Under the pieces are notes generated by a model, which searched no databases, had not been told where the DNA came from, and worked only from the letters and a program-made list of their open reading frames with translations. Below, piece by piece: positions 1-64,000 of a stretch of 64,000 bases of DNA. Position 1 is the stretch's first letter; each line of letters starts with the position of its first letter. Origin of the DNA: Methanosphaera stadtmanae. GTDB lineage: Archaea; Methanobacteriota; Methanobacteria; Methanobacteriales; Methanobacteriaceae. The translations under genes were made by a program, and so were the position numbers. The stretch lies in NCBI GenBank assembly GCA_015062805.1, contig SUTQ01000001.1, positions 1 to 64,000 on the forward strand, given 5' to 3'.

Positions 1-147
1 TAAGAACAAAGATTATTACTATTATTATTTAGTAATACTTTTATTCTATCAAAAAAATAATTTTGTCGGGGACTCAAGCTTTTTAGAATTTTAAAATTAT
101 TAGTATATGAAATGACATATATTACTTTAGTATTAAATCGTGATTTT

Positions 148-867
148 ATGAATATTCAACCTACTTACTCTTCACTAGATTATCCTGGAAAAATGGCATT
201 GGTATTATTTACGCCAGGATGTAATCTTCGATGTAAATATTGTCATAATCCTCAATTACTTAAGAATCAAGAATTAACAAAATGGGATATTGAGGAAATT
301 GAAGAAGAAGTTGAAAAAAACATGGATTTCATAGATGCAATAGTCTTAAGTGGTGGAGAACCATTACTTCACGTGGAGGATATAAAAGTTTTTATCAAAC
401 AAGCAAAAGATAATGAGTTACTTGTTAAATTGGATACAAATGGGTTACATCCAAAAGAAACCAAGGAAATTATAAAAAACTTGGATTATGTTGCGATGGA
501 CATTAAAGCACCTTTAAACAAATATTATAAGATAAGTGATTTGTATCCAACTAATGTAGAAGAATTAATCACAGAGACTATTAACACGATTATGGACAAT
601 AACGTGTATTTGGAATGTAGAACAACATATGTTCCAAAATTATTGGAACCCGAAGATATCAAGGAATTAACAAGGAATTTGAGATGTGATCGTTACACAT
701 TACAACAATTTAGGAATAGAGTTACTTTGGATTCAAGTCTTTCCACATATGAAGAACCAAATCCTGAATTTTTAAGGGAAATATTAGAAAATTTAGAATG
801 TCAAATACCTGAAATTCGTCTTAAATCAAGACAATTTGGAAATCAATTAATCAAAAAGAGTAATTAA
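148..867 (+). CDS. Radical-SAM activating protein, NrdG type
   Basis: Probable activase of anaerobic ribonucleotide reductase (archaeal NrdG family), which uses S-adenosylmethionine and a [4Fe-4S] cluster to install the glycyl radical. The cluster motif CxxxCxxC is at residues 25-32 (GCNLRCKYCHNP), preceded by the family's typical SLDYPGK segment; an SGGEPLL motif follows near residue 70. The ATG at 148 is chosen because a GGTGAT-like CGTGAT lies just upstream; an ATG at 112 is in frame but has no visible ribosome-binding site and adds 12 residues the family lacks. The length of 239 residues is normal. The next gene starts one base after the stop, so the two are probably co-transcribed. The reductase itself is not in this window, so the partner is inferred from the family. 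Confidence 0.85.
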   Translation: MNIQPTYSSLDYPGKMALVLFTPGCNLRCKYCHNPQLLKNQELTKWDIEEIEEEVEKNMDFIDAIVLSGGEPLLHVEDIKVFIKQAKDNELLVKLDTNGLHPKETKEIIKNLDYVAMDIKAPLNKYYKISDLYPTNVEELITETINTIMDNNVYLECRTTYVPKLLEPEDIKELTRNLRCDRYTLQQFRNRVTLDSSLSTYEEPNPEFLREILENLECQIPEIRLKSRQFGNQLIKKSN

Positions 868-868
868 A

Positions 869-2002
869 ATGCCAATTTTATTATTAGGAAATAAAGATAT
901 TGATTTAATATCTGGAAAAAGGAATGTTACCATAAGACGGTTATGGAAACAACCATTATATCGTGGAGATAGATTGTTTTGTTACTGGAATATCTTATCT
1001 AAAGAACGGGAAAAGATATTTGAAGCAGAAGTAACAAAAGTTGAGATACTCTCATTTAAAGAAGTAATATCAAATTCTGATCTTCCACATAAATTGGGTT
1101 ACAAAAATTCTAAAGAATTGGAGAAAGATCTTAAAAAATCTTATCCGAATAATACAAAAGAGTATGATGAATTTCAAGTCTTTGAGTTTAAGAAGTTACA
1201 TGTTACTCAATGGGAAGGTTCAGCAATAAATCAAAAGAATATGATAATTAAAAAAGCGGATATTCTCTTTGATATGGGTGAGTATGAACAATCTTCATTG
1301 TGTTATCAGGCCGCTTTGGAATATGATCCGGATGATGCTAATCTGTTAAATAGGATAGGGGATAACTTATCACGTTTGGGACAATTTGGGGATGCTATTA
1401 AAAATTATAGGAAAGCTCTTAAACTACAACCGGATAATGAATATCTTTACAATAATATTGCTTTAGTTTACTTAACTAAGGGTGAACCTGATAATGCTTT
1501 AAAAATGAGTGATGAAGCATTCAAATTAAATTCGGATAATACTACTATTCTTTACTGGCGTGGAATAATATATGAAATGTTAAATGATTTTGAAGAAGCG
1601 CTAAAATACTTTGATAGGGTATTGTCATTAGATGATACTGATCCGGATGTTTGGAATGAACGTGGAACGTTACTTAATATGTTGGGAAAAAGTGAAGAAG
1701 CATTGATTTCCTACGATAAATCACTAGAATTATGTTTGGATGATGTTAAAGATTCAAATACATGGGCAAGTAAAGGAAACACATTGTTGGGATTACAACG
1801 TTATGATGAAGCTATTGAATGTTATGATAATGCCTTAAAAATAGATGATTCAAATCCTATCATATTAAATAATAAAGGTGTAGCATACATGGAATTGGAT
1901 GATTTTCAAAGTGCTATTGAATGTTTTACTAAGGTATTGGTTATGTATCCCAACAACCCTGATGCACAAGTGTTACAAGAAGTATGTTTGGAAAATTTAT
2001 AG
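869..2002 (+). CDS. ASCH-domain protein with C-terminal TPR repeats
   Basis: Residues 1 to about 110 look like an ASCH domain (a PUA-like fold thought to bind RNA), with the short opening LLLGNKD, the basic RRLW segment and a conserved GDRLFCYW strand. From about residue 125 to the end there are six to seven tetratricopeptide repeats, recognisable by repeated G..L..L.....A...Y..AL motifs spaced about 34 residues; these normally mediate protein contacts. No membrane segment or signal peptide is seen, so it should be cytoplasmic. It follows the NrdG-type gene by one base and probably shares its transcript. The fusion suggests an RNA-binding adaptor, which is inference. The 3' end abuts a fragment of an adhesin-like gene, so the last repeat could be affected by that rearrangement, although the reading frame is intact. 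Confidence 0.7.
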   Translation: MPILLLGNKDIDLISGKRNVTIRRLWKQPLYRGDRLFCYWNILSKEREKIFEAEVTKVEILSFKEVISNSDLPHKLGYKNSKELEKDLKKSYPNNTKEYDEFQVFEFKKLHVTQWEGSAINQKNMIIKKADILFDMGEYEQSSLCYQAALEYDPDDANLLNRIGDNLSRLGQFGDAIKNYRKALKLQPDNEYLYNNIALVYLTKGEPDNALKMSDEAFKLNSDNTTILYWRGIIYEMLNDFEEALKYFDRVLSLDDTDPDVWNERGTLLNMLGKSEEALISYDKSLELCLDDVKDSNTWASKGNTLLGLQRYDEAIECYDNALKIDDSNPIILNNKGVAYMELDDFQSAIECFTKVLVMYPNNPDAQVLQEVCLENL

Positions 2003-2010
2003 AATTCCTT

Positions 2011-2181
2011 TTTTACCTTATAAATGGTGAAGAACAACATATTTACATTAACAACAAAGGAATATTTATAGGTATCTACACACCAACCACTATTGGAACA
2101 CAAATTGTAACAGTAACATACAAAGGAAATTCAAATTATTTGGGGGATAAAGTAACAACAACTTTTGAAGCTACTGCTTAG
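2011..2181 (+). pseudogene. Remnant of an adhesin-like surface protein (Ig-like repeat)
   Basis: An open stretch of about 56 codons has no usable start codon of its own. It ends in the sequence GTQIVTVTYKGNSNYLG followed by a Thr-rich strand and TTTFEATA, which is the signature end of the Ig-like repeats in the large adhesin-like proteins of Methanosphaera and Methanobrevibacter. Only about one half-repeat remains: there is no signal peptide, no parallel beta-helix region and no cell-wall anchor. It begins immediately after the stop of the TPR gene. The simplest reading is a deletion scar that removed most of an adhesin gene. Family membership rests on the repeat pattern only. Confidence 0.6.
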
Positions 2182-2382
2182 AAAAATAACAATAAAGGGG
2201 ACAATAGATCATATTTTCTCCTATTTTCCAATATTTTTCTTTTATAAGAATTAATATCAATAATTTCATTTTTCAAAATCAATTCATTAAATACCAATTT
2301 TTCAGTACTTTGTGAAAGTATTTGAATTTTTTCAGTTTTCTGTGAATATTTTAATAGTAAAAAAATAGTAAATTATGGGAGT

Positions 2383-2646
2383 TTATTCATTCTTTTTCCA
2401 TCTTTTCAGTTCTGGGATGAATTTGTTTAACATGATACTTACTGATTGTTCATCCATATCACTGTTTGCAACAACTAAAGGTATACAAAACTCAATCATT
2501 TCGGCCATTGTAAAGTCTTGTAAAAATTCACCATTTTCATAACAGAATTTACAGTAATCTTCGCTAATGCCACCATCTTTTTCTGTGCCAAGTATATCGT
2601 CTGTAATTGGCATTCCACAGGATTGACAATATTTTTGTTCTTCCAT
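2383..2646 (-). CDS. Small zinc-ribbon protein
   Basis: An 87-residue soluble protein with an N-terminal zinc ribbon: cysteines at residues 7 and 10 (CQSC) and at 32 and 35 (CKFC), followed by a helical region of about 50 residues. This matches the putative zinc-ribbon domain family found in small archaeal and bacterial proteins of unknown function. The start is set at the ATG at 2646 because GGGTGA lies five bases upstream; the longer reading frame has a low-complexity N-terminus that overlaps the neighbouring UPF0280 gene. No enzymatic residues are evident. It may be a regulator or adaptor, but the sequence does not show which. Confidence 0.75.
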   Translation of the reverse strand: MEEQKYCQSCGMPITDDILGTEKDGGISEDYCKFCYENGEFLQDFTMAEMIEFCIPLVVANSDMDEQSVSIMLNKFIPELKRWKKNE

Positions 2647-2731
2647 ATTTTTCACCCAAGTTATAATTATTGATTTCTTTATAAGAATATTTTTTTTACT
2701 TGATAAATATATTTTTTTAATAATAATGAAG

Positions 2732-3427
2732 TTATTCCATTTTAACGATTTGGGGTATGTGTCCAATTTTTGCCAAGTATTCTCCTTTAATCACAATCAC
2801 TCCATCACAATATTCAAGATAGTCTTCTGCTTTTTCCAGTGAATTGTTTACTATTTCATCATCATCCACACCATTTCCATAATTTCCAATTTTGGTTGCC
2901 AGACTATCACATATACTGGCTTCTTTGCCCAGGACTATTGTCGCATCAGTCTGACCAAAACTTTTCGATGGGCCTACCGTTCCACTGGATGTGCAGATAC
3001 CATATCCATTTTTTTTAGATTTTAATTTTAAAGCAATATTATTTGAAAATATACTTTTTCCAGCATAAATTCCCAGAATCAAATCTTTATTGCTTTTTAA
3101 TGCAATGTCTCCTCCGTTTTCAAGTATGCTATATTTTGTTCCATATTTTTCAAGGTATTCTAGGCATATCTGACTTACACTTCCGGCAACAGAAGACATT
3201 GGTCCTATCTCTGCAATAATTCCAGCTTTTGTCATTAGTTCTAAAATTCTTGGTTTTGTAATTAATTCTACTGCTTCATAACCATTAAATTCTGGGTTTA
3301 TATTAATTTGATTTTGAATAATTTTTCTCTGATTAAGGATATATTCTTCAATATTTACATTCACATCTGTTTTTAATAGGAGATGTGTTGAATTGATGTT
3401 GATTTCTTTTTCATATGTATTTTTCAT
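2732..3427 (-). CDS. UPF0280 family protein (ApbE-like fold)
   Basis: A 231-residue protein matching the archaeal UPF0280 family, which has been related structurally to ApbE-type FAD:protein FMN transferases. Typical segments are the glycine-rich central GPMSSVAGSVS, the ENGGDIAL strand and the CTSSGTVGPSKSFGQTDATIV block, which is the strongest family signature. No signal peptide or membrane helix is present. The substrate is unknown; flavin transfer is only a suggestion from the fold. It lies upstream of, and is transcribed toward, the zinc-ribbon gene; the gap between them is about 85 bases, so co-transcription is possible. Confidence 0.8.
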   Translation of the reverse strand: MKNTYEKEININSTHLLLKTDVNVNIEEYILNQRKIIQNQININPEFNGYEAVELITKPRILELMTKAGIIAEIGPMSSVAGSVSQICLEYLEKYGTKYSILENGGDIALKSNKDLILGIYAGKSIFSNNIALKLKSKKNGYGICTSSGTVGPSKSFGQTDATIVLGKEASICDSLATKIGNYGNGVDDDEIVNNSLEKAEDYLEYCDGVIVIKGEYLAKIGHIPQIVKME

Positions 3428-3525
3428 TATTATTTCTCTTTAATGTGAATTGGGATAACTTATAAATATATTATTAATAAGTAACAAATATATTTAACAT
3501 ATTTAAATAAAGGGAGGTATTTTGT

Positions 3526-4572
3526 ATGATGCCTAAACCAAATCCTAATAAACGTAAAGAACATGTAAATAGAAATGAATTTAATACATCAGAAAAAATA
3601 TTATTGGAAACAAAACCCAGTTTCTGGTTATATTCTGATAATTTTATTCTTAAAATTGTGGTGTTGTTTTTATTAGTTTTCATGTTTTCACCAATAATGG
3701 CATTTGTCTATGTATTACATGGGGATCTAGTGGAAAACTTCCACATTGCAATTGATAATGTAATGTTCTATACGGAGTTGTTATTATTCTTAATAATTTT
3801 AGTAGTAATAATTAAGCTCCTACTTGATGTTCTTGATTGGAATTATACAAATTATGTGTTCACGGATTCACATATTGTTATTCAGAGAGGTTTTATTCAT
3901 AAAGAAAAGATTATAATGTCTTATAATAAAATTCAGGATATTGAAATTCAGCAATCAATTCTTGAAAGAATTATGAGTGTAGGTGACATTATAATCTATG
4001 GTGCTAATGAAATGTCTGAAACTATCCTTGATGATATTCCTTCACCTAAAAAAGCTGAAGAAGTCATTTTAAATCGTATGAATGCAATTGGTTATGCTCA
4101 ACAAAATGCCTATAATAATTATCAACAAAATCATTACAATCAGCAATCTCTTCCACAACAACAAAACTATCAACAACAAAATTATCAGCAAAATACATAT
4201 GATCAAAACTATCAACAACAACATTACAACAATCAACAGCAGAATAATCAACAACCCACTTATCATCAACAATCTACTTATCATCAACAAGCAAATTATA
4301 ATCCACAAGCAAATTATAATCCACAACCGAATTACCAATCAGTGAACGAACAGTATCAACAAGATGATTTTGTAGATGATGAATGTATTCAACCAGATCA
4401 TTCACAAGAAAATGTTTCTTATTATAATGAAGGATATAATGAAGAAGTTATATCACAAGAAAGACCTGTAGAAAATTGGGAAGAAAATAATCATTATCAA
4501 TCACCACAAGAACTTGATAAAGAACAAATATTTAATAAACACAACCAAATGTTTAAACGACATAATAAGTAG
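3526..4572 (+). CDS. Membrane protein with bacterial PH domain and Gln/Asn-rich tail
   Basis: Residues 40-65 and 82-102 form two transmembrane helices. A bacterial-type PH (YdbS/DUF304-like) domain follows at about 108-185, recognisable by NYVFTDSHIVIQRGF and a later KIQDIEIQQS strand. The C-terminal half is unusual: residues 191-279 are dominated by Gln, Asn and Tyr in short degenerate repeats (QQNYQQ, YHQQ, ANYNPQ), followed by an acidic, Gln-rich end. The start ATG at 3526 has the strong site GGGAGGT seven bases upstream; a second ATG follows at once. The PH domain probably faces the cytoplasm. The function is unknown. The next gene begins 11 bases downstream, suggesting co-transcription. 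Confidence 0.75.
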   Translation: MMPKPNPNKRKEHVNRNEFNTSEKILLETKPSFWLYSDNFILKIVVLFLLVFMFSPIMAFVYVLHGDLVENFHIAIDNVMFYTELLLFLIILVVIIKLLLDVLDWNYTNYVFTDSHIVIQRGFIHKEKIIMSYNKIQDIEIQQSILERIMSVGDIIIYGANEMSETILDDIPSPKKAEEVILNRMNAIGYAQQNAYNNYQQNHYNQQSLPQQQNYQQQNYQQNTYDQNYQQQHYNNQQQNNQQPTYHQQSTYHQQANYNPQANYNPQPNYQSVNEQYQQDDFVDDECIQPDHSQENVSYYNEGYNEEVISQERPVENWEENNHYQSPQELDKEQIFNKHNQMFKRHNK

Positions 4573-4583
4573 ATGGGATATTA

Positions 4584-5744
4584 ATGACTAATTATGATAT
4601 AATAGTAGTTGGTGCAGGACCTATAGGTTCAACATATGCATATAAAATGGCTAAAGAGGGCTATGATGTAGCATTGTTTGATATGAAAAATAGGATAGGT
4701 CAACCACTACAATGTGCTGGTCTTGTCTCAACAAATATTTGTGATACAAAAAATCTACCGGAACATGTCATAATCAACAAGGTTAAAGGAGCGAATCTTT
4801 ATTCGCCTGATGGGACTATGATACGTGTTGGTAAGAACAAAACGGTTGCCTATGTCTTGGACAGAGTAATGTATGACAAATACCTTTTTGATAGAGCAGT
4901 TGGTGCTGGAGTAACACCGTATTTGGGTGAAAAAGTATTGGATGTGGATGTTGATAACACAAGCATCAAAACAAGGGATCGTAAATATTCTTCAAGGTTA
5001 ATTGTAGTAGCATCAGGTCCGTCTTGTCACACGTCAAAGAAAATGAATCCTGGTTTGAAAGAGGAATCCTTTGTGGGGTTACAATATACAGTAAAAACTG
5101 AAGAGCAAGATTTAGATTATCTGAACTTAAGTATAAATCAATACATTCTTCCCGGATTTTTATGGGAGATACCAACTTCTCCATTTACAAGAAGAGTGGG
5201 GTTATTTACAGATGGTTCTTATTCGGAAGCTGAAAAATTATTAAATAATCAATTAAAAAATGCTGATCAAATTATTGAAAAACATAATGGATTAATTCCA
5301 AAATTCAATCCTAACAAACGAATTGTTAAGAATAACACATTGTTGTTGGGTGATGCTGCTGGTCAAGTAAAACCTACAACTGGTGGTGGGTTAATTTCAG
5401 GTTTTAACTGTGTTGAAATAGCAAGTATTAATTCAATTAAAATGTTAAAAGAAAATAATAACAAATATCTTCTGGATTATGAAAAAGAGTATCATAAACG
5501 TTATGATGATGAATTTAAAGCACAAAAAAATGTTCAGAATATTATTAGGGATATGACTGATGATGATTTTAACTACATGTTTAATCAATTAAAAAAATAC
5601 AATGTTGATAAAATTATTTCAGAACATGGAGATATGGATAATCAAATACCATTATTGAAAGAATTAGTTAAAACAGGAGTAATATTTAAGTTAGTACCTA
5701 AAATAGGTGTAAGGAGGCTAAAAAACATATGGAAATCACTGTAA
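4584..5744 (+). CDS. Geranylgeranyl reductase-family FAD flavoprotein
   Basis: A 386-residue FAD-dependent oxidoreductase of the geranylgeranyl reductase family, members of which saturate isoprenoid double bonds in archaeal lipids. It has the N-terminal dinucleotide-binding motif GAGPIGS (residues 10-16), a conserved QCAGLVS segment near residue 43 and the second FAD motif GDAAGQVKPTTGGG near 260. A second family member lies at 40.6-41.8 kb, and that one fits the archaeol-forming enzyme better, so this protein may act on another polyprenyl substrate. Its last 16 bases overlap the start of the tRNA methyltransferase gene, which points to translational coupling. Confidence 0.8.
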   Translation: MTNYDIIVVGAGPIGSTYAYKMAKEGYDVALFDMKNRIGQPLQCAGLVSTNICDTKNLPEHVIINKVKGANLYSPDGTMIRVGKNKTVAYVLDRVMYDKYLFDRAVGAGVTPYLGEKVLDVDVDNTSIKTRDRKYSSRLIVVASGPSCHTSKKMNPGLKEESFVGLQYTVKTEEQDLDYLNLSINQYILPGFLWEIPTSPFTRRVGLFTDGSYSEAEKLLNNQLKNADQIIEKHNGLIPKFNPNKRIVKNNTLLLGDAAGQVKPTTGGGLISGFNCVEIASINSIKMLKENNNKYLLDYEKEYHKRYDDEFKAQKNVQNIIRDMTDDDFNYMFNQLKKYNVDKIISEHGDMDNQIPLLKELVKTGVIFKLVPKIGVRRLKNIWKSL

Positions 5745-6802
5745 TATTATCACAGGAAAACGAAACATTACCTAAGGCAGAGTTACTTGCAAGATTAAAA
5801 ACATTAAAAATTGACTATGATATTTTAAATGAATATCCGGGAGTTATGGAATTATATGTAAATGCTGATGAAGATAAAATAATTGAATTGGGTTCACATC
5901 TTGGATATACTCATGAAATATTATTGACATTAGATAAAACAACGCCTGAGGAAGTTGAAGATTCAATAAAAAATATTGACTGGAAAGAACAAATTCAAGA
6001 TTCCTTCAAAGTTAGGGTAAAAAGAATAGGTAATGGTGAAGTTGATAAGGATAAAATTGAAAGAAATATTGGTGGTTACATTAAACAAGACTGTCAAATG
6101 CCAGTATCTTTAGACAATGCTGCACATACAATTAAATTAGTTTATACTAATCCAAAAACAATAACAAATGAATTTAAAGAAGAAAGAGTTGTAGGATATA
6201 ATAAAGTAATTATCACAGAACTCTTAATTGAACAAGATAAAAGACATTTCTTTGATAATAAGCCTCATAAAAGACCATATTTCCATCCAGGATCAATGAG
6301 TCCAAAATTGGCATTATGTATGGTTAATCTTGCACATGTTAAAGAGGGTGACATTGTACTGGATCCATTTTGTGGAACTGGGGGAATACTAATAGAAGCA
6401 GGTAATTTAAATACAACCCTAATTGCATCGGATTTAGAAAAATGTATGTATGAAGGAACAAAATTAAACCTTGCTCATGAAGGATTTGAAAATTTCAAAG
6501 TTTATTGGGAAGATGTAAGGAAACTGGAGATTGAAGAAACAGTAGATGCTGTGGCAATGGATCCTCCATATGGTATTTCTACAACATTGGGTGGGGAAGA
6601 TACTAAAAAGTTATACACAGAAGCACTTATTGCAATAGAAAAGCATCTTAAGGATGATGGCCATATATGTATGGCTAGTCCTCATTATATAGATATGAAT
6701 GAGGTTGTTGAAAGTACACCACTTAAAATATTAGAACAACATGCAATTAGAATGCATAAAAGTTTAACAAGGATAATTACTGTTTTAGCAAAAAATAGGT
6801 GA
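5729..6802 (+). CDS. tRNA (guanine-10-N2) methyltransferase, Trm-G10 type
   Basis: Predicted SAM-dependent enzyme that methylates the exocyclic amine of G10 in tRNA. The N-terminal half (about 1-165) is the ferredoxin-like/THUMP RNA-binding region. The C-terminal half is a Rossmann methyltransferase with the SAM motif DPFCGTGG near residue 212 and the catalytic motif DPPYG near 277, the N2-guanine signature. The length of 357 residues is typical for archaeal members. AGGAGG lies upstream of the ATG at 5729, inside the end of the preceding gene. The citramalate synthase gene begins four bases after the stop, so this is the second gene of a compact four-gene run. Confidence 0.85.
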
Positions 6803-6806
6803 TAAT

Positions 6807-8294
6807 ATGTTTGAAGAACTAAGAATATTAGACACCACTTTAAGGGATGGTGAACAAACACCAGGAGTTTTAATAACATCTAATGAAAAGTTAAAAATAG
6901 CTTTAAAACTAGATGAACTTGGGGTTGATGTAATAGAAGCTGGTTCAGCTATAACATCTAAGGATGAACAAAAAAGTATTAAATCGATTACAGAAAATAA
7001 TCTTAATGCTGAAATATGTAGTTTTGCAAGACCAGTAAAAATAGATATAGACACTGCTATTGGCTGTGAAGTAGACAGTATTCATTTAGTAATTCCATCA
7101 AGCGACCTACATATAGAACAAAAACTTAGAAAAACAAGGGAACAAGTTGAAGAAATGGCAGTTAATGCTACAGAATATGCTAAGAGTCATGGATTAATAG
7201 TTGAATTATCAACAGAAGATGCAACCAGGACAAGTGTTGAAGATTTGAAACATTTGTACACAAAATGTATTGATGCTGGGGCAGATAGAATATGTGCCTG
7301 TGACACAATAGGTTTATTAACACCCGAAAAGGCATATGAATTTTATGGTGAATTGTCCACATTAGATATGCCTTTAAGTGTGCACTGTCACAATGACTTT
7401 GGACTCGCAGTAGCAAATACGCTTGCTGCACTTAGGGCTGGAGCAACACAAGCTCATGTAACAATTAATGGTCTTGGTGAAAGAGCAGGAAATGCTTCAT
7501 GTGAAGAACTTATAATGGCTATAGAATCATTATACAATGAAAAAACACATATAAAAACAGAATTGTTCTATGAAATATCTCAGTTAGTCGAAAGAATATC
7601 TGGAGTAACCTTACAAACAAACAAAGCTATTGTGGGGGCAAACGCGTTTGCTCATGAATCTGGAATACATGCCGATGGAGTACTTAAAAACTCTGATACT
7701 TACGAACCAATGAAACCAGAAAAAGTAGGACATCGCAGAAGATTCATACTTGGAAAACATGTAGGTAAACATGTTATAAGTGAAAAAATCAAGGAAACCA
7801 ATACTGAAGTAACTGATGATGAATTAAACAGAATATTTGAAAGAGTTAAAAGATTGTCTGATATGGGAAAAACGGTGACTGATGTTGATTTACAAGCGAT
7901 TACTGATGACATACTTAGCATTAACCCCGAAGACTCTTTAATATTACAAGAGTATACTACAGTATCAGGTAATAAGGTAACACCAACAGCATCCGTAAAA
8001 GTAAACATAAATAATAGGGAAAGAATTGAGGCAGGTATTGGAGTTGGTCCAGTAGATGCTGCCATCGAAGCTATAAGAAAAAGTATAGTTGATACTGCAG
8101 ACATTACACTTGAAGAATATCATGTAGATGCAATTACTGGTGGTACAGATGCACTTATTGATGTACTTGTTAAACTTAAACATGAGGATAAGATTATTAC
8201 CTCCAGAAGTACAGAACCGGATATTATTATGGCAAGTGTTGAAGCATACCTTAAAGGAGTAAATAAAATACTCACAGATAAAAAAAGAAGGTAG
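6807..8294 (+). CDS. cimA: (R)-citramalate synthase
   Basis: Condenses acetyl-CoA and pyruvate to (R)-citramalate, the first step of the threonine-independent route to 2-oxobutyrate and isoleucine in methanogens. The catalytic domain of the LeuA/CimA family opens with [12 protein letters not shown] (residues 9-20) and carries HCHNDFG near 195 and [11 protein letters not shown] near 225. Residues from about 370 to the end form the LeuA-type regulatory domain ([13 protein letters not shown], then GVGPVDAA and GGTDAL), the site of end-product feedback in relatives. The run [17 protein letters not shown] is very close to the characterised Methanocaldococcus CimA, which favours CimA over isopropylmalate or homocitrate synthase. 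The GGTGAT-AAT-ATG start is canonical. It sits between the tRNA methyltransferase and Cgi121 genes. Confidence 0.88.
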
Positions 8295-8298
8295 AACA

Positions 8299-8817
8299 AT
8301 GCAAGATTTACAAAAAAAGATGTTATCTGATTACAATATCATTGTTCATTCCTATGAGAACAATAAAGTGAATAATATACCTTCATTTCTCAACGAAATA
8401 AATAAAATAACTAATTTGGTTGAGGGATCTATAATACAATTGTTGGATTGTGATTATATTTGTGGTCAAAGCCATCTTTATCAAGGAATTTCTCAAGCAT
8501 TTAAAGCTTTTAATGAACACCAGAATTTTGCTAAAGATAAGGGATTGGAGATATGTGTGAGAACATCTGCACAAAAACAAATCAGTGAAGCTCTAAAATT
8601 ACTTGGAATAAAGCAGGAAGGTAACATTACTGTAGTTTACGTTAATGTTAATGAAAAGCAACTTATAAAAACAGAAAAATTGTTATCTGGCCGCAATGAT
8701 TCATTGATAGAAGTGTATGATGTAGAAAAGATTGTAAATGCCTATGGATTAAATAATTCGGACAATATTGTAAATTCTATCAATGAAAAAATTGCATTAC
8801 TTGCACTTAAAAGTTAG
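8299..8817 (+). CDS. KEOPS complex subunit Cgi121
   Basis: A 172-residue protein matching Cgi121, the KEOPS subunit that binds tRNA and supports formation of threonylcarbamoyl-adenosine at position 37. Family features visible are the GQSHLYQGISQAFKAF helix near residue 56 and the later stretch with an Arg-Thr-Ser-Ala-Gln-Lys-Gln-Ile motif followed by EALKLLGI (about 92-112). It follows cimA by four bases, with AAGGT upstream of the ATG, and closes the run that also contains a tRNA methyltransferase. The other KEOPS subunits (Kae1, Bud32, Pcc1) are not in this window. Confidence 0.8.
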   Translation: MQDLQKKMLSDYNIIVHSYENNKVNNIPSFLNEINKITNLVEGSIIQLLDCDYICGQSHLYQGISQAFKAFNEHQNFAKDKGLEICVRTSAQKQISEALKLLGIKQEGNITVVYVNVNEKQLIKTEKLLSGRNDSLIEVYDVEKIVNAYGLNNSDNIVNSINEKIALLALKS

Positions 8818-9043
8818 CTTAAAAGTATTATTCTATAAATTTATTTTTTAAGATTTTTTACTTATTTTCATGATGGAAGAAATGAATAAGTATCCATTAG
8901 TTTAATAACTTTTATTTCATCTTTTTTGTAAAATTTTTATTTTAAATAAAAGGGATTTTTATATTATAAAAGTTTTCTTAAATGGTTAATACAGTAAATT
9001 CATGTATGTTTGTTTTAAATTAGTTATGGGGAGTGTTTTATTA

Positions 9044-9610
9044 ATGGAAATTTCTGCGGAGGAAATGAAAAAAAGCATAAAGAAAATGTATGATATGCTT
9101 GATGAAGTAACACCTGTAGACTTTGATTGTGGAACATTATGTGGGGAAGTATGTTGTGTCTATGATGATGGTGAATATTGTAACAAAGACCTTGTTTTAT
9201 ATCTCCTTCCTGGTGAAGAGTTAATGTATGAAGATAGTGACTATTTTGAGGTATATTATATTAATCCAAAAGAGTTAGATTATCCACGTTCATGGAAAGA
9301 TGATGTATTTATAGTTGAGTGTAATAATCCCCCACATTGTGATAGGAGTATTAGGCCAATACAATGCAGAACATTTCCTTTAGTACCTCATATATCAAAA
9401 GAGGGTCAATTCCATTTAATACTTGATGAAAACGAGTTTCCATATGAATGTCCGATTATACGGGACAATATAAAATTAAATGATGATTTCGTTCAAGTCA
9501 CGTATGATGTTTGGAAAATACTGATTTCAAATCCCAATGTATATTCCTTGATATTATTTGATTCAAGAAGAAGAGATAATAAAAGAAAAGGGTATGAAAT
9601 AGTAATATAA
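9044..9610 (+). CDS. YkgJ-like cysteine-cluster protein
   Basis: A 188-residue protein with cysteines at residues 29, 33, 37, 38 and 46 and later CNNPPHC and RPIQCRTFPL segments. This is the pattern of the YkgJ/UPF0153-type CxxxCxxCC proteins, which are predicted to bind an iron-sulfur cluster or zinc. The ATG at 9044 is preferred because GGGGAG lies about ten bases upstream; in-frame starts at 9002 and 9026 would add an unconserved tail. The gene is flanked by non-coding DNA and appears to be a single transcription unit. The function is unknown. Confidence 0.7.
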   Translation: MEISAEEMKKSIKKMYDMLDEVTPVDFDCGTLCGEVCCVYDDGEYCNKDLVLYLLPGEELMYEDSDYFEVYYINPKELDYPRSWKDDVFIVECNNPPHCDRSIRPIQCRTFPLVPHISKEGQFHLILDENEFPYECPIIRDNIKLNDDFVQVTYDVWKILISNPNVYSLILFDSRRRDNKRKGYEIVI

Positions 9611-9636
9611 TCTCCTTTTTAATATTGAAAAAAGGA

Positions 9637-10425
9637 TTATTTTAAATATATCTTATAAAATGCATTGGTTGAGAATATTAATGTAAATGCTTCAATTATT
9701 GCTGAAAGTACATTATCTCTAAAGATATAACCCAATAAAAGAACGGTGTTTACTACTATTATTGTAACTATTGCAATACATAATATAAATTTAAAGAATC
9801 TTTTCACACCAATATTTTTTATCACAGTAAATATTTTACGAAAATCCAGTGCATAGCTAATTTTTCCAGTATGATATAGTAATAATTTTCCAATAAAACC
9901 CATAGATGTGAAAAATATGAACAAGAATATGGCAATCAGAACATTTAATTGGATACTGTGAAATAAATTTATTCTCAAATCGAAGGGTATTTGGTTAGCT
10001 AATTCATGAAGAGTCATGAAAGTAGCATTAATATCCATTTTTGAAATGTATTCATTTATATGTGTTAGTCTTGCATAAACTCCTGTTGGGATGATAAAGA
10101 GTGAACTTGTGACAAAAGTTAATAGTAGATAATAAATTGTTACTAGATACTCCTGAATTCCTTCCAATAAATATTTCTTTGGATCTATTTCAATTTCTTC
10201 CTCAAAAACGGCACGATATGTGATATTCATCATTAAACCCAATATTATCATAGTAATTACAGTGTCGCTTATCATCATTAATGGTGTCCAGTTTCCAAGA
10301 TTAATTGAGTATAATGTGTCAGAAATAAATTCACAAAAAATGGATAAGATAATAATCATAATGAATAATTTATACTTTTTAAAGGGTAAATAAACTGAAT
10401 CTAAAATGATATTTCGTATTCTCAT
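9637..10425 (-). CDS. DUF4013-like integral membrane protein
   Basis: A 262-residue protein with about six hydrophobic segments (roughly residues 18-38, 48-68, 94-116, 156-180, 212-232 and 236-256). The overall arrangement resembles DUF4013, a family of archaeal membrane proteins of unknown function that is expanded in Methanobacteriales. It has no recognisable catalytic motif, signal peptide or ligand-binding residues. It is convergent with the YkgJ-like gene, with only 26 bases between the two stops. The family assignment is from overall pattern only. Confidence 0.6.
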   Translation of the reverse strand: MRIRNIILDSVYLPFKKYKLFIMIIILSIFCEFISDTLYSINLGNWTPLMMISDTVITMIILGLMMNITYRAVFEEEIEIDPKKYLLEGIQEYLVTIYYLLLTFVTSSLFIIPTGVYARLTHINEYISKMDINATFMTLHELANQIPFDLRINLFHSIQLNVLIAIFLFIFFTSMGFIGKLLLYHTGKISYALDFRKIFTVIKNIGVKRFFKFILCIAIVTIIVVNTVLLLGYIFRDNVLSAIIEAFTLIFSTNAFYKIYLK

Positions 10426-10742
10426 TAATAATATATTTTTTAAAATAATTATTTAAAATTTGGCTTTCTTTTATCTTTTTAGAATTCATTTTTTCTATGA
10501 ATTAAAAAAATAACCGATATGGCTTTTATTCCTTTCTTTTTATATTGAAGAATTTTTCATGTAGATAAAAAGATATAACTTAAAATTTTTTACTTATATT
10601 TTTTCTCTTAAGAATTTTTGCTCTTTAAAAATCTGTTTTTTCAGGATTTTAAATTATGATTCAAGCATTAAAAAAGATATATAATGTAAATATAATTTAT
10701 ATGTAGTTAAAAATACTCATTAATTTGTTATGGGATGAAAAC
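10426..10742. other. Intergenic region, A+T-rich
   Basis: Between the divergently oriented DUF4013-like gene and the broken secreted-protein gene. It is strongly A+T-rich and contains TATA-like stretches (for example ATAATTTATATG near 10690), so it probably holds both promoters. No open frame or RNA gene was recognised. Confidence 0.4.
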
Positions 10743-11808
10743 ATGAATAAAAGGATAATATCCATTTTAATAATATTATATTTGCTTTGTTATGTGTACT
10801 TTTAACTAGTATTTCCTCTGCAAATGAAACGGATGTTGTTTTGGATGGAATTAATCTTGAAGAAAGTGATACCTCTTCAGATATCTCTTCTGAAAATGAT
10901 GTATCTCAAAATTCAACCTATGATTCTAAATCTGATGAAAGTATTAATCATACTGAAATTAGTTCTGATGAAAATATAACTGACGGTTTTGATAAAGAAG
11001 GTAATGATGTGGTAGTTCCATCAGATCCTGAAAAATTAAGAATATTTAATGTATTAATGAATTTTAATACTCCTAATATGTTAAATAATTTTGCAACGAT
11101 TTTATCAGTTAAGGACAATGTGACTTACTCTGAAGTCATTTCTATTTTAAGGACTGATGATAGAAATCATTTATTTGAAGCTCTTTCTAAGTTAGATCAA
11201 AAGGATTTGGATGAATTCTTTGATTTATTCTTAATAATGAATGATGACGGTTATATTATGGATGATGATTTTAATCAAAATAATTCAAAAGAGATTATTT
11301 CTAAATTATCTAATGTGGATGAGAAATCTCAAGTGTCTGGAAATAAAGTATTACCTTCAGATAATTGTAAATACACACAGCAAACTATGAGGTATCACAG
11401 TAAAGTAAAATATCCTAGATTTACTTATACTCAGATAAGTTCTAAAGATGTGTATGATGATTTTGATGAAGAATATTATGATGAGGTATAAACTATCAAG
11501 GTAAAAAGTATACTTTATATGGTTTCATTAATCATTTGATTAATTTATATGAAAACGGCGAAATATCACTTGATGATTTTTTTTTTAATTCTTTGAAAGA
11601 ATATGATATTGATACATCAAAAATAGTTGTTAATGAAGATGGAAGTATGGATTGGGGTTATTTACATGTATTTGAGCCTTATGATGATGAAAATATGGAA
11701 GATTCAATAGATTCAAATACTAATATTTCTGAAGATACATTAAAAGAAGATAATTCTGATTCTGAGGATTATGAATTTTCTGAGGCAACTAATGAAACAA
11801 AAACTTAA
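10743..11808 (+). pseudogene. Secreted acidic protein gene interrupted by two frameshifts
   Basis: Three reading frames in succession give one coherent protein of about 350 residues. The ATG at 10743 starts a signal peptide (MNKRIISILIIL) that runs into a stop. Shifting frame near 10777-10783 continues as ALLCVLLTSISSANE, a credible signal-peptide end. That frame stops at 11491, but the next frame continues from about 11485 (NYQGKKYTLYGFINHLINLYENG) to 11808. The mature part is rich in Asp, Ser and Asn. Both breaks lie in TATA-like sequence and fit a two-base insertion each. The protein is presumably exported, and no known domain was recognised. It could be a true pseudogene, a phase-variable gene or a product of sequence errors. 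A second start, a TTG at 11536, lies in the last segment but lacks a convincing ribosome-binding site. Confidence 0.65.
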
Positions 11809-12639
11809 GTTTTTTTTTATTTATTTTTTAACTTTTTTTATAAATATTTTTTTATGGTGATATAAGTTTAAAAATATTATTTTGCTGTATTTTAATCATT
11901 TTAATATATTTTTTAGAAGTAAAGCTAAAAAATTCTTTTAAACATTATTCATTTTTATTTGTTCACATTTTTGTACCTTTTTAAAGAATATTACTTCTCA
12001 TTTTAAGAACTTTATTGGTTATTTGTTCATATAATAGGAACAAGATTTCATGTTATTGAACACTTTTTGTGAATAATTAAATAATCATTTTTCACTTTTA
12101 AAAAATACTAATTAATTATTATTTATAAATTTAAAAGATAAATTGATGATTATTTTTTTATTTGATTCTAATTTTTTATTTATTTTATGAAATAATTGTT
12201 TAAACCTCTTTTTGATTATATATTAAAATAATTAGTTAAATAGTTTTATATTTAAATACAAGATTAAATATAATTTTTTAGCATATTTTAATATTATTTG
12301 ATGATTTTTTCTTATTTTTAATTATTATATTTATTTATTTTTTATTAAAAAATATTTTTAACCTTTTTTTATTAATTATTTTTTTCAGGGTTATTTTTTT
12401 GTAAATTAAAATCTGAAAAATTATGGAAAGAAAAATTAACTCTAAAATTATTTTTAAACAAAATAATATAATTAATTATTATTTTATAAAAATATTATAA
12501 ATAATTTTTATGTTTAATCATAGAATGTTTATATAGTATGTGAATAAAAACTATTATTAAATTTATTAAATTTTGGGAAATTATAATATAATTCCAGAAG
12601 ATTATGTAAATTTTTTCTATTAATATAAGAGAGATTAAT
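11809..12639. other. Long A+T-rich intergenic region
   Basis: About 830 bases with no convincing open frame on either strand. A T-tract directly follows the upstream gene. The rest is dominated by A/T runs with scattered TATA-like boxes; the last 100 bases presumably carry the promoter of the DUF3100 gene. No tRNA, repeat array or gene fragment was recognised. Confidence 0.5.
11810..11818 (+). terminator. T-tract terminator after the broken secreted-protein gene
   Basis: An oligo-T run begins two bases after the stop codon and is followed by further T-rich blocks. Archaeal RNA polymerase terminates at such tracts without a hairpin. The assignment is from position and composition only. Confidence 0.45.
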
Positions 12640-13512
12640 ATGCCAGTAAAAACCAAGTATAATTCAGAAATGGATGATCTTAGTGGGGCGTGTAAGGATT
12701 ATAAATTACATCTAACAGTTTTATTATGCATAGTTATAGCAGAATATATTGGAGTAATTTCATTAGATATTGCCGGAATTTCAATAGTATTAATGCCATT
12801 ATTATACTCATTAGTTTTAGCCATAGCATTTTATGTTGCAAAACCCATTTCCTGGATTTCAGAAGAACAATCAGAAAAATCTACAGCAATAATGATGTTG
12901 TTGATTGGGCCATTGTTAGCAAAACTCGCAATTGCTAGTGGTCAAAATATAGGAATTATCTTTAATGCAGGACCTGCAATTTTATTACAGGAAGTTGGTA
13001 ATTTGGGAACAATATTTGCAGCTATGCCTATTGCATTATTATTAGGATTTAAACGTGAAGCAATAGGTATGACTAGTTCCATATGTCGAGAACCACAAAT
13101 GGCTGTAGTAATCGATAAATTTGGTTTTGCATCACCAGAAACTAAAGGATTTTTCACAGTATTCCTAATTGGAACAGTTTTAGGTACTCCATTCATCAGT
13201 TTATTAACAAGTGTACTTGCTTATGTGGTACCATTACATCCATTTGCATATGGTATGGCTTGTGGTATTGGTAGTGCAAGTATGAATGCTGCAGCAGTAG
13301 CATCTTTATCTACAATATATCCACAGTATGCTGTTGAAATGGAAGCATTTAGTGGTATGGCCAATTTAATTGCAATGGTTACTGGGATGTATGTATATAT
13401 TTTTGTTGCTTTGCCATTGACACAACGTTTATACAATATATTGGAACCAATTATAAGCAAGATAACTGATAAAAAATTACAAATTGAAGGGGAAAATGTT
13501 AATGAACTTTAA
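12640..13512 (+). CDS. DUF3100 family membrane protein
   Basis: A 290-residue polytopic membrane protein with roughly eight helices. It matches the DUF3100 family, with glycine- and alanine-rich helices, a cytoplasmic-looking GFKREAIGMTSSICREPQMAVV loop in the middle and an ACGIGSASMNAAAVAS segment near residue 205. The family looks like a transporter, but the substrate is unknown. GAGAG lies eight bases upstream of the ATG. The last codons overlap the start of the small membrane gene that follows, so the two are probably translated together and may form one complex. A long non-coding stretch precedes the pair. Confidence 0.7.
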   Translation: MPVKTKYNSEMDDLSGACKDYKLHLTVLLCIVIAEYIGVISLDIAGISIVLMPLLYSLVLAIAFYVAKPISWISEEQSEKSTAIMMLLIGPLLAKLAIASGQNIGIIFNAGPAILLQEVGNLGTIFAAMPIALLLGFKREAIGMTSSICREPQMAVVIDKFGFASPETKGFFTVFLIGTVLGTPFISLLTSVLAYVVPLHPFAYGMACGIGSASMNAAAVASLSTIYPQYAVEMEAFSGMANLIAMVTGMYVYIFVALPLTQRLYNILEPIISKITDKKLQIEGENVNEL

Positions 13513-13969
13513 TTTATCAGTATCTACAGTTATAGAATGGATTGGGATTTTGTTGATTTTTTCAATCATGACGGCTATTGGAAATTATGTGGGTTTCCAA
13601 TATCCTCTCCAAGAGGCATTAATCGGAATGTTTATCCTATGTTTCATCTCCCTTCTAGGATTAATTATAGAAAAAATATTGCCATGGAATGTCCCTTCAA
13701 TTCTTTACATAAGTATTATAGGTTTATTGATTGCTCTGCCATGGTCGCCAGTTTCAGCACCAGTAATATATTACACATCAAAGGTTGATTTGATATCTAT
13801 TACCGCTATTCTTTTAGCTTATGCGGGTATTGCGATGGGTAAAGATTTAAAGGACTTCAAAAAGGTTGGAATTAAAGGTATTATAGTTACCTGTTTTGTA
13901 ATATTTGGTACATATTTCGCATCAGCTCTTATTGCACAAGTTGTATTATCTTACACTGGAATGATATGA
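13502..13969 (+). CDS. Small membrane partner of the DUF3100 protein
   Basis: A 155-residue protein with four to five transmembrane helices and short loops, ending in a helix at the C-terminus. The ATG at 13502 is chosen because GAAGGGG lies nine bases upstream; it overlaps the end of the DUF3100 gene by 11 bases. The conserved-looking LAYAGIAMGKDLKDFKK segment near residue 112 resembles a re-entrant or cytoplasmic loop of a permease. I do not recognise the family with certainty. The tight overlap suggests a two-subunit membrane system with the upstream protein. Confidence 0.6.
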   Translation: MNFNLSVSTVIEWIGILLIFSIMTAIGNYVGFQYPLQEALIGMFILCFISLLGLIIEKILPWNVPSILYISIIGLLIALPWSPVSAPVIYYTSKVDLISITAILLAYAGIAMGKDLKDFKKVGIKGIIVTCFVIFGTYFASALIAQVVLSYTGMI

Positions 13970-14079
13970 ATAAATCAATAAATGTTTGTTCATGTTTCTT
14001 TTTTTAATTTTTTTTTTATATGAAATTAACTTATTATATCAACAATAGATTAATGGACATTATTATTGGGGGGAAAGAT

Positions 14080-14679
14080 ATGAACGATTCTAATGATTTG
14101 GAATGGGATTCTAAATTAAAAGTTTTCACGGAAATATTTGATTATTTCGAAGAAGATTATCAAAATTATGGTTATGATCCAACACCATATGTTGTCTTGG
14201 AAAAACTAGTGAAATTAAATTTAATTAAAAAAGAAGATGTTGTTGTGGATTATGGTTGTGGAAAAGGAAGAATAGGATTCTTCTTGAATAATCAGATAGG
14301 ATGTAAAGTAATAGGTGTGGATCATAGTGAAAGATTACTTAAAGTAGCTAATAAGAACTTAGAACGTTATGGTGATAACGGAGAAATCTTTTTTGTACAT
14401 TCTAAAGCTGAGGAATATGTTCCTGATGAAGCAAATATTTTTTATTTTTTCAATCCATTCTCTACAAAGATATTCCGACAAGTATTACGGAGAATTGAAG
14501 AATCAAATGAAAGAAATCCTAGGGAAATTCTAATTTTTTTCTATTATTCTACAATTGAATATATTACTTATTTACCGACAGAAGCAAGGTTGGAACTAGT
14601 TAAATCAGTACATTTTAGTGAAGAAGTAATACTTGATCGAGTTCCAGCTAAACTGGATATCTTTCGGTTAAAATTATAG
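14080..14679 (+). CDS. Class I SAM-dependent methyltransferase
   Basis: A 199-residue soluble protein with the SAM-binding motif VVDYGCGKGRIGFFL near residue 50 and an acidic residue at the end of strand 2 (GVDHSE). In place of the usual motif IV the sequence reads FYFFNPFS near 130, as in some archaeal and Firmicute methyltransferases of unknown substrate. The ATG at 14080 has a run of G (GGGGGG) nine bases upstream and is preferred over ATGs at 14020 and 14053. It is an isolated gene between non-coding stretches. The substrate cannot be deduced. Confidence 0.7.
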   Translation: MNDSNDLEWDSKLKVFTEIFDYFEEDYQNYGYDPTPYVVLEKLVKLNLIKKEDVVVDYGCGKGRIGFFLNNQIGCKVIGVDHSERLLKVANKNLERYGDNGEIFFVHSKAEEYVPDEANIFYFFNPFSTKIFRQVLRRIEESNERNPREILIFFYYSTIEYITYLPTEARLELVKSVHFSEEVILDRVPAKLDIFRLKL

Positions 14680-15167
14680 AAAAAAATTAAAAAGAGATTT
14701 TAAAAATTGGTGATATTTTTTTGCTCTTTGTAATATCGTCAAGATATGGTTTATTATGAATATTTAGTATAGTATCGTAGTCAGTAATAATGTAAACATC
14801 ATCACTTGTTGAACTTTTACTTGATAATCTTCCATCGTATGTTTGTGGTTGGTTGATTATTTTGTTTAAAAATAGTAAATTTCCAATATTACTATATGGT
14901 TGTAGTTAAAACTATGACCATTTTTTTATTCCACATTAATTTTTCATTCTTTTTCTCATAATTTAGAGTTTATTTTTTTTCATTTATATTGAAGTTTATC
15001 TAACTTTTTTAATTCATAAACTATTGTGAATTATGGATTTTAAAGGTTCTTTCATAAAATTAAATACATCAGTTAATCATATTAAAGTATATACTATGAA
15101 AAAACCATAAAAAATAATTTACTATAATAATTAAAATTTTAAATCTATTATGTTGTTGGGTGATAAA
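14680..15167. other. Intergenic region with a gene remnant
   Basis: This stretch separates the methyltransferase from pyruvate kinase. Its first 220 bases contain a minus-strand coding remnant listed separately. The rest is A+T-rich, with a TATA-like region before the pyruvate kinase start. No RNA gene was recognised. Confidence 0.45.
14687..14905 (-). pseudogene. Coding remnant of an unknown gene
   Basis: On the minus strand a stop-to-stop frame of about 72 codons has protein-like composition (for example TYDGRLSSKSSTSDDVY and ILNIHNKPYLDDITKSKK) but no start codon in an acceptable position. The surrounding frames look non-coding. It is most likely the 3' end of a deleted gene. I do not recognise the family. 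Confidence 0.4.
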
Positions 15168-16571
15168 GTGAAAAAAACGAAAATTATATGTAGTGTGGGT
15201 CCGGCATCTGATTCTGTAGAAGTAATGAATGAAATGGTTAAAAAAGGCATGGATTGTGCACGTATTAATCTTAGTCATGCTACAAAAGAGGGGATACTGA
15301 AAACAATAGATGTTATTAGAGAAGTACGTAAAGCATCTAATGTGCCTGTATCTATCATGTATGATACTAAAGGACCAGAATTCAGGACTTTAAAATTCAA
15401 ACATGGTGGTGTGACTCTTCAAAAAGATGATACGATTAAAATGAGTAAAAGTTGCATTATTGGTAATGAAAATGAATTTGGAATTAATCATAATGAAGCT
15501 ATTGATTTTATAAAAAAAGGGGATAAAATACTTATAGATAATGCATTACTTGAATTGGAAGTAATTGAAAAGGAAGATGATTTTCTTGTTTTGAAAGCTT
15601 TAGGGGAGGGTAAGATTCAAAACAATAAAACAATTAATGTTCCCGGCGTTGATTTAAAATTAGATTTTATTAGTGAAGTAGATAAAAAGGACATCACTTT
15701 TGCTGCCAAACATGCTTGTGATTATTTGGCATTATCCTTTGTAAATACAAAAGAAGATGTTATTGAAGCTCGTAAAATCATTCAAGAGGCGGGAGGTGAT
15801 GCTCTTATCATTTCGAAGATTGAAAGTCGTATGGCTATTGAAAATATTGATGAAATCATCGATGAATCTGATGGGGTTATGGTAGCTCGTGGAGATTTGG
15901 GAGTGGAAGTTTCATTAGAAAAATTACCCATGCTTCAAAAGAACATCATTAAAAAATGTCGGGAGAAGGGAAAGTTTGCCATTGTTGCTACCGAAATGTT
16001 GGCTTCCATGTATGAAAATCCAAGACCTACAAGGGCAGAGGTATCTGATGTGGCCAATGCAATATTGGATGGTACTGATTGTGTGATGTTGTCTGGAGAA
16101 ACTACTGTTGGAAAATATCCAATTGAATCTGTAGTAATTATGAGTCGGATATGCGAATATGTTGAATCAACAATTGATTATACAAAGCATATTGCCTACA
16201 AAGGAACAATAGGTGTTAGTGATACTATTGCAAAACTGGTTGTGGATGCTGTTGAATACTCTGACATTAAAGCTGTAGTTACACCTACTTTAACAGGTTC
16301 ATCAGCACGAAAGATTAGTAACTTGAGACCAAACACAACAATATTAGCTTGTTGTCCATCCAATCACATTGCAGAGAAGGTTGTTCTAAATTTTGGCGTT
16401 AAAACTACTATAACTAAAATATATGAAAATACAGATGAGATGATTGAAAATTCCAGAAAAATAGCTCAAAAAGAATTTAATTTAAATAAAGAGGATTTAA
16501 TAGTGGTTACTGGAGGATTTCCATTAGGTAAGGCAGAGGAAACTAATGATATTAGGATTGTTGAAATATAA
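15168..16571 (+). CDS. pyk: Pyruvate kinase
   Basis: Converts phosphoenolpyruvate and ADP to pyruvate and ATP in the cytoplasm. Family blocks visible are the opening KKTKIICSVGPAS, the ARINLSHA segment near residue 32, the active-site block with ISKIES, DGVMVARGDLGVE (around 245) and ATEMLASM with PRPTRAEVSDVANA. The C-terminal allosteric domain begins near 345. The GTG at 15168 is chosen because GGTGAT lies exactly three bases upstream, the same arrangement as at cimA; an ATG at 15150 would add six residues. The length of 467 is normal. It is a single gene followed by a T-rich stretch. Confidence 0.9.
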   Translation: MKKTKIICSVGPASDSVEVMNEMVKKGMDCARINLSHATKEGILKTIDVIREVRKASNVPVSIMYDTKGPEFRTLKFKHGGVTLQKDDTIKMSKSCIIGNENEFGINHNEAIDFIKKGDKILIDNALLELEVIEKEDDFLVLKALGEGKIQNNKTINVPGVDLKLDFISEVDKKDITFAAKHACDYLALSFVNTKEDVIEARKIIQEAGGDALIISKIESRMAIENIDEIIDESDGVMVARGDLGVEVSLEKLPMLQKNIIKKCREKGKFAIVATEMLASMYENPRPTRAEVSDVANAILDGTDCVMLSGETTVGKYPIESVVIMSRICEYVESTIDYTKHIAYKGTIGVSDTIAKLVVDAVEYSDIKAVVTPTLTGSSARKISNLRPNTTILACCPSNHIAEKVVLNFGVKTTITKIYENTDEMIENSRKIAQKEFNLNKEDLIVVTGGFPLGKAEETNDIRIVEI

Positions 16572-16786
16572 GGAAAATTGTGGATTGTCAAAAATTGTAT
16601 AATCCTCTTTTTTTCTCTAAGGAACTTTTATTCATTTTTTTTATTTGATAAGAATAGTTTTCAAAGTTTTTTAAGAGTTAATTACTATATTGGTGATATT
16701 TCAAAATATCATGTTTCGGTTGGTTAAGAATATGGTTAAAAAAAAATGATTTTAAAATATTTACGAGGAAAAAGAGTTTCACAGTA

Positions 16787-17473
16787 TCAATACAACTCTT
16801 TAACGTCGTATACTTTAAATTCAGATACTTCCTCTAGGCTTGTAACGGCTAACTTGTAATCTTCAATATTAAACAGCTTTAACTTTAAATTGTCCAAATC
16901 TATACTTCGATTATTGTTTTTTCTCATTTGTTTGAGTGTTTTGTCTTTATTTTTCAAGAGAACATTTATGTCTTCATATTCAATGTTGATGTTAAATTCA
17001 TTTAGTTCTAGGTTAAATCCCAGACTGGTGTATTTCATGAAGCTTTCCTTCAGTACCCAGTATTTGAAGAATTCATCCTCTTTGTCGGATGATTTTGTAA
17101 TCTTTTCATATTCTTCATCATAGAAGTAGTGTTTTGCAATGTTCAAGTCAATGTTCTTATCAACGTATTCTATGTCAATGCCTACATTTTTATTGGATAA
17201 AGCACATGCAACTATTTCCTTGCTGTGACTAATATTGAATTCAATGTCATGGTTTATGATGTATGGCTTGTGGTAGTAATCTTCATCATATTCAGGGGAG
17301 GAAATGTCTTCTTCAGATAACATTTTATTCAACAGCAGTTGGGCTCCACAAGATAGCTTTTTATCCTTCAAGAAACGGTATTTGCTGACTTTTTTCTGCC
17401 TTTTTTTTGAAACTTTTTTTATTGCTTTTTCAAGTTCCAAATCTTTGACGTTGCATATGGCTATTTTTATCAT
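16787..17473 (-). CDS. 4'-phosphopantetheinyl transferase, Sfp type
   Basis: Predicted to transfer the phosphopantetheine arm from coenzyme A to a serine of a carrier protein. The diagnostic motifs are present: NISHSKEIVAC (80-90), GIDIEY with Asp100 and Glu102 as magnesium ligands, and WVLKESFMK (139-147) with Lys142, Glu143 and Lys147. The ATG at 17473 has GGGAAG upstream. The length of 228 residues is right for Sfp-like enzymes. No carrier-protein, polyketide or nonribosomal peptide synthetase gene is in the window, so the substrate is elsewhere or lost. Related Methanobrevibacter genomes carry such enzymes near peptide synthetase genes together with RsbU-type phosphatases (from memory), and a broken RsbU-type gene is the divergent neighbour here. 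Confidence 0.8.
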   Translation of the reverse strand: MIKIAICNVKDLELEKAIKKVSKKRQKKVSKYRFLKDKKLSCGAQLLLNKMLSEEDISSPEYDEDYYHKPYIINHDIEFNISHSKEIVACALSNKNVGIDIEYVDKNIDLNIAKHYFYDEEYEKITKSSDKEDEFFKYWVLKESFMKYTSLGFNLELNEFNINIEYEDINVLLKNKDKTLKQMRKNNNRSIDLDNLKLKLFNIEDYKLAVTSLEEVSEFKVYDVKELY

Positions 17474-17602
17474 ACTTCTTCCCAATTTTCAATCATTGTT
17501 TGCTATTATTTATTTTCTTACATTTTTATAATGATTATTATTATTTTGTCAATAATGAGAACTTCATGGATTACCAATCAATTCAAATATTGAAGAAGTT
17601 AT

Positions 17603-19361
17603 GTGATTTTTATCGCAGGTTTATTCTTTGGCCCTTATGGAGCATTGGGTGCCGTAGTGGCCAATATAATATGTGACCTTGTTAGGGGATACTATGTTCC
17701 GGCAGTGATTTTATCTGCAATAGTCAATTTTATACTTTCGTATCTTGCATATAAGTTATGGTATTCCCGTGATTTCAAATTGCTTCCAGTTACAAAACCC
17801 AGGTTAATTAATCTAAGCAATCTGATTTATCTAATACTCATGGCTTTTGTTTGTTCAGTATTTTATGCGCTGTTTATACTTAATATGGTAGAAATATTTT
17901 ATCCAAATGTAGTTGATTTTCACTTTCTGGCATTGAGATATTTCGTGAATTTCGTGAATTTTTCATTATTGTTTAGTATGATTTTAATGATAATTTCACG
18001 GTATAATGATTTCTCATACACCCCTAAAACTGTGGATAAACAAGATACTAAGTTATATTCGATGTTATTTGTCATAATCAGCGTCATTACGTTAATATTT
18101 ATAATACTTAACCATATTCTTGGAATGAACATGGCATTATCTAGTCGAAATAATTGGATTGCTAATATTACTATGTGTTTATAATGGAAAACCGATAATA
18201 AAAATAGCCAAAATAGATTATACCTCGATTCCTGAAAAGATAATGATTAGCTTTATCCTACTGTCATTTATAATAGTTATATTTGATAGGTTGATTATAC
18301 TTTCGCCATTACCGGATATGGTGTATCATTTAATTTTCGGTATATCTGAGAATCAAATGGATTTGCTCTTATTACAAGTGTTGGATTTGAGTATTTTTGC
18401 ATTTGCCATACCTTCTATGTTATTACTGGGATATATTGAAAGGAAACTAATTAAGCCTGTAATGTCCTTTTCAAAGATAGAGGGCTTTATCCATGAAAAC
18501 GAAAAAATAGAGTCCGAAGGATTGCTCAAAATCTACTCCGATTATCTGGATAATGATGATGAGATGGGAATTCTATCACGCAGTTACACTAATTTAATCA
18601 AGAACAATAATAACTATATCGAAAACGTTAAATCATTGGAAAGTGAAAAGGAGAGAATTAACACGGAACTCAACATTGCCCACAAGATACAGGAAGCCAT
18701 GTTGCCAAAGAAATCAATAAACAATGATTCATTAATACTGGAATGGTTCTGCAAGCCTGCAAGGGAAGTTGGTGGAGATTTCTATGACTTCTATGAATTG
18801 GATGATGAAAATACCATGATTATGATTGGTGATGCATCTGGTAAGGGAGTGCCAGCAGCAATATTTACCACAATTATACAAAACTTAATAAAGTTATTTA
18901 TGAAAAACGAATTGGATCCGGCCAAGGTACTGTGTGACATAAATAATCAAATATGTGAAAACAATCCCGAAATGATGTTCATTACACTGTTTTTGGGAAT
19001 ATATAATAAAAAAACTCATAAGTTAACATATGCAAATGCAGGACATAATCCTCCTCTAATAAAGGAAGATAAATATAAGTTACTTGAAGTTGCTTCAGAA
19101 ATAGTTTTGGGTGTTTTAGAAGATTATGAATTTAAAAATCATGAAATGGAAATTCGACAAGAACTAATATTGTATACTGACGGAATCACAGATGCACAGA
19201 ACAAGGAACATGAGCTTTATGGTGAAAAAAGATTAATTAATTTCCTAAATTATCATGAACATGATGAAATCATGGATGGATTAATCAAAGAGGTAAATGA
19301 ATTTACCAATGGTGAAGAACAATTTGATGATATGACTCTATTGTTAATGCATATAAAGTAA
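17603..19361 (+). pseudogene. Membrane-bound RsbU/SpoIIE-type serine phosphatase, frameshifted
   Basis: A PP2C-type phosphatase split into two overlapping frames. The first (17603-18184) gives five or so membrane helices with the segment GPYGALGAVVANIICDL. The second (from about 18165) continues in another frame through two more helices, a linker and a complete SpoIIE/RsbU catalytic domain: GGDFYD, GDASGKG, YANAGHNPP, YTDGITDAQ and a final FDDMTLL. All metal-binding aspartates are present. The break is near 18165, where frame 2 ends ITMCL and frame 0 gives LILLCVYNG, an obvious continuation of the helix. The 5' end also seems short: a stop lies just before the GTG at 17603. Such phosphatases normally act on anti-sigma-factor antagonists. 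It is divergent from the phosphopantetheinyl transferase gene. Confidence 0.75.
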
Positions 19362-19371
19362 TAATTAATTT

Positions 19372-20184
19372 CTATTGTATTTTTAGGTGGATATGTTTTA
19401 CCATATGGAATTTATCGGATATTATCATTTTTGATTTTGTCACTAAATTGAATTGACTTTTGTCCGTAATGTTTTTGAAATAATCCCTTGTTTCTATTAT
19501 TTCAACATCACTTCCTATTTTTTTAACAAAATCTTCAACATTATCCACATAGAAGTACATTATTGCATCATCTTTACCTAATTTTTTCAGGTACATATTT
19601 GACTGTTTTATTCCAAACTTTGAAACAGCGTCAAATACAACTTCAACCTCGCCCAATCCCTTTAGATGTTTTAAAAAATCAATGACTTCCTCTTCTTTAA
19701 AGTAATAGAAAACTCCTGAGGATACTACTAGGAAGGGACCCTTTGATGTTTTCAGTACCCTGTTTATCCAGTTGTAATCAAACATGGAATAAGCAAGACA
19801 AATATCTCTTTCATTATTTCCAATAACTTGCCTTCTTAAGTCTATCACATTCTCCAAGTCAAGTTCATAAAACAATGTTTTATTATTATCATTTCTGTGA
19901 AAGAGTGTTTCCAATCCACATCCAACATTAATTATACTTCCATCGGGGTACCTGTTAATAAAATCTTGAATACATTTGTCCATATTCATGGATCTTATTG
20001 CACTGGACACTAAGGTGTATTCGTTTTCACCCTCAAAACTAAGAAATTTCTCGGGAATTCTGGATGCTATTTCCAATGTCTTTCTATCATTTAATATATA
20101 ATTACAGTTTTTTGTTGCATAAATTCTTCCCCTTAATGGTACAAACAGTGTTTCTTCGATATTTCCCAATTCTATATTGGACAT
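19372..20184 (-). CDS. LCM/COG3315-type O-methyltransferase
   Basis: A SAM-dependent methyltransferase of the leucine carboxyl methyltransferase-like family (COG3315), often found with secondary metabolism. It has the SAM motif IINVGCGLETLF near residue 82, the acidic ELDLENVIDLRR segment after it and a SSGVFYYF strand corresponding to the family's E-G-hhhY motif. The ATG at 20184 follows GAGGTG but at very short spacing; an upstream extension to 20235 overlaps the neighbouring gene and is less likely. It lies 14 bases downstream of the ATC-hydrolase-like gene on the same strand and is a distant paralogue of the methyltransferase at 20.8-21.7 kb. Confidence 0.7.
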   Translation of the reverse strand: MSNIELGNIEETLFVPLRGRIYATKNCNYILNDRKTLEIASRIPEKFLSFEGENEYTLVSSAIRSMNMDKCIQDFINRYPDGSIINVGCGLETLFHRNDNNKTLFYELDLENVIDLRRQVIGNNERDICLAYSMFDYNWINRVLKTSKGPFLVVSSGVFYYFKEEEVIDFLKHLKGLGEVEVVFDAVSKFGIKQSNMYLKKLGKDDAIMYFYVDNVEDFVKKIGSDVEIIETRDYFKNITDKSQFNLVTKSKMIISDKFHMVKHIHLKIQ

Positions 20185-20197
20185 ACACCTCTTTTGA

Positions 20198-20794
20198 TTA
20201 TTTTCTGATAAACAGGAAATCACAATTCTCACCATCCTTACATAACGTGTGTTGGCGTGTAAAATTAATGTTTTTTAAGTCGCCATAGTTAATATCATCC
20301 ACGAAGCAAAACATTGGCCCCAACTCTTCAAGACCATACTTCTTAAAAATCTGTTGGTAAATGCACTGGGTACATTCAAATTTCAGAATATTATTGTTTG
20401 ACAAATCATTATGCCATTGATAGTGCCAACCATAACCACTACCCCAATTGAACAGATAAGGTAATAAAATACCCATTATCCATAGAAAATAGGGTATTTT
20501 TTCAAGCTTCCTGAAAATCATTGAATTTTTTTCTACATACTGCCACATATGGTGGCTAAGAATTTGAAATGATTCTTCTTTAGAGTATTTCTTCTGTAAT
20601 TGTTCATATAATGCGATTGATGTGAAAATGTTAGATAAATTGTAGTTTCCATTATCACAATATTCCCTGTTTTCACTGATTAAAATATCGATATGTTCTA
20701 TGATGTTTACCTGCATGGAATAGTCTATTTTCTTATAATAATCACAGTATCTGCTATGTTTTATCAATCTTTCTCCATTGTATTGTTTTTTCAT
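20198..20794 (-). CDS. L-2-amino-thiazoline-4-carboxylate hydrolase-like protein
   Basis: A 198-residue protein resembling the ATC hydrolase family. The signature is the C-terminal half: GYGWHYQWH near residue 124, FECTQCIYQQIFKKYGLEEL, a FCFVDD segment and RQHTLCKDGENCDFLF at the end, with conserved cysteines and histidines. ATC hydrolase opens a thiazoline ring on the way to cysteine, but many family members sit beside methyltransferases and their true substrates are unknown. The start ATG at 20794 has AAGGTT upstream. It lies between two COG3315-type methyltransferases on the same strand, an arrangement that suggests they modify the same small molecule. Confidence 0.7.
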   Translation of the reverse strand: MKKQYNGERLIKHSRYCDYYKKIDYSMQVNIIEHIDILISENREYCDNGNYNLSNIFTSIALYEQLQKKYSKEESFQILSHHMWQYVEKNSMIFRKLEKIPYFLWIMGILLPYLFNWGSGYGWHYQWHNDLSNNNILKFECTQCIYQQIFKKYGLEELGPMFCFVDDINYGDLKNINFTRQHTLCKDGENCDFLFIRK

Positions 20795-20824
20795 ATTATA
20801 AACCTTGAATCTTTATTTATATTG

Positions 20825-21667
20825 TTAATATTCTGTTTTATCAAATATGCTTATTCTATTATTTCTACTTCTTAAAAATGGTGAAATCAATCTGATAAAT
20901 ATTGGAGAATATTTTTTCATTTGATCGGTTAAGTTGTAATTTGCCCGTAGTTTATAGGATGGACATAATTTTTCAAAGTCCTCACTATCATCTATTCCCC
21001 ATTTAAATATGGCTCCTGTTGTTCTAACAGTGTCATGTGCCTTCTGATTCTTAACCATCCATGAACTCATTAATTCTAAAAGTAGTACTACACTATTGAA
21101 TTTTTGAGATATTTGATTAAATAATTGACTTACCTCTTGTTCATCAAGATACATTAAGAAACCTTCTGCTATTATTAAAACATTATCCTTGTTTTTTATT
21201 TTATTTATCCATTCAAAGTCTAATGCTGATGATGCTATGTTAATTACCCTTTCATTTTTTACGATTAGTTTTTCTCTTAGATTTATTACGTCTTCGAAGT
21301 CTATGTTATACCACATAATTTGTCCATTATCTACTCTACTGAATCTATCATCTAGTCCACAAGCAATGTTAATTATTGTACCGTTGGGGTTATTGTTGAT
21401 GAATTCCTTGGTTTGTTTATCTAATATTACAGTTCTTGATGAGCATCCCCAAAAATTCATTTTGTTGGTTGAATTTTTAAATCTTTTTTTGAAGTTATAA
21501 TCAAGATTATCTATTATTTCTACTGCAGTGTTGTCAATGAATTCGGGATTTTCTTTTTTACTTTCTATAGCTCTTGCATATAAAGGTACTAGCATTGTTT
21601 CGCTTACAGCAGTTAAATCTATTTTTTCTTTCATTGATTTTTTTTCTACTTTTTGTTTTTTAATCAT
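20825..21667 (-). CDS. LCM/COG3315-type O-methyltransferase
   Basis: A 280-residue class I methyltransferase of the COG3315 group. It has the family opening VSETMLVPLYARA, the SAM motif IINIACGLDDRF near residue 95, the IDFEDVINLREKL segment and IIAEGFLMYL, the typical E-G-hhhY motif near 170. The ATG at 21667 has no ribosome-binding site and lies about 18 bases from a TATA-like box (TTTATATATT), so the transcript may be leaderless. A perfect TTTAGG-TATA-CCTAAA palindrome abuts that box on the upstream side, suggesting control by a DtxR-type metal-dependent repressor. It is the first gene of a three-gene minus-strand cluster with the ATC-hydrolase-like gene and a second methyltransferase. Confidence 0.75.
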   Translation of the reverse strand: MIKKQKVEKKSMKEKIDLTAVSETMLVPLYARAIESKKENPEFIDNTAVEIIDNLDYNFKKRFKNSTNKMNFWGCSSRTVILDKQTKEFINNNPNGTIINIACGLDDRFSRVDNGQIMWYNIDFEDVINLREKLIVKNERVINIASSALDFEWINKIKNKDNVLIIAEGFLMYLDEQEVSQLFNQISQKFNSVVLLLELMSSWMVKNQKAHDTVRTTGAIFKWGIDDSEDFEKLCPSYKLRANYNLTDQMKKYSPIFIRLISPFLRSRNNRISIFDKTEY

Positions 21668-22107
21668 ATTTTATTCAAATAAATATATAAATTTAGGTAT
21701 ACCTAAATTTTTTGTTAATTAAAAACTCAATGATTAACAGAAGTAACTTCTTGTTAGATGATTAACAAAGAAAAATCGGGGATGGATGTTAATAAACATT
21801 TAAAATATGCAAATAAAATAATAAATAATAAGAATACTTAAAAATAACTTTTTTCTTTCCTTTTTTAACAAACTTTCAAGATTAACTCATTATTATATAA
21901 ACCGCCACTCTACTTAGCAATAAAGGGGTCTATTTTATTTTGTATCCTTCTGAAACAACATATTTTACATTCATTCTTGTTGTTCGTTTATATTCATGTG
22001 TTCTTTTCTACAGGTTATCATATGTTTTTTTTTTAAATATTATAAATTAATTAAATCAATTTTCCTATTAGAAAAGTCTTTATAAATTAAATGCAATATT
22101 ATATAAT
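21668..22107. other. Intergenic region with operator and a weak gene remnant
   Basis: It contains the palindromic operator-like site at 21692-21707 and a small dyad (AGAAG-TAA-CTTCT) near 21740. On the minus strand, about 21930-22009 reads as a short protein-like tail (KRTHEYKRTTRMNVKYVV) ending at a stop, perhaps the 3' end of a lost gene. No complete gene was recognised. Confidence 0.35.
21692..21707. promoter_or_regulatory. DtxR-like palindromic operator
   Basis: A perfect inverted repeat TTTAGG-TATA-CCTAAA, flanked by TATA-like sequence on both sides. It resembles binding sites of DtxR-family iron or manganese repressors. On the minus strand it directly precedes the TATA box of the COG3315 methyltransferase at 20825-21667. 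On the plus strand it follows TATATAAA (21684-21691), the same order as at 31.4 and 42.9 kb. The regulator is not in this window. Confidence 0.55.
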
Positions 22108-22753
22108 ATGTTTGAATTTACTAAGAGTGAAATGAGGGATTTAAGTATAGCATTTATTGTTTTATCAATAGCTTTTGCAATATCCAATGTTGGGTTAAAT
22201 TTTCAGGGTTTCATTTCAATTCTACCAAATTATGATAGGAGTAGGTTTAGGATTTATGTTTCGTGAGTTGGGACATAAATATGTGGCAATGAAATATGAT
22301 TATCAGGCGGAATTTAAAGCATGGCCTATAGGATTATTAATTGCACTAGTTTCAGCATTTTTTGGGTTGGTATTTGCAGCACCTGGTGAAATTAAGATTT
22401 ATGCAGAAAACTTATCTGATGAAATAGTGGGTAAAATTGCACTTGCAGGACCAATGGCAAACACGATTTTTGCTTTGATATTTCTGGCAATAGCAGCTTT
22501 AACAGCTCCCTTAAAGTCAAATTCATCGGTTTTCGAGTTAATATTTTTAATTTCTGGTGTAGGGTTCTCTGTTAATAGTTTTTTAGCAGCATTCAACTTA
22601 TTGCCTATTTATACTTTGGATGGACTTAAAGTTATAAAATGGAATGTGGGTCTTTGGCTTGTTGTATTTTCCATTTCTGTAATTATGATGTTATTGTCTA
22701 TTACAATAGGTGTAGAAAATATGGTTAAATTCCTTATAGATATGCATTTGTAA
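22108..22753 (+). pseudogene. Site-2-protease-like (M50) membrane protein, frameshifted
   Basis: The ATG at 22108 opens a frame (MFEFTKSEMRDLSIAF, then a membrane helix) that runs to GFISILP and is then lost. Removing one A from the AAA at about 22229-22231 joins it to the frame starting at 22232 (MIGVGLGFMF), giving a protein of about 214 residues with several membrane helices. The C-terminal part resembles archaeal M50 zinc metalloproteases, including the NLLPIYTLDGLKV motif. However, the zinc-binding HExxH is RELGH: the first histidine is replaced by arginine (codon CGT). With both the frameshift and this substitution, proteolytic activity is unlikely. A non-catalytic relative is the alternative for the substitution alone. 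Confidence 0.7.
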
Positions 22754-22871
22754 TATTATTTCATTTACTCATTTTTCTTCTTTTTTACATTTTTTATTCT
22801 TTTTTCAATTGATTTCTATTTTTGCTCTGAAAATATAAAAAATATATTTTTAAAAAGATAAACATTAAACT

Positions 22872-23453
22872 ATGAATACTGAAAATCTCATGGATACTGG
22901 TAGGCTCGAAGCATTTTATGATGCAATAATTGCAATTATTGTTACCGTACTTGTTTTGGAATTACCACAACCAGCATTTCCATCATTAGTGGCAATGTGG
23001 TCTTTGAAAACTAATTATTTTGCATATTTGGTGAGTTTTTTGGTCTGCGCTAATTTATGGCAGTATCATCATTTGATTTATAATCATGTTGATAGAATTA
23101 ATACTAAAATTATTTGGTTAAATATTTTTTTAATGCTAGTATTCTCTTTAGTGCCATATTTGACAACTTTTGTGGCAAATAATCCTAATTCATTAGTTCC
23201 TCAGGTTTTGTATGGTTTGGATTTTATAATAGTTGATCTTATACTGGCTGTAATGTCAAAGTCATTATTGGAACTCAATAAAGATAATGAAATTCATTTA
23301 AGAAAGGTAATTAGTATTCAATCAGCATTAAAAATGCCACTGATTATATTCGTATTTGGTTTTGCAATTGCTTTATTGGGTTATCCTGTTGCAATTAGTA
23401 TTTGTTGTCTGATAACTGTGCTAAGGTCTATTATTGATTCTTTGAGAAGTTAA
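22872..23453 (+). CDS. TMEM175-like (DUF1211) membrane channel protein
   Basis: A 193-residue protein with six predicted membrane helices. Helix 1 carries the family signature of prokaryotic TMEM175 potassium channels, an R..AF.D...AI..T.LVLEL pattern, at residues 12-32 (RLEAFYDAIIAIIVTVLVLE). The WQYHHLIYNHVDRIN segment near residue 65 is also typical. Prokaryotic members form tetrameric potassium-permeable channels. It has no close neighbour in an operon and follows the broken M50-like gene by 118 bases. An oligo-T run about 14 bases after the stop probably ends transcription. Confidence 0.8.
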   Translation: MNTENLMDTGRLEAFYDAIIAIIVTVLVLELPQPAFPSLVAMWSLKTNYFAYLVSFLVCANLWQYHHLIYNHVDRINTKIIWLNIFLMLVFSLVPYLTTFVANNPNSLVPQVLYGLDFIIVDLILAVMSKSLLELNKDNEIHLRKVISIQSALKMPLIIFVFGFAIALLGYPVAISICCLITVLRSIIDSLRS

Positions 23454-23467
23454 GAAAAGATTTATTT

Positions 23468-23480
23468 AATTTTTTTTTTT
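23468..23480 (+). terminator. T-tract terminator after the TMEM175-like gene
   Basis: An uninterrupted run of T shortly after the stop codon, of the type that terminates archaeal transcription. Position and composition are the only evidence. Confidence 0.45.
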
Positions 23481-23563
23481 TAAAATATTCTTAACTTAAA
23501 ATTATTTATTGTTATGCATCTTCCACTACAAGAATTTCATAATTCGATGTTCAGTATGAGTAG

Positions 23564-23826
23564 TTATTGGGACCACTCTATGATTAAATGCATAAGTAAA
23601 CTTGGTGGAGTATTATTTTGACTTATATGACCAAGATATCCCATCATGCTTTTTTTAGTATTACCTTCACAAATTTTATACAACATGTTGGCATCAACAT
23701 CAAAATCTTCGTAGTCTCAACAGATATTATTATTTCTTTACTTTCATAGTTTTCATAAATTATCTGATTTAAAATAAAACTTTTATTTCCAGTGTTTCTT
23801 GTTTCATTTACTATGCTTTTTGTATT
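23564..23826 (-). pseudogene. Frameshifted remnant of an unknown gene
   Basis: On the minus strand two adjacent frames join into a protein-like sequence: the upstream part includes TGNKSFILNQIIYENYESK, and after a frameshift near 23720 it continues as DFDVDANMLYKICEGNTKK and ends EWSQ at a stop codon at 23564. No start codon is present. Composition and periodicity look genuinely coding. I do not recognise the family. Confidence 0.45.
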
Positions 23827-23849
23827 GTTTTTTTATATAGCCATCAGAA

Positions 23850-23972
23850 TATTGAACTCTATTCCTTCCAGTATAATCTTGTTTTCGGATTATTTTCACC
23901 GGCAGATGTTAAAGTTAATGCACTCGTCAAGCCTATTGAAGAAATGGTTAAAATGTTAAGCAAAGAAGAATA
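23850..23972 (+). pseudogene. C-terminal remnant of an unknown gene
   Basis: An open stretch of about 40 codons without a start codon, reading ...YNLVFGLFSPADVKVNALV and then KPIEEMVKMLSKEE before its stop. It looks like the end of a soluble protein whose 5' part has been deleted. Its family is not recognisable. Confidence 0.4.
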
Positions 23973-24177
23973 ATTATTTTTTGCTATTCATTTCATATCG
24001 CCATTTGTTAGTTAACATACCTTTTTAAGTGTTTAATAGATTCTGTTGTCTTTTTCGTTTTATGTTCTTAATTTCTTTCTTTTCTTTTAATATTCTGTTT
24101 CTTTGGTTAATGATATAAGTGATTATTTTTAAATAGTATAATAATTATTATCAAACAAGTAATACATGGTGAGATAT

Positions 24178-24885
24178 ATGCAAAACATCAGAAAACCTGA
24201 AGGCAAAGTTGGAGAAGAAATATTGGATAATATGAATAAAAATCATACACCAATGGCATTATGGGCCTTAAAACACACACCAATTAAAGAAGATGACATA
24301 GTTGTAGATATTGGATGTGGTGGGGGAATAAATCTTCAAAGATATAGTAAAATAGCTAAAGAGGGTAAAATAATAGGGGTGGATTATAGTTCAACTAGCG
24401 TTAAAAAATCCATTGATTTTAATCGAAAAGAAGTTGACAGTGGAAAAATTGAAGTAATTAAAGCAGATGTGGTTGATGTGCCATTGCATGATGGAACTGC
24501 CGATGTAATTACTGCTAGTGCAACAATATACTATTGGCCTGATATAATAAAAGCATTCAAAGAAATTAAACGTTTATTAAAAAATGAGGGTAAATTTGTC
24601 ATTGTACAGGGGGCTAATGGTTACACCGATGAGTTAATTGAATTGAAGAAAGAAGTTGAATTGAATGCTTATGATGAGTATGAATTCAAAGACTTCCTGT
24701 TTAAGGTAGGTTTCAAAAAAGTAGTTAGCATTATCAGAAATATTCGTGATAGTGTAGAAATTACAAAAACGTATATCGGTGAAGAGGTCACTATTTCCCA
24801 AAAAGAGGATACTTTTGATATGGTTAATCTTGATGATGAACATCATAATTCACATGAATGGCTATGTGTCGTAGCTTATAAATAG
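24178..24885 (+). CDS. Class I SAM-dependent methyltransferase (Methyltransf_11-like)
   Basis: A 235-residue soluble protein with a classical SAM-binding motif VVDIGCGGGINLQRY near residue 45, IGVDYS at the end of strand 2 and an ASATIYYWPD motif IV near 120, which resembles UbiE/arsenite-type small-molecule methyltransferases. The ATG at 24178 has GGTGAG four bases upstream; the in-frame ATG at 24166 lacks this. No cysteine set typical of arsenite methyltransferases is seen, so the substrate is open. It stands alone between non-coding stretches. Confidence 0.75.
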   Translation: MQNIRKPEGKVGEEILDNMNKNHTPMALWALKHTPIKEDDIVVDIGCGGGINLQRYSKIAKEGKIIGVDYSSTSVKKSIDFNRKEVDSGKIEVIKADVVDVPLHDGTADVITASATIYYWPDIIKAFKEIKRLLKNEGKFVIVQGANGYTDELIELKKEVELNAYDEYEFKDFLFKVGFKKVVSIIRNIRDSVEITKTYIGEEVTISQKEDTFDMVNLDDEHHNSHEWLCVVAYK

Positions 24886-25019
24886 TTTGTTTTAATTGTA
24901 TTATGGGATGTATTTTTTCATAAGTTCGGATATCTTCTTTTTTATTTAATATTTTTTAAAGTATTTTTTAATGTTTTTATCTTAATGTTTATATATTGTA
25001 TAATGTATATTATTGTATA

Positions 25020-25039
25020 TACCTATAGGGGTATAGGTA
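25020..25039. promoter_or_regulatory. Perfect palindrome with GGGG spacer
   Basis: TACCTATA and TATAGGTA arms of eight bases flank a GGGG spacer, about 115 bases upstream of a 27-codon open frame with a strong ribosome-binding site. The shape (arm, four-base spacer, arm) fits a dimeric repressor site. The regulator is unknown. Confidence 0.4.
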
Positions 25040-25156
25040 AATTAAAATATATTTTAATCAATTAAAGTTTACTTAAAAATTCAAATTTAATTAAAAGTAT
25101 TAACTCAATTGAGACTAATTTGGACTTTTAATAATTGAAAAAAATGGGGGATAACA

Positions 25157-25240
25157 ATGAACGAATATAACATTTTCGATAGATCAAGATGGACTCAGAT
25201 TATTATAGAAAAAATCAACACAAAAATTAATCACCAATAA
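25157..25240 (+). CDS. Small open frame of 27 residues
   Basis: A short reading frame (MNEYNIFDRSRWTQIIIEK and eight more residues) whose ATG lies six bases after GGGGG, a very good ribosome-binding site for this genome. A palindrome and TATA-like DNA lie upstream. It may be a genuine small protein, a leader peptide or the 5' remnant of a longer gene. No family is recognised. Confidence 0.35.
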   Translation: MNEYNIFDRSRWTQIIIEKINTKINHQ

Positions 25241-25339
25241 TTTTTACTATTTTTATATTTATTTTAATACTTCTTAATTCAGTTACACATAATATAATAT
25301 ACTTAAATCTAAATATACTATATTATATGGGTGATATAA

Positions 25340-25780
25340 TTGGAAAACAAGAAGGGACCTGTAATAGTTATTTTTATCACAGTTTTACTTGCAGTTACTA
25401 TTTTTTTATTGTCCGATCATTCGGGTATGAGTGTTACTGATGTTAATTTAGAACAAGATGGTAATAACGAAGGAGTGTATAACTTAACATATTATTTGAG
25501 GTTAGGACGAAATTTCAATGAATTAAAATGTGAATATATTTTATATGATCAAAACGAGAAGGTCATAACCAATTCTTCATCGATACTTAAAGATGTATAT
25601 CTGGGAACTCATACAATCTCCTCACAGATTAACATCACAGAATTTGGCAACAATACAGATTCAACATCTTTAAAAATTAATAGTCTTGAAATAAGGGTAT
25701 ATGATAATTTTTTAAATGATACTGAAGGTTCAAATAAACACAAGCAGGTTTACAATAAAAAGATTAATGTTACATCCTAG
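25340..25780 (+). CDS. Small membrane-anchored extracellular protein (paralogue of 37.4 kb gene)
   Basis: A 146-residue protein with a single N-terminal hydrophobic segment (residues 8-24) and a polar remainder rich in Asn, Asp and Thr with several N-glycosylation-type sequons, so it is probably anchored with the C-terminus outside. The start is TTG at 25340, preceded by GGGTGAT at the usual spacing. It shares length, layout and many residues with the protein at 37.4 kb: the membrane helix is followed in both by G..(V/I)TD(L/V)N(V/L)E, then YxLxxxLR..RNF and a C(E)Y-L-type strand. The fold after the anchor is unrecognised. Confidence 0.65.
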   Translation: MENKKGPVIVIFITVLLAVTIFLLSDHSGMSVTDVNLEQDGNNEGVYNLTYYLRLGRNFNELKCEYILYDQNEKVITNSSSILKDVYLGTHTISSQINITEFGNNTDSTSLKINSLEIRVYDNFLNDTEGSNKHKQVYNKKINVTS

Positions 25781-25787
25781 AAGTTGA

Positions 25788-26408
25788 TTAAGTTTTATTC
25801 ATTAGATTTTTAACTATCTCTTCAAACTCTTCTATTTTTACTTTTTTCTTTGGTGGAATTCCATCAGTTGTTAAATTATCCTCATTTGAAACATAGTCTT
25901 TAGGATACTTTTCAACATTTTGTAGGAATGTGTTTGTTCTTTCAAATAGTTTTATAAGTTCATCCCTATTTGTTGGATATGCCATTTCTAATCTAGGTAT
26001 CCTTTTTTTCCTAAGTTGATATAATAAGAATTTTGGAAAGTTTCCAGTTCCAACTCCTCCATATAATAAAATTGTACTATTTAGTCTATCATACATTTTT
26101 GTCCTATTTTTTGGTGCCCTACCTAAGATTATGACTGCTTCAGCTTCTTGAATTATATGGTCTGCCAGTGTAAGTCTTCCTTTGATTCCAGAAGGCACTT
26201 CATTTCCAACATATTTATTTCCCTTCTGCGCGGTATGTCCGGTTAAGTGGTATAGAGGTGAATCATAATCAATTATTTCCTCATCGTAGGGATCTTTTTC
26301 TCTGGCTTTTTGTGGTGACATATTGTATATTTGAAGGGGTGTATGACCGTTTTTGAATATTAAGTTTGTTAGTAGTACTCCTCCTTCTGGAATCAATGCA
26401 ATTTTCAT
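25788..26408 (-). CDS. Probable methanogenesis marker protein 5 (DUF2112-like)
   Basis: A 206-residue soluble protein that I place, with moderate confidence, in the methanogenesis marker protein 5 family, a set of proteins found only in methanogens and of unknown function. The opening MKIALIPEGGVLLTNLIF, the central GIKGRLTLADHIIQEAEAVI and the LYGGVGTGNFPKFL motif resemble that family. GGAAAGAT lies upstream of the ATG. It is convergent with the small anchored-protein gene, only seven bases apart, and is separated by about 180 bases from the PLP-fold gene upstream. Confidence 0.5.
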   Translation of the reverse strand: MKIALIPEGGVLLTNLIFKNGHTPLQIYNMSPQKAREKDPYDEEIIDYDSPLYHLTGHTAQKGNKYVGNEVPSGIKGRLTLADHIIQEAEAVIILGRAPKNRTKMYDRLNSTILLYGGVGTGNFPKFLLYQLRKKRIPRLEMAYPTNRDELIKLFERTNTFLQNVEKYPKDYVSNEDNLTTDGIPPKKKVKIEEFEEIVKNLMNKT

Positions 26409-26591
26409 GGTTATCTTTCCGGATTTGGTTCTGATATTTTATAGTATTATTACATATAATTATATTATTAATATCTTTTTAAGATATGCTTTTTACTTGT
26501 GATGTATTCATTTGCATATTGTATCCAAAAATAATTAATATTTCAAGTAATTTTTTTTTTAATTGAAAGTAGTTTTTTCTTAATTTCTTTT

Positions 26592-27569
26592 TTATTCTTT
26601 TCCAATTTCTTCAATTATAATATCTCCGAGATAATCCATATTCTCTTGGGTTAACGATTCAACATCCAAATTTTTAACTTCTATTATTATGGATGCCTTT
26701 TTTATTCTATTGTAATTGGGTCCGGTTGTAATAATGTTTCCATTGATTTCCAATCTTTGTCTTATATTGTATGCTAACTTTTTTGCCTTGCTCTTGCTTT
26801 GGACGGTAATCATTGTGTTTAACCCAAGGGAATGGGGATGTATGATGTTATGGATTTCATCATCAGATAATCGTTCGAATAATATGTTTTTTAAATATCT
26901 GTTTGCCCAAATGGTTTTTTCTTCTATTTCAACAGCCTTTTCTATTTCATTAGAAATGGCAGCACATGTAATGTTATCTGCTTTTAAAGTTTTTAAGAGA
27001 TATTTGTTTAATTCTAATTTTCCCGTTACATCGTTTATGAATCCACCATTTTCTACATTAACAATTTTGGGACTTCCTGTGGATGATACTTGTATGTCTC
27101 CATATTTATTTAATTCCCCATCACCAACAGATCCTGAAATATCCACAATAAGCAACACGTTATGTATGTCACATACTTCTTGAATTTCTTTTAAAGGTTG
27201 TTTTGCAGTATATCCACTTAAGCTTGTAATATAAAATGTTTTAATGTCATGCTCTTCAAAATATTTGTTCAAAATTTCAATATTTATAAGACCATCATCT
27301 GTTGTAATATATTCTATTTTTTTGTCAAAGATTTCACAACTTTTTATAAAACCTTTCCATCCTCCCTGATCAACCACCAATACAGGTTCTTCTATCTTTT
27401 CAGCAATGACCAAAAGACAACTATTGGCACTATTTAGGATGTGGATATTTTTACCACCCAACAGGTTATTTATATTTTCAGTAGCTATTGGATAATAATC
27501 CTTATTACTTCCAATTGCATCTTCCATTACTTCAAGAGTGTCCTCGCTTATTTTCTTAAATTCTAACAT
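26592..27569 (-). CDS. PLP-dependent aminotransferase-fold protein
   Basis: A 325-residue protein with the layout of fold-type I PLP enzymes (DegT/class V-like). A Ser-rich loop near residue 50, the conserved Asp of LLIVDISGS (about 138-146) and the candidate Schiff-base lysine in SSTGSPKIVNVENGGF (about 160-175) are visible. It is shorter than most aminotransferases, and the substrate cannot be read from sequence. The ATG at 27569 is preceded by TTAGGAG, which overlaps the stop codon of the upstream nreA-like gene, so the two are translationally linked. The association with DNA repair protein NreA may be only positional. Confidence 0.6.
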   Translation of the reverse strand: MLEFKKISEDTLEVMEDAIGSNKDYYPIATENINNLLGGKNIHILNSANSCLLVIAEKIEEPVLVVDQGGWKGFIKSCEIFDKKIEYITTDDGLINIEILNKYFEEHDIKTFYITSLSGYTAKQPLKEIQEVCDIHNVLLIVDISGSVGDGELNKYGDIQVSSTGSPKIVNVENGGFINDVTGKLELNKYLLKTLKADNITCAAISNEIEKAVEIEEKTIWANRYLKNILFERLSDDEIHNIIHPHSLGLNTMITVQSKSKAKKLAYNIRQRLEINGNIITTGPNYNRIKKASIIIEVKNLDVESLTQENMDYLGDIIIEEIGKE

Positions 27570-27578
27570 ATTATACTC

Positions 27579-28748
27579 CTAAGAGAAATATTGATCCAAT
27601 GTTGTTTGTCTTTCTTTTAATACTTCGTCTAACAATTGGCTGGCTTTTCTAAAATCGTTCACTGTCAATTTTAATTTTGTTTCAATGTAATCCAATGATT
27701 TTTTCATACTTTCAAATTCTTTAGGTTTTGTTTTCATTGCATGTCTTATGTTTTCCCTTACATTAAACACACCTAATGGAATATAATCTTCATTTGCTTC
27801 TCTGAATACTATGCATCCGGCCTGTAATTTATCTTTTTCTAATTGTTCAAGTATTGCCATTTTTGCAGTGTAATAACATCCACCTACACGTGAATATTCT
27901 TTCTTTCCTTTGTTGTGTTCACAATCAGTGAAAATCATGCTACCTTTTCCTTTAACATCAAGAAATGCTTCCATCCATTCATACTGCCATTGTGTAGGCA
28001 TTTCCAGTATTGCATAATAATTGTTTAGACTTTCAAACTCATATACTCTAAATATGTCTAGGATATCATAGTGTCTCACGTTAGATAATAATCTGTCTGC
28101 AATAGTGCTGTCAACTGCAGTTATTGACCATCGTGTGGGAACCAGTTTCCTGTTCTTTTTTTCACCCATGGTGCCTACAGAAAATGCTTTTTGAATCTGA
28201 GAAAATGGTACATCTTTATTATGCAATATTTCAACGGCATCAGCCGCTTTAAGGTCAGTATCATAAAATGTTTTTTCCAGTTGATGATCCCATTTCACAT
28301 TGTCAATGTCAAACTTTTTGAGTTCTGCACTAGGTCCATGAGGGGCGTTTTCTGCACTGAATGTCATTCCCACAGGCTTTTTATTAAACTCTGCTTCACT
28401 TGCTATGGATTTTGAAGCCATGGAAATTTCCTGTAATTTTTCGATGTAATTGTTTTCCAAATCAGTTATTCCAATCGTCTGTTTTCCCCGTACTAAGTTT
28501 AATCTGTAACCAATTATATCCTGTTGGGAAGCGTTTGTAGCTATCCACTCTTCTGGTTTATCCATTATTGCAGAATCATCAAAACTAGGTGCTAGCAATG
28601 GTCCGGCAAAAACTTTGGGATAATTGTAACTTCCTATAAATACTGAAGGAGGTGTTGTTCCATCAATTTCCTTACCAATGTCTTTTGTTCTCATATTGTA
28701 TAATTGTTTAGTGATTGTTTTCAGGTATTGGTATTTGCTATCTATCAT
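27579..28748 (-). CDS. NreA-type archaeal DNA repair protein
   Basis: A 389-residue protein of the archaeal Nre family (DUF650/DUF651), which contributes to repair of DNA damage together with the sliding clamp. The N-terminal part contains [19 protein letters not shown] (about 33-51), a family hallmark, and the middle contains [19 protein letters not shown]. The C-terminus ends QTTLDQYFS, a PCNA-interacting (PIP) box, which is strong support. Family members often have an N-terminal zinc finger, and this one does not. The start ATG has the near-perfect site AAGGAGGTTGAT. It is divergent from the ProC-like gene. Confidence 0.85.
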
Positions 28749-28827
28749 AGAAAATCAACCTCCTTATTCAATATTATTTATCTCTTTTTTCTCAATTATT
28801 AATATTTGTAAAAACAAAATACTTATT

Positions 28828-29610
28828 ATGAATAAAGAAAAGTTGTTTGAAAATAAAATCGGTGTTATTGGTGCAGGACATATTGGTCGGGCATTAATAC
28901 TTAAATTACTAGAAAAAGGTTATCCTTATGATAATATTAAATTAACATATAATGGTTCTATTTTTACATTCAGTGATATCTCAGACAATAATTTAATTGA
29001 CATGATTTCATCCAATGCAGAAATTGTTAAGATATCATCAATACTAATTTTATCTGTGCCACCACAATCATTTAAACCAATAGGTGACTTTAACTTAACA
29101 AATAATACACTTATAATCTCATTTATGGCTGGAATTACAACAGATGCAATTAAAAAACAGACTGGTTCAAACAATGTTGTACGCATAATACCAACGGGAC
29201 CTGATACGATAACCAACTCAGAAGCTATTGCCGGAGTTTATGGTGATAATGAAGTAGCTGAAGAATTATTTGGATTATTGGATATTGACTATGTGGTTGT
29301 GGATGAAGAAGAAAAAATGGATTATATTGCTATAGCAGGATGTTTGCCTGCAATATACTGTAGGGTAGATCCAATGTCTGAGGACAATATTAAAGCAATA
29401 GATAAAATTTCAAAAGATTTTCCAGAATTCAGGGATATTGCTAAAAAATGTGAAAAATTGGTGCCTGAAGAAAACAAGGAAGAATTCATTTCTAGATTCG
29501 CAACACCGGGTGGCATAACTCAAGCAATACTTAATGGATTGAATAGTGGAAAATCATTGTATGATTCATTAATGATGGGGATTGAAAGAAACAAAGAATT
29601 AAGTGGATGA
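28828..29610 (+). CDS. Pyrroline-5-carboxylate reductase-like protein
   Basis: A 260-residue NADPH-dependent reductase of the ProC family, which reduces pyrroline-5-carboxylate to proline. The Rossmann motif IGVIGAGHIGRAL is at residues 10-22, the middle contains SFMAGITTDAIKK and RIIPTGPDTI, and the C-terminal domain has the conserved ATPGGITQAILNGL near 225. The ATG at 28828 begins the conserved part; the open frame extends 50 codons upstream but that segment overlaps nreA and is not protein-like. No ribosome-binding site is visible, so a leaderless transcript is possible. Whether it serves proline synthesis here is not shown by context. Confidence 0.75.
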   Translation: MNKEKLFENKIGVIGAGHIGRALILKLLEKGYPYDNIKLTYNGSIFTFSDISDNNLIDMISSNAEIVKISSILILSVPPQSFKPIGDFNLTNNTLIISFMAGITTDAIKKQTGSNNVVRIIPTGPDTITNSEAIAGVYGDNEVAEELFGLLDIDYVVVDEEEKMDYIAIAGCLPAIYCRVDPMSEDNIKAIDKISKDFPEFRDIAKKCEKLVPEENKEEFISRFATPGGITQAILNGLNSGKSLYDSLMMGIERNKELSG

Positions 29611-29631
29611 TTTATTAAATCATTTCAAATC

Positions 29632-29641
29632 TTTTTTTTTT
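29632..29641 (+). terminator. T-tract terminator after the ProC-like gene
   Basis: A run of ten T about 20 bases after the stop codon, followed by more T-rich DNA. It is consistent with archaeal factor-independent termination. Confidence 0.45.
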
Positions 29642-29832
29642 ATTAATAATTTTGTGATATTTTTTCTATTTTTAAATTTTTTAGAATGTAATTTCTTATT
29701 AAAGTGTTGTATTAAATTGAATATATATATATAAAAATAGTTTAAAGAGTAAAACTCTAAAATAAAAAATTGGATAAGTATTGGTATTTGGTGCTAATTT
29801 TGTTATTTCTATTCAGTATTATGAAGTAGTAT

Positions 29833-30792
29833 TTAAATTACTTCGAAACCAACAAGTTTTATTTTATTGGAAATCAATTCTGGGTTTTCATCAATTTCTT
29901 CAGATAGTTTTGTTGTTATGTATTTTTTATTATCGTCTGGGAAAACAGTAGCTATCTTTAAATTTGAATTGTCCATTATAACACTAGCTAAAAAATTGGC
30001 TCCACCAGAAATGCCGATACCCAAACCAAATTCTTTAGCTATTTTTTTTGCCATGTTGATAGCATCTAAATCTTCAATTAAAATGATATCATCGATTATG
30101 TCTTGTTCAACGATTCCTGGAATGAAATCATCTCCAATTCCTTCAATCATGTGGCTTCCTTCCACCATACCCATTTTAAGTATTGATAATGTGGATGGTT
30201 CTAATGCAAATATTTTTGAATTAGGATTGTTTTCTTTTATTTTTTTTCCAATTCCCATTAAAGTTCCACCAGTTCCAATTCCTGAAACAAAAGCATTTAC
30301 ATCGGGAAGGGCATCAATGATTTCTTGACCTGTTGTTTTATATTGGGCTTCTACATTCAATTCATTATCAAACTGAAGCGGTCTGTATGCATTATTTTCT
30401 ATTGCAAAATCTTCTGCCAATTCTAATGCTTTTTTAAATCCCCCTTCTTTTTTGGATACTAAGTGGACATGAGCACCATACATTTCAATGAGTTTTCTTC
30501 TTTCTAAACTCACCCAATCCGGCATAAATATATGAACATCATGACCAAAAAGTGCTCCAATAGCACTAAAAGCAATACCTGTATTTCCACTTGTTACTTC
30601 AACAATGCTTTGATCTTCATGTAAATTGCCATTTTCTCGTTCTTTTTGGATAATATATAATGCAATTCTGTCTTTTATACTTCCAGAATAATTGTAATAT
30701 TCAAGTTTTGTGTATATGCTTCCTTGTTTTCCTTCATAATCATAATTGATTTTTATCATTGGTGTATTACCAACTAACTTTTCAATATTCAT
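29833..30792 (-). CDS. cysK: Cysteine synthase family protein
   Basis: A PLP enzyme of the O-acetylserine sulfhydrylase/cystathionine beta-synthase family, which makes cysteine from an activated serine and sulfide. The PLP lysine is in YNYSGSIKDRIAL (about 34-46), followed by the phosphate/substrate loop TSGNTG near 67 and the GIGTGGTLMGIG glycine loop near 173. The length of 319 residues is normal and there is no regulatory CBS domain. The ATG at 30792 (fourth codon of the longest frame, which begins with TTG) is preferred, with GGAT just upstream. Upstream lies a 770-base non-coding region with operator-like palindromes; they are about 600 bases away and probably not its promoter. Confidence 0.85.
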   Translation of the reverse strand: MNIEKLVGNTPMIKINYDYEGKQGSIYTKLEYYNYSGSIKDRIALYIIQKERENGNLHEDQSIVEVTSGNTGIAFSAIGALFGHDVHIFMPDWVSLERRKLIEMYGAHVHLVSKKEGGFKKALELAEDFAIENNAYRPLQFDNELNVEAQYKTTGQEIIDALPDVNAFVSGIGTGGTLMGIGKKIKENNPNSKIFALEPSTLSILKMGMVEGSHMIEGIGDDFIPGIVEQDIIDDIILIEDLDAINMAKKIAKEFGLGIGISGGANFLASVIMDNSNLKIATVFPDDNKKYITTKLSEEIDENPELISNKIKLVGFEVI

Positions 30793-31564
30793 AGTATCCA
30801 ATCCAATATAATAAAAAAAATATAACTCTGTCCTTATTTTACATATAAAAATAGTGGAATTTCATTGTAAAATTTTTTAGGTTTTTAGATAATGATAAAG
30901 ATTTAATCTAAAAACAAACTTTTTCTAATGATATTATGTATTACATTTAACTTTAATTTTTCTATGGAATAATCTGTAAAATTAATTTTAGTTAAGTTAC
31001 GATAAAAAGTGCATTAAAAATATCTGATTTTCAATGTTGGTTGAATATGATAAGCTTTTAAATTTGATTATTATAAAATGAGTAACATGCTTAAAAATAA
31101 ATACTGGTTTAAAAAGATATTAAAAAAAATTTAATTTACAAAAAAGAAAATAATTTCTAGTTTTTAGGATATGGTTAGTTTTATTTTCTTTTTGTTTTTC
31201 TATTATGTCAATAAGGAGTGGTTGAGTTAATTGACTATATCAGAATCTTTTTTTATAATAGGCGATTTAATTATTACTATTTTTATTCATAAAATAATGT
31301 TATATATTTTTTTTGAGTGGTCTGTTTTTATGTCAATTTTTAACTCGGCTATCTGACTAAGAGTTAGGTTTCTATAGGATATAATTAATTTTTAGGAAAA
31401 CCTAAATTCTTAGTCAATTAAATGTTGTACTCTAAACTATATAAAGGTTTGGGTATACCTAAAAATTTTTCTAAAAGGAAACTTAATAAATTTGAAATAA
31501 CAATAAAATACATGGGAAAAAATAAAATAAAAAATTAAAATTCATTTTTAGTTAAATAGGAGAG
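30793..31564. other. Intergenic region containing one copy of a dispersed repeat
   Basis: About 770 bases upstream of cysK and downstream of the DUF815 gene. From roughly 31190 to 31465 it resembles the region at 42640-42897, with the strongest identity at 31389-31432. The repeat ends in a TATA box framed by two palindromes, listed separately. Downstream of that promoter, up to 31564, only a nine-codon frame (31512-31538) is found. No RNA family was recognised. Confidence 0.5.
31391..31463 (+). promoter_or_regulatory. TATA box framed by two DtxR-like operators (copy 1)
   Basis: Operator 1 at 31391-31406 is TTTAGG-AAAA-CCTAAA, a perfect inverted repeat. TATATAAA at 31438-31445 is a good archaeal TATA box. 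Operator 2 at 31448-31463 is TTTGGG-TATA-CCTAAA. The centres of the two operators are 57 bases apart. Transcription would run to the right, but no gene lies there before the 3' end of the opposing DUF815 gene. An untranslated RNA is possible. Confidence 0.5.
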
Positions 31565-32866
31565 TTAATACTTTCCCAATAAATAATAAATAAATTGCTC
31601 TGCTGTACGACCAGATTGAGCTCCATGGGTTCTTAACCAAATATTGGCTTCATGTTCTAATTCTTCATCACTTAATTCGATTTCAGGATACTTTTTAGCC
31701 AATGTTTTCACAATTTCAAAGTACTCTTTCACACTAGGTTTATAGTATCCAATTGTAATACCGAACCTATCTGCAAGAGATAGTTTTTCACGTATAGTAT
31801 CTGAGTGATACATTTCCTGAATGGAGGAAGTGTTGACCCTTTCATTCCAGGTTTCTTTAATGAGATGTCTTCTGTTTGATGTAGCATAAATCAGTACGTT
31901 ATCTGGTTTTGTTTCCAAGCCTCCTTCAATCAGTGCCTTAAGGTATTTATATTCGCTTTCAGATTCTTCAAATGAAAGGTCATCCATATATAAAATGAAT
32001 TTATAGTTACGATTTTTTATCTCTGATATTATTTTAGATAGGTACTTGGTCTCATGTTTATATACTTCTATCATTCTAAGTCCCTTTGAGTAGTACTGAT
32101 TTAATATTGCTTTGATGCTTGTACTTTTACCTGTACCTGCATCACCGTATAACAGCACATTGTTTGCTTTTTTACCATTTACAAATGATTCTGTGTTGTG
32201 AATCAACTTTTTTTTCTGAAGTTCATATCCTACAAGATCATCTAAAACAACATCATCAAGGGAAGTAATTGGTATTATAAACTCTTTATTTTTATCGTGT
32301 GATAATTGGAATGCTCTATTTAATCCATACTTTCCAACACCGTACTTCTTATAGAAATCTGTTACGATGTCGAACATTTCATCTTCGTTTCTTGCTTTTT
32401 CGATGTTTGAACTTAATTCCTGTACTTTTAGACTAACGTCCTTATTGAACAACTGTTCCTTTTTAATTATTGCATCATAATTGGATATAATGCTAAAACA
32501 GTCAATGTTTAATTCTTTTTCAATATTGGTAAAATCATAGTTAAATAGTTCGAGGAATATTTTAAAGTCATGTTTAACAAATTCGTTTACGCTTCCATCT
32601 GTTTTACCCACTTTCTCGGATACTAAAGTGAATGGAGTTTCAGTAGTTGCTAAAATATATGCTAAATAGTTATGCCATAAGTTTTTATTGAAGCCATATG
32701 TGGTTGCAAGGGTAAGTAAACTGTTTATTTGGGTGTAAATATCATTAATTAATTCGTTTTTATCATAGTTTCCATTTTCAAAGGCCCCAAATATTGTGGA
32801 TAAATTAGTTAATATAGGTTCATCTATATTTTTATAAGTTATTAGTTTTGAAATTAGATTTCTCAT
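31565..32866 (-). CDS. DUF815 AAA ATPase
   Basis: A 433-residue protein whose C-terminal half matches the DUF815 AAA+ ATPase family. Walker A is [14 protein letters not shown] (around residue 237), Walker B is [12 protein letters not shown] (around 285), followed by a YATSNRRHL sensor-1 strand and the family's terminal [13 protein letters not shown]. The N-terminal 190 residues are helical and unrecognised. The family is common in Firmicutes and rare in archaea as far as I know, so acquisition from gut bacteria is plausible but is inference. It is a single gene with its start ATG at 32866. The cellular role is unknown. Confidence 0.8.
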
Positions 32867-32925
32867 TTAAATCACTTTTTATGAATTATAATAGAAATAG
32901 TTAAAAAAAGTAGGTGGGTATGAAT

Positions 32926-33864
32926 TTATTCAAATTCAATGGTACTAGGTGGTTTATTACTTAAAGACAAGGATACATGTGTTATTTCAGGAACGTTTGC
33001 CGTGATTTCTTGTGAAACTTTGTGTAGGAATGGCCATGGAATGTCAGGTACATTTGCTGTCATAGCATCAAATGATTGTACCATCCTTATAACAACTAAG
33101 TATCCAAAGTCTCTTTGATCCCCTTTTACTCCAGTTACTTTGCTGTCTGTTAATACTACAAAGTACTGCCATAGGTCTTTATGTAATCCTTCTGCTTCTA
33201 CATGTTTGTTAAGAATTGCATTTGCCTCTCTACAGATTTCTAGTTTTTCTTTAGTAATGTCTCCAAGTACTCTTACAGCTAAACCAGGTCCTGGGAATGG
33301 TTGTCTGTGAACAATTGCATCAGGAAGTCCAAGTTCTTTACCAACTTCTCTTACTTCATCTTTGTATAATTCACGTAAAGGTTCAATTATTTCAAGGACT
33401 AATCCATCGGGAAGGGTTACATTGTGGTGAGATTTAATTTTTCCTTCACTTTCAATCCAATCTGGTGCAATGGTTCCTTGTAATAAGAATTTTGCCCCTG
33501 ATTTTTTAGCTTCTCTTTCAAAGACTTCTATGAATTTATGGCCAATAATTTCACGTTTTTTCTCAGGATCTCTTACACCCGCAAGTGCTGCTATAAATTC
33601 ATCTTCAGCATTAATTAATTTGAAGTTAAGTCTGTCTTTGAATGTTTCTTCAACCTGTTCTGCTTCTCCTTTTCTTAATAAACCATGATCTACGAATATT
33701 GCTTCAAGTTGATCCCCAATTGCTTCGGATGCAAGTACACTAGCTACACTACTGTCTACTCCACCAGACAATGCAATTATAACTTTTTCATCTTTAACTT
33801 CTTCTTTGATGTTTTTTATTGATTCTTCTATAAACTCTTTAGTATCCATCATCATTTTATTCAC
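32926..33864 (-). CDS. guaAb: GMP synthase subunit B (ATP pyrophosphatase)
   Basis: Adenylates XMP and, with ammonia from the glutaminase subunit, forms GMP. The PP-loop [12 protein letters not shown] lies near residue 31, and the C-terminal dimerisation domain carries [16 protein letters not shown] near 180 and ends [11 protein letters not shown], all characteristic. Archaea encode the two GMP synthase activities as separate proteins, and the glutaminase gene lies just upstream with six bases between them. The frame begins at a GTG (33864) with AAGG four bases upstream; three in-frame ATGs at 33855, 33852 and 33849 are alternatives, so the exact start is unsure by up to five residues. Confidence 0.9.
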
Positions 33865-33870
33865 ACAACC

Positions 33871-34428
33871 TTATTCTTTACATAATTTGTAGAAGTTTTC
33901 AAATATTTCTCCACCTCTAGGGGTATGTTGAACTTCTGGATGGAATTGAATTCCATAAATGTCTTTATCTTTATGTTTCATAGATTCAATAGCACATTTG
34001 GATGAACTTGCTAATATTTCAAAGTCATCTGGTAATGTTATGACTTCATCTTTATGTGAAGCCCATACTTTTAATGAATCACCGATGCCTTCGAATATAC
34101 CAACCTGTTTTTCTATGTTTAAATCTATTTGTGCATAACTTTCTATTTCTGCTGAGGTAGTTTCACCACCAAAGACATTTGCAATAATTTGATGTCCTAA
34201 ACATATGCCCAATATTGGTACATCTATATTTTTAATAATATCTTCACAGTTACCTATTCTTTCAATTGAAGGTCCACCACCTAAAATGATACCTTCAGGA
34301 TTCATAGCTTCAATATCTTCTAAACTTGTTTCATTGGAAACTAATCTATTTTCTATTCCCAAATAGGTTAAAGTTCTGGATATTCTATGATTGTATTGTC
34401 CAAAATTATTAATAATAACAATGCTCAT
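33871..34428 (-). CDS. guaAa: GMP synthase subunit A (glutamine amidotransferase)
   Basis: Class I glutaminase that supplies ammonia for XMP amination. The nucleophile cysteine is in [10 protein letters not shown] (about residue 76), and the His/Glu pair of the triad is in GIQFHPEV (near 164). The length of 185 residues is typical for the separate archaeal subunit. The ATG at 34428 has GGGA seven bases upstream; the longer frame from 34446 adds six unconserved residues. It is the first gene of the guaAa-guaAb pair. A TATA-like box (ATTTATAAATTA) lies about 60 bases upstream. Confidence 0.9.
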
Positions 34429-34699
34429 ATTAAATTCCCGTTTCAATTATAAAATCAGTTAAATAACAAACATGATTGATAATTTATAAATCTGTTATAT
34501 ATTACTTCTGTTTATATATAATATTATAGAATTAGATAATATTATAATTTGTTATTAGTTGTATTGTGCAGCTATTTTAACATCAATATTTTTCAAAATA
34601 TTGCTAAAACTAATCATTTTATTGATTATCATCTGTTTGTATATTAAGTAATCAACAGATTAAATAACATTAATAAATATCATCAATAAGGTAGAATTT

Positions 34700-35278
34700 A
34701 TGACTATTTTGGATAATTTTGAAGAGGATATGGTATATGAAGTATTAATATCCACTAAAAATGAAGATGGATCTTTAAATGTTAAACCTTTCGGTTTAAA
34801 AATTAAAAATAATTCGTTTGTTTTAAAATTGTTTCCTAACAAAACCTTTTTAAATATTAAAAATAATCTTGTATTCACGGTATATTTTTTACAAGATGTT
34901 CTTATGTTCACTAAAGCATTAACATCTAATTTGGATTATGAAGAATTTTTAAACGAAATTAATTATGAAATTCCATGTAAAATTTCAAATTCTAGTGTAA
35001 GTGTAATTGAGGACAATTATGGGAAAAATATAACAACAACAATAATTGCAGAACCGATAAAAATAATTGAACATAAGGAAACGTTACCTATAATAAATAG
35101 AGCATCTAATAAAATTATGGAACTACTTATTGATTTTTCAAGATATGATCTTATGGATGTAGATGCGAAAAGTAATTTTATTGAAAAAATAAATTCTTCC
35201 GAAAGGATAATAAGAAAAACAGGTAATGGGAAACATTTAGATTCTTTAAATCTATTAAAAAAAGAATTAAAAGAATAA
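34700..35278 (+). CDS. DUF447 family protein (flavin-reductase-like split barrel)
   Basis: A 192-residue protein matching the archaeal DUF447 family, which has an FMN-binding split-barrel-like fold. The opening MVYEVLISTKNEDGSLNVKPFGLKI pattern (YE-h-ST---DG--N--P-G) is diagnostic, followed by a LFPNKTFLNIKNN strand corresponding to the family's cofactor loop. No membrane segment is present. Structural relatives bind FMN, but its reaction is unknown. It is divergent from guaAa and convergent with adenine deaminase, the stops being two bases apart. Confidence 0.7.
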   Translation: MTILDNFEEDMVYEVLISTKNEDGSLNVKPFGLKIKNNSFVLKLFPNKTFLNIKNNLVFTVYFLQDVLMFTKALTSNLDYEEFLNEINYEIPCKISNSSVSVIEDNYGKNITTTIIAEPIKIIEHKETLPIINRASNKIMELLIDFSRYDLMDVDAKSNFIEKINSSERIIRKTGNGKHLDSLNLLKKELKE

Positions 35279-35280
35279 AT

Positions 35281-36909
35281 TTATTCTTCGTGTGTTATTA
35301 AATCTATAAATTTATTTTCATTAACATCAAATAATCCTTTATCTGTAATCTTAAGTTCTGGAACAACGGGTAAAGCCATGAATGATAATGTTGAGAAAGG
35401 ACTTTCTAAAGGACAACCCATCCTCTCAACTATTTCATTTAATTGAGTTGATGTTTTAGCAACTTCATTTACTGGTTTATCACTCATAAGTCCAGCAATT
35501 GGTAATGCTAATTCGAGTTCTTCCTTATTACTTATAGCAACAAGTCCACCTTTATTTTTAATTATCTTATTTGTAGCTTCAGCCATATATTCACTATTTG
35601 TACCGACAACAATAATATTGTGTGAATCATGAGTTACACTTGAAGCTATAGCCCCATTTTTAATACCAAAACCACTAATAAAAGCATTTGAAATAGTATT
35701 TCCACCATAACGTTCAATAACACTAATTTTAAGCACATCTTCAAATACTGATGGGATAATTGTGCCTTTATCTACTGTTAATTTGGCATTACCTTTTTTA
35801 GTGATTATAGTGTTTGGTACAACATTTATGACGTTAACGACAGCACTCTTATGGTTTGGGTTTTGGGCTTTAACATCAAAGTCTTCTGTTTTTTTGAAAT
35901 CTACGTGAAGAGTAGTTTCTAAAGGTAATGGATTTGCTCTGTATAATATTTTCTGTTTTTTAAAGATTGTATTACCATTAACAATAACTCGATTAACTTT
36001 AAAATCATCTAAATTGTCAATAAAAACCAAATCTGCACTTTTTCCTGGTGAAATACTACCACAATTTAGATTATAATGTTCTGCAGGATTGATTGTAACC
36101 ATTTTGATAGCATCAAAAGGATCCATACCTAAATCAACAGCTTTTCTTAAACGTATATTCAGATGTCCTTGTATTAAATCATCAGATTTTAAATCATCCG
36201 TTACTATAAAATCAGAAGGTGTGTTAATCATTTCTTCGAGCATGTGGGATTCAGACCCTTCTCGAATCATAATTTTCATACCTAAACGTTTCTTTTCAAG
36301 AGCTTCAGCTTTACTGGAACATTCATGCTCTGTTGAAATACCATGCATGACATATTTTTGTAATTCTTCGCCAGTAAGTAATGGTGCATGACCATCAATA
36401 GGTTTGTTATATTTCTTGGCAACATCAATTTTTTTGATTAATTCTTCATCATCATTAATAACTCCGATATAATCCATTACTTCGCTTAAAGCAACAAAAT
36501 CATCCCTTTTGAGTAGGGATTCCACATCAAAACTATCTAGTGAAGCACCATTTGTTTCAAATTGGGTAGCAGGTACACAAGAAGGTGCAGTGAAGAAAAA
36601 TTTTAATGGTGCGTATTTAGCATCATTAATCATATACTCAACACCTTCCATTCCAAGAACATTTGCTATTTCGTGAGGATCACAAACAACTCCTGTTGTC
36701 CCATGTTTTAATGCTATTTCCGCATATCTTGAAGGAGTTAACATAGAACTTTCAATATGTGCATGAGCATCAATAAAACCGGGAACTATTATGTCTGTGA
36801 AGTATTGATCCACTTCTTTTATTGATTGAATTATTCCTTGTTCGATTTTAATTTCTCCAGGATATATTTCATCAGTAAATACATTTAAAATATTTCCTCT
36901 AATAATCAT
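35281..36909 (-). CDS. ade: Adenine deaminase
   Basis: Hydrolyses adenine to hypoxanthine and ammonia for purine salvage. It is an amidohydrolase-superfamily metalloenzyme: the metal-binding HAHIESSM follows PGFIDA near residue 49, GTTGVVCDPHEIANVLG follows, DGHAPLL and HGISTEHE lie near 170-195, and VTDDL is in the later barrel. The C-terminal domain contains GFGIKNGAIASSVTHDSHN, typical of bacterial and archaeal adenine deaminases. The length of 542 residues is normal. GGAGAC lies seven bases upstream of the ATG. It is preceded by about 520 bases of non-coding DNA. Confidence 0.9.
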   Translation of the reverse strand: MIIRGNILNVFTDEIYPGEIKIEQGIIQSIKEVDQYFTDIIVPGFIDAHAHIESSMLTPSRYAEIALKHGTTGVVCDPHEIANVLGMEGVEYMINDAKYAPLKFFFTAPSCVPATQFETNGASLDSFDVESLLKRDDFVALSEVMDYIGVINDDEELIKKIDVAKKYNKPIDGHAPLLTGEELQKYVMHGISTEHECSSKAEALEKKRLGMKIMIREGSESHMLEEMINTPSDFIVTDDLKSDDLIQGHLNIRLRKAVDLGMDPFDAIKMVTINPAEHYNLNCGSISPGKSADLVFIDNLDDFKVNRVIVNGNTIFKKQKILYRANPLPLETTLHVDFKKTEDFDVKAQNPNHKSAVVNVINVVPNTIITKKGNAKLTVDKGTIIPSVFEDVLKISVIERYGGNTISNAFISGFGIKNGAIASSVTHDSHNIIVVGTNSEYMAEATNKIIKNKGGLVAISNKEELELALPIAGLMSDKPVNEVAKTSTQLNEIVERMGCPLESPFSTLSFMALPVVPELKITDKGLFDVNENKFIDLITHEE

Positions 36910-37435
36910 CTCATATGTCTCCGATTAATAATTCTCAGATTAAGAATTTAATTTAGAAGTCTACTTGATGCACATTTTTTAACAAAACAAATAAAAAAAT
37001 AAAATTGTATGCCCTTAAGTATTTAATTGCATCTGTCATCGCATTCTTAACCTAATACAAGCTATTTTTTGGATATAAATGTCAAGTCTGTTATCCCCAT
37101 AAAACAACATTTATATTTAACAAGCTATGTAAATACTATGTTTTGTATTCTATAAATATTTAAATATTACTTTAATTTAAAATTTGAAAAGCTTTTAATT
37201 ATTCTTCAATTATTATTTTAATGATATAAAAGAGCTTTTTATAATCATTATAAAAATTATGTTATGTTATCGGACTTTAAAAAAGAATAATCATATCCTG
37301 TTTTAACATTTTTTTTTTTCATTAAATATTATATTATTTAACAGATTAAGTATAATATTATAGTAAGTGTTAATGAAATATTGAAATGTTATAAAATTTT
37401 ATTAAACTTTTAAAAAACTTATTGGTGGGATGAAT
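36910..37435. other. A+T-rich intergenic region between divergent genes
   Basis: About 525 bases between adenine deaminase and the small anchored-protein gene. It has no convincing open frame. TATA-like DNA is present on both sides, and a TTATTTAAC-type motif near 37333 resembles others at 34.4-34.7 and 37.9 kb. No RNA gene or repeat was recognised. Confidence 0.4.
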
Positions 37436-37870
37436 GTGGATAAAAAACAAATGATAGTACTAGTTATTGCAATGCTCATGCTATTTTATATAGGTTCAAC
37501 AATGTTTTATAATACTGGTTTGGGGATAACTGATTTAAATGTTGAAGAAACAGATGCTAATGGTACACAATACGATTTATTCTTCATGTTACGTTCAGTA
37601 CGAAATTTTGAATTTTTAGATCTTGAGTACACTCTATTTTCTGAAGATAATGAGGTAATAGCTACAGGGTCTACAATAATGACTAATATAACTGATGGGA
37701 CTTTTAACATCAACGAAACACTTAATAGAACAAATGATGATTCTTCAAAAGTTCCTAAGGAAGTAGAAATAAAAATATATGAAGAAAAATTTAATCCAGA
37801 ACAAAAAAATGCTGATGGAAGTTATTCACAGAAAGTATTTTTTGAACAAAGAGTGCCAATAAATAATTAA
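37436..37870 (+). CDS. Small membrane-anchored extracellular protein (paralogue of 25.3 kb gene)
   Basis: An N-terminal membrane anchor (about residues 6-24) precedes a polar domain of about 115 residues. Length, layout and several motifs match the protein encoded at 25.3 kb (anchor, then G-(L/M)-x-(I/V)-TD, Y-DL-F-MLR--RNF, a two-strand region with DNEVI-TGS, and an acidic end). The GTG at 37436 is chosen because GGTGGG ends six bases upstream and because this aligns best with the paralogue; an ATG at 37430 abuts the ribosome-binding site. The fold is not recognised. It is probably surface-exposed. Confidence 0.6.
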   Translation: MDKKQMIVLVIAMLMLFYIGSTMFYNTGLGITDLNVEETDANGTQYDLFFMLRSVRNFEFLDLEYTLFSEDNEVIATGSTIMTNITDGTFNINETLNRTNDDSSKVPKEVEIKIYEEKFNPEQKNADGSYSQKVFFEQRVPINN

Positions 37871-38050
37871 ATGGGTTGTGAATTAAGTAATACAATCAGT
37901 TAAATAACAAGTATTCTGATATTTATGTTATTTAATGGTATTACCTATTCTATTTTTAAGATATTTTTAATGATTACAAGAATTTGTAATAAATTGTAGT
38001 ATTGGGGATATTTTATAAAGTAAAGAAAAATAATCTGAAGATTATATTCA

Positions 38051-39058
38051 TTAGGTTACCCCTATGAAAAAATCGGTTGAATCATAATAATATTCCGTTT
38101 CAACTTTATTTAGATAATATTTTTTCTCGTATCTTTTTATAAATTTCTTATGCCAATTATTCATGGCCAAATAATTCTTTACATGGCGTGCTAAATCAAT
38201 ATCTTTATATTTTGCATAAATTATTATATTATCTCCATTTTTACGTTCTATATAAAAATATCCATTCCGTTTATGTATGTATTTGTCTCTTTTATGGATG
38301 TTTCGGGTAGTTTTTATTATGTGTTTAACTGCATCACTTTTCCATTTTTTACTGTCAAGATATCTTTTTATTAGACAAGCCAAGTCATATGTTGGATAAG
38401 AGCCTATTACAATTTTATGGTTGCGGATTTGTTTTTCTAACTGATATTTATTTTTGTTTTCGTCTCTATATCTTATGTTTTCACATTCATGTTCAAAGGA
38501 AGGTAATTTCTCTTTTTTGTAATCATGTATTATTGTAGGATCTTCACACATTAGCTCTTCATCTCCATCATATTTTATAATCAAATCTCTTTCGTAGAGA
38601 GCATCTTCTAATCGTCTATGCGTGCTTCTAACGAAACCCTCATAAATTACATGGTATCTGCCTTTTGTTTCATTGTATGTGATATATTTGTAAAATTCCT
38701 TGTGGGCTACATTCTCTATTTGTCTAATGTTAATCTCATTTCCATAAAATGGTAATATTTTCTTTATAATATTAGCATATTCGTAGTTTTTATAGGTTCC
38801 AAATGTTCTTCCGGTTTTCTTGTTTAAAACCAAATAACCACATTCTGTTTTTTTCACTTGATATTTCGGAAAACGTTGTTCTTTTGGATAGTTTGTTGTT
38901 GCATTTTTATGCCATTTGTTTTTAATAAGAATATTTCTTTGTTCAATAGCGTCTGTTAAGTTATCAAATGTTCCATAATATATGCTTTTGCAATAAATGT
39001 TCTTTTTTATAACATATTTGCCATTTTGTTTGTAAATATTCTTATGGTTCATTTTCAT
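38051..39058 (-). CDS. Protein with five AP2-like repeats
   Basis: A 335-residue, very basic, Tyr- and Lys-rich protein built of five copies of a motif of about 40 residues: at about 8-50, 66-106, 123-165, 203-240 and 259-303. Each has a Y...G.Y.(V/I) strand pair, a YG(T/S)(F/Y) or similar turn, and a helix with an A...(R/K)..L pattern, several ending KWH or KW. This is the layout of AP2-like DNA-binding modules seen in phage integrases and homing endonucleases, but no nuclease or integrase catalytic domain is present. It overlaps the preceding small gene by four bases (ATGA). It probably binds DNA; this is inference. Confidence 0.55.
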   Translation of the reverse strand: MKMNHKNIYKQNGKYVIKKNIYCKSIYYGTFDNLTDAIEQRNILIKNKWHKNATTNYPKEQRFPKYQVKKTECGYLVLNKKTGRTFGTYKNYEYANIIKKILPFYGNEINIRQIENVAHKEFYKYITYNETKGRYHVIYEGFVRSTHRRLEDALYERDLIIKYDGDEELMCEDPTIIHDYKKEKLPSFEHECENIRYRDENKNKYQLEKQIRNHKIVIGSYPTYDLACLIKRYLDSKKWKSDAVKHIIKTTRNIHKRDKYIHKRNGYFYIERKNGDNIIIYAKYKDIDLARHVKNYLAMNNWHKKFIKRYEKKYYLNKVETEYYYDSTDFFIGVT

Positions 39059-39456
39059 GCCTCTTTTATTAACTTGTCTAAGAGTTTGAATGCGTCTTTT
39101 TGTTGAATTCTTTTTGTTGTAACATTTTCTAAATTGTTTAAAATTTTAATTTTTTTGTTTAAGTCTTTATTTTCATTGCTTTTTTTCAAGTCTTCAATTA
39201 TGATTAGTGTTATGGGGCCTTGTTTTTCTAATTTTTTAATCATTTTCTTTAAATCTGTCTTGGATATCGTGCTGGTATGAGTTTGTGTTATTTTAAGGTT
39301 ATTTGTTTGGTATTGTATGTTTGGATCTAATGTTGTAGTTATTACATTATATTTGCTTCCAAACCGTTGAAATATTTCTATTATTGAATCGATATCGTTG
39401 TTTTCATTAACTTTCAAAGTTTTTCTTTTTTCATATTTTTTCTCATAATTTTTCAT
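39055..39456 (-). CDS. Small unknown protein upstream of the AP2-repeat gene
   Basis: A 133-residue basic protein. The start ATG has GGAGGG seven bases upstream, and the end overlaps the AP2-repeat gene by four bases, so the two are coupled. The C-terminal half (TDLKKMIKKLEKQGPITLIIIEDL) looks like a helix followed by a Walker-B-like strand, but there is no Walker A loop. I do not recognise a family; a degenerate P-loop fold is one possibility. It is divergent from the Cdc6-like gene across a 300-base region. Confidence 0.55.
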   Translation of the reverse strand: MKNYEKKYEKRKTLKVNENNDIDSIIEIFQRFGSKYNVITTTLDPNIQYQTNNLKITQTHTSTISKTDLKKMIKKLEKQGPITLIIIEDLKKSNENKDLNKKIKILNNLENVTTKRIQQKDAFKLLDKLIKEA

Positions 39457-39755
39457 TTTATTTCCCTCCTTTTTCTTATTTTATGTTTTATTTGTGTTAT
39501 TTTTGGATAATATTTAAATTATTATCGGGGTATGTATTATTATTTAGAAATAGTTCTTTATAAATGATTTGAAGACTCTCACACACTCTCTCGTATTCTC
39601 TCGAACTCTGGGGGAGGGTATGGTTTTTTTAGTATATAACGAAGTAGTTGAGTACTTATCAAGACCCGGTTTCTTTTAAATAAGATATTTTACTAATTAT
39701 CAATAGAGAAAATTAAATTAAATTGATATATTAAAAGAAGGGAGGGTGGTGAAAA
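39457..39755. other. Divergent intergenic region with CTCTC repeats
   Basis: It separates the AP2-repeat operon from the Cdc6-like gene. At 39575-39618 it is much richer in G+C than its surroundings and contains four CTCT(C) units (GACTCTCACACA, CTCTCTCGTATT, CTCTCGAA, CTCTG) followed by GGGGGAGGG. Such iterons beside an Orc1/Cdc6-like gene could be initiator-binding sites or a shared operator. No known archaeal origin box was recognised. Confidence 0.4.
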
Positions 39756-40577
39756 ATGAGTATATTTGAAGAAATAATGAATAATGATGATTCTGTATTT
39801 AGAAATCAGGAAATATTCAATATAGATTACTTTCCAGAAATAATACAATGTAGGGATAAAGAATTAAAAAGTATATTAATTAATATAAAACCTTTATTGA
39901 CAAACAACAAGGTGTTAAATACTATTCTTATGGGAAATTCCAGTACTGGGAAAACGACAGTAATAAAACATGCTTTAATCGAAATTGAACAGTATACAGA
40001 TATAAAAACGTGTTATCTTAATTGTAATATTCAGAACACTGCACGAAAATGTTATTTTCAAATATTTAGGGTGTTGTTTGGTTTTCCACCTCAAAATAAT
40101 ATAGGTACTGAAATTATCCAGGAAGAAATAATGGAAAAACTAGAAGAAGAATCTTTCATATTGGTTTTGGATGATTTGAATTATCTTTCAAAACCAGATT
40201 CAAACAAGCTAATCAACGAATTGTTAAGAGCTAATGAATTTTATCATTCAAATATGGCAATAATCATAATAGTAAATAACATATCATTCAAATATTCATT
40301 AGAAAAGAATGCTCAAAGTATACTTCAATGTAATGAGATAGAATTTAAAGATTATACTGTTGAAGAAATGTACTCTATATTAAAATATCGATGTGATTTG
40401 GGATTTAAAAAAGGGGTTATAACTGACGAACAAATTATGAAAATAAGCGAAACTGCAGTTAATTATACAAATTTGAGGTGGGGTTTGTTGACATTAAACC
40501 TTTTGGGACAAAAGATAGAATCTGAAAACAGGGATAAAATAGAAGATAAAGATTTAATAGATTATGTTTTCACTTAA
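39756..40577 (+). CDS. Cdc6/Orc1-like AAA+ ATPase lacking the winged-helix domain
   Basis: A 273-residue protein with the AAA+ core of archaeal Cdc6/Orc1 proteins. Walker A is GNSSTGKT (60-67), Walker B is FILVLDDLNYL (about 133-143), sensor 1 is in IIIIVNNISF, and the lid region around 205-255 retains the Cdc6 pattern (Y-ILKYRCDLGFKKGV, then NLRWGLLTLNLLG in place of GDAR-AL-LL). The usual C-terminal winged-helix DNA-binding domain, about 100 residues, is absent and the stop is clean. GGGAGGGTGGTG upstream of the ATG gives strong translation. It is probably an accessory initiator-like ATPase or part of an integrated element. Confidence 0.7.
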   Translation: MSIFEEIMNNDDSVFRNQEIFNIDYFPEIIQCRDKELKSILINIKPLLTNNKVLNTILMGNSSTGKTTVIKHALIEIEQYTDIKTCYLNCNIQNTARKCYFQIFRVLFGFPPQNNIGTEIIQEEIMEKLEEESFILVLDDLNYLSKPDSNKLINELLRANEFYHSNMAIIIIVNNISFKYSLEKNAQSILQCNEIEFKDYTVEEMYSILKYRCDLGFKKGVITDEQIMKISETAVNYTNLRWGLLTLNLLGQKIESENRDKIEDKDLIDYVFT

Positions 40578-40595
40578 AAGGGGTGGAAGTTAAGT

Positions 40596-41789
40596 TTATA
40601 ATAATTTACGTAGTTTGAGTAATTTTCTTGGGGAGACTTTTATCATGGCCTTGAGTAAAGCTTTTGTAGAAAGTTTGGTGATGTTTGCTTTGGCAATAGC
40701 ACCTATATATTCATTCATATCTTCATCTTCAAGGTTGTATATGAAATCTCGTACTGTGATTAACTTCTCGAATTTTTTACCAATATTTTCATTAACATAA
40801 TCAGCATATTCTTGTAAATTTTCTTCAGATAAATTATCCTCTTTGATAGCTTTTGCAGCTACTTGACCCGCAATCATACCACTTTCTAGACCAGTGTCAA
40901 TTCCTCCACCAGTAATAGGGCTTACACAACCTGCTGCATCACCTACAAGCATAAAATTGTCTGCAATTATTTTGTCAAAGATTCCACATAATGGATTTCC
41001 ACCTACATTAACCTCAACAATTTGTCCATCTTTGGTTTCTTCATTATTTGCTATGAAATCATCAAGATATTCAAGTGCAGTTTTTTCTCCTTTAATTCCG
41101 GAAACATCAATACCTACATTTGCAGTATCGTAACCTTTAGGGAAAATCCAAGCATAACCTCCCGGCGCTACACTTCCAAAGTAAAATTCAATAGTATCAT
41201 TCTTTTCCATTTTAAGGTTAGTCATTTCGTACTGTGCTCCGGATTCCATTTCAGCAAGAGGAACCTTTGTATTAATACCTATCCAAGAAGCTACACGACC
41301 TTCTGGACCATCAGCACCAATAACTATTTTAGCTTTAATTTGAGAGTATTCATTGTCAAAACTAGTGATATCCACTAGCAGGTAATCTTCTTTTCTTGTT
41401 ATGTTTTTAGCTTCTGTTTTAATCATTACTTCGGCACCACTACGGATAGCATCCATAGTAACATGTTTGTCAAATACTTTACGTTCAAGTATGATTCCAG
41501 TAGCAGGTGTTTCCAAGTTTTCTGAAGTAAACCATGCACTTGTATTATCTGGTGCTACAAGTCTAGCTCCATCAATATGGCGAGCAATCCATCTTTCATC
41601 AGCTTCAATTCCTACTTTTTCAAGAACTCCGTCCATAATTCCTTCACCACATCTTTTTGGAGTTCCTATTTCTGATTTTTTATCAATTATTAAAGTTTTA
41701 GCACCATTTTTACTAGCTTCTCTTGCCGCTATAGAACCAGCGGGACCAGCACCTATAATTAACACATCAACTTCCTTAATCTTGTTCAT
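40596..41789 (-). CDS. Digeranylgeranylglycerophospholipid reductase
   Basis: An FAD flavoprotein that saturates the geranylgeranyl chains of archaeal phospholipids to give archaeol lipids. The FAD motif GAGPAGSIAAREA is at residues 13-25, the active-site CGEGI segment near 46, the ATGIILERKVFDKH block near 95 and the GDAAGCVSPITGGGIDTGLESG motif near 285. The length of 397 residues and these motifs fit the characterised archaeal enzyme better than the shorter paralogue at 4.6 kb. It is convergent with the Cdc6-like gene (18 bases apart) and divergent from the metallopeptidase gene. Confidence 0.85.
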   Translation of the reverse strand: MNKIKEVDVLIIGAGPAGSIAAREASKNGAKTLIIDKKSEIGTPKRCGEGIMDGVLEKVGIEADERWIARHIDGARLVAPDNTSAWFTSENLETPATGIILERKVFDKHVTMDAIRSGAEVMIKTEAKNITRKEDYLLVDITSFDNEYSQIKAKIVIGADGPEGRVASWIGINTKVPLAEMESGAQYEMTNLKMEKNDTIEFYFGSVAPGGYAWIFPKGYDTANVGIDVSGIKGEKTALEYLDDFIANNEETKDGQIVEVNVGGNPLCGIFDKIIADNFMLVGDAAGCVSPITGGGIDTGLESGMIAGQVAAKAIKEDNLSEENLQEYADYVNENIGKKFEKLITVRDFIYNLEDEDMNEYIGAIAKANITKLSTKALLKAMIKVSPRKLLKLRKLL

Positions 41790-41935
41790 TGTATCCCTTT
41801 TTATATTTTTTATAAAAAATCTAACTATTTATAATATATGCTTTTGTTTTCTTATTATTTTTTTTTATTTATTTCTAATGAAATTCAAAATTTTTATTAA
41901 GCTGTTGGCAATAATAGTATAGTAGTTAGATAGTT

Positions 41936-42520
41936 ATGAAAAAAACACAAGTGCATAAAATAAAAATAAAGGATATCGAATTAGAATATTCTGTGACATA
42001 TCGTAAGGTTAAATACATACGTTATGAGTTAAGAAAAGGAAAATTGTTTCTGATTTTACCAAAGAGTAATAAGGACAATATTGAAGAAGTAATTCATAAA
42101 AAGGACAACTGGATTTATGGGAAAATAATGGAATACAATAAAGAAAAAGAAATCCTATCTGATAAAACGAAGGATTTGAATTTAATTCAAAGATCTTTGC
42201 CTGAATTGAAGTCTTTGGTAAATGTCTATATTGAAAAATATGAAAAAATTCTGAATGTTAAGGTTAATCGTCTTCAATTTAGGGATACTGTTTATAAATG
42301 GGGTAGTTGCAGTACTTTAAGAAATGTTACTTTATCTAAAAATTTACGTTTTCTTCCGGATAGGTTGGTAGAATACATAGTTTATCATGAATTAACTCAC
42401 ATCATTGTTTTGGCACATGATGATAAGTTTTTTGAAATTATTAAACGAGAATTTCCAAATTATATTCTTTGTGATGAAAAGTTGAATGAATACAATTTTT
42501 TAATAGAAAATACATTTTAA
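41936..42520 (+). CDS. YgjP-like metallopeptidase domain protein
   Basis: A 194-residue soluble protein of the YgjP/DUF45 (WLM-like, M48-related) family. The zinc site HELTH lies near residue 151, with a third ligand in HDDKFFEII near 162, and the preceding KWGSCSTLRNVTLSKNLRF segment is a family hallmark. These predicted zinc peptidases are widespread, but their substrate is unknown. No ribosome-binding site is visible before the ATG. A repeat-containing non-coding region follows. Confidence 0.8.
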   Translation: MKKTQVHKIKIKDIELEYSVTYRKVKYIRYELRKGKLFLILPKSNKDNIEEVIHKKDNWIYGKIMEYNKEKEILSDKTKDLNLIQRSLPELKSLVNVYIEKYEKILNVKVNRLQFRDTVYKWGSCSTLRNVTLSKNLRFLPDRLVEYIVYHELTHIIVLAHDDKFFEIIKREFPNYILCDEKLNEYNFLIENTF

Positions 42521-42973
42521 AATTTATTTTTAAAAAATAGAATATATGATAAAGAAAATAATTCGTTTTTGACTCTTATTGGATGTTTGTGAGAGTCCTA
42601 TGGAGTTTTGTTATTTTCTTTGTCGTTATTACAAGTTATATTATGTTTTTTTTATAAGGAGTGGTGAGTTATAGACTTTTAAAATTTTTCTCTAATAGGT
42701 GATTTAAATTTGAAACTATTTAATTGTAGGAATAATAGTTTTTTTTAATAGAATGTTTTTATTAGTCTTATTTAATTTAACTCATTTTGACTAGAAGTAG
42801 GATAATTCATATGGCTAAATTTTTAGGATAACCTAAACTTCTTAGTCAATTAAATGTTGTACTTAAGAGTATATAAATGTTTAGGTATACCTAAAAATAT
42901 TTTTAATATTTAAATCATTTAAAAGTACAATCAGCTTATCCAATTTTATTCTTTTAATTTTTATTATTTTTAT
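42521..42973. other. Convergent intergenic region with the second copy of the dispersed repeat
   Basis: About 450 bases between two genes whose 3' ends face each other, so no promoter is expected. From roughly 42640 to 42897 it resembles 31190-31465; the block at 42838-42862 is identical over 25 bases to 31408-31432. It ends with a TATA box framed by two palindromes, listed separately. No open frame follows. Confidence 0.5.
42822..42895 (+). promoter_or_regulatory. TATA box framed by two DtxR-like operators (copy 2)
   Basis: Operator 1 at 42822-42837 is TTTAGG-ATAA-CCTAAA, TATATAAA lies at 42870-42877, and operator 2 at 42880-42895 is TTTAGG-TATA-CCTAAA. The order and spacing are nearly those of copy 1 (58 against 57 bases between operators). 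Transcription would run right into the 3' end of the phosphoesterase gene, opposite to its coding strand. Confidence 0.5.
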
Positions 42974-44059
42974 TTATTTTTTTAACTTTAATAAAACTAT
43001 TTCGGAGTTTGTTCCCCATCTCATAGGAATATCCATTGAGCCCACACCTGTTGTAACGTGTAAATACCTTCTTTTATTATTTTTCAATGTTTTCTCAAAT
43101 AATCCCATATTGTGTCCTTCATAAATATAATTACCCAGAGAAGTAACAGGATAAAATTGACCACCATGGGTATGTCCAGATAATTGAAGATCAAAACCAA
43201 TGTTGGATAATTCATTCCATCCATTGGGGATATGATAATTCACGATATTGATTTTATCTTCTTTAATGAAGCTTTTTAATTCTTCTGCTGTTGGCATAGG
43301 AATATCACCAAAACTAAAACTCAAACCATAAATGTTTAAATCATAATAATCCATCCCTTCATTTTCCAAAATGATTATTTCGGCATTTTTACAAGCTTTA
43401 TGTACATTTTCCAATCCAGGATAATAATCATGATTTCCTGAGGTGAAAATTATGGGTATGTCCACATTTTTTAATGATAAAAAATCATCTTTTTCCACTG
43501 AACAAGAACCATCTGCCAAATCACCGGATATAATTGCTAAATCACAAATATCCGATACTTCTTTTAATTTATTGGCAACATCTTCTATAATCTGTTTATG
43601 TCTTATTGAGCCAAAATGCACATCAGATAAATGTGCAATTGTATATTCCTTTTCTAAATTATCAAATTTTAATATTTTCTCTTTTATCACGATTCTATGT
43701 GCATTGTAATAAGCATAAATTCCAATTATTAATATTAATAATAATGAGAGGGCTATCATTTCCATAGGAATTATTATAAATCTGCCAATTATGAAAATCA
43801 AGACTTCATCTATAAAAATCATTACCAAAAACCATTCCCAAACACCAAATATTGTGGAGAGCAAACGACCAATCATGGAAGATTTCTTCTCTTCAAAAAG
43901 CATTGGTACAGATTGTAACAGACCCAATAATAATGTTAGGGTAATTGTATAAACATCGTTTATTCCTCCAAAGTATGAAAAGAGAAATTTTAATAAAAAG
44001 AATTGAAAAATCATGTAAATCGGTGTTCCATACAATACTCTTCGGGTTCTAAAACTCAT
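42974..44059 (-). CDS. Membrane-bound calcineurin-like phosphoesterase
   Basis: The N-terminal 130 residues form four membrane helices. They are followed by a metallophosphoesterase domain with all metal-binding motifs: HLSDVHFG, GDLADG, GNHDYYPG and SGHTHGGQF. The arrangement matches the YkuE/YaeI-type phosphoesterases, some of which act on lipid pyrophosphates such as UDP-diacylglucosamine. The substrate here is unknown. The ATG at 44059 is chosen because GGAG lies eight bases upstream; the frame begins at 44080. The gene stands alone, with its 3' end facing the dispersed repeat. Confidence 0.8.
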   Translation of the reverse strand: MSFRTRRVLYGTPIYMIFQFFLLKFLFSYFGGINDVYTITLTLLLGLLQSVPMLFEEKKSSMIGRLLSTIFGVWEWFLVMIFIDEVLIFIIGRFIIIPMEMIALSLLLILIIGIYAYYNAHRIVIKEKILKFDNLEKEYTIAHLSDVHFGSIRHKQIIEDVANKLKEVSDICDLAIISGDLADGSCSVEKDDFLSLKNVDIPIIFTSGNHDYYPGLENVHKACKNAEIIILENEGMDYYDLNIYGLSFSFGDIPMPTAEELKSFIKEDKINIVNYHIPNGWNELSNIGFDLQLSGHTHGGQFYPVTSLGNYIYEGHNMGLFEKTLKNNKRRYLHVTTGVGSMDIPMRWGTNSEIVLLKLKK

Positions 44060-44186
44060 GTCACTGTCTCCAATTGTCAATTACTGTAATTAATATATTA
44101 TTGAGTATATTATTCTATGATTAAAAAAGAATCTATACTTTTTCATGTAAATATATGATGATTAAAAAATAAAATATAAAAGGAGG

Positions 44187-45083
44187 TTATTTGTTTTCTA
44201 AAACATCTTCTTTAAGATTGGACCTTGTAAATGGAACTTCTAATCCTATGTCTAATGCTTTATCAATGTTTTTTTGTCGTTTTTTCTTTTTATTGGTGGA
44301 TAGTTTTCTAAGCATTCCCAAACCAAATTTACCTTCATCCGTTTCAACAACCTCTAGAATGCCATCTTCAATGGCATTATCAATAAGTGAAGCTCCAATG
44401 TCTGTACGTTTAATAACTGTTGACCATCCTGCTTTTGCACCTACAGATCCGCAGGAGAAATCAGATAGTTCTGCTACATAATCCATACAGTATTGACATC
44501 CGCTTTGTTCATATCCATGAGTTTCCTTTATAGGGATTGCGGTTTCATCATCAGAAGTTCTAATGAATAATTTACCTTTTGAAATGTCCATTTTCACTAC
44601 TTTAGAGGGAGTAGTGTCTGCTTTGTCTTGTATGAATGCTTTTAATGAATCATATGGGAAGTTTTCCATACAGTAAATACCCGCTATTAAAGCTATTTTG
44701 TCGGTAACGTGTCTTAATCCCATGGGATATGTTTGCATTTTACGAATTCCCATAACTTGGCAGGGGGTTCCAACAGTTCCTATTTTTTCAAGCCCATAAC
44801 TTCGTGTAGCTTCTTTAAGCATTGCAAGATTGGGACACATTGTGTATTTTGTACCGGAACCCTTAAGAATTTCTTTTTTGGTTGTAGCTACGATAGGTTC
44901 TGGTTTCCAAGGTTCATCCCCTTCTCCAGCTACGATAGTTCCATCAATAATATTCTTTTCCAATGCATATACGAGTAATGCAGTTACAATACCACCATCT
45001 TGGGCTTTTTTTAAGATTTTATTATCTGTTGCTCTAGCAGTTAAAATTTCTTGATGTGGTCCTAAGACTGAATCTTGTATCAT
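44187..45083 (-). CDS. frhB: F420-reducing hydrogenase subunit beta
   Basis: The iron-sulfur flavoprotein subunit that carries FAD, takes electrons from the hydrogenase core and reduces coenzyme F420. It matches FrhB closely: QDGGIVTALLVYAL near residue 30, GSGTKYTMCPNL near 77, GTVGTPCQVMGIRKMQTYP near 104, CMENFPY and THGYEQSGCQYCMDYVAELSD with the cluster cysteines near 190-205. The length of 298 residues is normal. It is the last gene of frhADGB, 13 bases after frhG. The complex is cytoplasmic. Confidence 0.93.
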   Translation of the reverse strand: MIQDSVLGPHQEILTARATDNKILKKAQDGGIVTALLVYALEKNIIDGTIVAGEGDEPWKPEPIVATTKKEILKGSGTKYTMCPNLAMLKEATRSYGLEKIGTVGTPCQVMGIRKMQTYPMGLRHVTDKIALIAGIYCMENFPYDSLKAFIQDKADTTPSKVVKMDISKGKLFIRTSDDETAIPIKETHGYEQSGCQYCMDYVAELSDFSCGSVGAKAGWSTVIKRTDIGASLIDNAIEDGILEVVETDEGKFGLGMLRKLSTNKKKKRQKNIDKALDIGLEVPFTRSNLKEDVLENK

Positions 45084-45096
45084 ATTTCAAGCCTCC

Positions 45097-45882
45097 TTAT
45101 TCTAATCCCATTTCTTTTTTGATTTGATCTATTGGCCACCAGCTACGTGTACATTGATAGTAACATAAACCACATTTTACGCATCTGTCACAGTTGAATG
45201 AGGGTCTTCCATCTTTCATCGTCATTGCTCTTGTTGGACATGCGGCCGCACAAGCGCCACAACCAATACAGATTGATTGATTAATAATTCTTTTTTGCAA
45301 GTCACAACCACATGCATCTTTATTTTCTGTAAATTTCATAAATGGTGCAAGATAATCCAGGTCATTGTTTACTGCTGCTAATATTACCTTTTTAATCATT
45401 TGGGGGGATGGTGGACATCCAGGTATTGCCATATCTACTTTAACTAGGTGTTGTAATGCTAGGAATGATGAATGTTGGGGCTGTGCTTTTTGACCTCCTT
45501 TAGCATAAACTGTAAATCCACCAGTACATGCACATGAACCTAAAGCCACTAATAAATCAGATTTTTCTCTAGCTTCTTTAAGTTCTTTAATGGAATGTTC
45601 ATCTTCAAGACAGACGGATCCTTCAATTAATACGATGTCCATTTTTGGCATTTCCCAACAATCCACTAAAGTTTGTCCGTATACGATGTCTACAGCATCT
45701 AATAAATCAACCAGTTCATCATAGTTTTCAGTAAAAGACATTAAATCACCAGTACATCCTGAAAGATGTATGTATCCAATTTTTAATTTGTTTCCTGAAC
45801 TTCGTGTATTGTTTGCAGGAGCTTTATTTTTATTCTCCTCACTTTTTAACATAGTTTTTAGTTTTTCAAACAAGGTATTCAC
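45097..45882 (-). CDS. frhG: F420-reducing hydrogenase subunit gamma
   Basis: The small electron-transfer subunit of the [NiFe] hydrogenase. The proximal-cluster region reads SGCTGD (Cys43, Asp46), with later ligands in GSCACTGG and PGCPPSP. The C-terminal ferredoxin-like part has two [4Fe-4S] motifs: [12 protein letters not shown] near 208 and [14 protein letters not shown] near 230. Asp46 stands where other hydrogenases have cysteine; structures of Methanothermobacter Frh report an aspartate ligand to this cluster, so it is probably native. The frame opens with GTG at 45882; a TTG at 45873 fits the GGTGAA site slightly better, so the start is unsure by three codons. The N-terminal Asn/Ser-rich extension is poorly conserved. 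Confidence 0.92.
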
Positions 45883-45912
45883 CTTCTTTATTCTTAATCA
45901 TAATAGTTATAA

Positions 45913-46389
45913 TCATTTAGATAACATAGAATTTAAGGTTTCTATAGTTTTATTTACTGTTTGTGGAATCTTATCTTCTAAAACTTTACTTAAACCCATT
46001 TTCATTTCCAGAGGAATGTTTTCTGGTTGAATTACAATTAATTTGATGTTAATTTTATCTTTTAAATCGTGTAATGGATAAGTGGCTGATAATCCATGAA
46101 CATCCATATAACGATCTTCTTCACGAATTTGGTCTAAATCTAAAACTTTAATGGTTCCAGATTTTTCGTTTAGTGATGCAATATCGATAATTATGATGTT
46201 TTTCCATTTTTCCTGAGGTAATGTGAATATATAATGGGGGGCACTAGTTGCTCCATCGATTATAAATGTATCTCCCGGAAATTTTATATTGTTCTCTTTG
46301 ATATATCTTATAACTTCTGGACCAAATCCGTCATCACCGTAAAGTATGTTTCCACATCCAATAATTAAATTTTCATGATTATATGACAT
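45913..46389 (-). CDS. frhD: Hydrogenase maturation endopeptidase
   Basis: Protease of the HyaD/HycI family that removes the C-terminal tail of the FrhA precursor after nickel insertion. The family signature GCGNILYGDDGFGPEV is at residues 11-26, with a metal-binding aspartate in DGFGP, and DGATSAPHY and a VHGLSATYPL segment carrying a metal-ligand histidine follow. The length of 158 residues is normal. It is the second gene of the frh operon, between frhA (13 bases) and frhG (30 bases). Confidence 0.92.
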   Translation of the reverse strand: MSYNHENLIIGCGNILYGDDGFGPEVIRYIKENNIKFPGDTFIIDGATSAPHYIFTLPQEKWKNIIIIDIASLNEKSGTIKVLDLDQIREEDRYMDVHGLSATYPLHDLKDKINIKLIVIQPENIPLEMKMGLSKVLEDKIPQTVNKTIETLNSMLSK

Positions 46390-46402
46390 TCAATCCCTTC
46401 AA

Positions 46403-47677
46403 TTATAGCTGTACAAAGTCTTCTTTAACAACTTTTTTATTCTCATCATCTACAACAATCATGTGGGTAGCACAGGATAAACAGGGGTCATATGCTCTTA
46501 TTACATCCGGAGCATAATCATAATGATTGCCTTCTGTTGCCATACCCATTGTTGGGATGTTCCATGTTGTTGGTACAATACAGTTATATTCACTTATAAA
46601 TCCGTCAGATGAAATTTTGGCAGTGTGTAAATTTGTTCCTCTTGGTCCTTCAATTACCCCAACACCTAAACGGTCTGTTCCTTCTAATGTAAATTTAGCC
46701 ATTGTCTGTGCTGAAGGGTCAATTTTATCTACTAACTCAAGTATTCGTTCTGCTGAATTTACCATTTCTTGTGCTCTTGCAAGGTGTTGTGCTTTAACTC
46801 CAACTTCTTTGAATTTTCTGTATTTTTTAGCTCTTGCTCTAGGTCCAGTTTCTACGGGGGTATTATCATATAGGGGTATTTGTGAACAAGCAGATTTTCC
46901 AATTTTTTTTGCAGTTTTCATGGTTTCTTCTGCAAATTCTTCATCTTCTTGTGGAGTATATTTATCAGCATACCATGAATTTGGCATAATTTCATCAATG
47001 CTTTGTAATGAGATGTTTTGTCTTGATCCATATGTGTTACTTGTTGCCAGTACAGGTTGTGCATGTTTTCCTAAATCTTTTGGAAAATCTTTAGCTTCTA
47101 TGTATCCGGCCATCTGTTCAACATGTTTTTCTATTAAGTTCATTACTCCATTTATTCTGGTTTTAATTTTGTTTTTTGTGTTTTTGGTAATGTTATGTGC
47201 CATACCACCGATTCTTATGTCGGAAGGATGTATTCCTTCACCACCAATTACATCTTCAACAAATTGTGCTTGTTTTCTAATTTCAGATATGTTTTTGACT
47301 GCTTGTTTGTAATCTTCGGATGGTACAAAGTCTGGTGCCACAAGGAAATGGTGTATGGCGTGACTGTTTATCATATGTGCATTTAAGCACATTTCTCTAA
47401 GTATTTGCGCTGTTTTTGGTATTTCTATTTTCAATGAATCATCAATAGCTTCTACTGATGCTAAGGTATGTGTTACTGGACATACTCCACATATCCTTTG
47501 TACGATTACTGGTGCAGATTCTGGTCTTTTTCCTAGGACCATCTTTTCTATTCCACGTACAGGAGTTATGCTGTAATAACGTCCGGTGGTTACTATTCCT
47601 TCATCGTCAACTTCTAATGACAAAGTTGCATGCCCCTCTTGTCTTGAAGTGGGGGATATGGTAATAGTTTTACTCAA
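46403..47677 (-). CDS. frhA: F420-reducing hydrogenase subunit alpha
   Basis: The catalytic large subunit with the [NiFe] centre. Nickel is bound by the N-terminal RICGVCPVTH (Cys63, Cys66) and the C-terminal DPCLSCATH (Cys399, Cys402). The precursor continues 19 residues beyond His405, the tail that FrhD is expected to cleave. All four ligands are cysteines, so it is the selenium-free form. The start is a TTG at 47677 preceded by GGTGAT, the same arrangement as at the TTG start at 25340. It is the first gene of frhADGB, with a TATA-like box about 70 bases upstream. Confidence 0.93.
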   Translation of the reverse strand: MSKTITISPTSRQEGHATLSLEVDDEGIVTTGRYYSITPVRGIEKMVLGKRPESAPVIVQRICGVCPVTHTLASVEAIDDSLKIEIPKTAQILREMCLNAHMINSHAIHHFLVAPDFVPSEDYKQAVKNISEIRKQAQFVEDVIGGEGIHPSDIRIGGMAHNITKNTKNKIKTRINGVMNLIEKHVEQMAGYIEAKDFPKDLGKHAQPVLATSNTYGSRQNISLQSIDEIMPNSWYADKYTPQEDEEFAEETMKTAKKIGKSACSQIPLYDNTPVETGPRARAKKYRKFKEVGVKAQHLARAQEMVNSAERILELVDKIDPSAQTMAKFTLEGTDRLGVGVIEGPRGTNLHTAKISSDGFISEYNCIVPTTWNIPTMGMATEGNHYDYAPDVIRAYDPCLSCATHMIVVDDENKKVVKEDFVQL

Positions 47678-47745
47678 TTATATCACCTATTGTATTTTAT
47701 AAATTTAAATAATTAGCCTTCTAAAATAATTTTATGGATTTTTTT

Positions 47746-47757
47746 AATATATAATTT
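47746..47757 (-). promoter_or_regulatory. Probable TATA box of the frh operon
   Basis: Read on the minus strand the sequence is AAATTATATATT, a good archaeal TATA element, about 70 bases before the frhA start. That leaves a leader of about 45 bases with the GGTGAT site at its end. A small dyad, GAGG-TAT-CCTC (47763-47773), sits just upstream and could be a regulator site. Confidence 0.5.
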
Positions 47758-47973
47758 ATTTCGAGGTATCCTCTTTAAATATGATTATTTTCCTATGTCG
47801 GAAACATGTTTCATACTATATATGGTCTATGTTTTTATTACTTATTATATTTTACATATATATCAAATGTATACTATATTTTTTATAATTTTAGACTAAT
47901 TTTTAACCTTAATACAAATTATAATAATGTGAATTTCATTTTATTCACTAAATTAATTAAGGGGGTACTGGTA

Positions 47974-48300
47974 ATTAGTTTATTAAATAAAAAAATAAAA
48001 GAAAATGATTCAAAATCTCAGTGGGAAAAGATTGAAATAAATTCGTGGAACCCTGAAGTGGGTGATAAATTAGAAGGAGTATTGGTTAAAATTGACACAA
48101 ATGCCAATCAAATGATTTATATTATTGAAACAAATGATAAAAAAAGAGTAAGGATATGGGGTAAAACTTATTTAAACCAACTGATGGATGAAGTAGAATT
48201 AAATGATTATTTAAGAATTACTTATAATGGAATTAAACAGACAAAAAATAATCGTAATATGAAAAAATACAATTTAGAACGGAGAATTAAAGATGACTAA
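47974..48300 (+). CDS. WGK-motif protein A, first gene of unknown operon
   Basis: A small soluble protein of about 108 residues with the pattern W-P--GD-L-G-(L/V), a central V-IWGK strand and a terminal basic stretch; it is clearly related to the protein of the next gene. The layout suggests a compact beta-barrel, perhaps an OB fold, which is inference. The start is unclear: GGGGG at 47961-47965 is an excellent ribosome-binding site, but only CTG (47968) and ATT (47974) follow at plausible distance. The only ATG, at 47806, adds 56 residues of low-complexity hydrophobic sequence that looks like translated intergenic DNA. ATT is used here provisionally. The end overlaps the next gene. Confidence 0.5.
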   Translation: MSLLNKKIKENDSKSQWEKIEINSWNPEVGDKLEGVLVKIDTNANQMIYIIETNDKKRVRIWGKTYLNQLMDEVELNDYLRITYNGIKQTKNNRNMKKYNLERRIKDD

Positions 48301-48562
48301 AGAAAAATTTTGGCATCCTAATATCAATGATGAAATAAGTGGGATGTTTATTGAAAAAGTAGAAAATGTTGGCGAATATAACAGTAGCCTTTATAAAATA
48401 CAAAACGATGAAGAAATAATAAATATTTGGGGTAAAAAACAATTGGATTCATTAATGAATCTTGTAACAATCGGTGATAAAATCATATTAAAATATGTTG
48501 GTACCGAAGAGGTAAATGAACATCAAATGAAGAAATTCGAATTGGAAATATTAAATGAATGA
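48293..48562 (+). CDS. WGK-motif protein B, paralogue of the preceding gene
   Basis: An 89-residue protein with the same scheme as its neighbour: WHPNINDEISG at the start, then a two-strand region, NIWGKKQLDSLM near residue 42, IGDKIILKY near 63 and a C-terminal strand with KKFELEIL. Its ATG lies within the end of the preceding gene, and its own stop overlaps the following ATG, so the three are translationally coupled. A tandem duplication of a small beta-rich domain is the simplest reading. No database family is recognised; a nucleic-acid-binding OB-like barrel is a guess. Confidence 0.55.
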   Translation: MTKEKFWHPNINDEISGMFIEKVENVGEYNSSLYKIQNDEEIINIWGKKQLDSLMNLVTIGDKIILKYVGTEEVNEHQMKKFELEILNE

Positions 48563-49148
48563 AAGCAATGAAAAAATAATAAAACAACTAGAAAAACACA
48601 ATAATGTATTACTCTACAAGGAAAAATTATATGAACACTTTAAGGAATTTAACACAAAATACAATGCAGTCTACATATCAACACCTAAAAAAGGTAAAAC
48701 AGCATTTGAACAGATACTTAAAAAATTAAATAATGATACCATCACGAAAAACAAGACGATAAGTAAATTATTGCAGGGGATAACAGAAGAAATTAAGGAT
48801 CAAAAATTGTATATATTTGTTGATAACTTTGATCAATTGTCTAAAAGGGAATTACAAAATTATAAAGAATTAGAACAAGAGGAAAATATTTTGTTAATAG
48901 TTAATATTAATGAGGACAAGGAATTTGTCGATGAAGAATTCTTAAATAAATTTGTAATATTTGATGAATCATCTTTTAGAAATAATCGTTTACAAAGTAT
49001 CAATATTAATTATGTAATTTTATTTTTACTTTCCTTTTTAATCTTTTTGTTATTTTTAAGAATACAGTTGAGTATCTTACGTTATATTGTAAGTGGGTTG
49101 TGGTTTACATTATTAATGTATAGATCGTTTTATTATATTTCTAAATAA
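48555..49148 (+). CDS. Membrane-anchored P-loop ATPase-like protein
   Basis: A 197-residue protein with a degenerate P-loop at residues 42-49 (STPKKGKT, lacking the first glycine of Walker A), a Walker-B-like strand YIFVDNFDQLS near 89-99 and a following LLIVNIN strand in the place of sensor 1. This is the order of AAA+/ORC-like ATPases, but much shortened. Two hydrophobic helices at about 152-168 and 172-192 would anchor the C-terminus in the membrane, leaving the ATPase part in the cytoplasm. It overlaps the upstream gene by eight bases and is six bases from the next. No family is recognised with certainty. Confidence 0.5.
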   Translation: MNESNEKIIKQLEKHNNVLLYKEKLYEHFKEFNTKYNAVYISTPKKGKTAFEQILKKLNNDTITKNKTISKLLQGITEEIKDQKLYIFVDNFDQLSKRELQNYKELEQEENILLIVNINEDKEFVDEEFLNKFVIFDESSFRNNRLQSININYVILFLLSFLIFLLFLRIQLSILRYIVSGLWFTLLMYRSFYYISK

Positions 49149-49154
49149 GATATT

Positions 49155-49754
49155 ATGAGCAAAATAAATGAAATATTAACCTCAATAGTATTGTATTCAA
49201 TCATATCTTACATATTAAACTTACCCAACTTTGAATATGGGTTACTTCTAGCAATATTGGGTTCTCAAGTAAACATATTGCTACCTAAAAATTATAAACA
49301 TTCTCTTATATTTTTTATTCCATTGTATGTCTTATCATTATTATATCCGGCATTAATAATTCCTATGGTGGTAGGTTATTCTTCTTCAATTTTAATAGGT
49401 TTACTGTCAAAAAATGCTTGTAAATTGTTATATCCTATAAGAGAAACTACATTTAGTGGACCTAAAAACTATTTGGAAAATGATTCAAAAAGGGATTATG
49501 CTGCAACGGCATTTCTTATAACATTGGTAGTAATCTCATTGTTATTGTCATTTAATGGAATGGAAATATTGGATGATTTGGACGAAGAAAATAATTTCAA
49601 TGATTATTTTAACAATCATGAAATTCAACACAATGGTACGGCAGAAGCAGTACAATATGTAAATATCAATCCATCGTATTGTGTAAACAAAAATATAACC
49701 ACAATAATATCGGGAAATACTACTACTACGTTAATAACTGAATACAAAGCGTAA
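49155..49754 (+). CDS. Membrane protein, last gene of unknown operon
   Basis: A 199-residue protein with about four to five membrane helices (within residues 8-90 and at 117-134) and a polar C-terminal tail of about 60 residues that is rich in Asn and Thr and probably faces outside. The N-terminal part (LAILGSQVNILLPKN, then IPLYVLSLLYPALI) vaguely recalls YdjM/DUF457-type membrane proteins, but the metal-binding histidines are missing. It follows the P-loop protein by six bases and ends convergent with the GlmU-like gene. Confidence 0.5.
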   Translation: MSKINEILTSIVLYSIISYILNLPNFEYGLLLAILGSQVNILLPKNYKHSLIFFIPLYVLSLLYPALIIPMVVGYSSSILIGLLSKNACKLLYPIRETTFSGPKNYLENDSKRDYAATAFLITLVVISLLLSFNGMEILDDLDEENNFNDYFNNHEIQHNGTAEAVQYVNINPSYCVNKNITTIISGNTTTTLITEYKA

Positions 49755-49776
49755 AAAAAGAGGGATATTAAGAAGA

Positions 49777-51069
49777 TTATTCATCATCTTTTTTTAATTT
49801 TTTAACTATTAAATTGGTTTCAGTTGTTACTAGGGAGAATGAGTCAATGTCTTGATAAATAACACAACCAGCATTAATAAAAGAACCATTACCTATTTTT
49901 ACACCAGGGTTTACACTTGTATTAATTCCAGTTTTAACTTCATCACCGAAGATGGCTCCTAATTTTCTTAAACCGGAATCTATTCTTTCACCTTTAACAG
50001 TAACTTTAACATGTTTATCATCGAATCTTAAGTTAGCAAGATTAGTACCTGCACCAAGATTACAGTTAACTCCAATAACAGAATCTCCAACATATGATAA
50101 ATGACTTACATTGGTTCCATCCATTATAATACTATTTTTAATTTCAACAGCATTACCTACACTAACATTATTACAAAGACAAGCGTTTGGTCGAAGATAT
50201 GTGTTAGGTCCAACATCACAATTATCACCGATAAATACAGGACCTTGTATATAACAACCACTACGGATAATACTATTTTTACCTAAATGTACAGGACCAT
50301 GGATAGTTACATTTTCTTCAATTTCTCCTTGAATATTCTCTTCCATTTTTTCAAGGAAATCTGCATTACATTTTAGTAATTCCCAAGGTCTACCCACATC
50401 CATCCAAGGTTCATGTGAAATGAGACCTAATATTTCATACCCTTTTTTAAGTTCAATTTCTAATGAATCCGTAATTTCATATTCTCCACGTTCAGATAAT
50501 TCTGTTTCACGGATAGCATCAAATATTTCGATACCGAATAAATAAATACCAGCGTTTGCTAAATTACTTGGAGCTTCATCAGGGCATGGTTTTTCAACAA
50601 TTTCAATAATTTTATCATTCATTGTAGAAACAATACCATAACTTGATGGATCATCAACTTCTATTAATGTAAGTACTGATTTTACATCGTTACTTGTACG
50701 TGTTGCATATTTTTCGATTAAATTACGGATAAGGTCATAACTTACTATTATATCTCCATTGAGTACAATGAAACTTTCATCAATATATTTTTCTGCACTA
50801 CCTATGGCGTGAGCCGTACCTAACTGTCCATCTTGGATAGCATAATTGATGTTTACACCCAATTCACCACCATCTCCAAAGTAATCTTGAATTACTTCTT
50901 TTTTGTACCCTACAACTAAGGTGATATCTTTTATACCAGCATCTCTTAAAGATTCTATATTGTATTGTATTAAAGGTTTTCCACCAGTAATTAGCATAGT
51001 TTTTGGTCTTGTGGTTGTTAAAGGACGCATACGTGTTCCTTCACCAGCTGTTAGTATAACTGCCTTCAT
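49777..51069 (-). CDS. glmU: Bifunctional sugar-1-phosphate nucleotidylyltransferase/acetyltransferase (GlmU-like)
   Basis: Predicted to acetylate glucosamine-1-phosphate and couple it to UTP, giving UDP-N-acetylglucosamine for pseudomurein and glycans. The N-terminal nucleotidyltransferase domain starts with LTAGEGTRMRPLT and has GTAHAIGSA near 83 and an LNGDI segment near 100. The C-terminal third is a left-handed beta-helix of hexapeptide repeats (about 245-415). Archaeal members of this type include characterised bifunctional enzymes. AGGTGA precedes the ATG at 51069. GlmM lies directly upstream on the same strand, 150 bases away, so consecutive pathway steps are adjacent. Confidence 0.85.
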   Translation of the reverse strand: MKAVILTAGEGTRMRPLTTTRPKTMLITGGKPLIQYNIESLRDAGIKDITLVVGYKKEVIQDYFGDGGELGVNINYAIQDGQLGTAHAIGSAEKYIDESFIVLNGDIIVSYDLIRNLIEKYATRTSNDVKSVLTLIEVDDPSSYGIVSTMNDKIIEIVEKPCPDEAPSNLANAGIYLFGIEIFDAIRETELSERGEYEITDSLEIELKKGYEILGLISHEPWMDVGRPWELLKCNADFLEKMEENIQGEIEENVTIHGPVHLGKNSIIRSGCYIQGPVFIGDNCDVGPNTYLRPNACLCNNVSVGNAVEIKNSIIMDGTNVSHLSYVGDSVIGVNCNLGAGTNLANLRFDDKHVKVTVKGERIDSGLRKLGAIFGDEVKTGINTSVNPGVKIGNGSFINAGCVIYQDIDSFSLVTTETNLIVKKLKKDDE

Positions 51070-51220
51070 TAATATTCACCTAAAAAAATAATCATTTAAT
51101 TATTATTATTATTATTTCTATAATTGGATATATTTATTAATTATTTTTTAATTGATTTTTTATAAAAAATTAGTAATGGTTTTTAGAAATATAAAAAAAG
51201 GGAGTTGGAGATTAAACTAA

Positions 51221-52582
51221 TTATATTAGTTTTGAAAGGAAATTTTTAGATATGGATTCTATTTTATCTAAATGTTCCTGTGTTTTACCTTCGGCAGTGA
51301 TACGAACATAAGGTTCTGTACCTGAAGGTCTTACTAAAACCCAACTGTCATCAGTAAATGAAATTCTGACGCCATCAATTGTAAGAACATTTTCAACATC
51401 ATCAAATTCATCAACAAATGATGATTCAACACATTTCATAACTGCTTCTTTTTTATCATTAGGACAAGTAACTTTTTCTCTTATTGTAGGATAACTTTCT
51501 ATGGAGTTAAGTTGTTCTGATAGTTTTCCATGATCTTGAACACATTTAACAATTCTTAATCCGGATAATAAACCATCAGGACACATACAGAAATCTGGAT
51601 GTAACCATGTACCACTAGGTTCACCACCAAATATAGCGCCATTTTTATTAATGCATTCTGCTACATGGACATCACCAACAGGAGTTCTTAGAACATTACC
51701 TCCAATTTTTTTCATTTCTGTGTCAAGACAGGCTGATGCGTCAACAGTTGTAACAACGGTACCACCAAATTCTTTTGCCATTATGGTTAATAACTTATCA
51801 AAGTCGGATAAATTGCCATTTTCATCTACTGCAATCATTCTATCAGCATCACCATCATGGGCAAGACCAATGTCGGCACCGATAACTTTTACAGTTTTCA
51901 TTAGTTCTTGTAAATTAGCGCTGTTAGGTTCAGGGTTTCTTCCAGGGAAAAATCCATCTGGTTGTGCATTTAATGTTATAACATTCATACCGGCACGTCT
52001 TAATGCTTCTGGTGACAACTCACTACCTGCACCACTAGCACAGTCAACAACAACTTTCAATGGTTTTGAAGAATCAATTCCTGAAATTTTTATTATTGCT
52101 TCAACATATTCATCTTTGAATGAACTGATATCGTATTCTTTACCTATTTTATTCCATTCCACTTTGGTAAATGCTTTTTCAAATACTATTCGTTCTATTT
52201 CACGTTCTTGATCTTGTTTGTATGCAAGTCCATCAGCATTCCATAATTTGATTCCATTGTATTTTGAGGGATTATGTGAAGCAGTAATCATAATACCTGC
52301 ATCAGCACCTTTTTTTAGTGTTGCATAACCTACTGTTGGAGTAGGAACCATACCCAATATAAGTACATCACATCCACATTCTTGTAATCCTGCAGACATT
52401 ATATTTTCCAAAAGTTTTCCAGTAGTTCTTGTGTCACGTCCAATAACTACTTTTTTACCTTTTCCACCAATGTATTTAGCTAAAGCTCTTGCAACATCTA
52501 ATGCTAATTCTGGTGTTACTTCTTTTTGGTATTCTCCTCTAATACCTGATGTTCCAAATAATTTTGGTATGTTTGCTGTCAT
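51221..52582 (-). CDS. glmM: Phosphoglucosamine mutase
   Basis: Interconverts glucosamine-6-phosphate and glucosamine-1-phosphate. The alpha-D-phosphohexomutase signature TASHNPSKYNGIK holds the phosphoserine (near residue 100), the metal loop DGDADR lies near 247, the sugar-binding GGEPSG near 330 and the C-terminal phosphate-binding RPSGTEPYVRI near 424. The opening FGTSGIRG is also typical. The length of 453 residues is normal. AGGAG lies 11 bases before the ATG. It is the upstream neighbour of the GlmU-like gene. Confidence 0.9.
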   Translation of the reverse strand: MTANIPKLFGTSGIRGEYQKEVTPELALDVARALAKYIGGKGKKVVIGRDTRTTGKLLENIMSAGLQECGCDVLILGMVPTPTVGYATLKKGADAGIMITASHNPSKYNGIKLWNADGLAYKQDQEREIERIVFEKAFTKVEWNKIGKEYDISSFKDEYVEAIIKISGIDSSKPLKVVVDCASGAGSELSPEALRRAGMNVITLNAQPDGFFPGRNPEPNSANLQELMKTVKVIGADIGLAHDGDADRMIAVDENGNLSDFDKLLTIMAKEFGGTVVTTVDASACLDTEMKKIGGNVLRTPVGDVHVAECINKNGAIFGGEPSGTWLHPDFCMCPDGLLSGLRIVKCVQDHGKLSEQLNSIESYPTIREKVTCPNDKKEAVMKCVESSFVDEFDDVENVLTIDGVRISFTDDSWVLVRPSGTEPYVRITAEGKTQEHLDKIESISKNFLSKLI

Positions 52583-52676
52583 ATAGGTTCATTCTCCTTT
52601 AGTGATGTATTTTAAAGTTATAGATAAAAAAAATTCATTTATTAAAATAAATGGGGGTTAGTATGGAGTTAATAAA

Positions 52677-53909
52677 TTATGCTCCGAATTTGCTAATTAC
52701 ATTCATAAGGTCTCTTATGATGTACATTACATCAGTACCTCTTATACGACATAATCCTCCTTTTGCTGCTTGTCTTTCACCATATTCGGTTATGTCATCA
52801 ACACGTAATCCGTCTGCTTTAATAAATACTGGTACGGGGTCTCCTGTGTGATCCATTACTCCTACAGGTGTTGAATGGTCTGCAGTAACGAAAAGTACAA
52901 TATCATCAATTTCATAAAGTTCTTTCATTATAAGTGCATCTATTTTTTCTATAAAGTCTCTTTTATCGAATGCTGCTCCATCGTGACCACATTCATCTGC
53001 ACCATCAACATTCACAAGCATGAAATCGTAATTTTCATCTTTAGCATATTTTACAATGTAATCTCTAACACTTTCTAAATCTGTTGTAATTCCACCAGTT
53101 GCACCTGGAATATCCACTATGTCCATTCCAGCAATTTTTGCTATACCTTTGATAATTCCAGTTTCTGCAACGCATACTCCTTTGAGACCGTATTTGTCTT
53201 CGAATGCTTCTACAGATGGTACTTCTCCTCCACCTCTTGGAAGAACTATATTTGCAGGGTTTTTACCTTCTTCGATTCTTTTAAGGTTTACAGGGTGTTC
53301 GTTTAACATTTCGTATGATTGTTCAACAAATTTATTAACAAGTTCTGCAGTGTATTTTGCTTCTTCTGAATCATCTAATGCTTTAACAGTTTTTGGTTTG
53401 TTACCTTCATGTTTAGGATCTGCATCTGTAATTTTGTCAGATAAACCTTCTCCTCTAAGTACAAGTACTGCTCTATGTGCATCTGATTCTTTAAATATAA
53501 CTTCAACATTATCGTCCAGTTTCATTTGATTGATAGTGTCTGCAATTTTATCAGTTCCACTACTAATTCTACCTGCACGTCTATCAATGACAGTTAAATC
53601 ATCTTCTGCTGTTGCAAAGTTACATCTAAATGCGATGTCACCCGGTTTTACTTCAACATGAACTCCTGCTGCTTCGAATGGTCCACGTCCAGTATATACT
53701 TCATATGGGTCATAACCTAATAATGTAAGGTGTGCTGTGTCACTACCTGGTCTTACTCCTGGTCTAATAGTATCCATAATTCCGGTTATACCTTCTTCAA
53801 CCATTTTGTTCATGTATGGTGTATTTGCAGCCTCTAAAGGTGTTTTATCATCTAATTCTTTAACTGGGCGATCACCCATTCCATCAATTACAAATATAAT
53901 TCCTTTCAT
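52677..53909 (-). CDS. apgM: Cofactor-independent phosphoglycerate mutase, archaeal type
   Basis: Interconverts 3- and 2-phosphoglycerate. It belongs to the archaeal ApgM branch of the alkaline-phosphatase superfamily: DGMGDRPVKELDDKTPLEAANTP near the start carries a metal-binding aspartate, and later metal ligands lie in NVDGADECGHDG (around 297) and TADHSTPV (around 335). The ATG at 53909 is preferred because GGAG lies ten bases upstream; an ATG at 53918 abuts that site. The 5' end overlaps or abuts the stop of the DUF92 gene, so the two are probably co-transcribed. Confidence 0.9.
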   Translation of the reverse strand: MKGIIFVIDGMGDRPVKELDDKTPLEAANTPYMNKMVEEGITGIMDTIRPGVRPGSDTAHLTLLGYDPYEVYTGRGPFEAAGVHVEVKPGDIAFRCNFATAEDDLTVIDRRAGRISSGTDKIADTINQMKLDDNVEVIFKESDAHRAVLVLRGEGLSDKITDADPKHEGNKPKTVKALDDSEEAKYTAELVNKFVEQSYEMLNEHPVNLKRIEEGKNPANIVLPRGGGEVPSVEAFEDKYGLKGVCVAETGIIKGIAKIAGMDIVDIPGATGGITTDLESVRDYIVKYAKDENYDFMLVNVDGADECGHDGAAFDKRDFIEKIDALIMKELYEIDDIVLFVTADHSTPVGVMDHTGDPVPVFIKADGLRVDDITEYGERQAAKGGLCRIRGTDVMYIIRDLMNVISKFGA

Positions 53910-53914
53910 TTTTT

Positions 53915-54592
53915 TCATGCTCCAATAGTTATTATAATGATACCAACTAATGCTCCAACTATTGTGGCAGATAAATTAACATGCTCATTATTAAAAAGCC
54001 CACTACGTTCTAATGTTGCACCTAAAAGACTATCTGCAAAACATCCAATCATTCCTGCAAATAATGCTATTAGTATGCTGTGGGAAAGTTCTGGAGATAC
54101 ATTTACGAAATAAGCTGCTAATCCTATTATTAAAGCTCCAATTAAACCTGCCGCAGTTCCAAGTACTGATATACCACCATCAGTACCAGGTTTTACACGT
54201 TCTCTGCTGGTTATTAATATAGGTTTACTAAGCACTCCTATTTCACTTGCCATGGTATCGGCAGTAGCAGTAGCTATAGCTCCTATAAATCCGGCGTAGT
54301 TACCAAATAAGGCCATTACAACTGGTACTATTCCATTTGATACAACATTTTTTACTGTACGTTGTTCATGTTTTAGGCCTATACGTCTTTTATAGTCTGA
54401 TTTAAATTTAGTAAATACAGAACCTAAAAACAGAAATAGTAATAATATTGCTAACCAATTAAATCCTCTTGTTATGACTATAAACATCCCAATAATTGTA
54501 ACAAAAGATGAGCCTAGTAAATCAAGTGCACCAGATAGGTATACTATGATTCCAAATATTACACAAATCATGAGGAATATTAATTGTATCAT
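53915..54592 (-). CDS. DUF92 family membrane protein
   Basis: A 225-residue protein with six to seven membrane helices. It matches the DUF92/TIGR00297 family: FTKFKSDYKRRIG after helix 2, the RTVKNVVSNGIVPVVMAL segment near 80, and the ATADTMASEIGVLS and GTDGGISVLGTAAGL motifs. Plant members (VTE6) act as phytyl-phosphate kinases, so a role in isoprenoid phosphate metabolism is possible, but this is extrapolated. The gene is directly upstream of apgM on the same strand. Confidence 0.8.
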   Translation of the reverse strand: MIQLIFLMICVIFGIIVYLSGALDLLGSSFVTIIGMFIVITRGFNWLAILLLFLFLGSVFTKFKSDYKRRIGLKHEQRTVKNVVSNGIVPVVMALFGNYAGFIGAIATATADTMASEIGVLSKPILITSRERVKPGTDGGISVLGTAAGLIGALIIGLAAYFVNVSPELSHSILIALFAGMIGCFADSLLGATLERSGLFNNEHVNLSATIVGALVGIIIITIGA

Positions 54593-54692
54593 ATAGTAAT
54601 TTTTGTGGTTTATTAATATAATATGTTTTGATAAAAAATAAAAAAAAGTGGATGGAGGTCAAAAATAATTTAATTTGTTTCCTTGTTGAAAC

Positions 54693-55271
54693 TTATTTCT
54701 TTAATACTTTAGTTTTTATAGTTTCAACTTTTTTGAGTGGGTAGATTTTTTTAGCTTCGTGGTATATGTTTGAAGCAAATTTACCTGTAATGATTTCTTT
54801 TACAAGTTCATCTAAAGTTTTTTCAGCAGCATTTTCAATAATCATTCGGGTCATTGTTTCTCTGATGAGTTTTTGTTGTGATGATTTTGCTCTTTTTACG
54901 GTGATTGCTAACATATGTACGTTAAGTTTTGCACCATCTTTTGTGGTTGCATCGGTTATTGAATCGATACGGCTTGTTCCTCTTCTAATCATACTGCGGG
55001 TGTAATCTGTAGTTACTTTGTGGCCTGTGAATTTGGTGTATGCTTTTTCACCACTTACATGATCTACTTCGAAGAATAATTTTACGTATTGTCTACTGAA
55101 ATCTCCAGTAATTTCACGCATGGAGGTTTCAATTTTACGTCCAACTAACATTTCCGGTTCTCTAGCTGGGCTTGTTCCTAAACTTGCTTCTTCAAAATCT
55201 GCTGGTGCTAAAATTTCATACCATACTTTTTCTTTCCAGGTGTCACGTACTCGTCTTCTTGCTTTTGCCAT
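54693..55271 (-). CDS. rps3ae: 30S ribosomal protein S3Ae (eS1)
   Basis: A protein of the archaeal/eukaryotic small ribosomal subunit. It is 192 residues and starts MAKARRRVRDTWKEKVWYE; it contains LGTSPAREPEMLVGR and a KFTGHKVTTDYTRSMIRRGT block, all characteristic of eS1. GGAG lies upstream of the ATG, and a TATA-like box (TTAATATATAATT) lies about 35 bases before the start. Two inverted repeats lie further upstream. It is a stand-alone gene. Confidence 0.93.
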   Translation of the reverse strand: MAKARRRVRDTWKEKVWYEILAPADFEEASLGTSPAREPEMLVGRKIETSMREITGDFSRQYVKLFFEVDHVSGEKAYTKFTGHKVTTDYTRSMIRRGTSRIDSITDATTKDGAKLNVHMLAITVKRAKSSQQKLIRETMTRMIIENAAEKTLDELVKEIITGKFASNIYHEAKKIYPLKKVETIKTKVLKK

Positions 55272-55683
55272 TATATCACTATCTCCTTTATTTTAATGAA
55301 TTATATATTAATTTAATTAAAGTTACAGCAAATCCTCTCTTGTGCTGTAATAATATTGGGTTTAATATTTAATTAGTACCCCTACTAATTATAAGTTAAA
55401 ATTATTGAAATCTATTAAATTTGAAAAGAATCCGTCAGGTCATTATATGGTAAATAAAACAAGATTTGTTTTTTATAAAAAAATTTAGATACACACGACT
55501 TCTTATAAGTCATATTCTTTTATAATAATTCTCATTGATACAGAATTAAAAATTACCATAGACCTAGTCTATATCTTATTTTAATATTATATTTTTTATA
55601 TAATAAATACTTGACTATTAATAGAAGTGGGTTATGAAAATAGTATAAAAAAATTAAAAAGAATTCTTGAAAGGTTTGATTAA
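55272..55683. other. Upstream region of rps3ae with three dyads
   Basis: About 410 bases without a gene. It contains three dyads: TTACAGCA...TGCTGTAA (55323-55350), AATTAGTA-CCCC-TACTAATT (55371-55390) and ATAGAC-CTA-GTCTAT (55558-55572). The first two lie just upstream of the probable rps3ae TATA box. No open frame was recognised. Confidence 0.45.
55371..55390. promoter_or_regulatory. MsvR-like palindrome
   Basis: A perfect inverted repeat with eight-base arms and a CCCC spacer. The inner part, TTAGTA-N4-TACTAA, differs by one base per arm from the TTCGTA-N4-TACGAA box of the redox regulator MsvR of methanogens. It lies about 70 bases upstream of the rps3ae TATA box. The regulator and target are not established. 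Confidence 0.35.
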
Positions 55684-56526
55684 TTATATTTTATCCCAAA
55701 TTTCATCGAAATTGTATCTATTAGTTTCAGTAGTTTTAATTTTATTGTCTAGGTCTTTCATGAATTCTTCGAAGTCTTTTGAAGTTTCAAAATCTTGTAA
55801 ATGTTCTTCGTCTAAGAATTTTTCCTGACTTTTTAACATAATTTCCTTGTAGGAATATTCTGGGAAATATAATTGAGTATATAATCTTGAATGACTATTT
55901 TGGGTACCTGGTAATGGTACAATTTGTGCATATGGTTCAATATTTTTATAGAGTAATGTTTTAAGACCTAGTTTTTCTTTTAATAATTTGTAAAGACTAT
56001 AACAGGTAATGCTAGCATTATTTAACTGTAAATCATTAGTTCTATAATAAATTAAACATTCATCATAGCCATTGAACATAGGATATCCTTTTATGTTAAA
56101 ATGTGTTTTAAAGAAATTGTAAACTTTGCTACATTCTTCTACAATATCTTTATTAAATCCTAGATTAATTGATCTTCTTATAAACATAAATTGTTGAATA
56201 TCATTCAAAGTCGCTATTTCTTCTTTAATTATGTCCGTATTTTGTTTAAATCGTATTAAAATACCTTTTTTTTCAGCATATTGTTCGTATTTGCTTATTT
56301 CTGAGATATTCCATCTTAAAATATTCTCTTCAGTATTGTAATTGTACAAACTTATATAAAACTCATTTTGTGGAAAATTATCCTCAATTAATTTTCTTAT
56401 TTCGTCAATGGATCGAATATTGTAATTTTCATATCCTCTTTCTGCATTACCTACAGTGAGAAATCTATTGAATTCAGTTCCATACAATTTTTCATATAAT
56501 TTGTACCAACTTTCATCTATTTGCAT
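55684..56526 (-). CDS. Uncharacterised protein, possibly primase-related
   Basis: A 280-residue soluble protein. The N-terminal part has an FYISLYNYN strand; the C-terminal half has a YDECLIYYR strand and VPLPGTQNSHSRLY near residue 210, an order reminiscent of archaeo-eukaryotic primase-like domains with their P-(G/Y)-T/S-N-S loop. The metal-binding D-h-D motif of active primases is not seen, so any such activity is doubtful. The ATG at 56526 is preferred because GGGGTG lies six bases upstream. It is a single gene with non-coding DNA on both sides. The family is not confidently recognised. Confidence 0.45.
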   Translation of the reverse strand: MQIDESWYKLYEKLYGTEFNRFLTVGNAERGYENYNIRSIDEIRKLIEDNFPQNEFYISLYNYNTEENILRWNISEISKYEQYAEKKGILIRFKQNTDIIKEEIATLNDIQQFMFIRRSINLGFNKDIVEECSKVYNFFKTHFNIKGYPMFNGYDECLIYYRTNDLQLNNASITCYSLYKLLKEKLGLKTLLYKNIEPYAQIVPLPGTQNSHSRLYTQLYFPEYSYKEIMLKSQEKFLDEEHLQDFETSKDFEEFMKDLDNKIKTTETNRYNFDEIWDKI

Positions 56527-56742
56527 AATAGACACCCCTTTCAAGAATGGTTATCTAATAATGAATAATTTTTAATGCTTTAAATTCATTATTTTATGGC
56601 TAATTAAATATTCTTTATGTTATTATAAATAATATTTAAGCAATATTTGTTAAAGTTCGATTTACTTTTAATCCATTAACTTTAAGTTTAATAGGTAATT
56701 ATTTTCAAGTTTTAAAAAAAGTATTAATTGTGGAGGTTAGAA

Positions 56743-57087
56743 TTATAATTTTATGCTTGACTTTTTAATTTCTTTATTAATGAAATTATCAAGAACATTT
56801 TCTACAAGACCTTCGGATTCGATTATTTTAATACCCATTTTTTCAACTTCAGCTCTTGCAACTAGACCTATTTTTTCACAGATGACAATATCACAATTTT
56901 TTATAGTGTCTGCTGATTTTTCCCATTCTTCACCCTCAGGTCTGTGGTCTTTTGAGGAGAATAATATGTTCTTATATTCAATATTATGGCTATTTTCATC
57001 ATAGTTATAAAGAATAAAATATTCGCAAATACCAAAATGTTCTAAACGTTTTCCGTTTTCCTTAACAGCCACACCAATTTTTTTCAT
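56743..57087 (-). CDS. NifX/NifB-type dinitrogenase cofactor domain protein
   Basis: A 114-residue protein consisting of a single domain of the dinitrogenase iron-molybdenum cofactor family (NifX/NafY/NifB C-terminal type), with MKKIGVAVKENGKRLEHFG at the start and CDIVICEKIGLVARAEVEKMGIKI later. Stand-alone members are common in anaerobic archaea that do not fix nitrogen and are thought to carry iron-sulfur clusters. No nif genes are nearby. It is divergent from the flavodoxin-like gene. Confidence 0.75.
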   Translation of the reverse strand: MKKIGVAVKENGKRLEHFGICEYFILYNYDENSHNIEYKNILFSSKDHRPEGEEWEKSADTIKNCDIVICEKIGLVARAEVEKMGIKIIESEGLVENVLDNFINKEIKKSSIKL

Positions 57088-57167
57088 TCAATATCCCCCT
57101 TAAACTCTATTAATAATATTTGTTGTAACTCATTATTATTAATTAATGTATATTCAAATATAATTAT

Positions 57168-57779
57168 ATGAGTAGAAAAGGTAAGGTACACATAATATAT
57201 TGTCATCCCAGTAAAAAATCAATAACATATAAAATTAAGGAAGCATATATTAAGGGCTTAATCGAGAAGAGAATTAATTATACTATAACCGATTTATATG
57301 AATTAGATTTTAACACGGATATTTCTGAAGAAGAATATCTTAGAGAGAATAATAATATGGATTATCCATTATCTGAGGATATTATTCAAGAACAAGAAAA
57401 AATAAATGATGCCAATATTTTAACGTTTATTTTTCCGTTGTTTTGGATGGATGCACCATCGAAATTAGTAGGATATTTTTCAAGAGTATTTACTAAAGGG
57501 TTTAAATATGATTATGATGAGGGGACAAATGCTACAATGAATATTATGGATGAAACAAACTTCTTGATTAGTGCCGGCAGTAGTTATGAAACTTTAAAAG
57601 ATGATGGAAAAGTTGAAGCTTTGGAAACAATATTTGTTAAAGATAGAATGGCAGGAAAAACAAAAAGAACCAACCTATATTTTTTCACTGAAACAACGTT
57701 TCTAAAAGAAAAAGAATTAAATAAGTTACAAAATCATATAAAAAAGGCAAAAAATATTGGAAAAAAGACTATTTTTTAA
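57168..57779 (+). CDS. NAD(P)H dehydrogenase-like flavodoxin-fold protein
   Basis: A 203-residue protein of the Flavodoxin_2/NAD(P)H:quinone oxidoreductase family. It has the phosphate loop region IIYCHPSKKSITYKI at residues 9-23, the characteristic FPLFWMDAPSKLVGYFSRVF segment near 105 and a SAGSSYE loop near 140. It probably binds FMN and reduces a quinone-like or flavin acceptor. No ribosome-binding site is seen, so the message may be leaderless. It is convergent with the DUF116 gene, the two reading frames overlapping by 11 bases. Confidence 0.75.
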   Translation: MSRKGKVHIIYCHPSKKSITYKIKEAYIKGLIEKRINYTITDLYELDFNTDISEEEYLRENNNMDYPLSEDIIQEQEKINDANILTFIFPLFWMDAPSKLVGYFSRVFTKGFKYDYDEGTNATMNIMDETNFLISAGSSYETLKDDGKVEALETIFVKDRMAGKTKRTNLYFFTETTFLKEKELNKLQNHIKKAKNIGKKTIF

Positions 57780-58440
57780 AGTCTTCTGCTTTGTATTCTG
57801 TAACTGGTTGTGTAGCATTTATTAAATCAATAACTTCATCAACATTCACTATCGTGTTAATGCATCCATCTCTCAACAAATAAACGCCTTGTGGACAATA
57901 ATTTTCAAGGGACATCATAGCGATGTTTAAATCTAAGGGGCATGCTACACCGATAACTCCTTTGAATGATCGTTTTTTGATAACATTTTTGATGAATGTT
58001 GAACCTGGAACAATGTACATATCAATACCTTTTTTTTCACTAGCTGATTTGATAGTTCCTATGCAACAATTACCACAATTAACACATTCGAGTCCTGATT
58101 CACCAAGCTTTGCAGGGCAATTAGTAGCTCTAAGACAATGGGGCAGGACCATTATGACATCTTTGGCATCTAATGATTGAAATTTGTCTTTGTTTATTCT
58201 ATTTCTAAGATCAATACTAATTTCATCTATTAATAATTCATTTAACTGGAACCATTTGGATATCTTTTTAATGAGGGGGTATGTTAAATTAAGAGCAAAA
58301 AGTAATAGTCCTGGAAAAATTAGTTTCTTGTTTTTAATTAGGTATATTCCAAGAATTAATGTTATACATGTAAGTATTGCTAAAATTATTAGAAGTATAA
58401 CTACTATTTCACCAAGTAATGTAAATAAGTTTAAATCCAT
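57769..58440 (-). CDS. DUF116 membrane-associated cysteine protein
   Basis: A protein with two N-terminal membrane helices (about residues 10-60) and a cysteine-rich soluble domain of the DUF116 family: LPHCLRATNCPA near 100, CVNCGNCCIG near 119 and GVACPLDL near 165. The cysteines probably bind an iron-sulfur cluster. The role is unknown. The ATG at 58440 is preferred, with AAAGG about eight bases upstream; an ATG at 58446 is also possible. Its 3' end overlaps that of the convergent flavodoxin-fold gene. Confidence 0.8.
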   Translation of the reverse strand: MDLNLFTLLGEIVVILLIILAILTCITLILGIYLIKNKKLIFPGLLLFALNLTYPLIKKISKWFQLNELLIDEISIDLRNRINKDKFQSLDAKDVIMVLPHCLRATNCPAKLGESGLECVNCGNCCIGTIKSASEKKGIDMYIVPGSTFIKNVIKKRSFKGVIGVACPLDLNIAMMSLENYCPQGVYLLRDGCINTIVNVDEVIDLINATQPVTEYKAEDFKK

Positions 58441-58635
58441 AAGCATAACCTTTTATCATATATTTTTCTCATGTTAATATTTAATCATATTGTTGTTTAA
58501 ATAGAAATCTTTTTATTATTTGGAATAGATATATAATAAATACTATTCTAATAATTCATATTATTCTTAGTTTTAGATAGAGTAATATATTATACTAGAA
58601 TTATTTATTCATTAAAAATTTTATTAAAGTTTAAC

Positions 58636-59151
58636 ATGGCTAAAATTGTAATTTATCATTCAAAGGAATGTGATCCTAAGAGATGTACTTCTGTGAAGCT
58701 ACAAAAGCAGAATAAAGTGTTTATTACACATAATATGCGTAAAATACCCTATAATGCTATAGTGTTGGATGCAGAAGCCAGTAAGGCAGTCTCTGTAGAG
58801 GATAAAGATAAAATTACAAAATATGGATTATCAGCATTGGATTGTTCTTGGAAGAAATTGAAAAATTCTTCTTTTAATTTTAAATCTAAGAAAAATCATA
58901 GGTTACTTCCATTTCTGGTAGCAGCAAATCCAGTTAATTATGGAAAACCATGTATATTATCGACTGCTGAGGCATTAAGTGCTGCTTTATATATTGTAGG
59001 TTACAAAGATGAAGCGAGGGATTTAATGAATTCGTTCAAATGGGGTCCACACTTCATTTCACTTAATGAAAATTTATTAGAAGCCTATAGTGAGGCAAAT
59101 AATAGTACTGAAATTGTAAAAGTACAAAATGAATTCTTAGGAGGAAACTAA
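58636..59151 (+). CDS. tsr3: 16S rRNA aminocarboxypropyltransferase (Tsr3/DUF367)
   Basis: Predicted to transfer the aminocarboxypropyl group from SAM to a pseudouridine of small-subunit rRNA. It matches Tsr3/DUF367: the opening with [10 protein letters not shown] near residue 14, [11 protein letters not shown] near 65, [18 protein letters not shown] near 88 and a C-terminal [16 protein letters not shown]. The length of 171 residues is normal. The ribosomal protein L40e gene starts one base after its stop, an association that fits a role in ribosome assembly. Confidence 0.88.
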
Positions 59152-59152
59152 C

Positions 59153-59299
59153 ATGGCAAAATTTGAAGAAGCTGAAAATAGAATGTTTAACATTAAAATT
59201 TGTTTAAAATGTAATGCAAGAAACCCGGCTACTGCAAAATCCTGTAGGAAATGTGGTTACACTGGTTTAAGATTCAAAGCAAAAGAACCAAGAGGATAG
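59153..59299 (+). CDS. rpl40e: 50S ribosomal protein L40e
   Basis: A 48-residue zinc-ribbon protein of the large ribosomal subunit. Cysteines at 17, 20, 31 and 34 (CLKC...CRKC) bind zinc, and the C-terminus ends KAKEPRG as in archaeal L40e. GGAGG lies nine bases before the ATG, inside the end of tsr3. It is co-transcribed with tsr3 and followed by a T-rich stretch. Confidence 0.92.
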
Positions 59300-59591
59300 A
59301 TTAATCGTACTTTTACTTTAGTACTTTTAATTTTTTCTTTATTTTAAACTCCAATAAAGTCTATTTTTAAAAATAATCTAAACTTAATTAAATGAGCATA
59401 TATCTATTGTTTTATATTTTCAAGACAATACTCTAATTATATTCATTGAATTTTTTTACATGATTCTTAACATTTAAGATATGAAAAGGTATAACTAATT
59501 AACTATTGTTGTGGATTAAATACTAATACTTTTTAAAATAAATTAAATATCAAGGATAAATTTTCATTCATTTGATAAAGAGTAGATAATA

Positions 59592-60323
59592 ATGAACGTT
59601 GAGAATTATATTAGTGAAACATTAAAAGACCACAAATTACATTTTACTTTAATAGATCCTGATGAACAATCACCAGAAGAAGCAGCAACCATGGCTAAAG
59701 CAGCTCAGGAAGCTAATTCTGATGGTATTCTTGTGGGGGGTTCCATAACTGATCAGGATGATTTAAATCTTACAGTTAAAGCAATTAAAGAAAGTACAGA
59801 TTTACCTGTAGTTTTATTCCCTGGAAATATTAGTGGAGTTAGTAAATATGCTGATGCTATTTTATTTATGAGTTTATTAAATTCAACAAATCCTTATTGG
59901 ATAACTGGTGCACAAGCATTATCTGCTCCTTCTATTAAAAAGATGGGAATTGAAACAATTCCTATGGGATATTTAATTATAGAACCTGGAGGGACGGTTG
60001 GTTGGGTAGGAGATGCAAAACCGATTCCTCGTAAAAAATCAGATTTGGCATTAGCTTATTCTATGGCAGCAGAATTTTTGGGAATGAGAGTAATTTATTT
60101 AGAAGCAGGTTCAGGTGCAGATTCACATATTCCTCTTGATTTCATAATGAAAGTTAAAAAATTAACAAATCTTATAGTTATAGTCGGTGGGGGAATTAGA
60201 TCTGCAAAAGATGCACAAGAAGTTAGTCGGGCAGGTGCAGATATAATTATTACAGGAACTGTTGTAGAAGAAACAGAGGATGCTTATAAAAAAATTAAAG
60301 AATTAACCGATGCAATACATTAG
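59592..60323 (+). CDS. Geranylgeranylglyceryl phosphate synthase
   Basis: Joins geranylgeranyl diphosphate to sn-glycerol-1-phosphate, the first committed step of archaeal membrane lipid synthesis. It is a TIM-barrel prenyltransferase: LIDPDEQSPEEAA near residue 20 binds magnesium, then VGGSITDQ, YLIIEPGGTVGWVGDA near 128, YLEAGSGA near 172 and the phosphate-binding GGGIRSAKDAQE near 197 and ITGTVVEE near 220. The length of 243 residues is normal. It is a single gene convergent with the nucleotidyltransferase gene, the stops ten bases apart. Confidence 0.9.
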   Translation: MNVENYISETLKDHKLHFTLIDPDEQSPEEAATMAKAAQEANSDGILVGGSITDQDDLNLTVKAIKESTDLPVVLFPGNISGVSKYADAILFMSLLNSTNPYWITGAQALSAPSIKKMGIETIPMGYLIIEPGGTVGWVGDAKPIPRKKSDLALAYSMAAEFLGMRVIYLEAGSGADSHIPLDFIMKVKKLTNLIVIVGGGIRSAKDAQEVSRAGADIIITGTVVEETEDAYKKIKELTDAIH

Positions 60324-60333
60324 TTAATTTAAA

Positions 60334-60999
60334 TTATTTCTCTTCTATTTCTTTTTTAATTTTCAAATAATCTTCATAATGGTTGATGTTTAGTAATTCT
60401 AAATCATTAGCTTCTTTTAAAGCATAAAATTCAACACCATCTTTAATCATTTTTCTTAAGATAGGGTTAAGATTATTATCTTCTTCTTTAACATAATCAT
60501 ATAATAATTTACCATAGCAACAAAAAGGCATACCTAATCCTTCAGCACTATCTATTTTTCCAATTTTTCTACGTCTAAGAATACTAATTGTATTTCTAGG
60601 GTTTGGACTATTTTTCAAAGTATTTATCATTCGATTAATAGTATTTGTACTTAAAGTAGGTTGATCGGCAGCCGCAAATAAGTAATATCTTTTTTCATTA
60701 TTTTTTAAAGCATTTGCAATTGTTTGGGATAAACTTACCTCAGGATTTTCATTAATGATTATATTTACTTCATTGATTAATTCATATTCTTCAAGTAAAC
60801 TATAAAGTTCCTCTTTAAAATGACCTAAACATATATTTATTCTTTCGATATCTGAGTTAAGAATTTGTTCAATGGTATGGATGAGTAATGGTTTATTATT
60901 AATTTCGAGTTTTAGTTTATGAATTGGTTTTTTACCTATCTTTTTGAAATCGTTAATCATTCTAGAATTTTTACCGGCAGCAGTTATTATTGCATCCAT
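60334..60999 (-). CDS. MobA-like nucleotidyltransferase
   Basis: A 221-residue protein of the MobA/MocA-like NTP-transferase family. ITAAGKNSRM at residues 4-13 is the nucleotide-binding loop, LKLEINNKPLLIHTIEQ follows, and AAADQPTLS near 104 holds the metal-binding aspartate. Relatives attach CMP or GMP to molybdenum cofactor or activate other phosphates; which applies is not shown by sequence. No molybdopterin genes are in this window. The ATG at 60999 is preferred, with GATGAT just upstream. The secreted-protein gene lies 43 bases further downstream on the minus-strand map. Confidence 0.7.
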   Translation of the reverse strand: MDAIITAAGKNSRMINDFKKIGKKPIHKLKLEINNKPLLIHTIEQILNSDIERINICLGHFKEELYSLLEEYELINEVNIIINENPEVSLSQTIANALKNNEKRYYLFAAADQPTLSTNTINRMINTLKNSPNPRNTISILRRRKIGKIDSAEGLGMPFCCYGKLLYDYVKEEDNNLNPILRKMIKDGVEFYALKEANDLELLNINHYEDYLKIKKEIEEK

Positions 61000-61041
61000 T
61001 TTAATCATCTCTAAAAAAAGTATTAAAAAAAAGTAAGGGGT

Positions 61042-62262
61042 TTAATTTGATGTTGTATTATTAGTGGAATTTGTGGAATTTAATGTTGAATTATCCCTAA
61101 GTTCATATATTTCAGTATATATCGCAGTATCTCCACTATCTCCCTCAGTCCACATAACTATTTTGATTGGATAATCTCCTTCATTACTTACTAATACATC
61201 AATAGTTGGTTTGTATTCATAAAGAATAGCTTCGTCAGCACTGGACATACCTACAGGTAATGGATTACCTAATGCTAAAACAGCTGATCTAAGTGAACGA
61301 CCCGGTGGACATACTCCATGTGCAGCACTACCTGAAGGAGCTTCAGCTTCACTGATTGATGTGAAAGTAACATTTTCTTTTCCGTGAGCACTACCATGTG
61401 CTGGAATAAATGTATTGTTCCAACCTTCTGCAAATTCTTTTGCGTTAGCTGCACGAACTGCTGTAGGATAACCTGCTAAATATTCCACATAACTTAATCC
61501 ACTACTTACTTTAACTTCAGTAGCATTATTGTCATATACTAGTACGGGACATCCAGGAGTATAGTTACGCATATAACCATAAACGTCAGCACCGAATAGG
61601 TGAATGATGTTTTCTTTTCCATATACATTAGTTCTGTTATCACTAAAGTTACCTAGATAGTAATCCACAGTAATGTTAGCACCATCTTCTGCATCTTCAA
61701 ACCATGATTTTAACTCTGCTGCAGTAACAAAATCTGTTGGAACAGAATCATTGTTTATGTCACTGCCCTTGATGGTTTTGATAGTTTTATTTTGACGAAC
61801 AAAGTTAATGGAATCCCCAGATTTGAAAGCATAGGTGTCTGCTTTTTTATAAGCCCATACTATTTCATCAGTTTTTTCAACTTTAATTTTACCATTATTG
61901 TCCATTACAACTTTACCAATTCCATCTAGTTTACTTGAAATATGGCCATCTGCTGTGACGTAAGAATTATTACTTAGTACATCTTTTGGTGCAGCGCCAG
62001 TAAATAATGATGAAATTACAGAGATAATATTTCCATGAATTAAAGGTCTTGCAATATTCAATGGATTTGCTGCTAAAGGTTCTTTACGAATAGTTGAACT
62101 ATCAATTAGTAAATCTCCTGAAACTACGGTAGAACCGTTTACTGCTTTAATGCTGTCAGTTGCGTTAGCAGCGCCTGTAAATGCATTACACATAACTCCA
62201 GAAGCAATTACTGTTAGTAATAAAATTCCAATTAATAAATAGGGATTGGTTAGTTTTGCCAT
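61042..62262 (-). CDS. Secreted or membrane-anchored FmdE-like protein
   Basis: A 406-residue protein with an N-terminal signal or anchor helix (about residues 8-32) and an extracellular body ending in an Asn/Ser/Thr-rich tail. The middle region has AAELKSWFEDAEDGANIT and several N-glycosylation sequons. Near residue 330, AAHGVCPPGRSLRSAVLALG resembles the HG-CPG motif of FmdE, a domain also found in secreted methanogen proteins. The base composition is less A+T-rich than its neighbours, suggesting high expression. The function is unknown; surface metal or cofactor binding is a guess from the motif. Confidence 0.6.
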   Translation of the reverse strand: MAKLTNPYLLIGILLLTVIASGVMCNAFTGAANATDSIKAVNGSTVVSGDLLIDSSTIRKEPLAANPLNIARPLIHGNIISVISSLFTGAAPKDVLSNNSYVTADGHISSKLDGIGKVVMDNNGKIKVEKTDEIVWAYKKADTYAFKSGDSINFVRQNKTIKTIKGSDINNDSVPTDFVTAAELKSWFEDAEDGANITVDYYLGNFSDNRTNVYGKENIIHLFGADVYGYMRNYTPGCPVLVYDNNATEVKVSSGLSYVEYLAGYPTAVRAANAKEFAEGWNNTFIPAHGSAHGKENVTFTSISEAEAPSGSAAHGVCPPGRSLRSAVLALGNPLPVGMSSADEAILYEYKPTIDVLVSNEGDYPIKIVMWTEGDSGDTAIYTEIYELRDNSTLNSTNSTNNTTSN

Positions 62263-62420
62263 TTATGTATTAACCTCTCTAATTTTATTAAATTAATTTA
62301 ATTGATAATTATAATAAAAAGATTCAATGATTTATTATATAGTTATATTATATTTATTGTAATTAATAATATTTTTTCTATTATTTCATTATTTTTTTAA
62401 AAAAAGTAATTTAGTGGGGA

Positions 62421-63641
62421 TTAAAACAGTTTTGATGTGATTTCAGTAATTTTTGCTTGTCCATTTCCACCAATAAAAATTTTTTTATTATCCAGGGTGT
62501 CAATGAATTTAATTATATTTTTAATTTCCTTGATAACCATCAAATCTTTGTTGTAACCTAATTTATTGATGTATTGTACGTAATCATATGTAATATCATC
62601 TAAACCGGGGAATATTATTAATGTATCAGGGTTATATTCTTTAATGTAATCTAATATATTAAACCTACAAACTTCATGTTTTCGGGGAGTTCCTACTATA
62701 ATTATGTTGAATTTATCTTCTTCAAGAACTGCTTTAAGGGCATCTACATTGTCCGTTTTACCGGATACAATTTCATTGTTGTTATAATTTATTTTAATGG
62801 TTCTTCCTTCAACTGATTTAAATGTTTTTAGGTATTTTAGTATTATGTTTTCTCTAATTCCTAATTCTAAACAAGCAATTCTTGCTGCTTCAGCATTTTG
62901 GAGATTAAATGAACCAAATAAGTTTAATTCATGTTGGTATTTATCAAATAGTAATGTTTTATTACTTTTGTCAACTATCTTTAAAAGATTTTGATCATTT
63001 TTATTAAGAACAGCTATTTTATTCTCAATAAATTCTCCAATTTCTTCAGTGTAATGTTCTAAAGAACCATGGACATCCATATGGTCATAACCAATATTTG
63101 TTGTAACAACTAAATCTATGTCAAATACATAGTCACAGAATGCTAATGTCATGTCACATACTTCGATAACCATGAAATCATAGTCATCTTCATTTGCTTT
63201 CAGAAGTAAATCCGTATATCCTGAAAAACCGCCACCACCATTTCCTCCAAGAACAACCTTGTATCCTGCATTACTTAAAACATGGTAAATCATATGGCTT
63301 GTTGTGGTTTTTCCATTGGTTCCAGTAACAGCTATTGTTTTAATCTTTTTATGATTTGTCATCACATCAGAAATAAATATATTTTTATCAATAATTTTTT
63401 TACAAATGTCTTTATCAAATAAACTAGGACTAACTGACACTGCTTCTGATTTAAGAATTTTGTCTAGATTATGACTTCCAATTTCTAGGTCTAAGAATTC
63501 TTTATTAACATCACTTTGATTTAAAATACTTAAATCTATTTTTCGGTTAATATCTGAAGAATAAACTTTATGTCCTCTTGTTAATAGGGCAATTGTCGCT
63601 TGTTGTCCTTCAACACCTAAACCCACAACACTTATATTCAT
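62421..63641 (-). CDS. MurD-like Mur ligase family protein
   Basis: An ATP-dependent ligase with the three-domain Mur layout. An N-terminal Rossmann-like domain begins MNISVVGLGVEGQQ as in MurD. The central ATPase domain has the P-loop TGTNGKTTTS near residue 105 and TTNIGYDHMDVHGS near 180. The C-terminal domain begins near 275. In Methanobacteriales such ligases include enzymes of pseudomurein peptide synthesis; the F430 synthetase CfbE is another archaeal Mur relative. Context does not decide between these. The gene is divergent from hypD. The length of 406 residues is slightly short for bacterial MurD. Confidence 0.75.
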   Translation of the reverse strand: MNISVVGLGVEGQQATIALLTRGHKVYSSDINRKIDLSILNQSDVNKEFLDLEIGSHNLDKILKSEAVSVSPSLFDKDICKKIIDKNIFISDVMTNHKKIKTIAVTGTNGKTTTSHMIYHVLSNAGYKVVLGGNGGGGFSGYTDLLLKANEDDYDFMVIEVCDMTLAFCDYVFDIDLVVTTNIGYDHMDVHGSLEHYTEEIGEFIENKIAVLNKNDQNLLKIVDKSNKTLLFDKYQHELNLFGSFNLQNAEAARIACLELGIRENIILKYLKTFKSVEGRTIKINYNNNEIVSGKTDNVDALKAVLEEDKFNIIIVGTPRKHEVCRFNILDYIKEYNPDTLIIFPGLDDITYDYVQYINKLGYNKDLMVIKEIKNIIKFIDTLDNKKIFIGGNGQAKITEITSKLF

Positions 63642-63850
63642 ATGATGAACTCCTTTTTTCCATATTGTATTTAATTTTAAAGTTTTTACTATTTAGATTT
63701 ATTGAAAATATTGATTTAAAAAAGAAAGCCACATTTAAATATGTTAATCTTGATAATAATTATCATAGATACAAATTAATTATGGACTAAAATTTATTAT
63801 AATTTATGGGTAAACCCGTTCAATTCATTTTTATGGAGTTTTGGTTTAAA

Positions 63851-64000
63851 ATGAAAAATTTAACAAAAGAAATAGTTAAAAAAATAAATGATATTAAACA
63901 ACCAATAAAAATTATGCACGTATGTGGTTCACATGAACATACCATAATGTATAATGGTATTCGTTCAATGTTACCTGAAGAAGTACAAGTTGTAGCTGGA
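63851..64000 (+). CDS. hypD: Hydrogenase maturation protein HypD (5' part)
   Basis: The first 50 codons of HypD, which with HypC helps to assemble the Fe(CN)2CO group of [NiFe] hydrogenases such as Frh. The diagnostic IMHVCGSHEHTI (around residues 21-32) precedes GIRSMLPEEVQVVAG, which continues beyond the window. The conserved cysteine is Cys25. The ATG at 63851 has a TTGG-type sequence upstream. It is divergent from the MurD-like gene across about 210 bases. Confidence 0.9.
   Translation, partial: MKNLTKEIVKKINDIKQPIKIMHVCGSHEHTIMYNGIRSMLPEEVQVVAG

Follow-up and report, generated by a model that had tools for sequence, protein, structure and literature searches.

The DNA analysed here, referred to as the window, is a stretch of 64,000 nucleotides from Methanosphaera stadtmanae (contig SUTQ01000001.1, positions 1 to 64,000). 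Between a DUF815 gene and a PALP gene (29833-30801) it carries two palindromes, TTTAGG-N4-CCTAAA at 31391-31406 and TTTGGG-N4-CCTAAA at 31448-31463, whose starts are 57 bases apart, exactly as an earlier note on this DNA had placed them. Operator palindromes of this DtxR type are rare in the genome and are also found at iron-uptake genes. Exact TTTRGG-N4-CCYAAA sites occur five times in the window and form two operator pairs, compared with a mean of 0.027 sites and no pairs in 300 first-order Markov resamplings of it. In the whole 2.1 Mb genome there are eight sites, five of them inside the window, against none for the reversed control pattern. Since the resamplings contained no pairs and the reversed control gave no sites, the two palindromes and the accompanying TATA sequence are not a product of chance. 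The random scatter over the genome that the earlier note had named as a counter-indication was not seen, with just these eight sites, one of them before feoB.

The sequence TATATAAA at 31438-31445 on the plus strand reads as TTTATATA on the minus strand, directly 3′ of the operator at 31448-31463. Together with an A-rich BRE, TTTATATA is the usual archaeal box, and here the BRE-like ACCCAAACC precedes it. Read on the minus strand, copy 1 comprises operator 1 (31463-31448; TTTAGGTATACCCAAA), which lies upstream of the BRE region and partly overlaps it, then CC, the TATA box (31445-31438), approximately 26 bases, a putative purine start near 31415, and operator 2 (31406-31391), which would lie just 3′ of the start and also form a small hairpin in the RNA. 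The same operator-TATA order is found in relatives, where feoA-like genes (L013, L017, L024, L026, L027, L028) are immediately preceded by an operator-TATA-operator block and the TATA box, TTTATATA or, in L017, TTTAAATA, points towards feoA. This orientation, and the position of TTTATATA after operator 1 on the minus strand in both copies found in the window, identify the minus strand as the direction of the promoter.

The TATA-like TATATAAA that had been read on the plus strand is therefore present where it was described, but it faces the other way as an archaeal box. A plus-strand promoter sending an RNA towards the 3′ end of the DUF815 gene could still appeal to the TATA-like character of TATATAAA. 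On that strand, however, just 80-100 or so unconserved bases follow, every homologue has its conserved part on the minus side, and the way the block faces feoA in relatives sets the direction, which makes such a promoter very improbable. Neither a plus-strand transcript starting at 31465-31475 nor an RNA antisense to the DUF815 gene, both proposed earlier, fits a minus-strand transcript that would start near 31415 and run away from the DUF815 gene and in the same direction as it. The description of an orphan promoter holds for the minus strand, on which the promoter reads left into a 590-base gap before 30801 with no visible protein gene for it to drive.

The probable regulator and its metal signal

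The genome encodes a full-length DtxR protein (PF01325, E 5.8e-21), whose sequence indicates a FeoA-type extension at the C-terminus and which has PDB matches to IdeR, DtxR, ScaR and MntR structures. We take it to have Cys at the position of DtxR Cys102 and Glu at that of DtxR Met10, a combination that leaves the reading of the metal site ambiguous. The operator occurs before feoB, beside feoA (L001), with a second site, TTAGG-N4-CCTAA, upstream near feoA. It also occurs between sufC/sufB-like and mvhD/mvhG-like hydrogenase genes (L008, G000:C40:28085), which suggests iron control of Fe-S assembly or of the Mvh hydrogenase. Because the same operator stands before feoB and beside suf-like genes, the signal is probably iron, which would be the most economical choice over manganese. 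The earlier description of DtxR-type operators in a tight-repression layout holds.

Other genes are preceded by operators of this kind. The fifth site in the window, at 21692-21707, is single and perfect, is followed at once by TTTATATA, and lies before a gene for an LCM-type methyltransferase. The gene order after it (19372-21707) is LCM-type methyltransferase, ATC_hydrolase and a second LCM-type gene, and the operator-methyltransferase arrangement recurs in another genome, G014 (L055); this locus may encode a metal-regulated pathway. In two other genera (L012 and L021, in G029 and G035), paired or triple operators precede a small histone-like open frame.

A conserved minus-strand unit in Methanosphaera

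The second operator pair of the window belongs to a second copy of the unit (42548-42895), also on the minus strand and laid out as copy 1, with operator 1 at 42880-42895, the TATA box TTTATATA at 42870-42877 and operator 2 at 42822-42837. From the alignment of homologues, copy 1 would give a small RNA of 276 nt (31140-31415), starting approximately 26 nt past the TATA centre and ending at a U-rich stretch, and copy 2 one of 300 nt (42548-42847); the alignment of the two copies spans the whole transcribed part. Homologues were collected by a DNA search of 20 Methanosphaera genomes, mostly from rumen and gut, followed by nhmmer over the retrieved loci. Approximately 40 were found in 18 of the 20 genomes, at one to five per genome. 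What they have in common is the pair of operators, a 5′ hairpin that covaries, two C-rich blocks predicted to be unpaired and an end rich in U. When a model of the core sequence (R1) was run on 120 genomes of the family, matches were confined to the genus, apart from one weak match in G130.

Several homologues occupy genomic positions common to different species, either beside DUF815 and proC-like genes or beside frhB and YgjP genes. In several species, an RNA of the copy 2 type directly follows the frhADGB operon (42974-47677 in the window; also L058, L060 and L063). At one locus (L059, G007:C120) two copies lie in tandem, separated by approximately 650 bases and with promoters that hardly differ; the pair is a recent local duplication. 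Loci of another genus, L014 and L032 (G023:C57, two copies) and L033 (G023:C267), also carry paired operators with TTTATATA, followed by AT-rich sequence in which no long gene is evident, and possibly hold an equivalent RNA of unrelated sequence.

A leftover of a mobile element, as the earlier note had suggested, would account for a repeated unit of variable copy number and for the tandem copies in G007. Against this, the positions common to several species, the conservation of the unit and its covarying structure across 18 of the 20 Methanosphaera genomes, and the fact that no element genes or terminal repeats were noted make it the most far-fetched of the explanations considered. It is also highly doubtful that the unit is a long 5′ leader of the PALP gene or a small-protein gene. 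Copy 1 and the gene that follows it share a strand, with 340 bases between the U-rich end and that gene, but the gene after copy 2 (YgjP-like, 41936-42520) is convergent. Among the homologues the 3′ neighbour varies and is usually convergent on the opposite strand, and the RNA is thus not a leader. No conserved open reading frame was found among the homologues, whose frames mostly have fewer than 30 codons. A conserved minus-strand unit of this kind is consistent with the metal-regulated small RNA that the earlier note had envisaged.

The minus-sense RNA contains more C than G in all 40 homologues. Among the features conserved in the family, the 5′ hairpin P1 (GACUAAGAA...UUCUUAGUC) encloses operator 2 and hairpin D has a CUCCUACA loop; the others are blocks A (AAAUCACCUAUUA) and B (AACUCACCACUCCUUAUU), the sequence AACAUAAUAUAACUUGUAA and a hairpin resembling a terminator (AAGAAAAUAA...UUAUUUUCUUU). 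In copy 1, the covarying arms of P1 are GACUAAGAA (31407-31415) and UCUUAGUC (31355-31362). Block A, the conserved anti-Shine-Dalgarno segment (UUAAAUCGCCUAUUA, 31256-31270), is predicted to be unpaired at just 0.44, and the near-invariant, C-rich block B (AACUCAACCACUCCUUAUU, 31210-31228) at 0.86; the terminator-like hairpin AAAAGAAAAUAA...UUAUUUUCUUUUUU covers 31140-31196. In copy 2, block D (42715-42739) forms the hairpin ACUAUU-AUUCCUACAAUUA-AAUAGU with a C-rich loop, block A is UUAAAUCACCUAUUA (42693-42707; predicted unpaired 0.93), block B is AACUCACCACUCCUUAU (42654-42670; 0.89) and the terminator-like hairpin is AAAGAAAAUAAC...AAUUAUUUUCUUU (42550-42622); blocks A, B and D of this copy are all predicted to be unpaired at 0.89-0.93.

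On a 28-sequence alignment, RNAalifold recovered the operator palindrome alone, with no further stem and no compensatory pair, and missed P1. Since this alignment is AT-rich and gappy, P1 was examined by an arm-swap test, on which the structural claim consequently rests. The homologues with altered 5′ arms (L044, L081, L047, L049, L051 and L080) paired best with their own 3′ region when compared with 37 others. Furthermore, the stem is kept in L048, L079, L069 and L052 through G-U pairs that are possible only in the minus-strand RNA. No Rfam family scored above its gathering threshold, and the only matches were to microRNAs at chance level (E 0.4-0.5).

These features bear on a further explanation, in which the unit acts at the level of DNA or protein, by offering additional DtxR sites of high affinity through which the repressor is titrated or sensed, or yields a non-regulatory transcript. 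The operators are indeed the best conserved part, and there are one to five copies per genome. However, near-invariant blocks also lie inside the unit, well away from the operators, and the hairpin arms covary with G-U pairs of one strand, so that this explanation appears improbable.

Candidate targets of the putative RNA

The gene hdrA encodes an iron-sulfur protein, and block A (UUAAAUCACCUAUU) can form 14 base pairs with its Shine-Dalgarno region. The complementary 14-mer, AATAGGTGATTTAA, lies at the hdrA start and Shine-Dalgarno region in 16 of the 20 genomes. In the organism's own genome it occurs three times, namely in copy 2, at the hdrA Shine-Dalgarno region and in one unannotated stretch. 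The other matches in the 20 genomes are mostly the RNA copies themselves, although it also precedes ferredoxin genes in G003 (L211) and G007 (L221) and, in G002, an oxidoreductase gamma-like gene (L204) and an Fe-S-flavoprotein-like gene (L224). One genome, G014, keeps the hdrA site with no RNA detected; this genome is 77% complete.

When 788 sampled genes were ranked against block A, hdrA came first, and the top 20 included Hcp, an Fe-S-flavoprotein-like protein, FrhA and FrhG. The candidate site at frhA (46403-47677) is its Shine-Dalgarno region, CAATAGGTGATATAA, at 47678-47692 on the minus strand. Both frhA and frhG belong to the frhADGB operon that precedes the copy 2 type of RNA. Ranking the same genes against block D placed a ferredoxin-type protein first, MvhA second, HdrB sixth and a polyferredoxin eighth. 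In this genome (G000) the combined top 40 contained nine of the 28 iron genes (p = 3e-6), a figure obtained with an iron-protein word list that had been extended once the first ranking was available. With no further change to that list, the block A targets were enriched for iron-sulfur genes in the held-out genome G015 (p = 0.002; first match HdrC-like), and no enrichment was found among the predicted targets in the held-out genome G008. The target search gave no convincing target, and no iron target, for block B, the most conserved block.

Two controls reduce the weight of the hdrA match. Eleven of its 14 bases (AGGTGATTTAA) are ancestral, since they also occur in genera in which a search for the RNA gave no match, and a comparison of two species showed runs of at least 14 bases retained in approximately 10% of orthologous Shine-Dalgarno regions. 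The part of the match that is specific to the genus is its extension to AATAGG. In the hdrA 5′ regions (L180-L196), ATAGTCTTAAT is conserved upstream, besides the Shine-Dalgarno block. It is complementary to GACUAU of many RNA copies, in an order that forbids one continuous duplex.

The ancestral core, the result in G008 and the lack of an iron target for block B also speak for a metal-regulated pair of RNAs that acts broadly on ribosome binding sites, or on non-iron mRNAs, with the hdrA match reflecting an ancestral strong Shine-Dalgarno sequence. The C-rich blocks resemble the 16S anti-Shine-Dalgarno sequence, and AUCACCU is exactly the core sequence of the 16S 3′ terminus. However, hdrA is the top-ranked gene for both block A and block A1, whereas the plain 16S tail places no iron genes in the top 20 (G000), and shuffled flanks around the same core give a mean of 1.2 iron genes in the top 20 compared with five for the real ones. 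This reading is rather unlikely, though a good deal less so than the other alternatives.

Probable iron sparing and comparable RNAs

The explanation that we favour, and consider fairly probable on the evidence of the sequences, is a family of DtxR-repressed iron-sparing small RNAs, with two paralogues in this genome, that would pair with Shine-Dalgarno regions, above all that of hdrA, and would be the archaeal equivalents of IsrR, FsrA or RyhB. The sequences themselves show the promoter anatomy, the paralogues and their conservation, the covarying hairpin, the lack of a reading frame, the DtxR protein and the hdrA complementarity; we infer that the RNA is transcribed, that iron is the signal and that targets are repressed, as follows. 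As long as iron is plentiful, an iron-loaded DtxR-family repressor would occupy both operators, one on either side of the TATA box and start, and would block the box and start and keep the promoter silent. With too little iron, the cell would make a G-poor RNA of approximately 280-300 nt that has the 5′ hairpin, leaves its C-rich blocks exposed and ends in a U-rich terminator. These blocks would then cover the Shine-Dalgarno regions of mRNAs that encode iron-sulfur and [NiFe] proteins, chiefly that of hdrA, and the resulting block on translation of iron-rich proteins would spare iron.

To our knowledge, the iron-sparing small RNA strategy has so far been known from bacteria alone, and no archaeal precedent was found in the open literature, to which the search was confined. 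The closest system in anatomy is IsrR of Staphylococcus, a Fur-repressed iron-sparing RNA of 174 nt (PMC9410917), which likewise has two boxes and C-rich regions and is found genus-wide. It differs in being bacterial, shorter, a single gene and controlled by Fur instead of DtxR, and the likeness is one of layout, with homology not expected. FsrA of Bacillus, RyhB of enterics and PrrF1/PrrF2 of Pseudomonas are likewise repressed by iron and silence the mRNAs of iron proteins; PrrF, like the RNA in this genome, exists as a duplicate pair, and FsrA has a C-rich motif that binds Shine-Dalgarno sequences. These RNAs, however, are bacterial, Fur-controlled and unrelated in sequence, and act with the chaperones Hfq or Fbp. 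MrsI of Mycobacterium tuberculosis, as cited in PMC9410917, is an iron-related RNA predicted to be under a DtxR-family repressor, IdeR; it is bacterial and, as far as is known, unrelated in sequence.

Among archaea, sRNA154, sRNA162 and sRNA41 of Methanosarcina mazei are trans-acting RNAs of a methanogen, and loop 2 of sRNA154 and sRNA41 mask ribosome binding sites. In the accessible parts of those reports their context is nitrogen supply rather than metal, and neither DtxR operators nor a sequence relation is mentioned. The s479 RNA of Haloferax volcanii is linked to metal transport, with zinc transport and CRISPR-Cas named in the title of its report (PMC8155600), and is not described as iron-sparing.

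The broader claim is finely balanced: that this would be the first archaeal family of iron-sparing RNAs, multicopy and DtxR-controlled, throttling heterodisulfide reductase, hydrogenases and ferredoxins through anti-Shine-Dalgarno pairing, and independent in origin of the bacterial RNAs. As Methanosphaera stadtmanae can be cultured, the RNA reading is directly testable. Few known cells demand as much iron as methanogens do. If the reading is correct, the iron-sparing RNA strategy of bacteria would have arisen again in Archaea under a different repressor, and, through heterodisulfide reductase and hydrogenases, the supply of iron would be coupled directly to methanogenesis in archaea of the gut and rumen.
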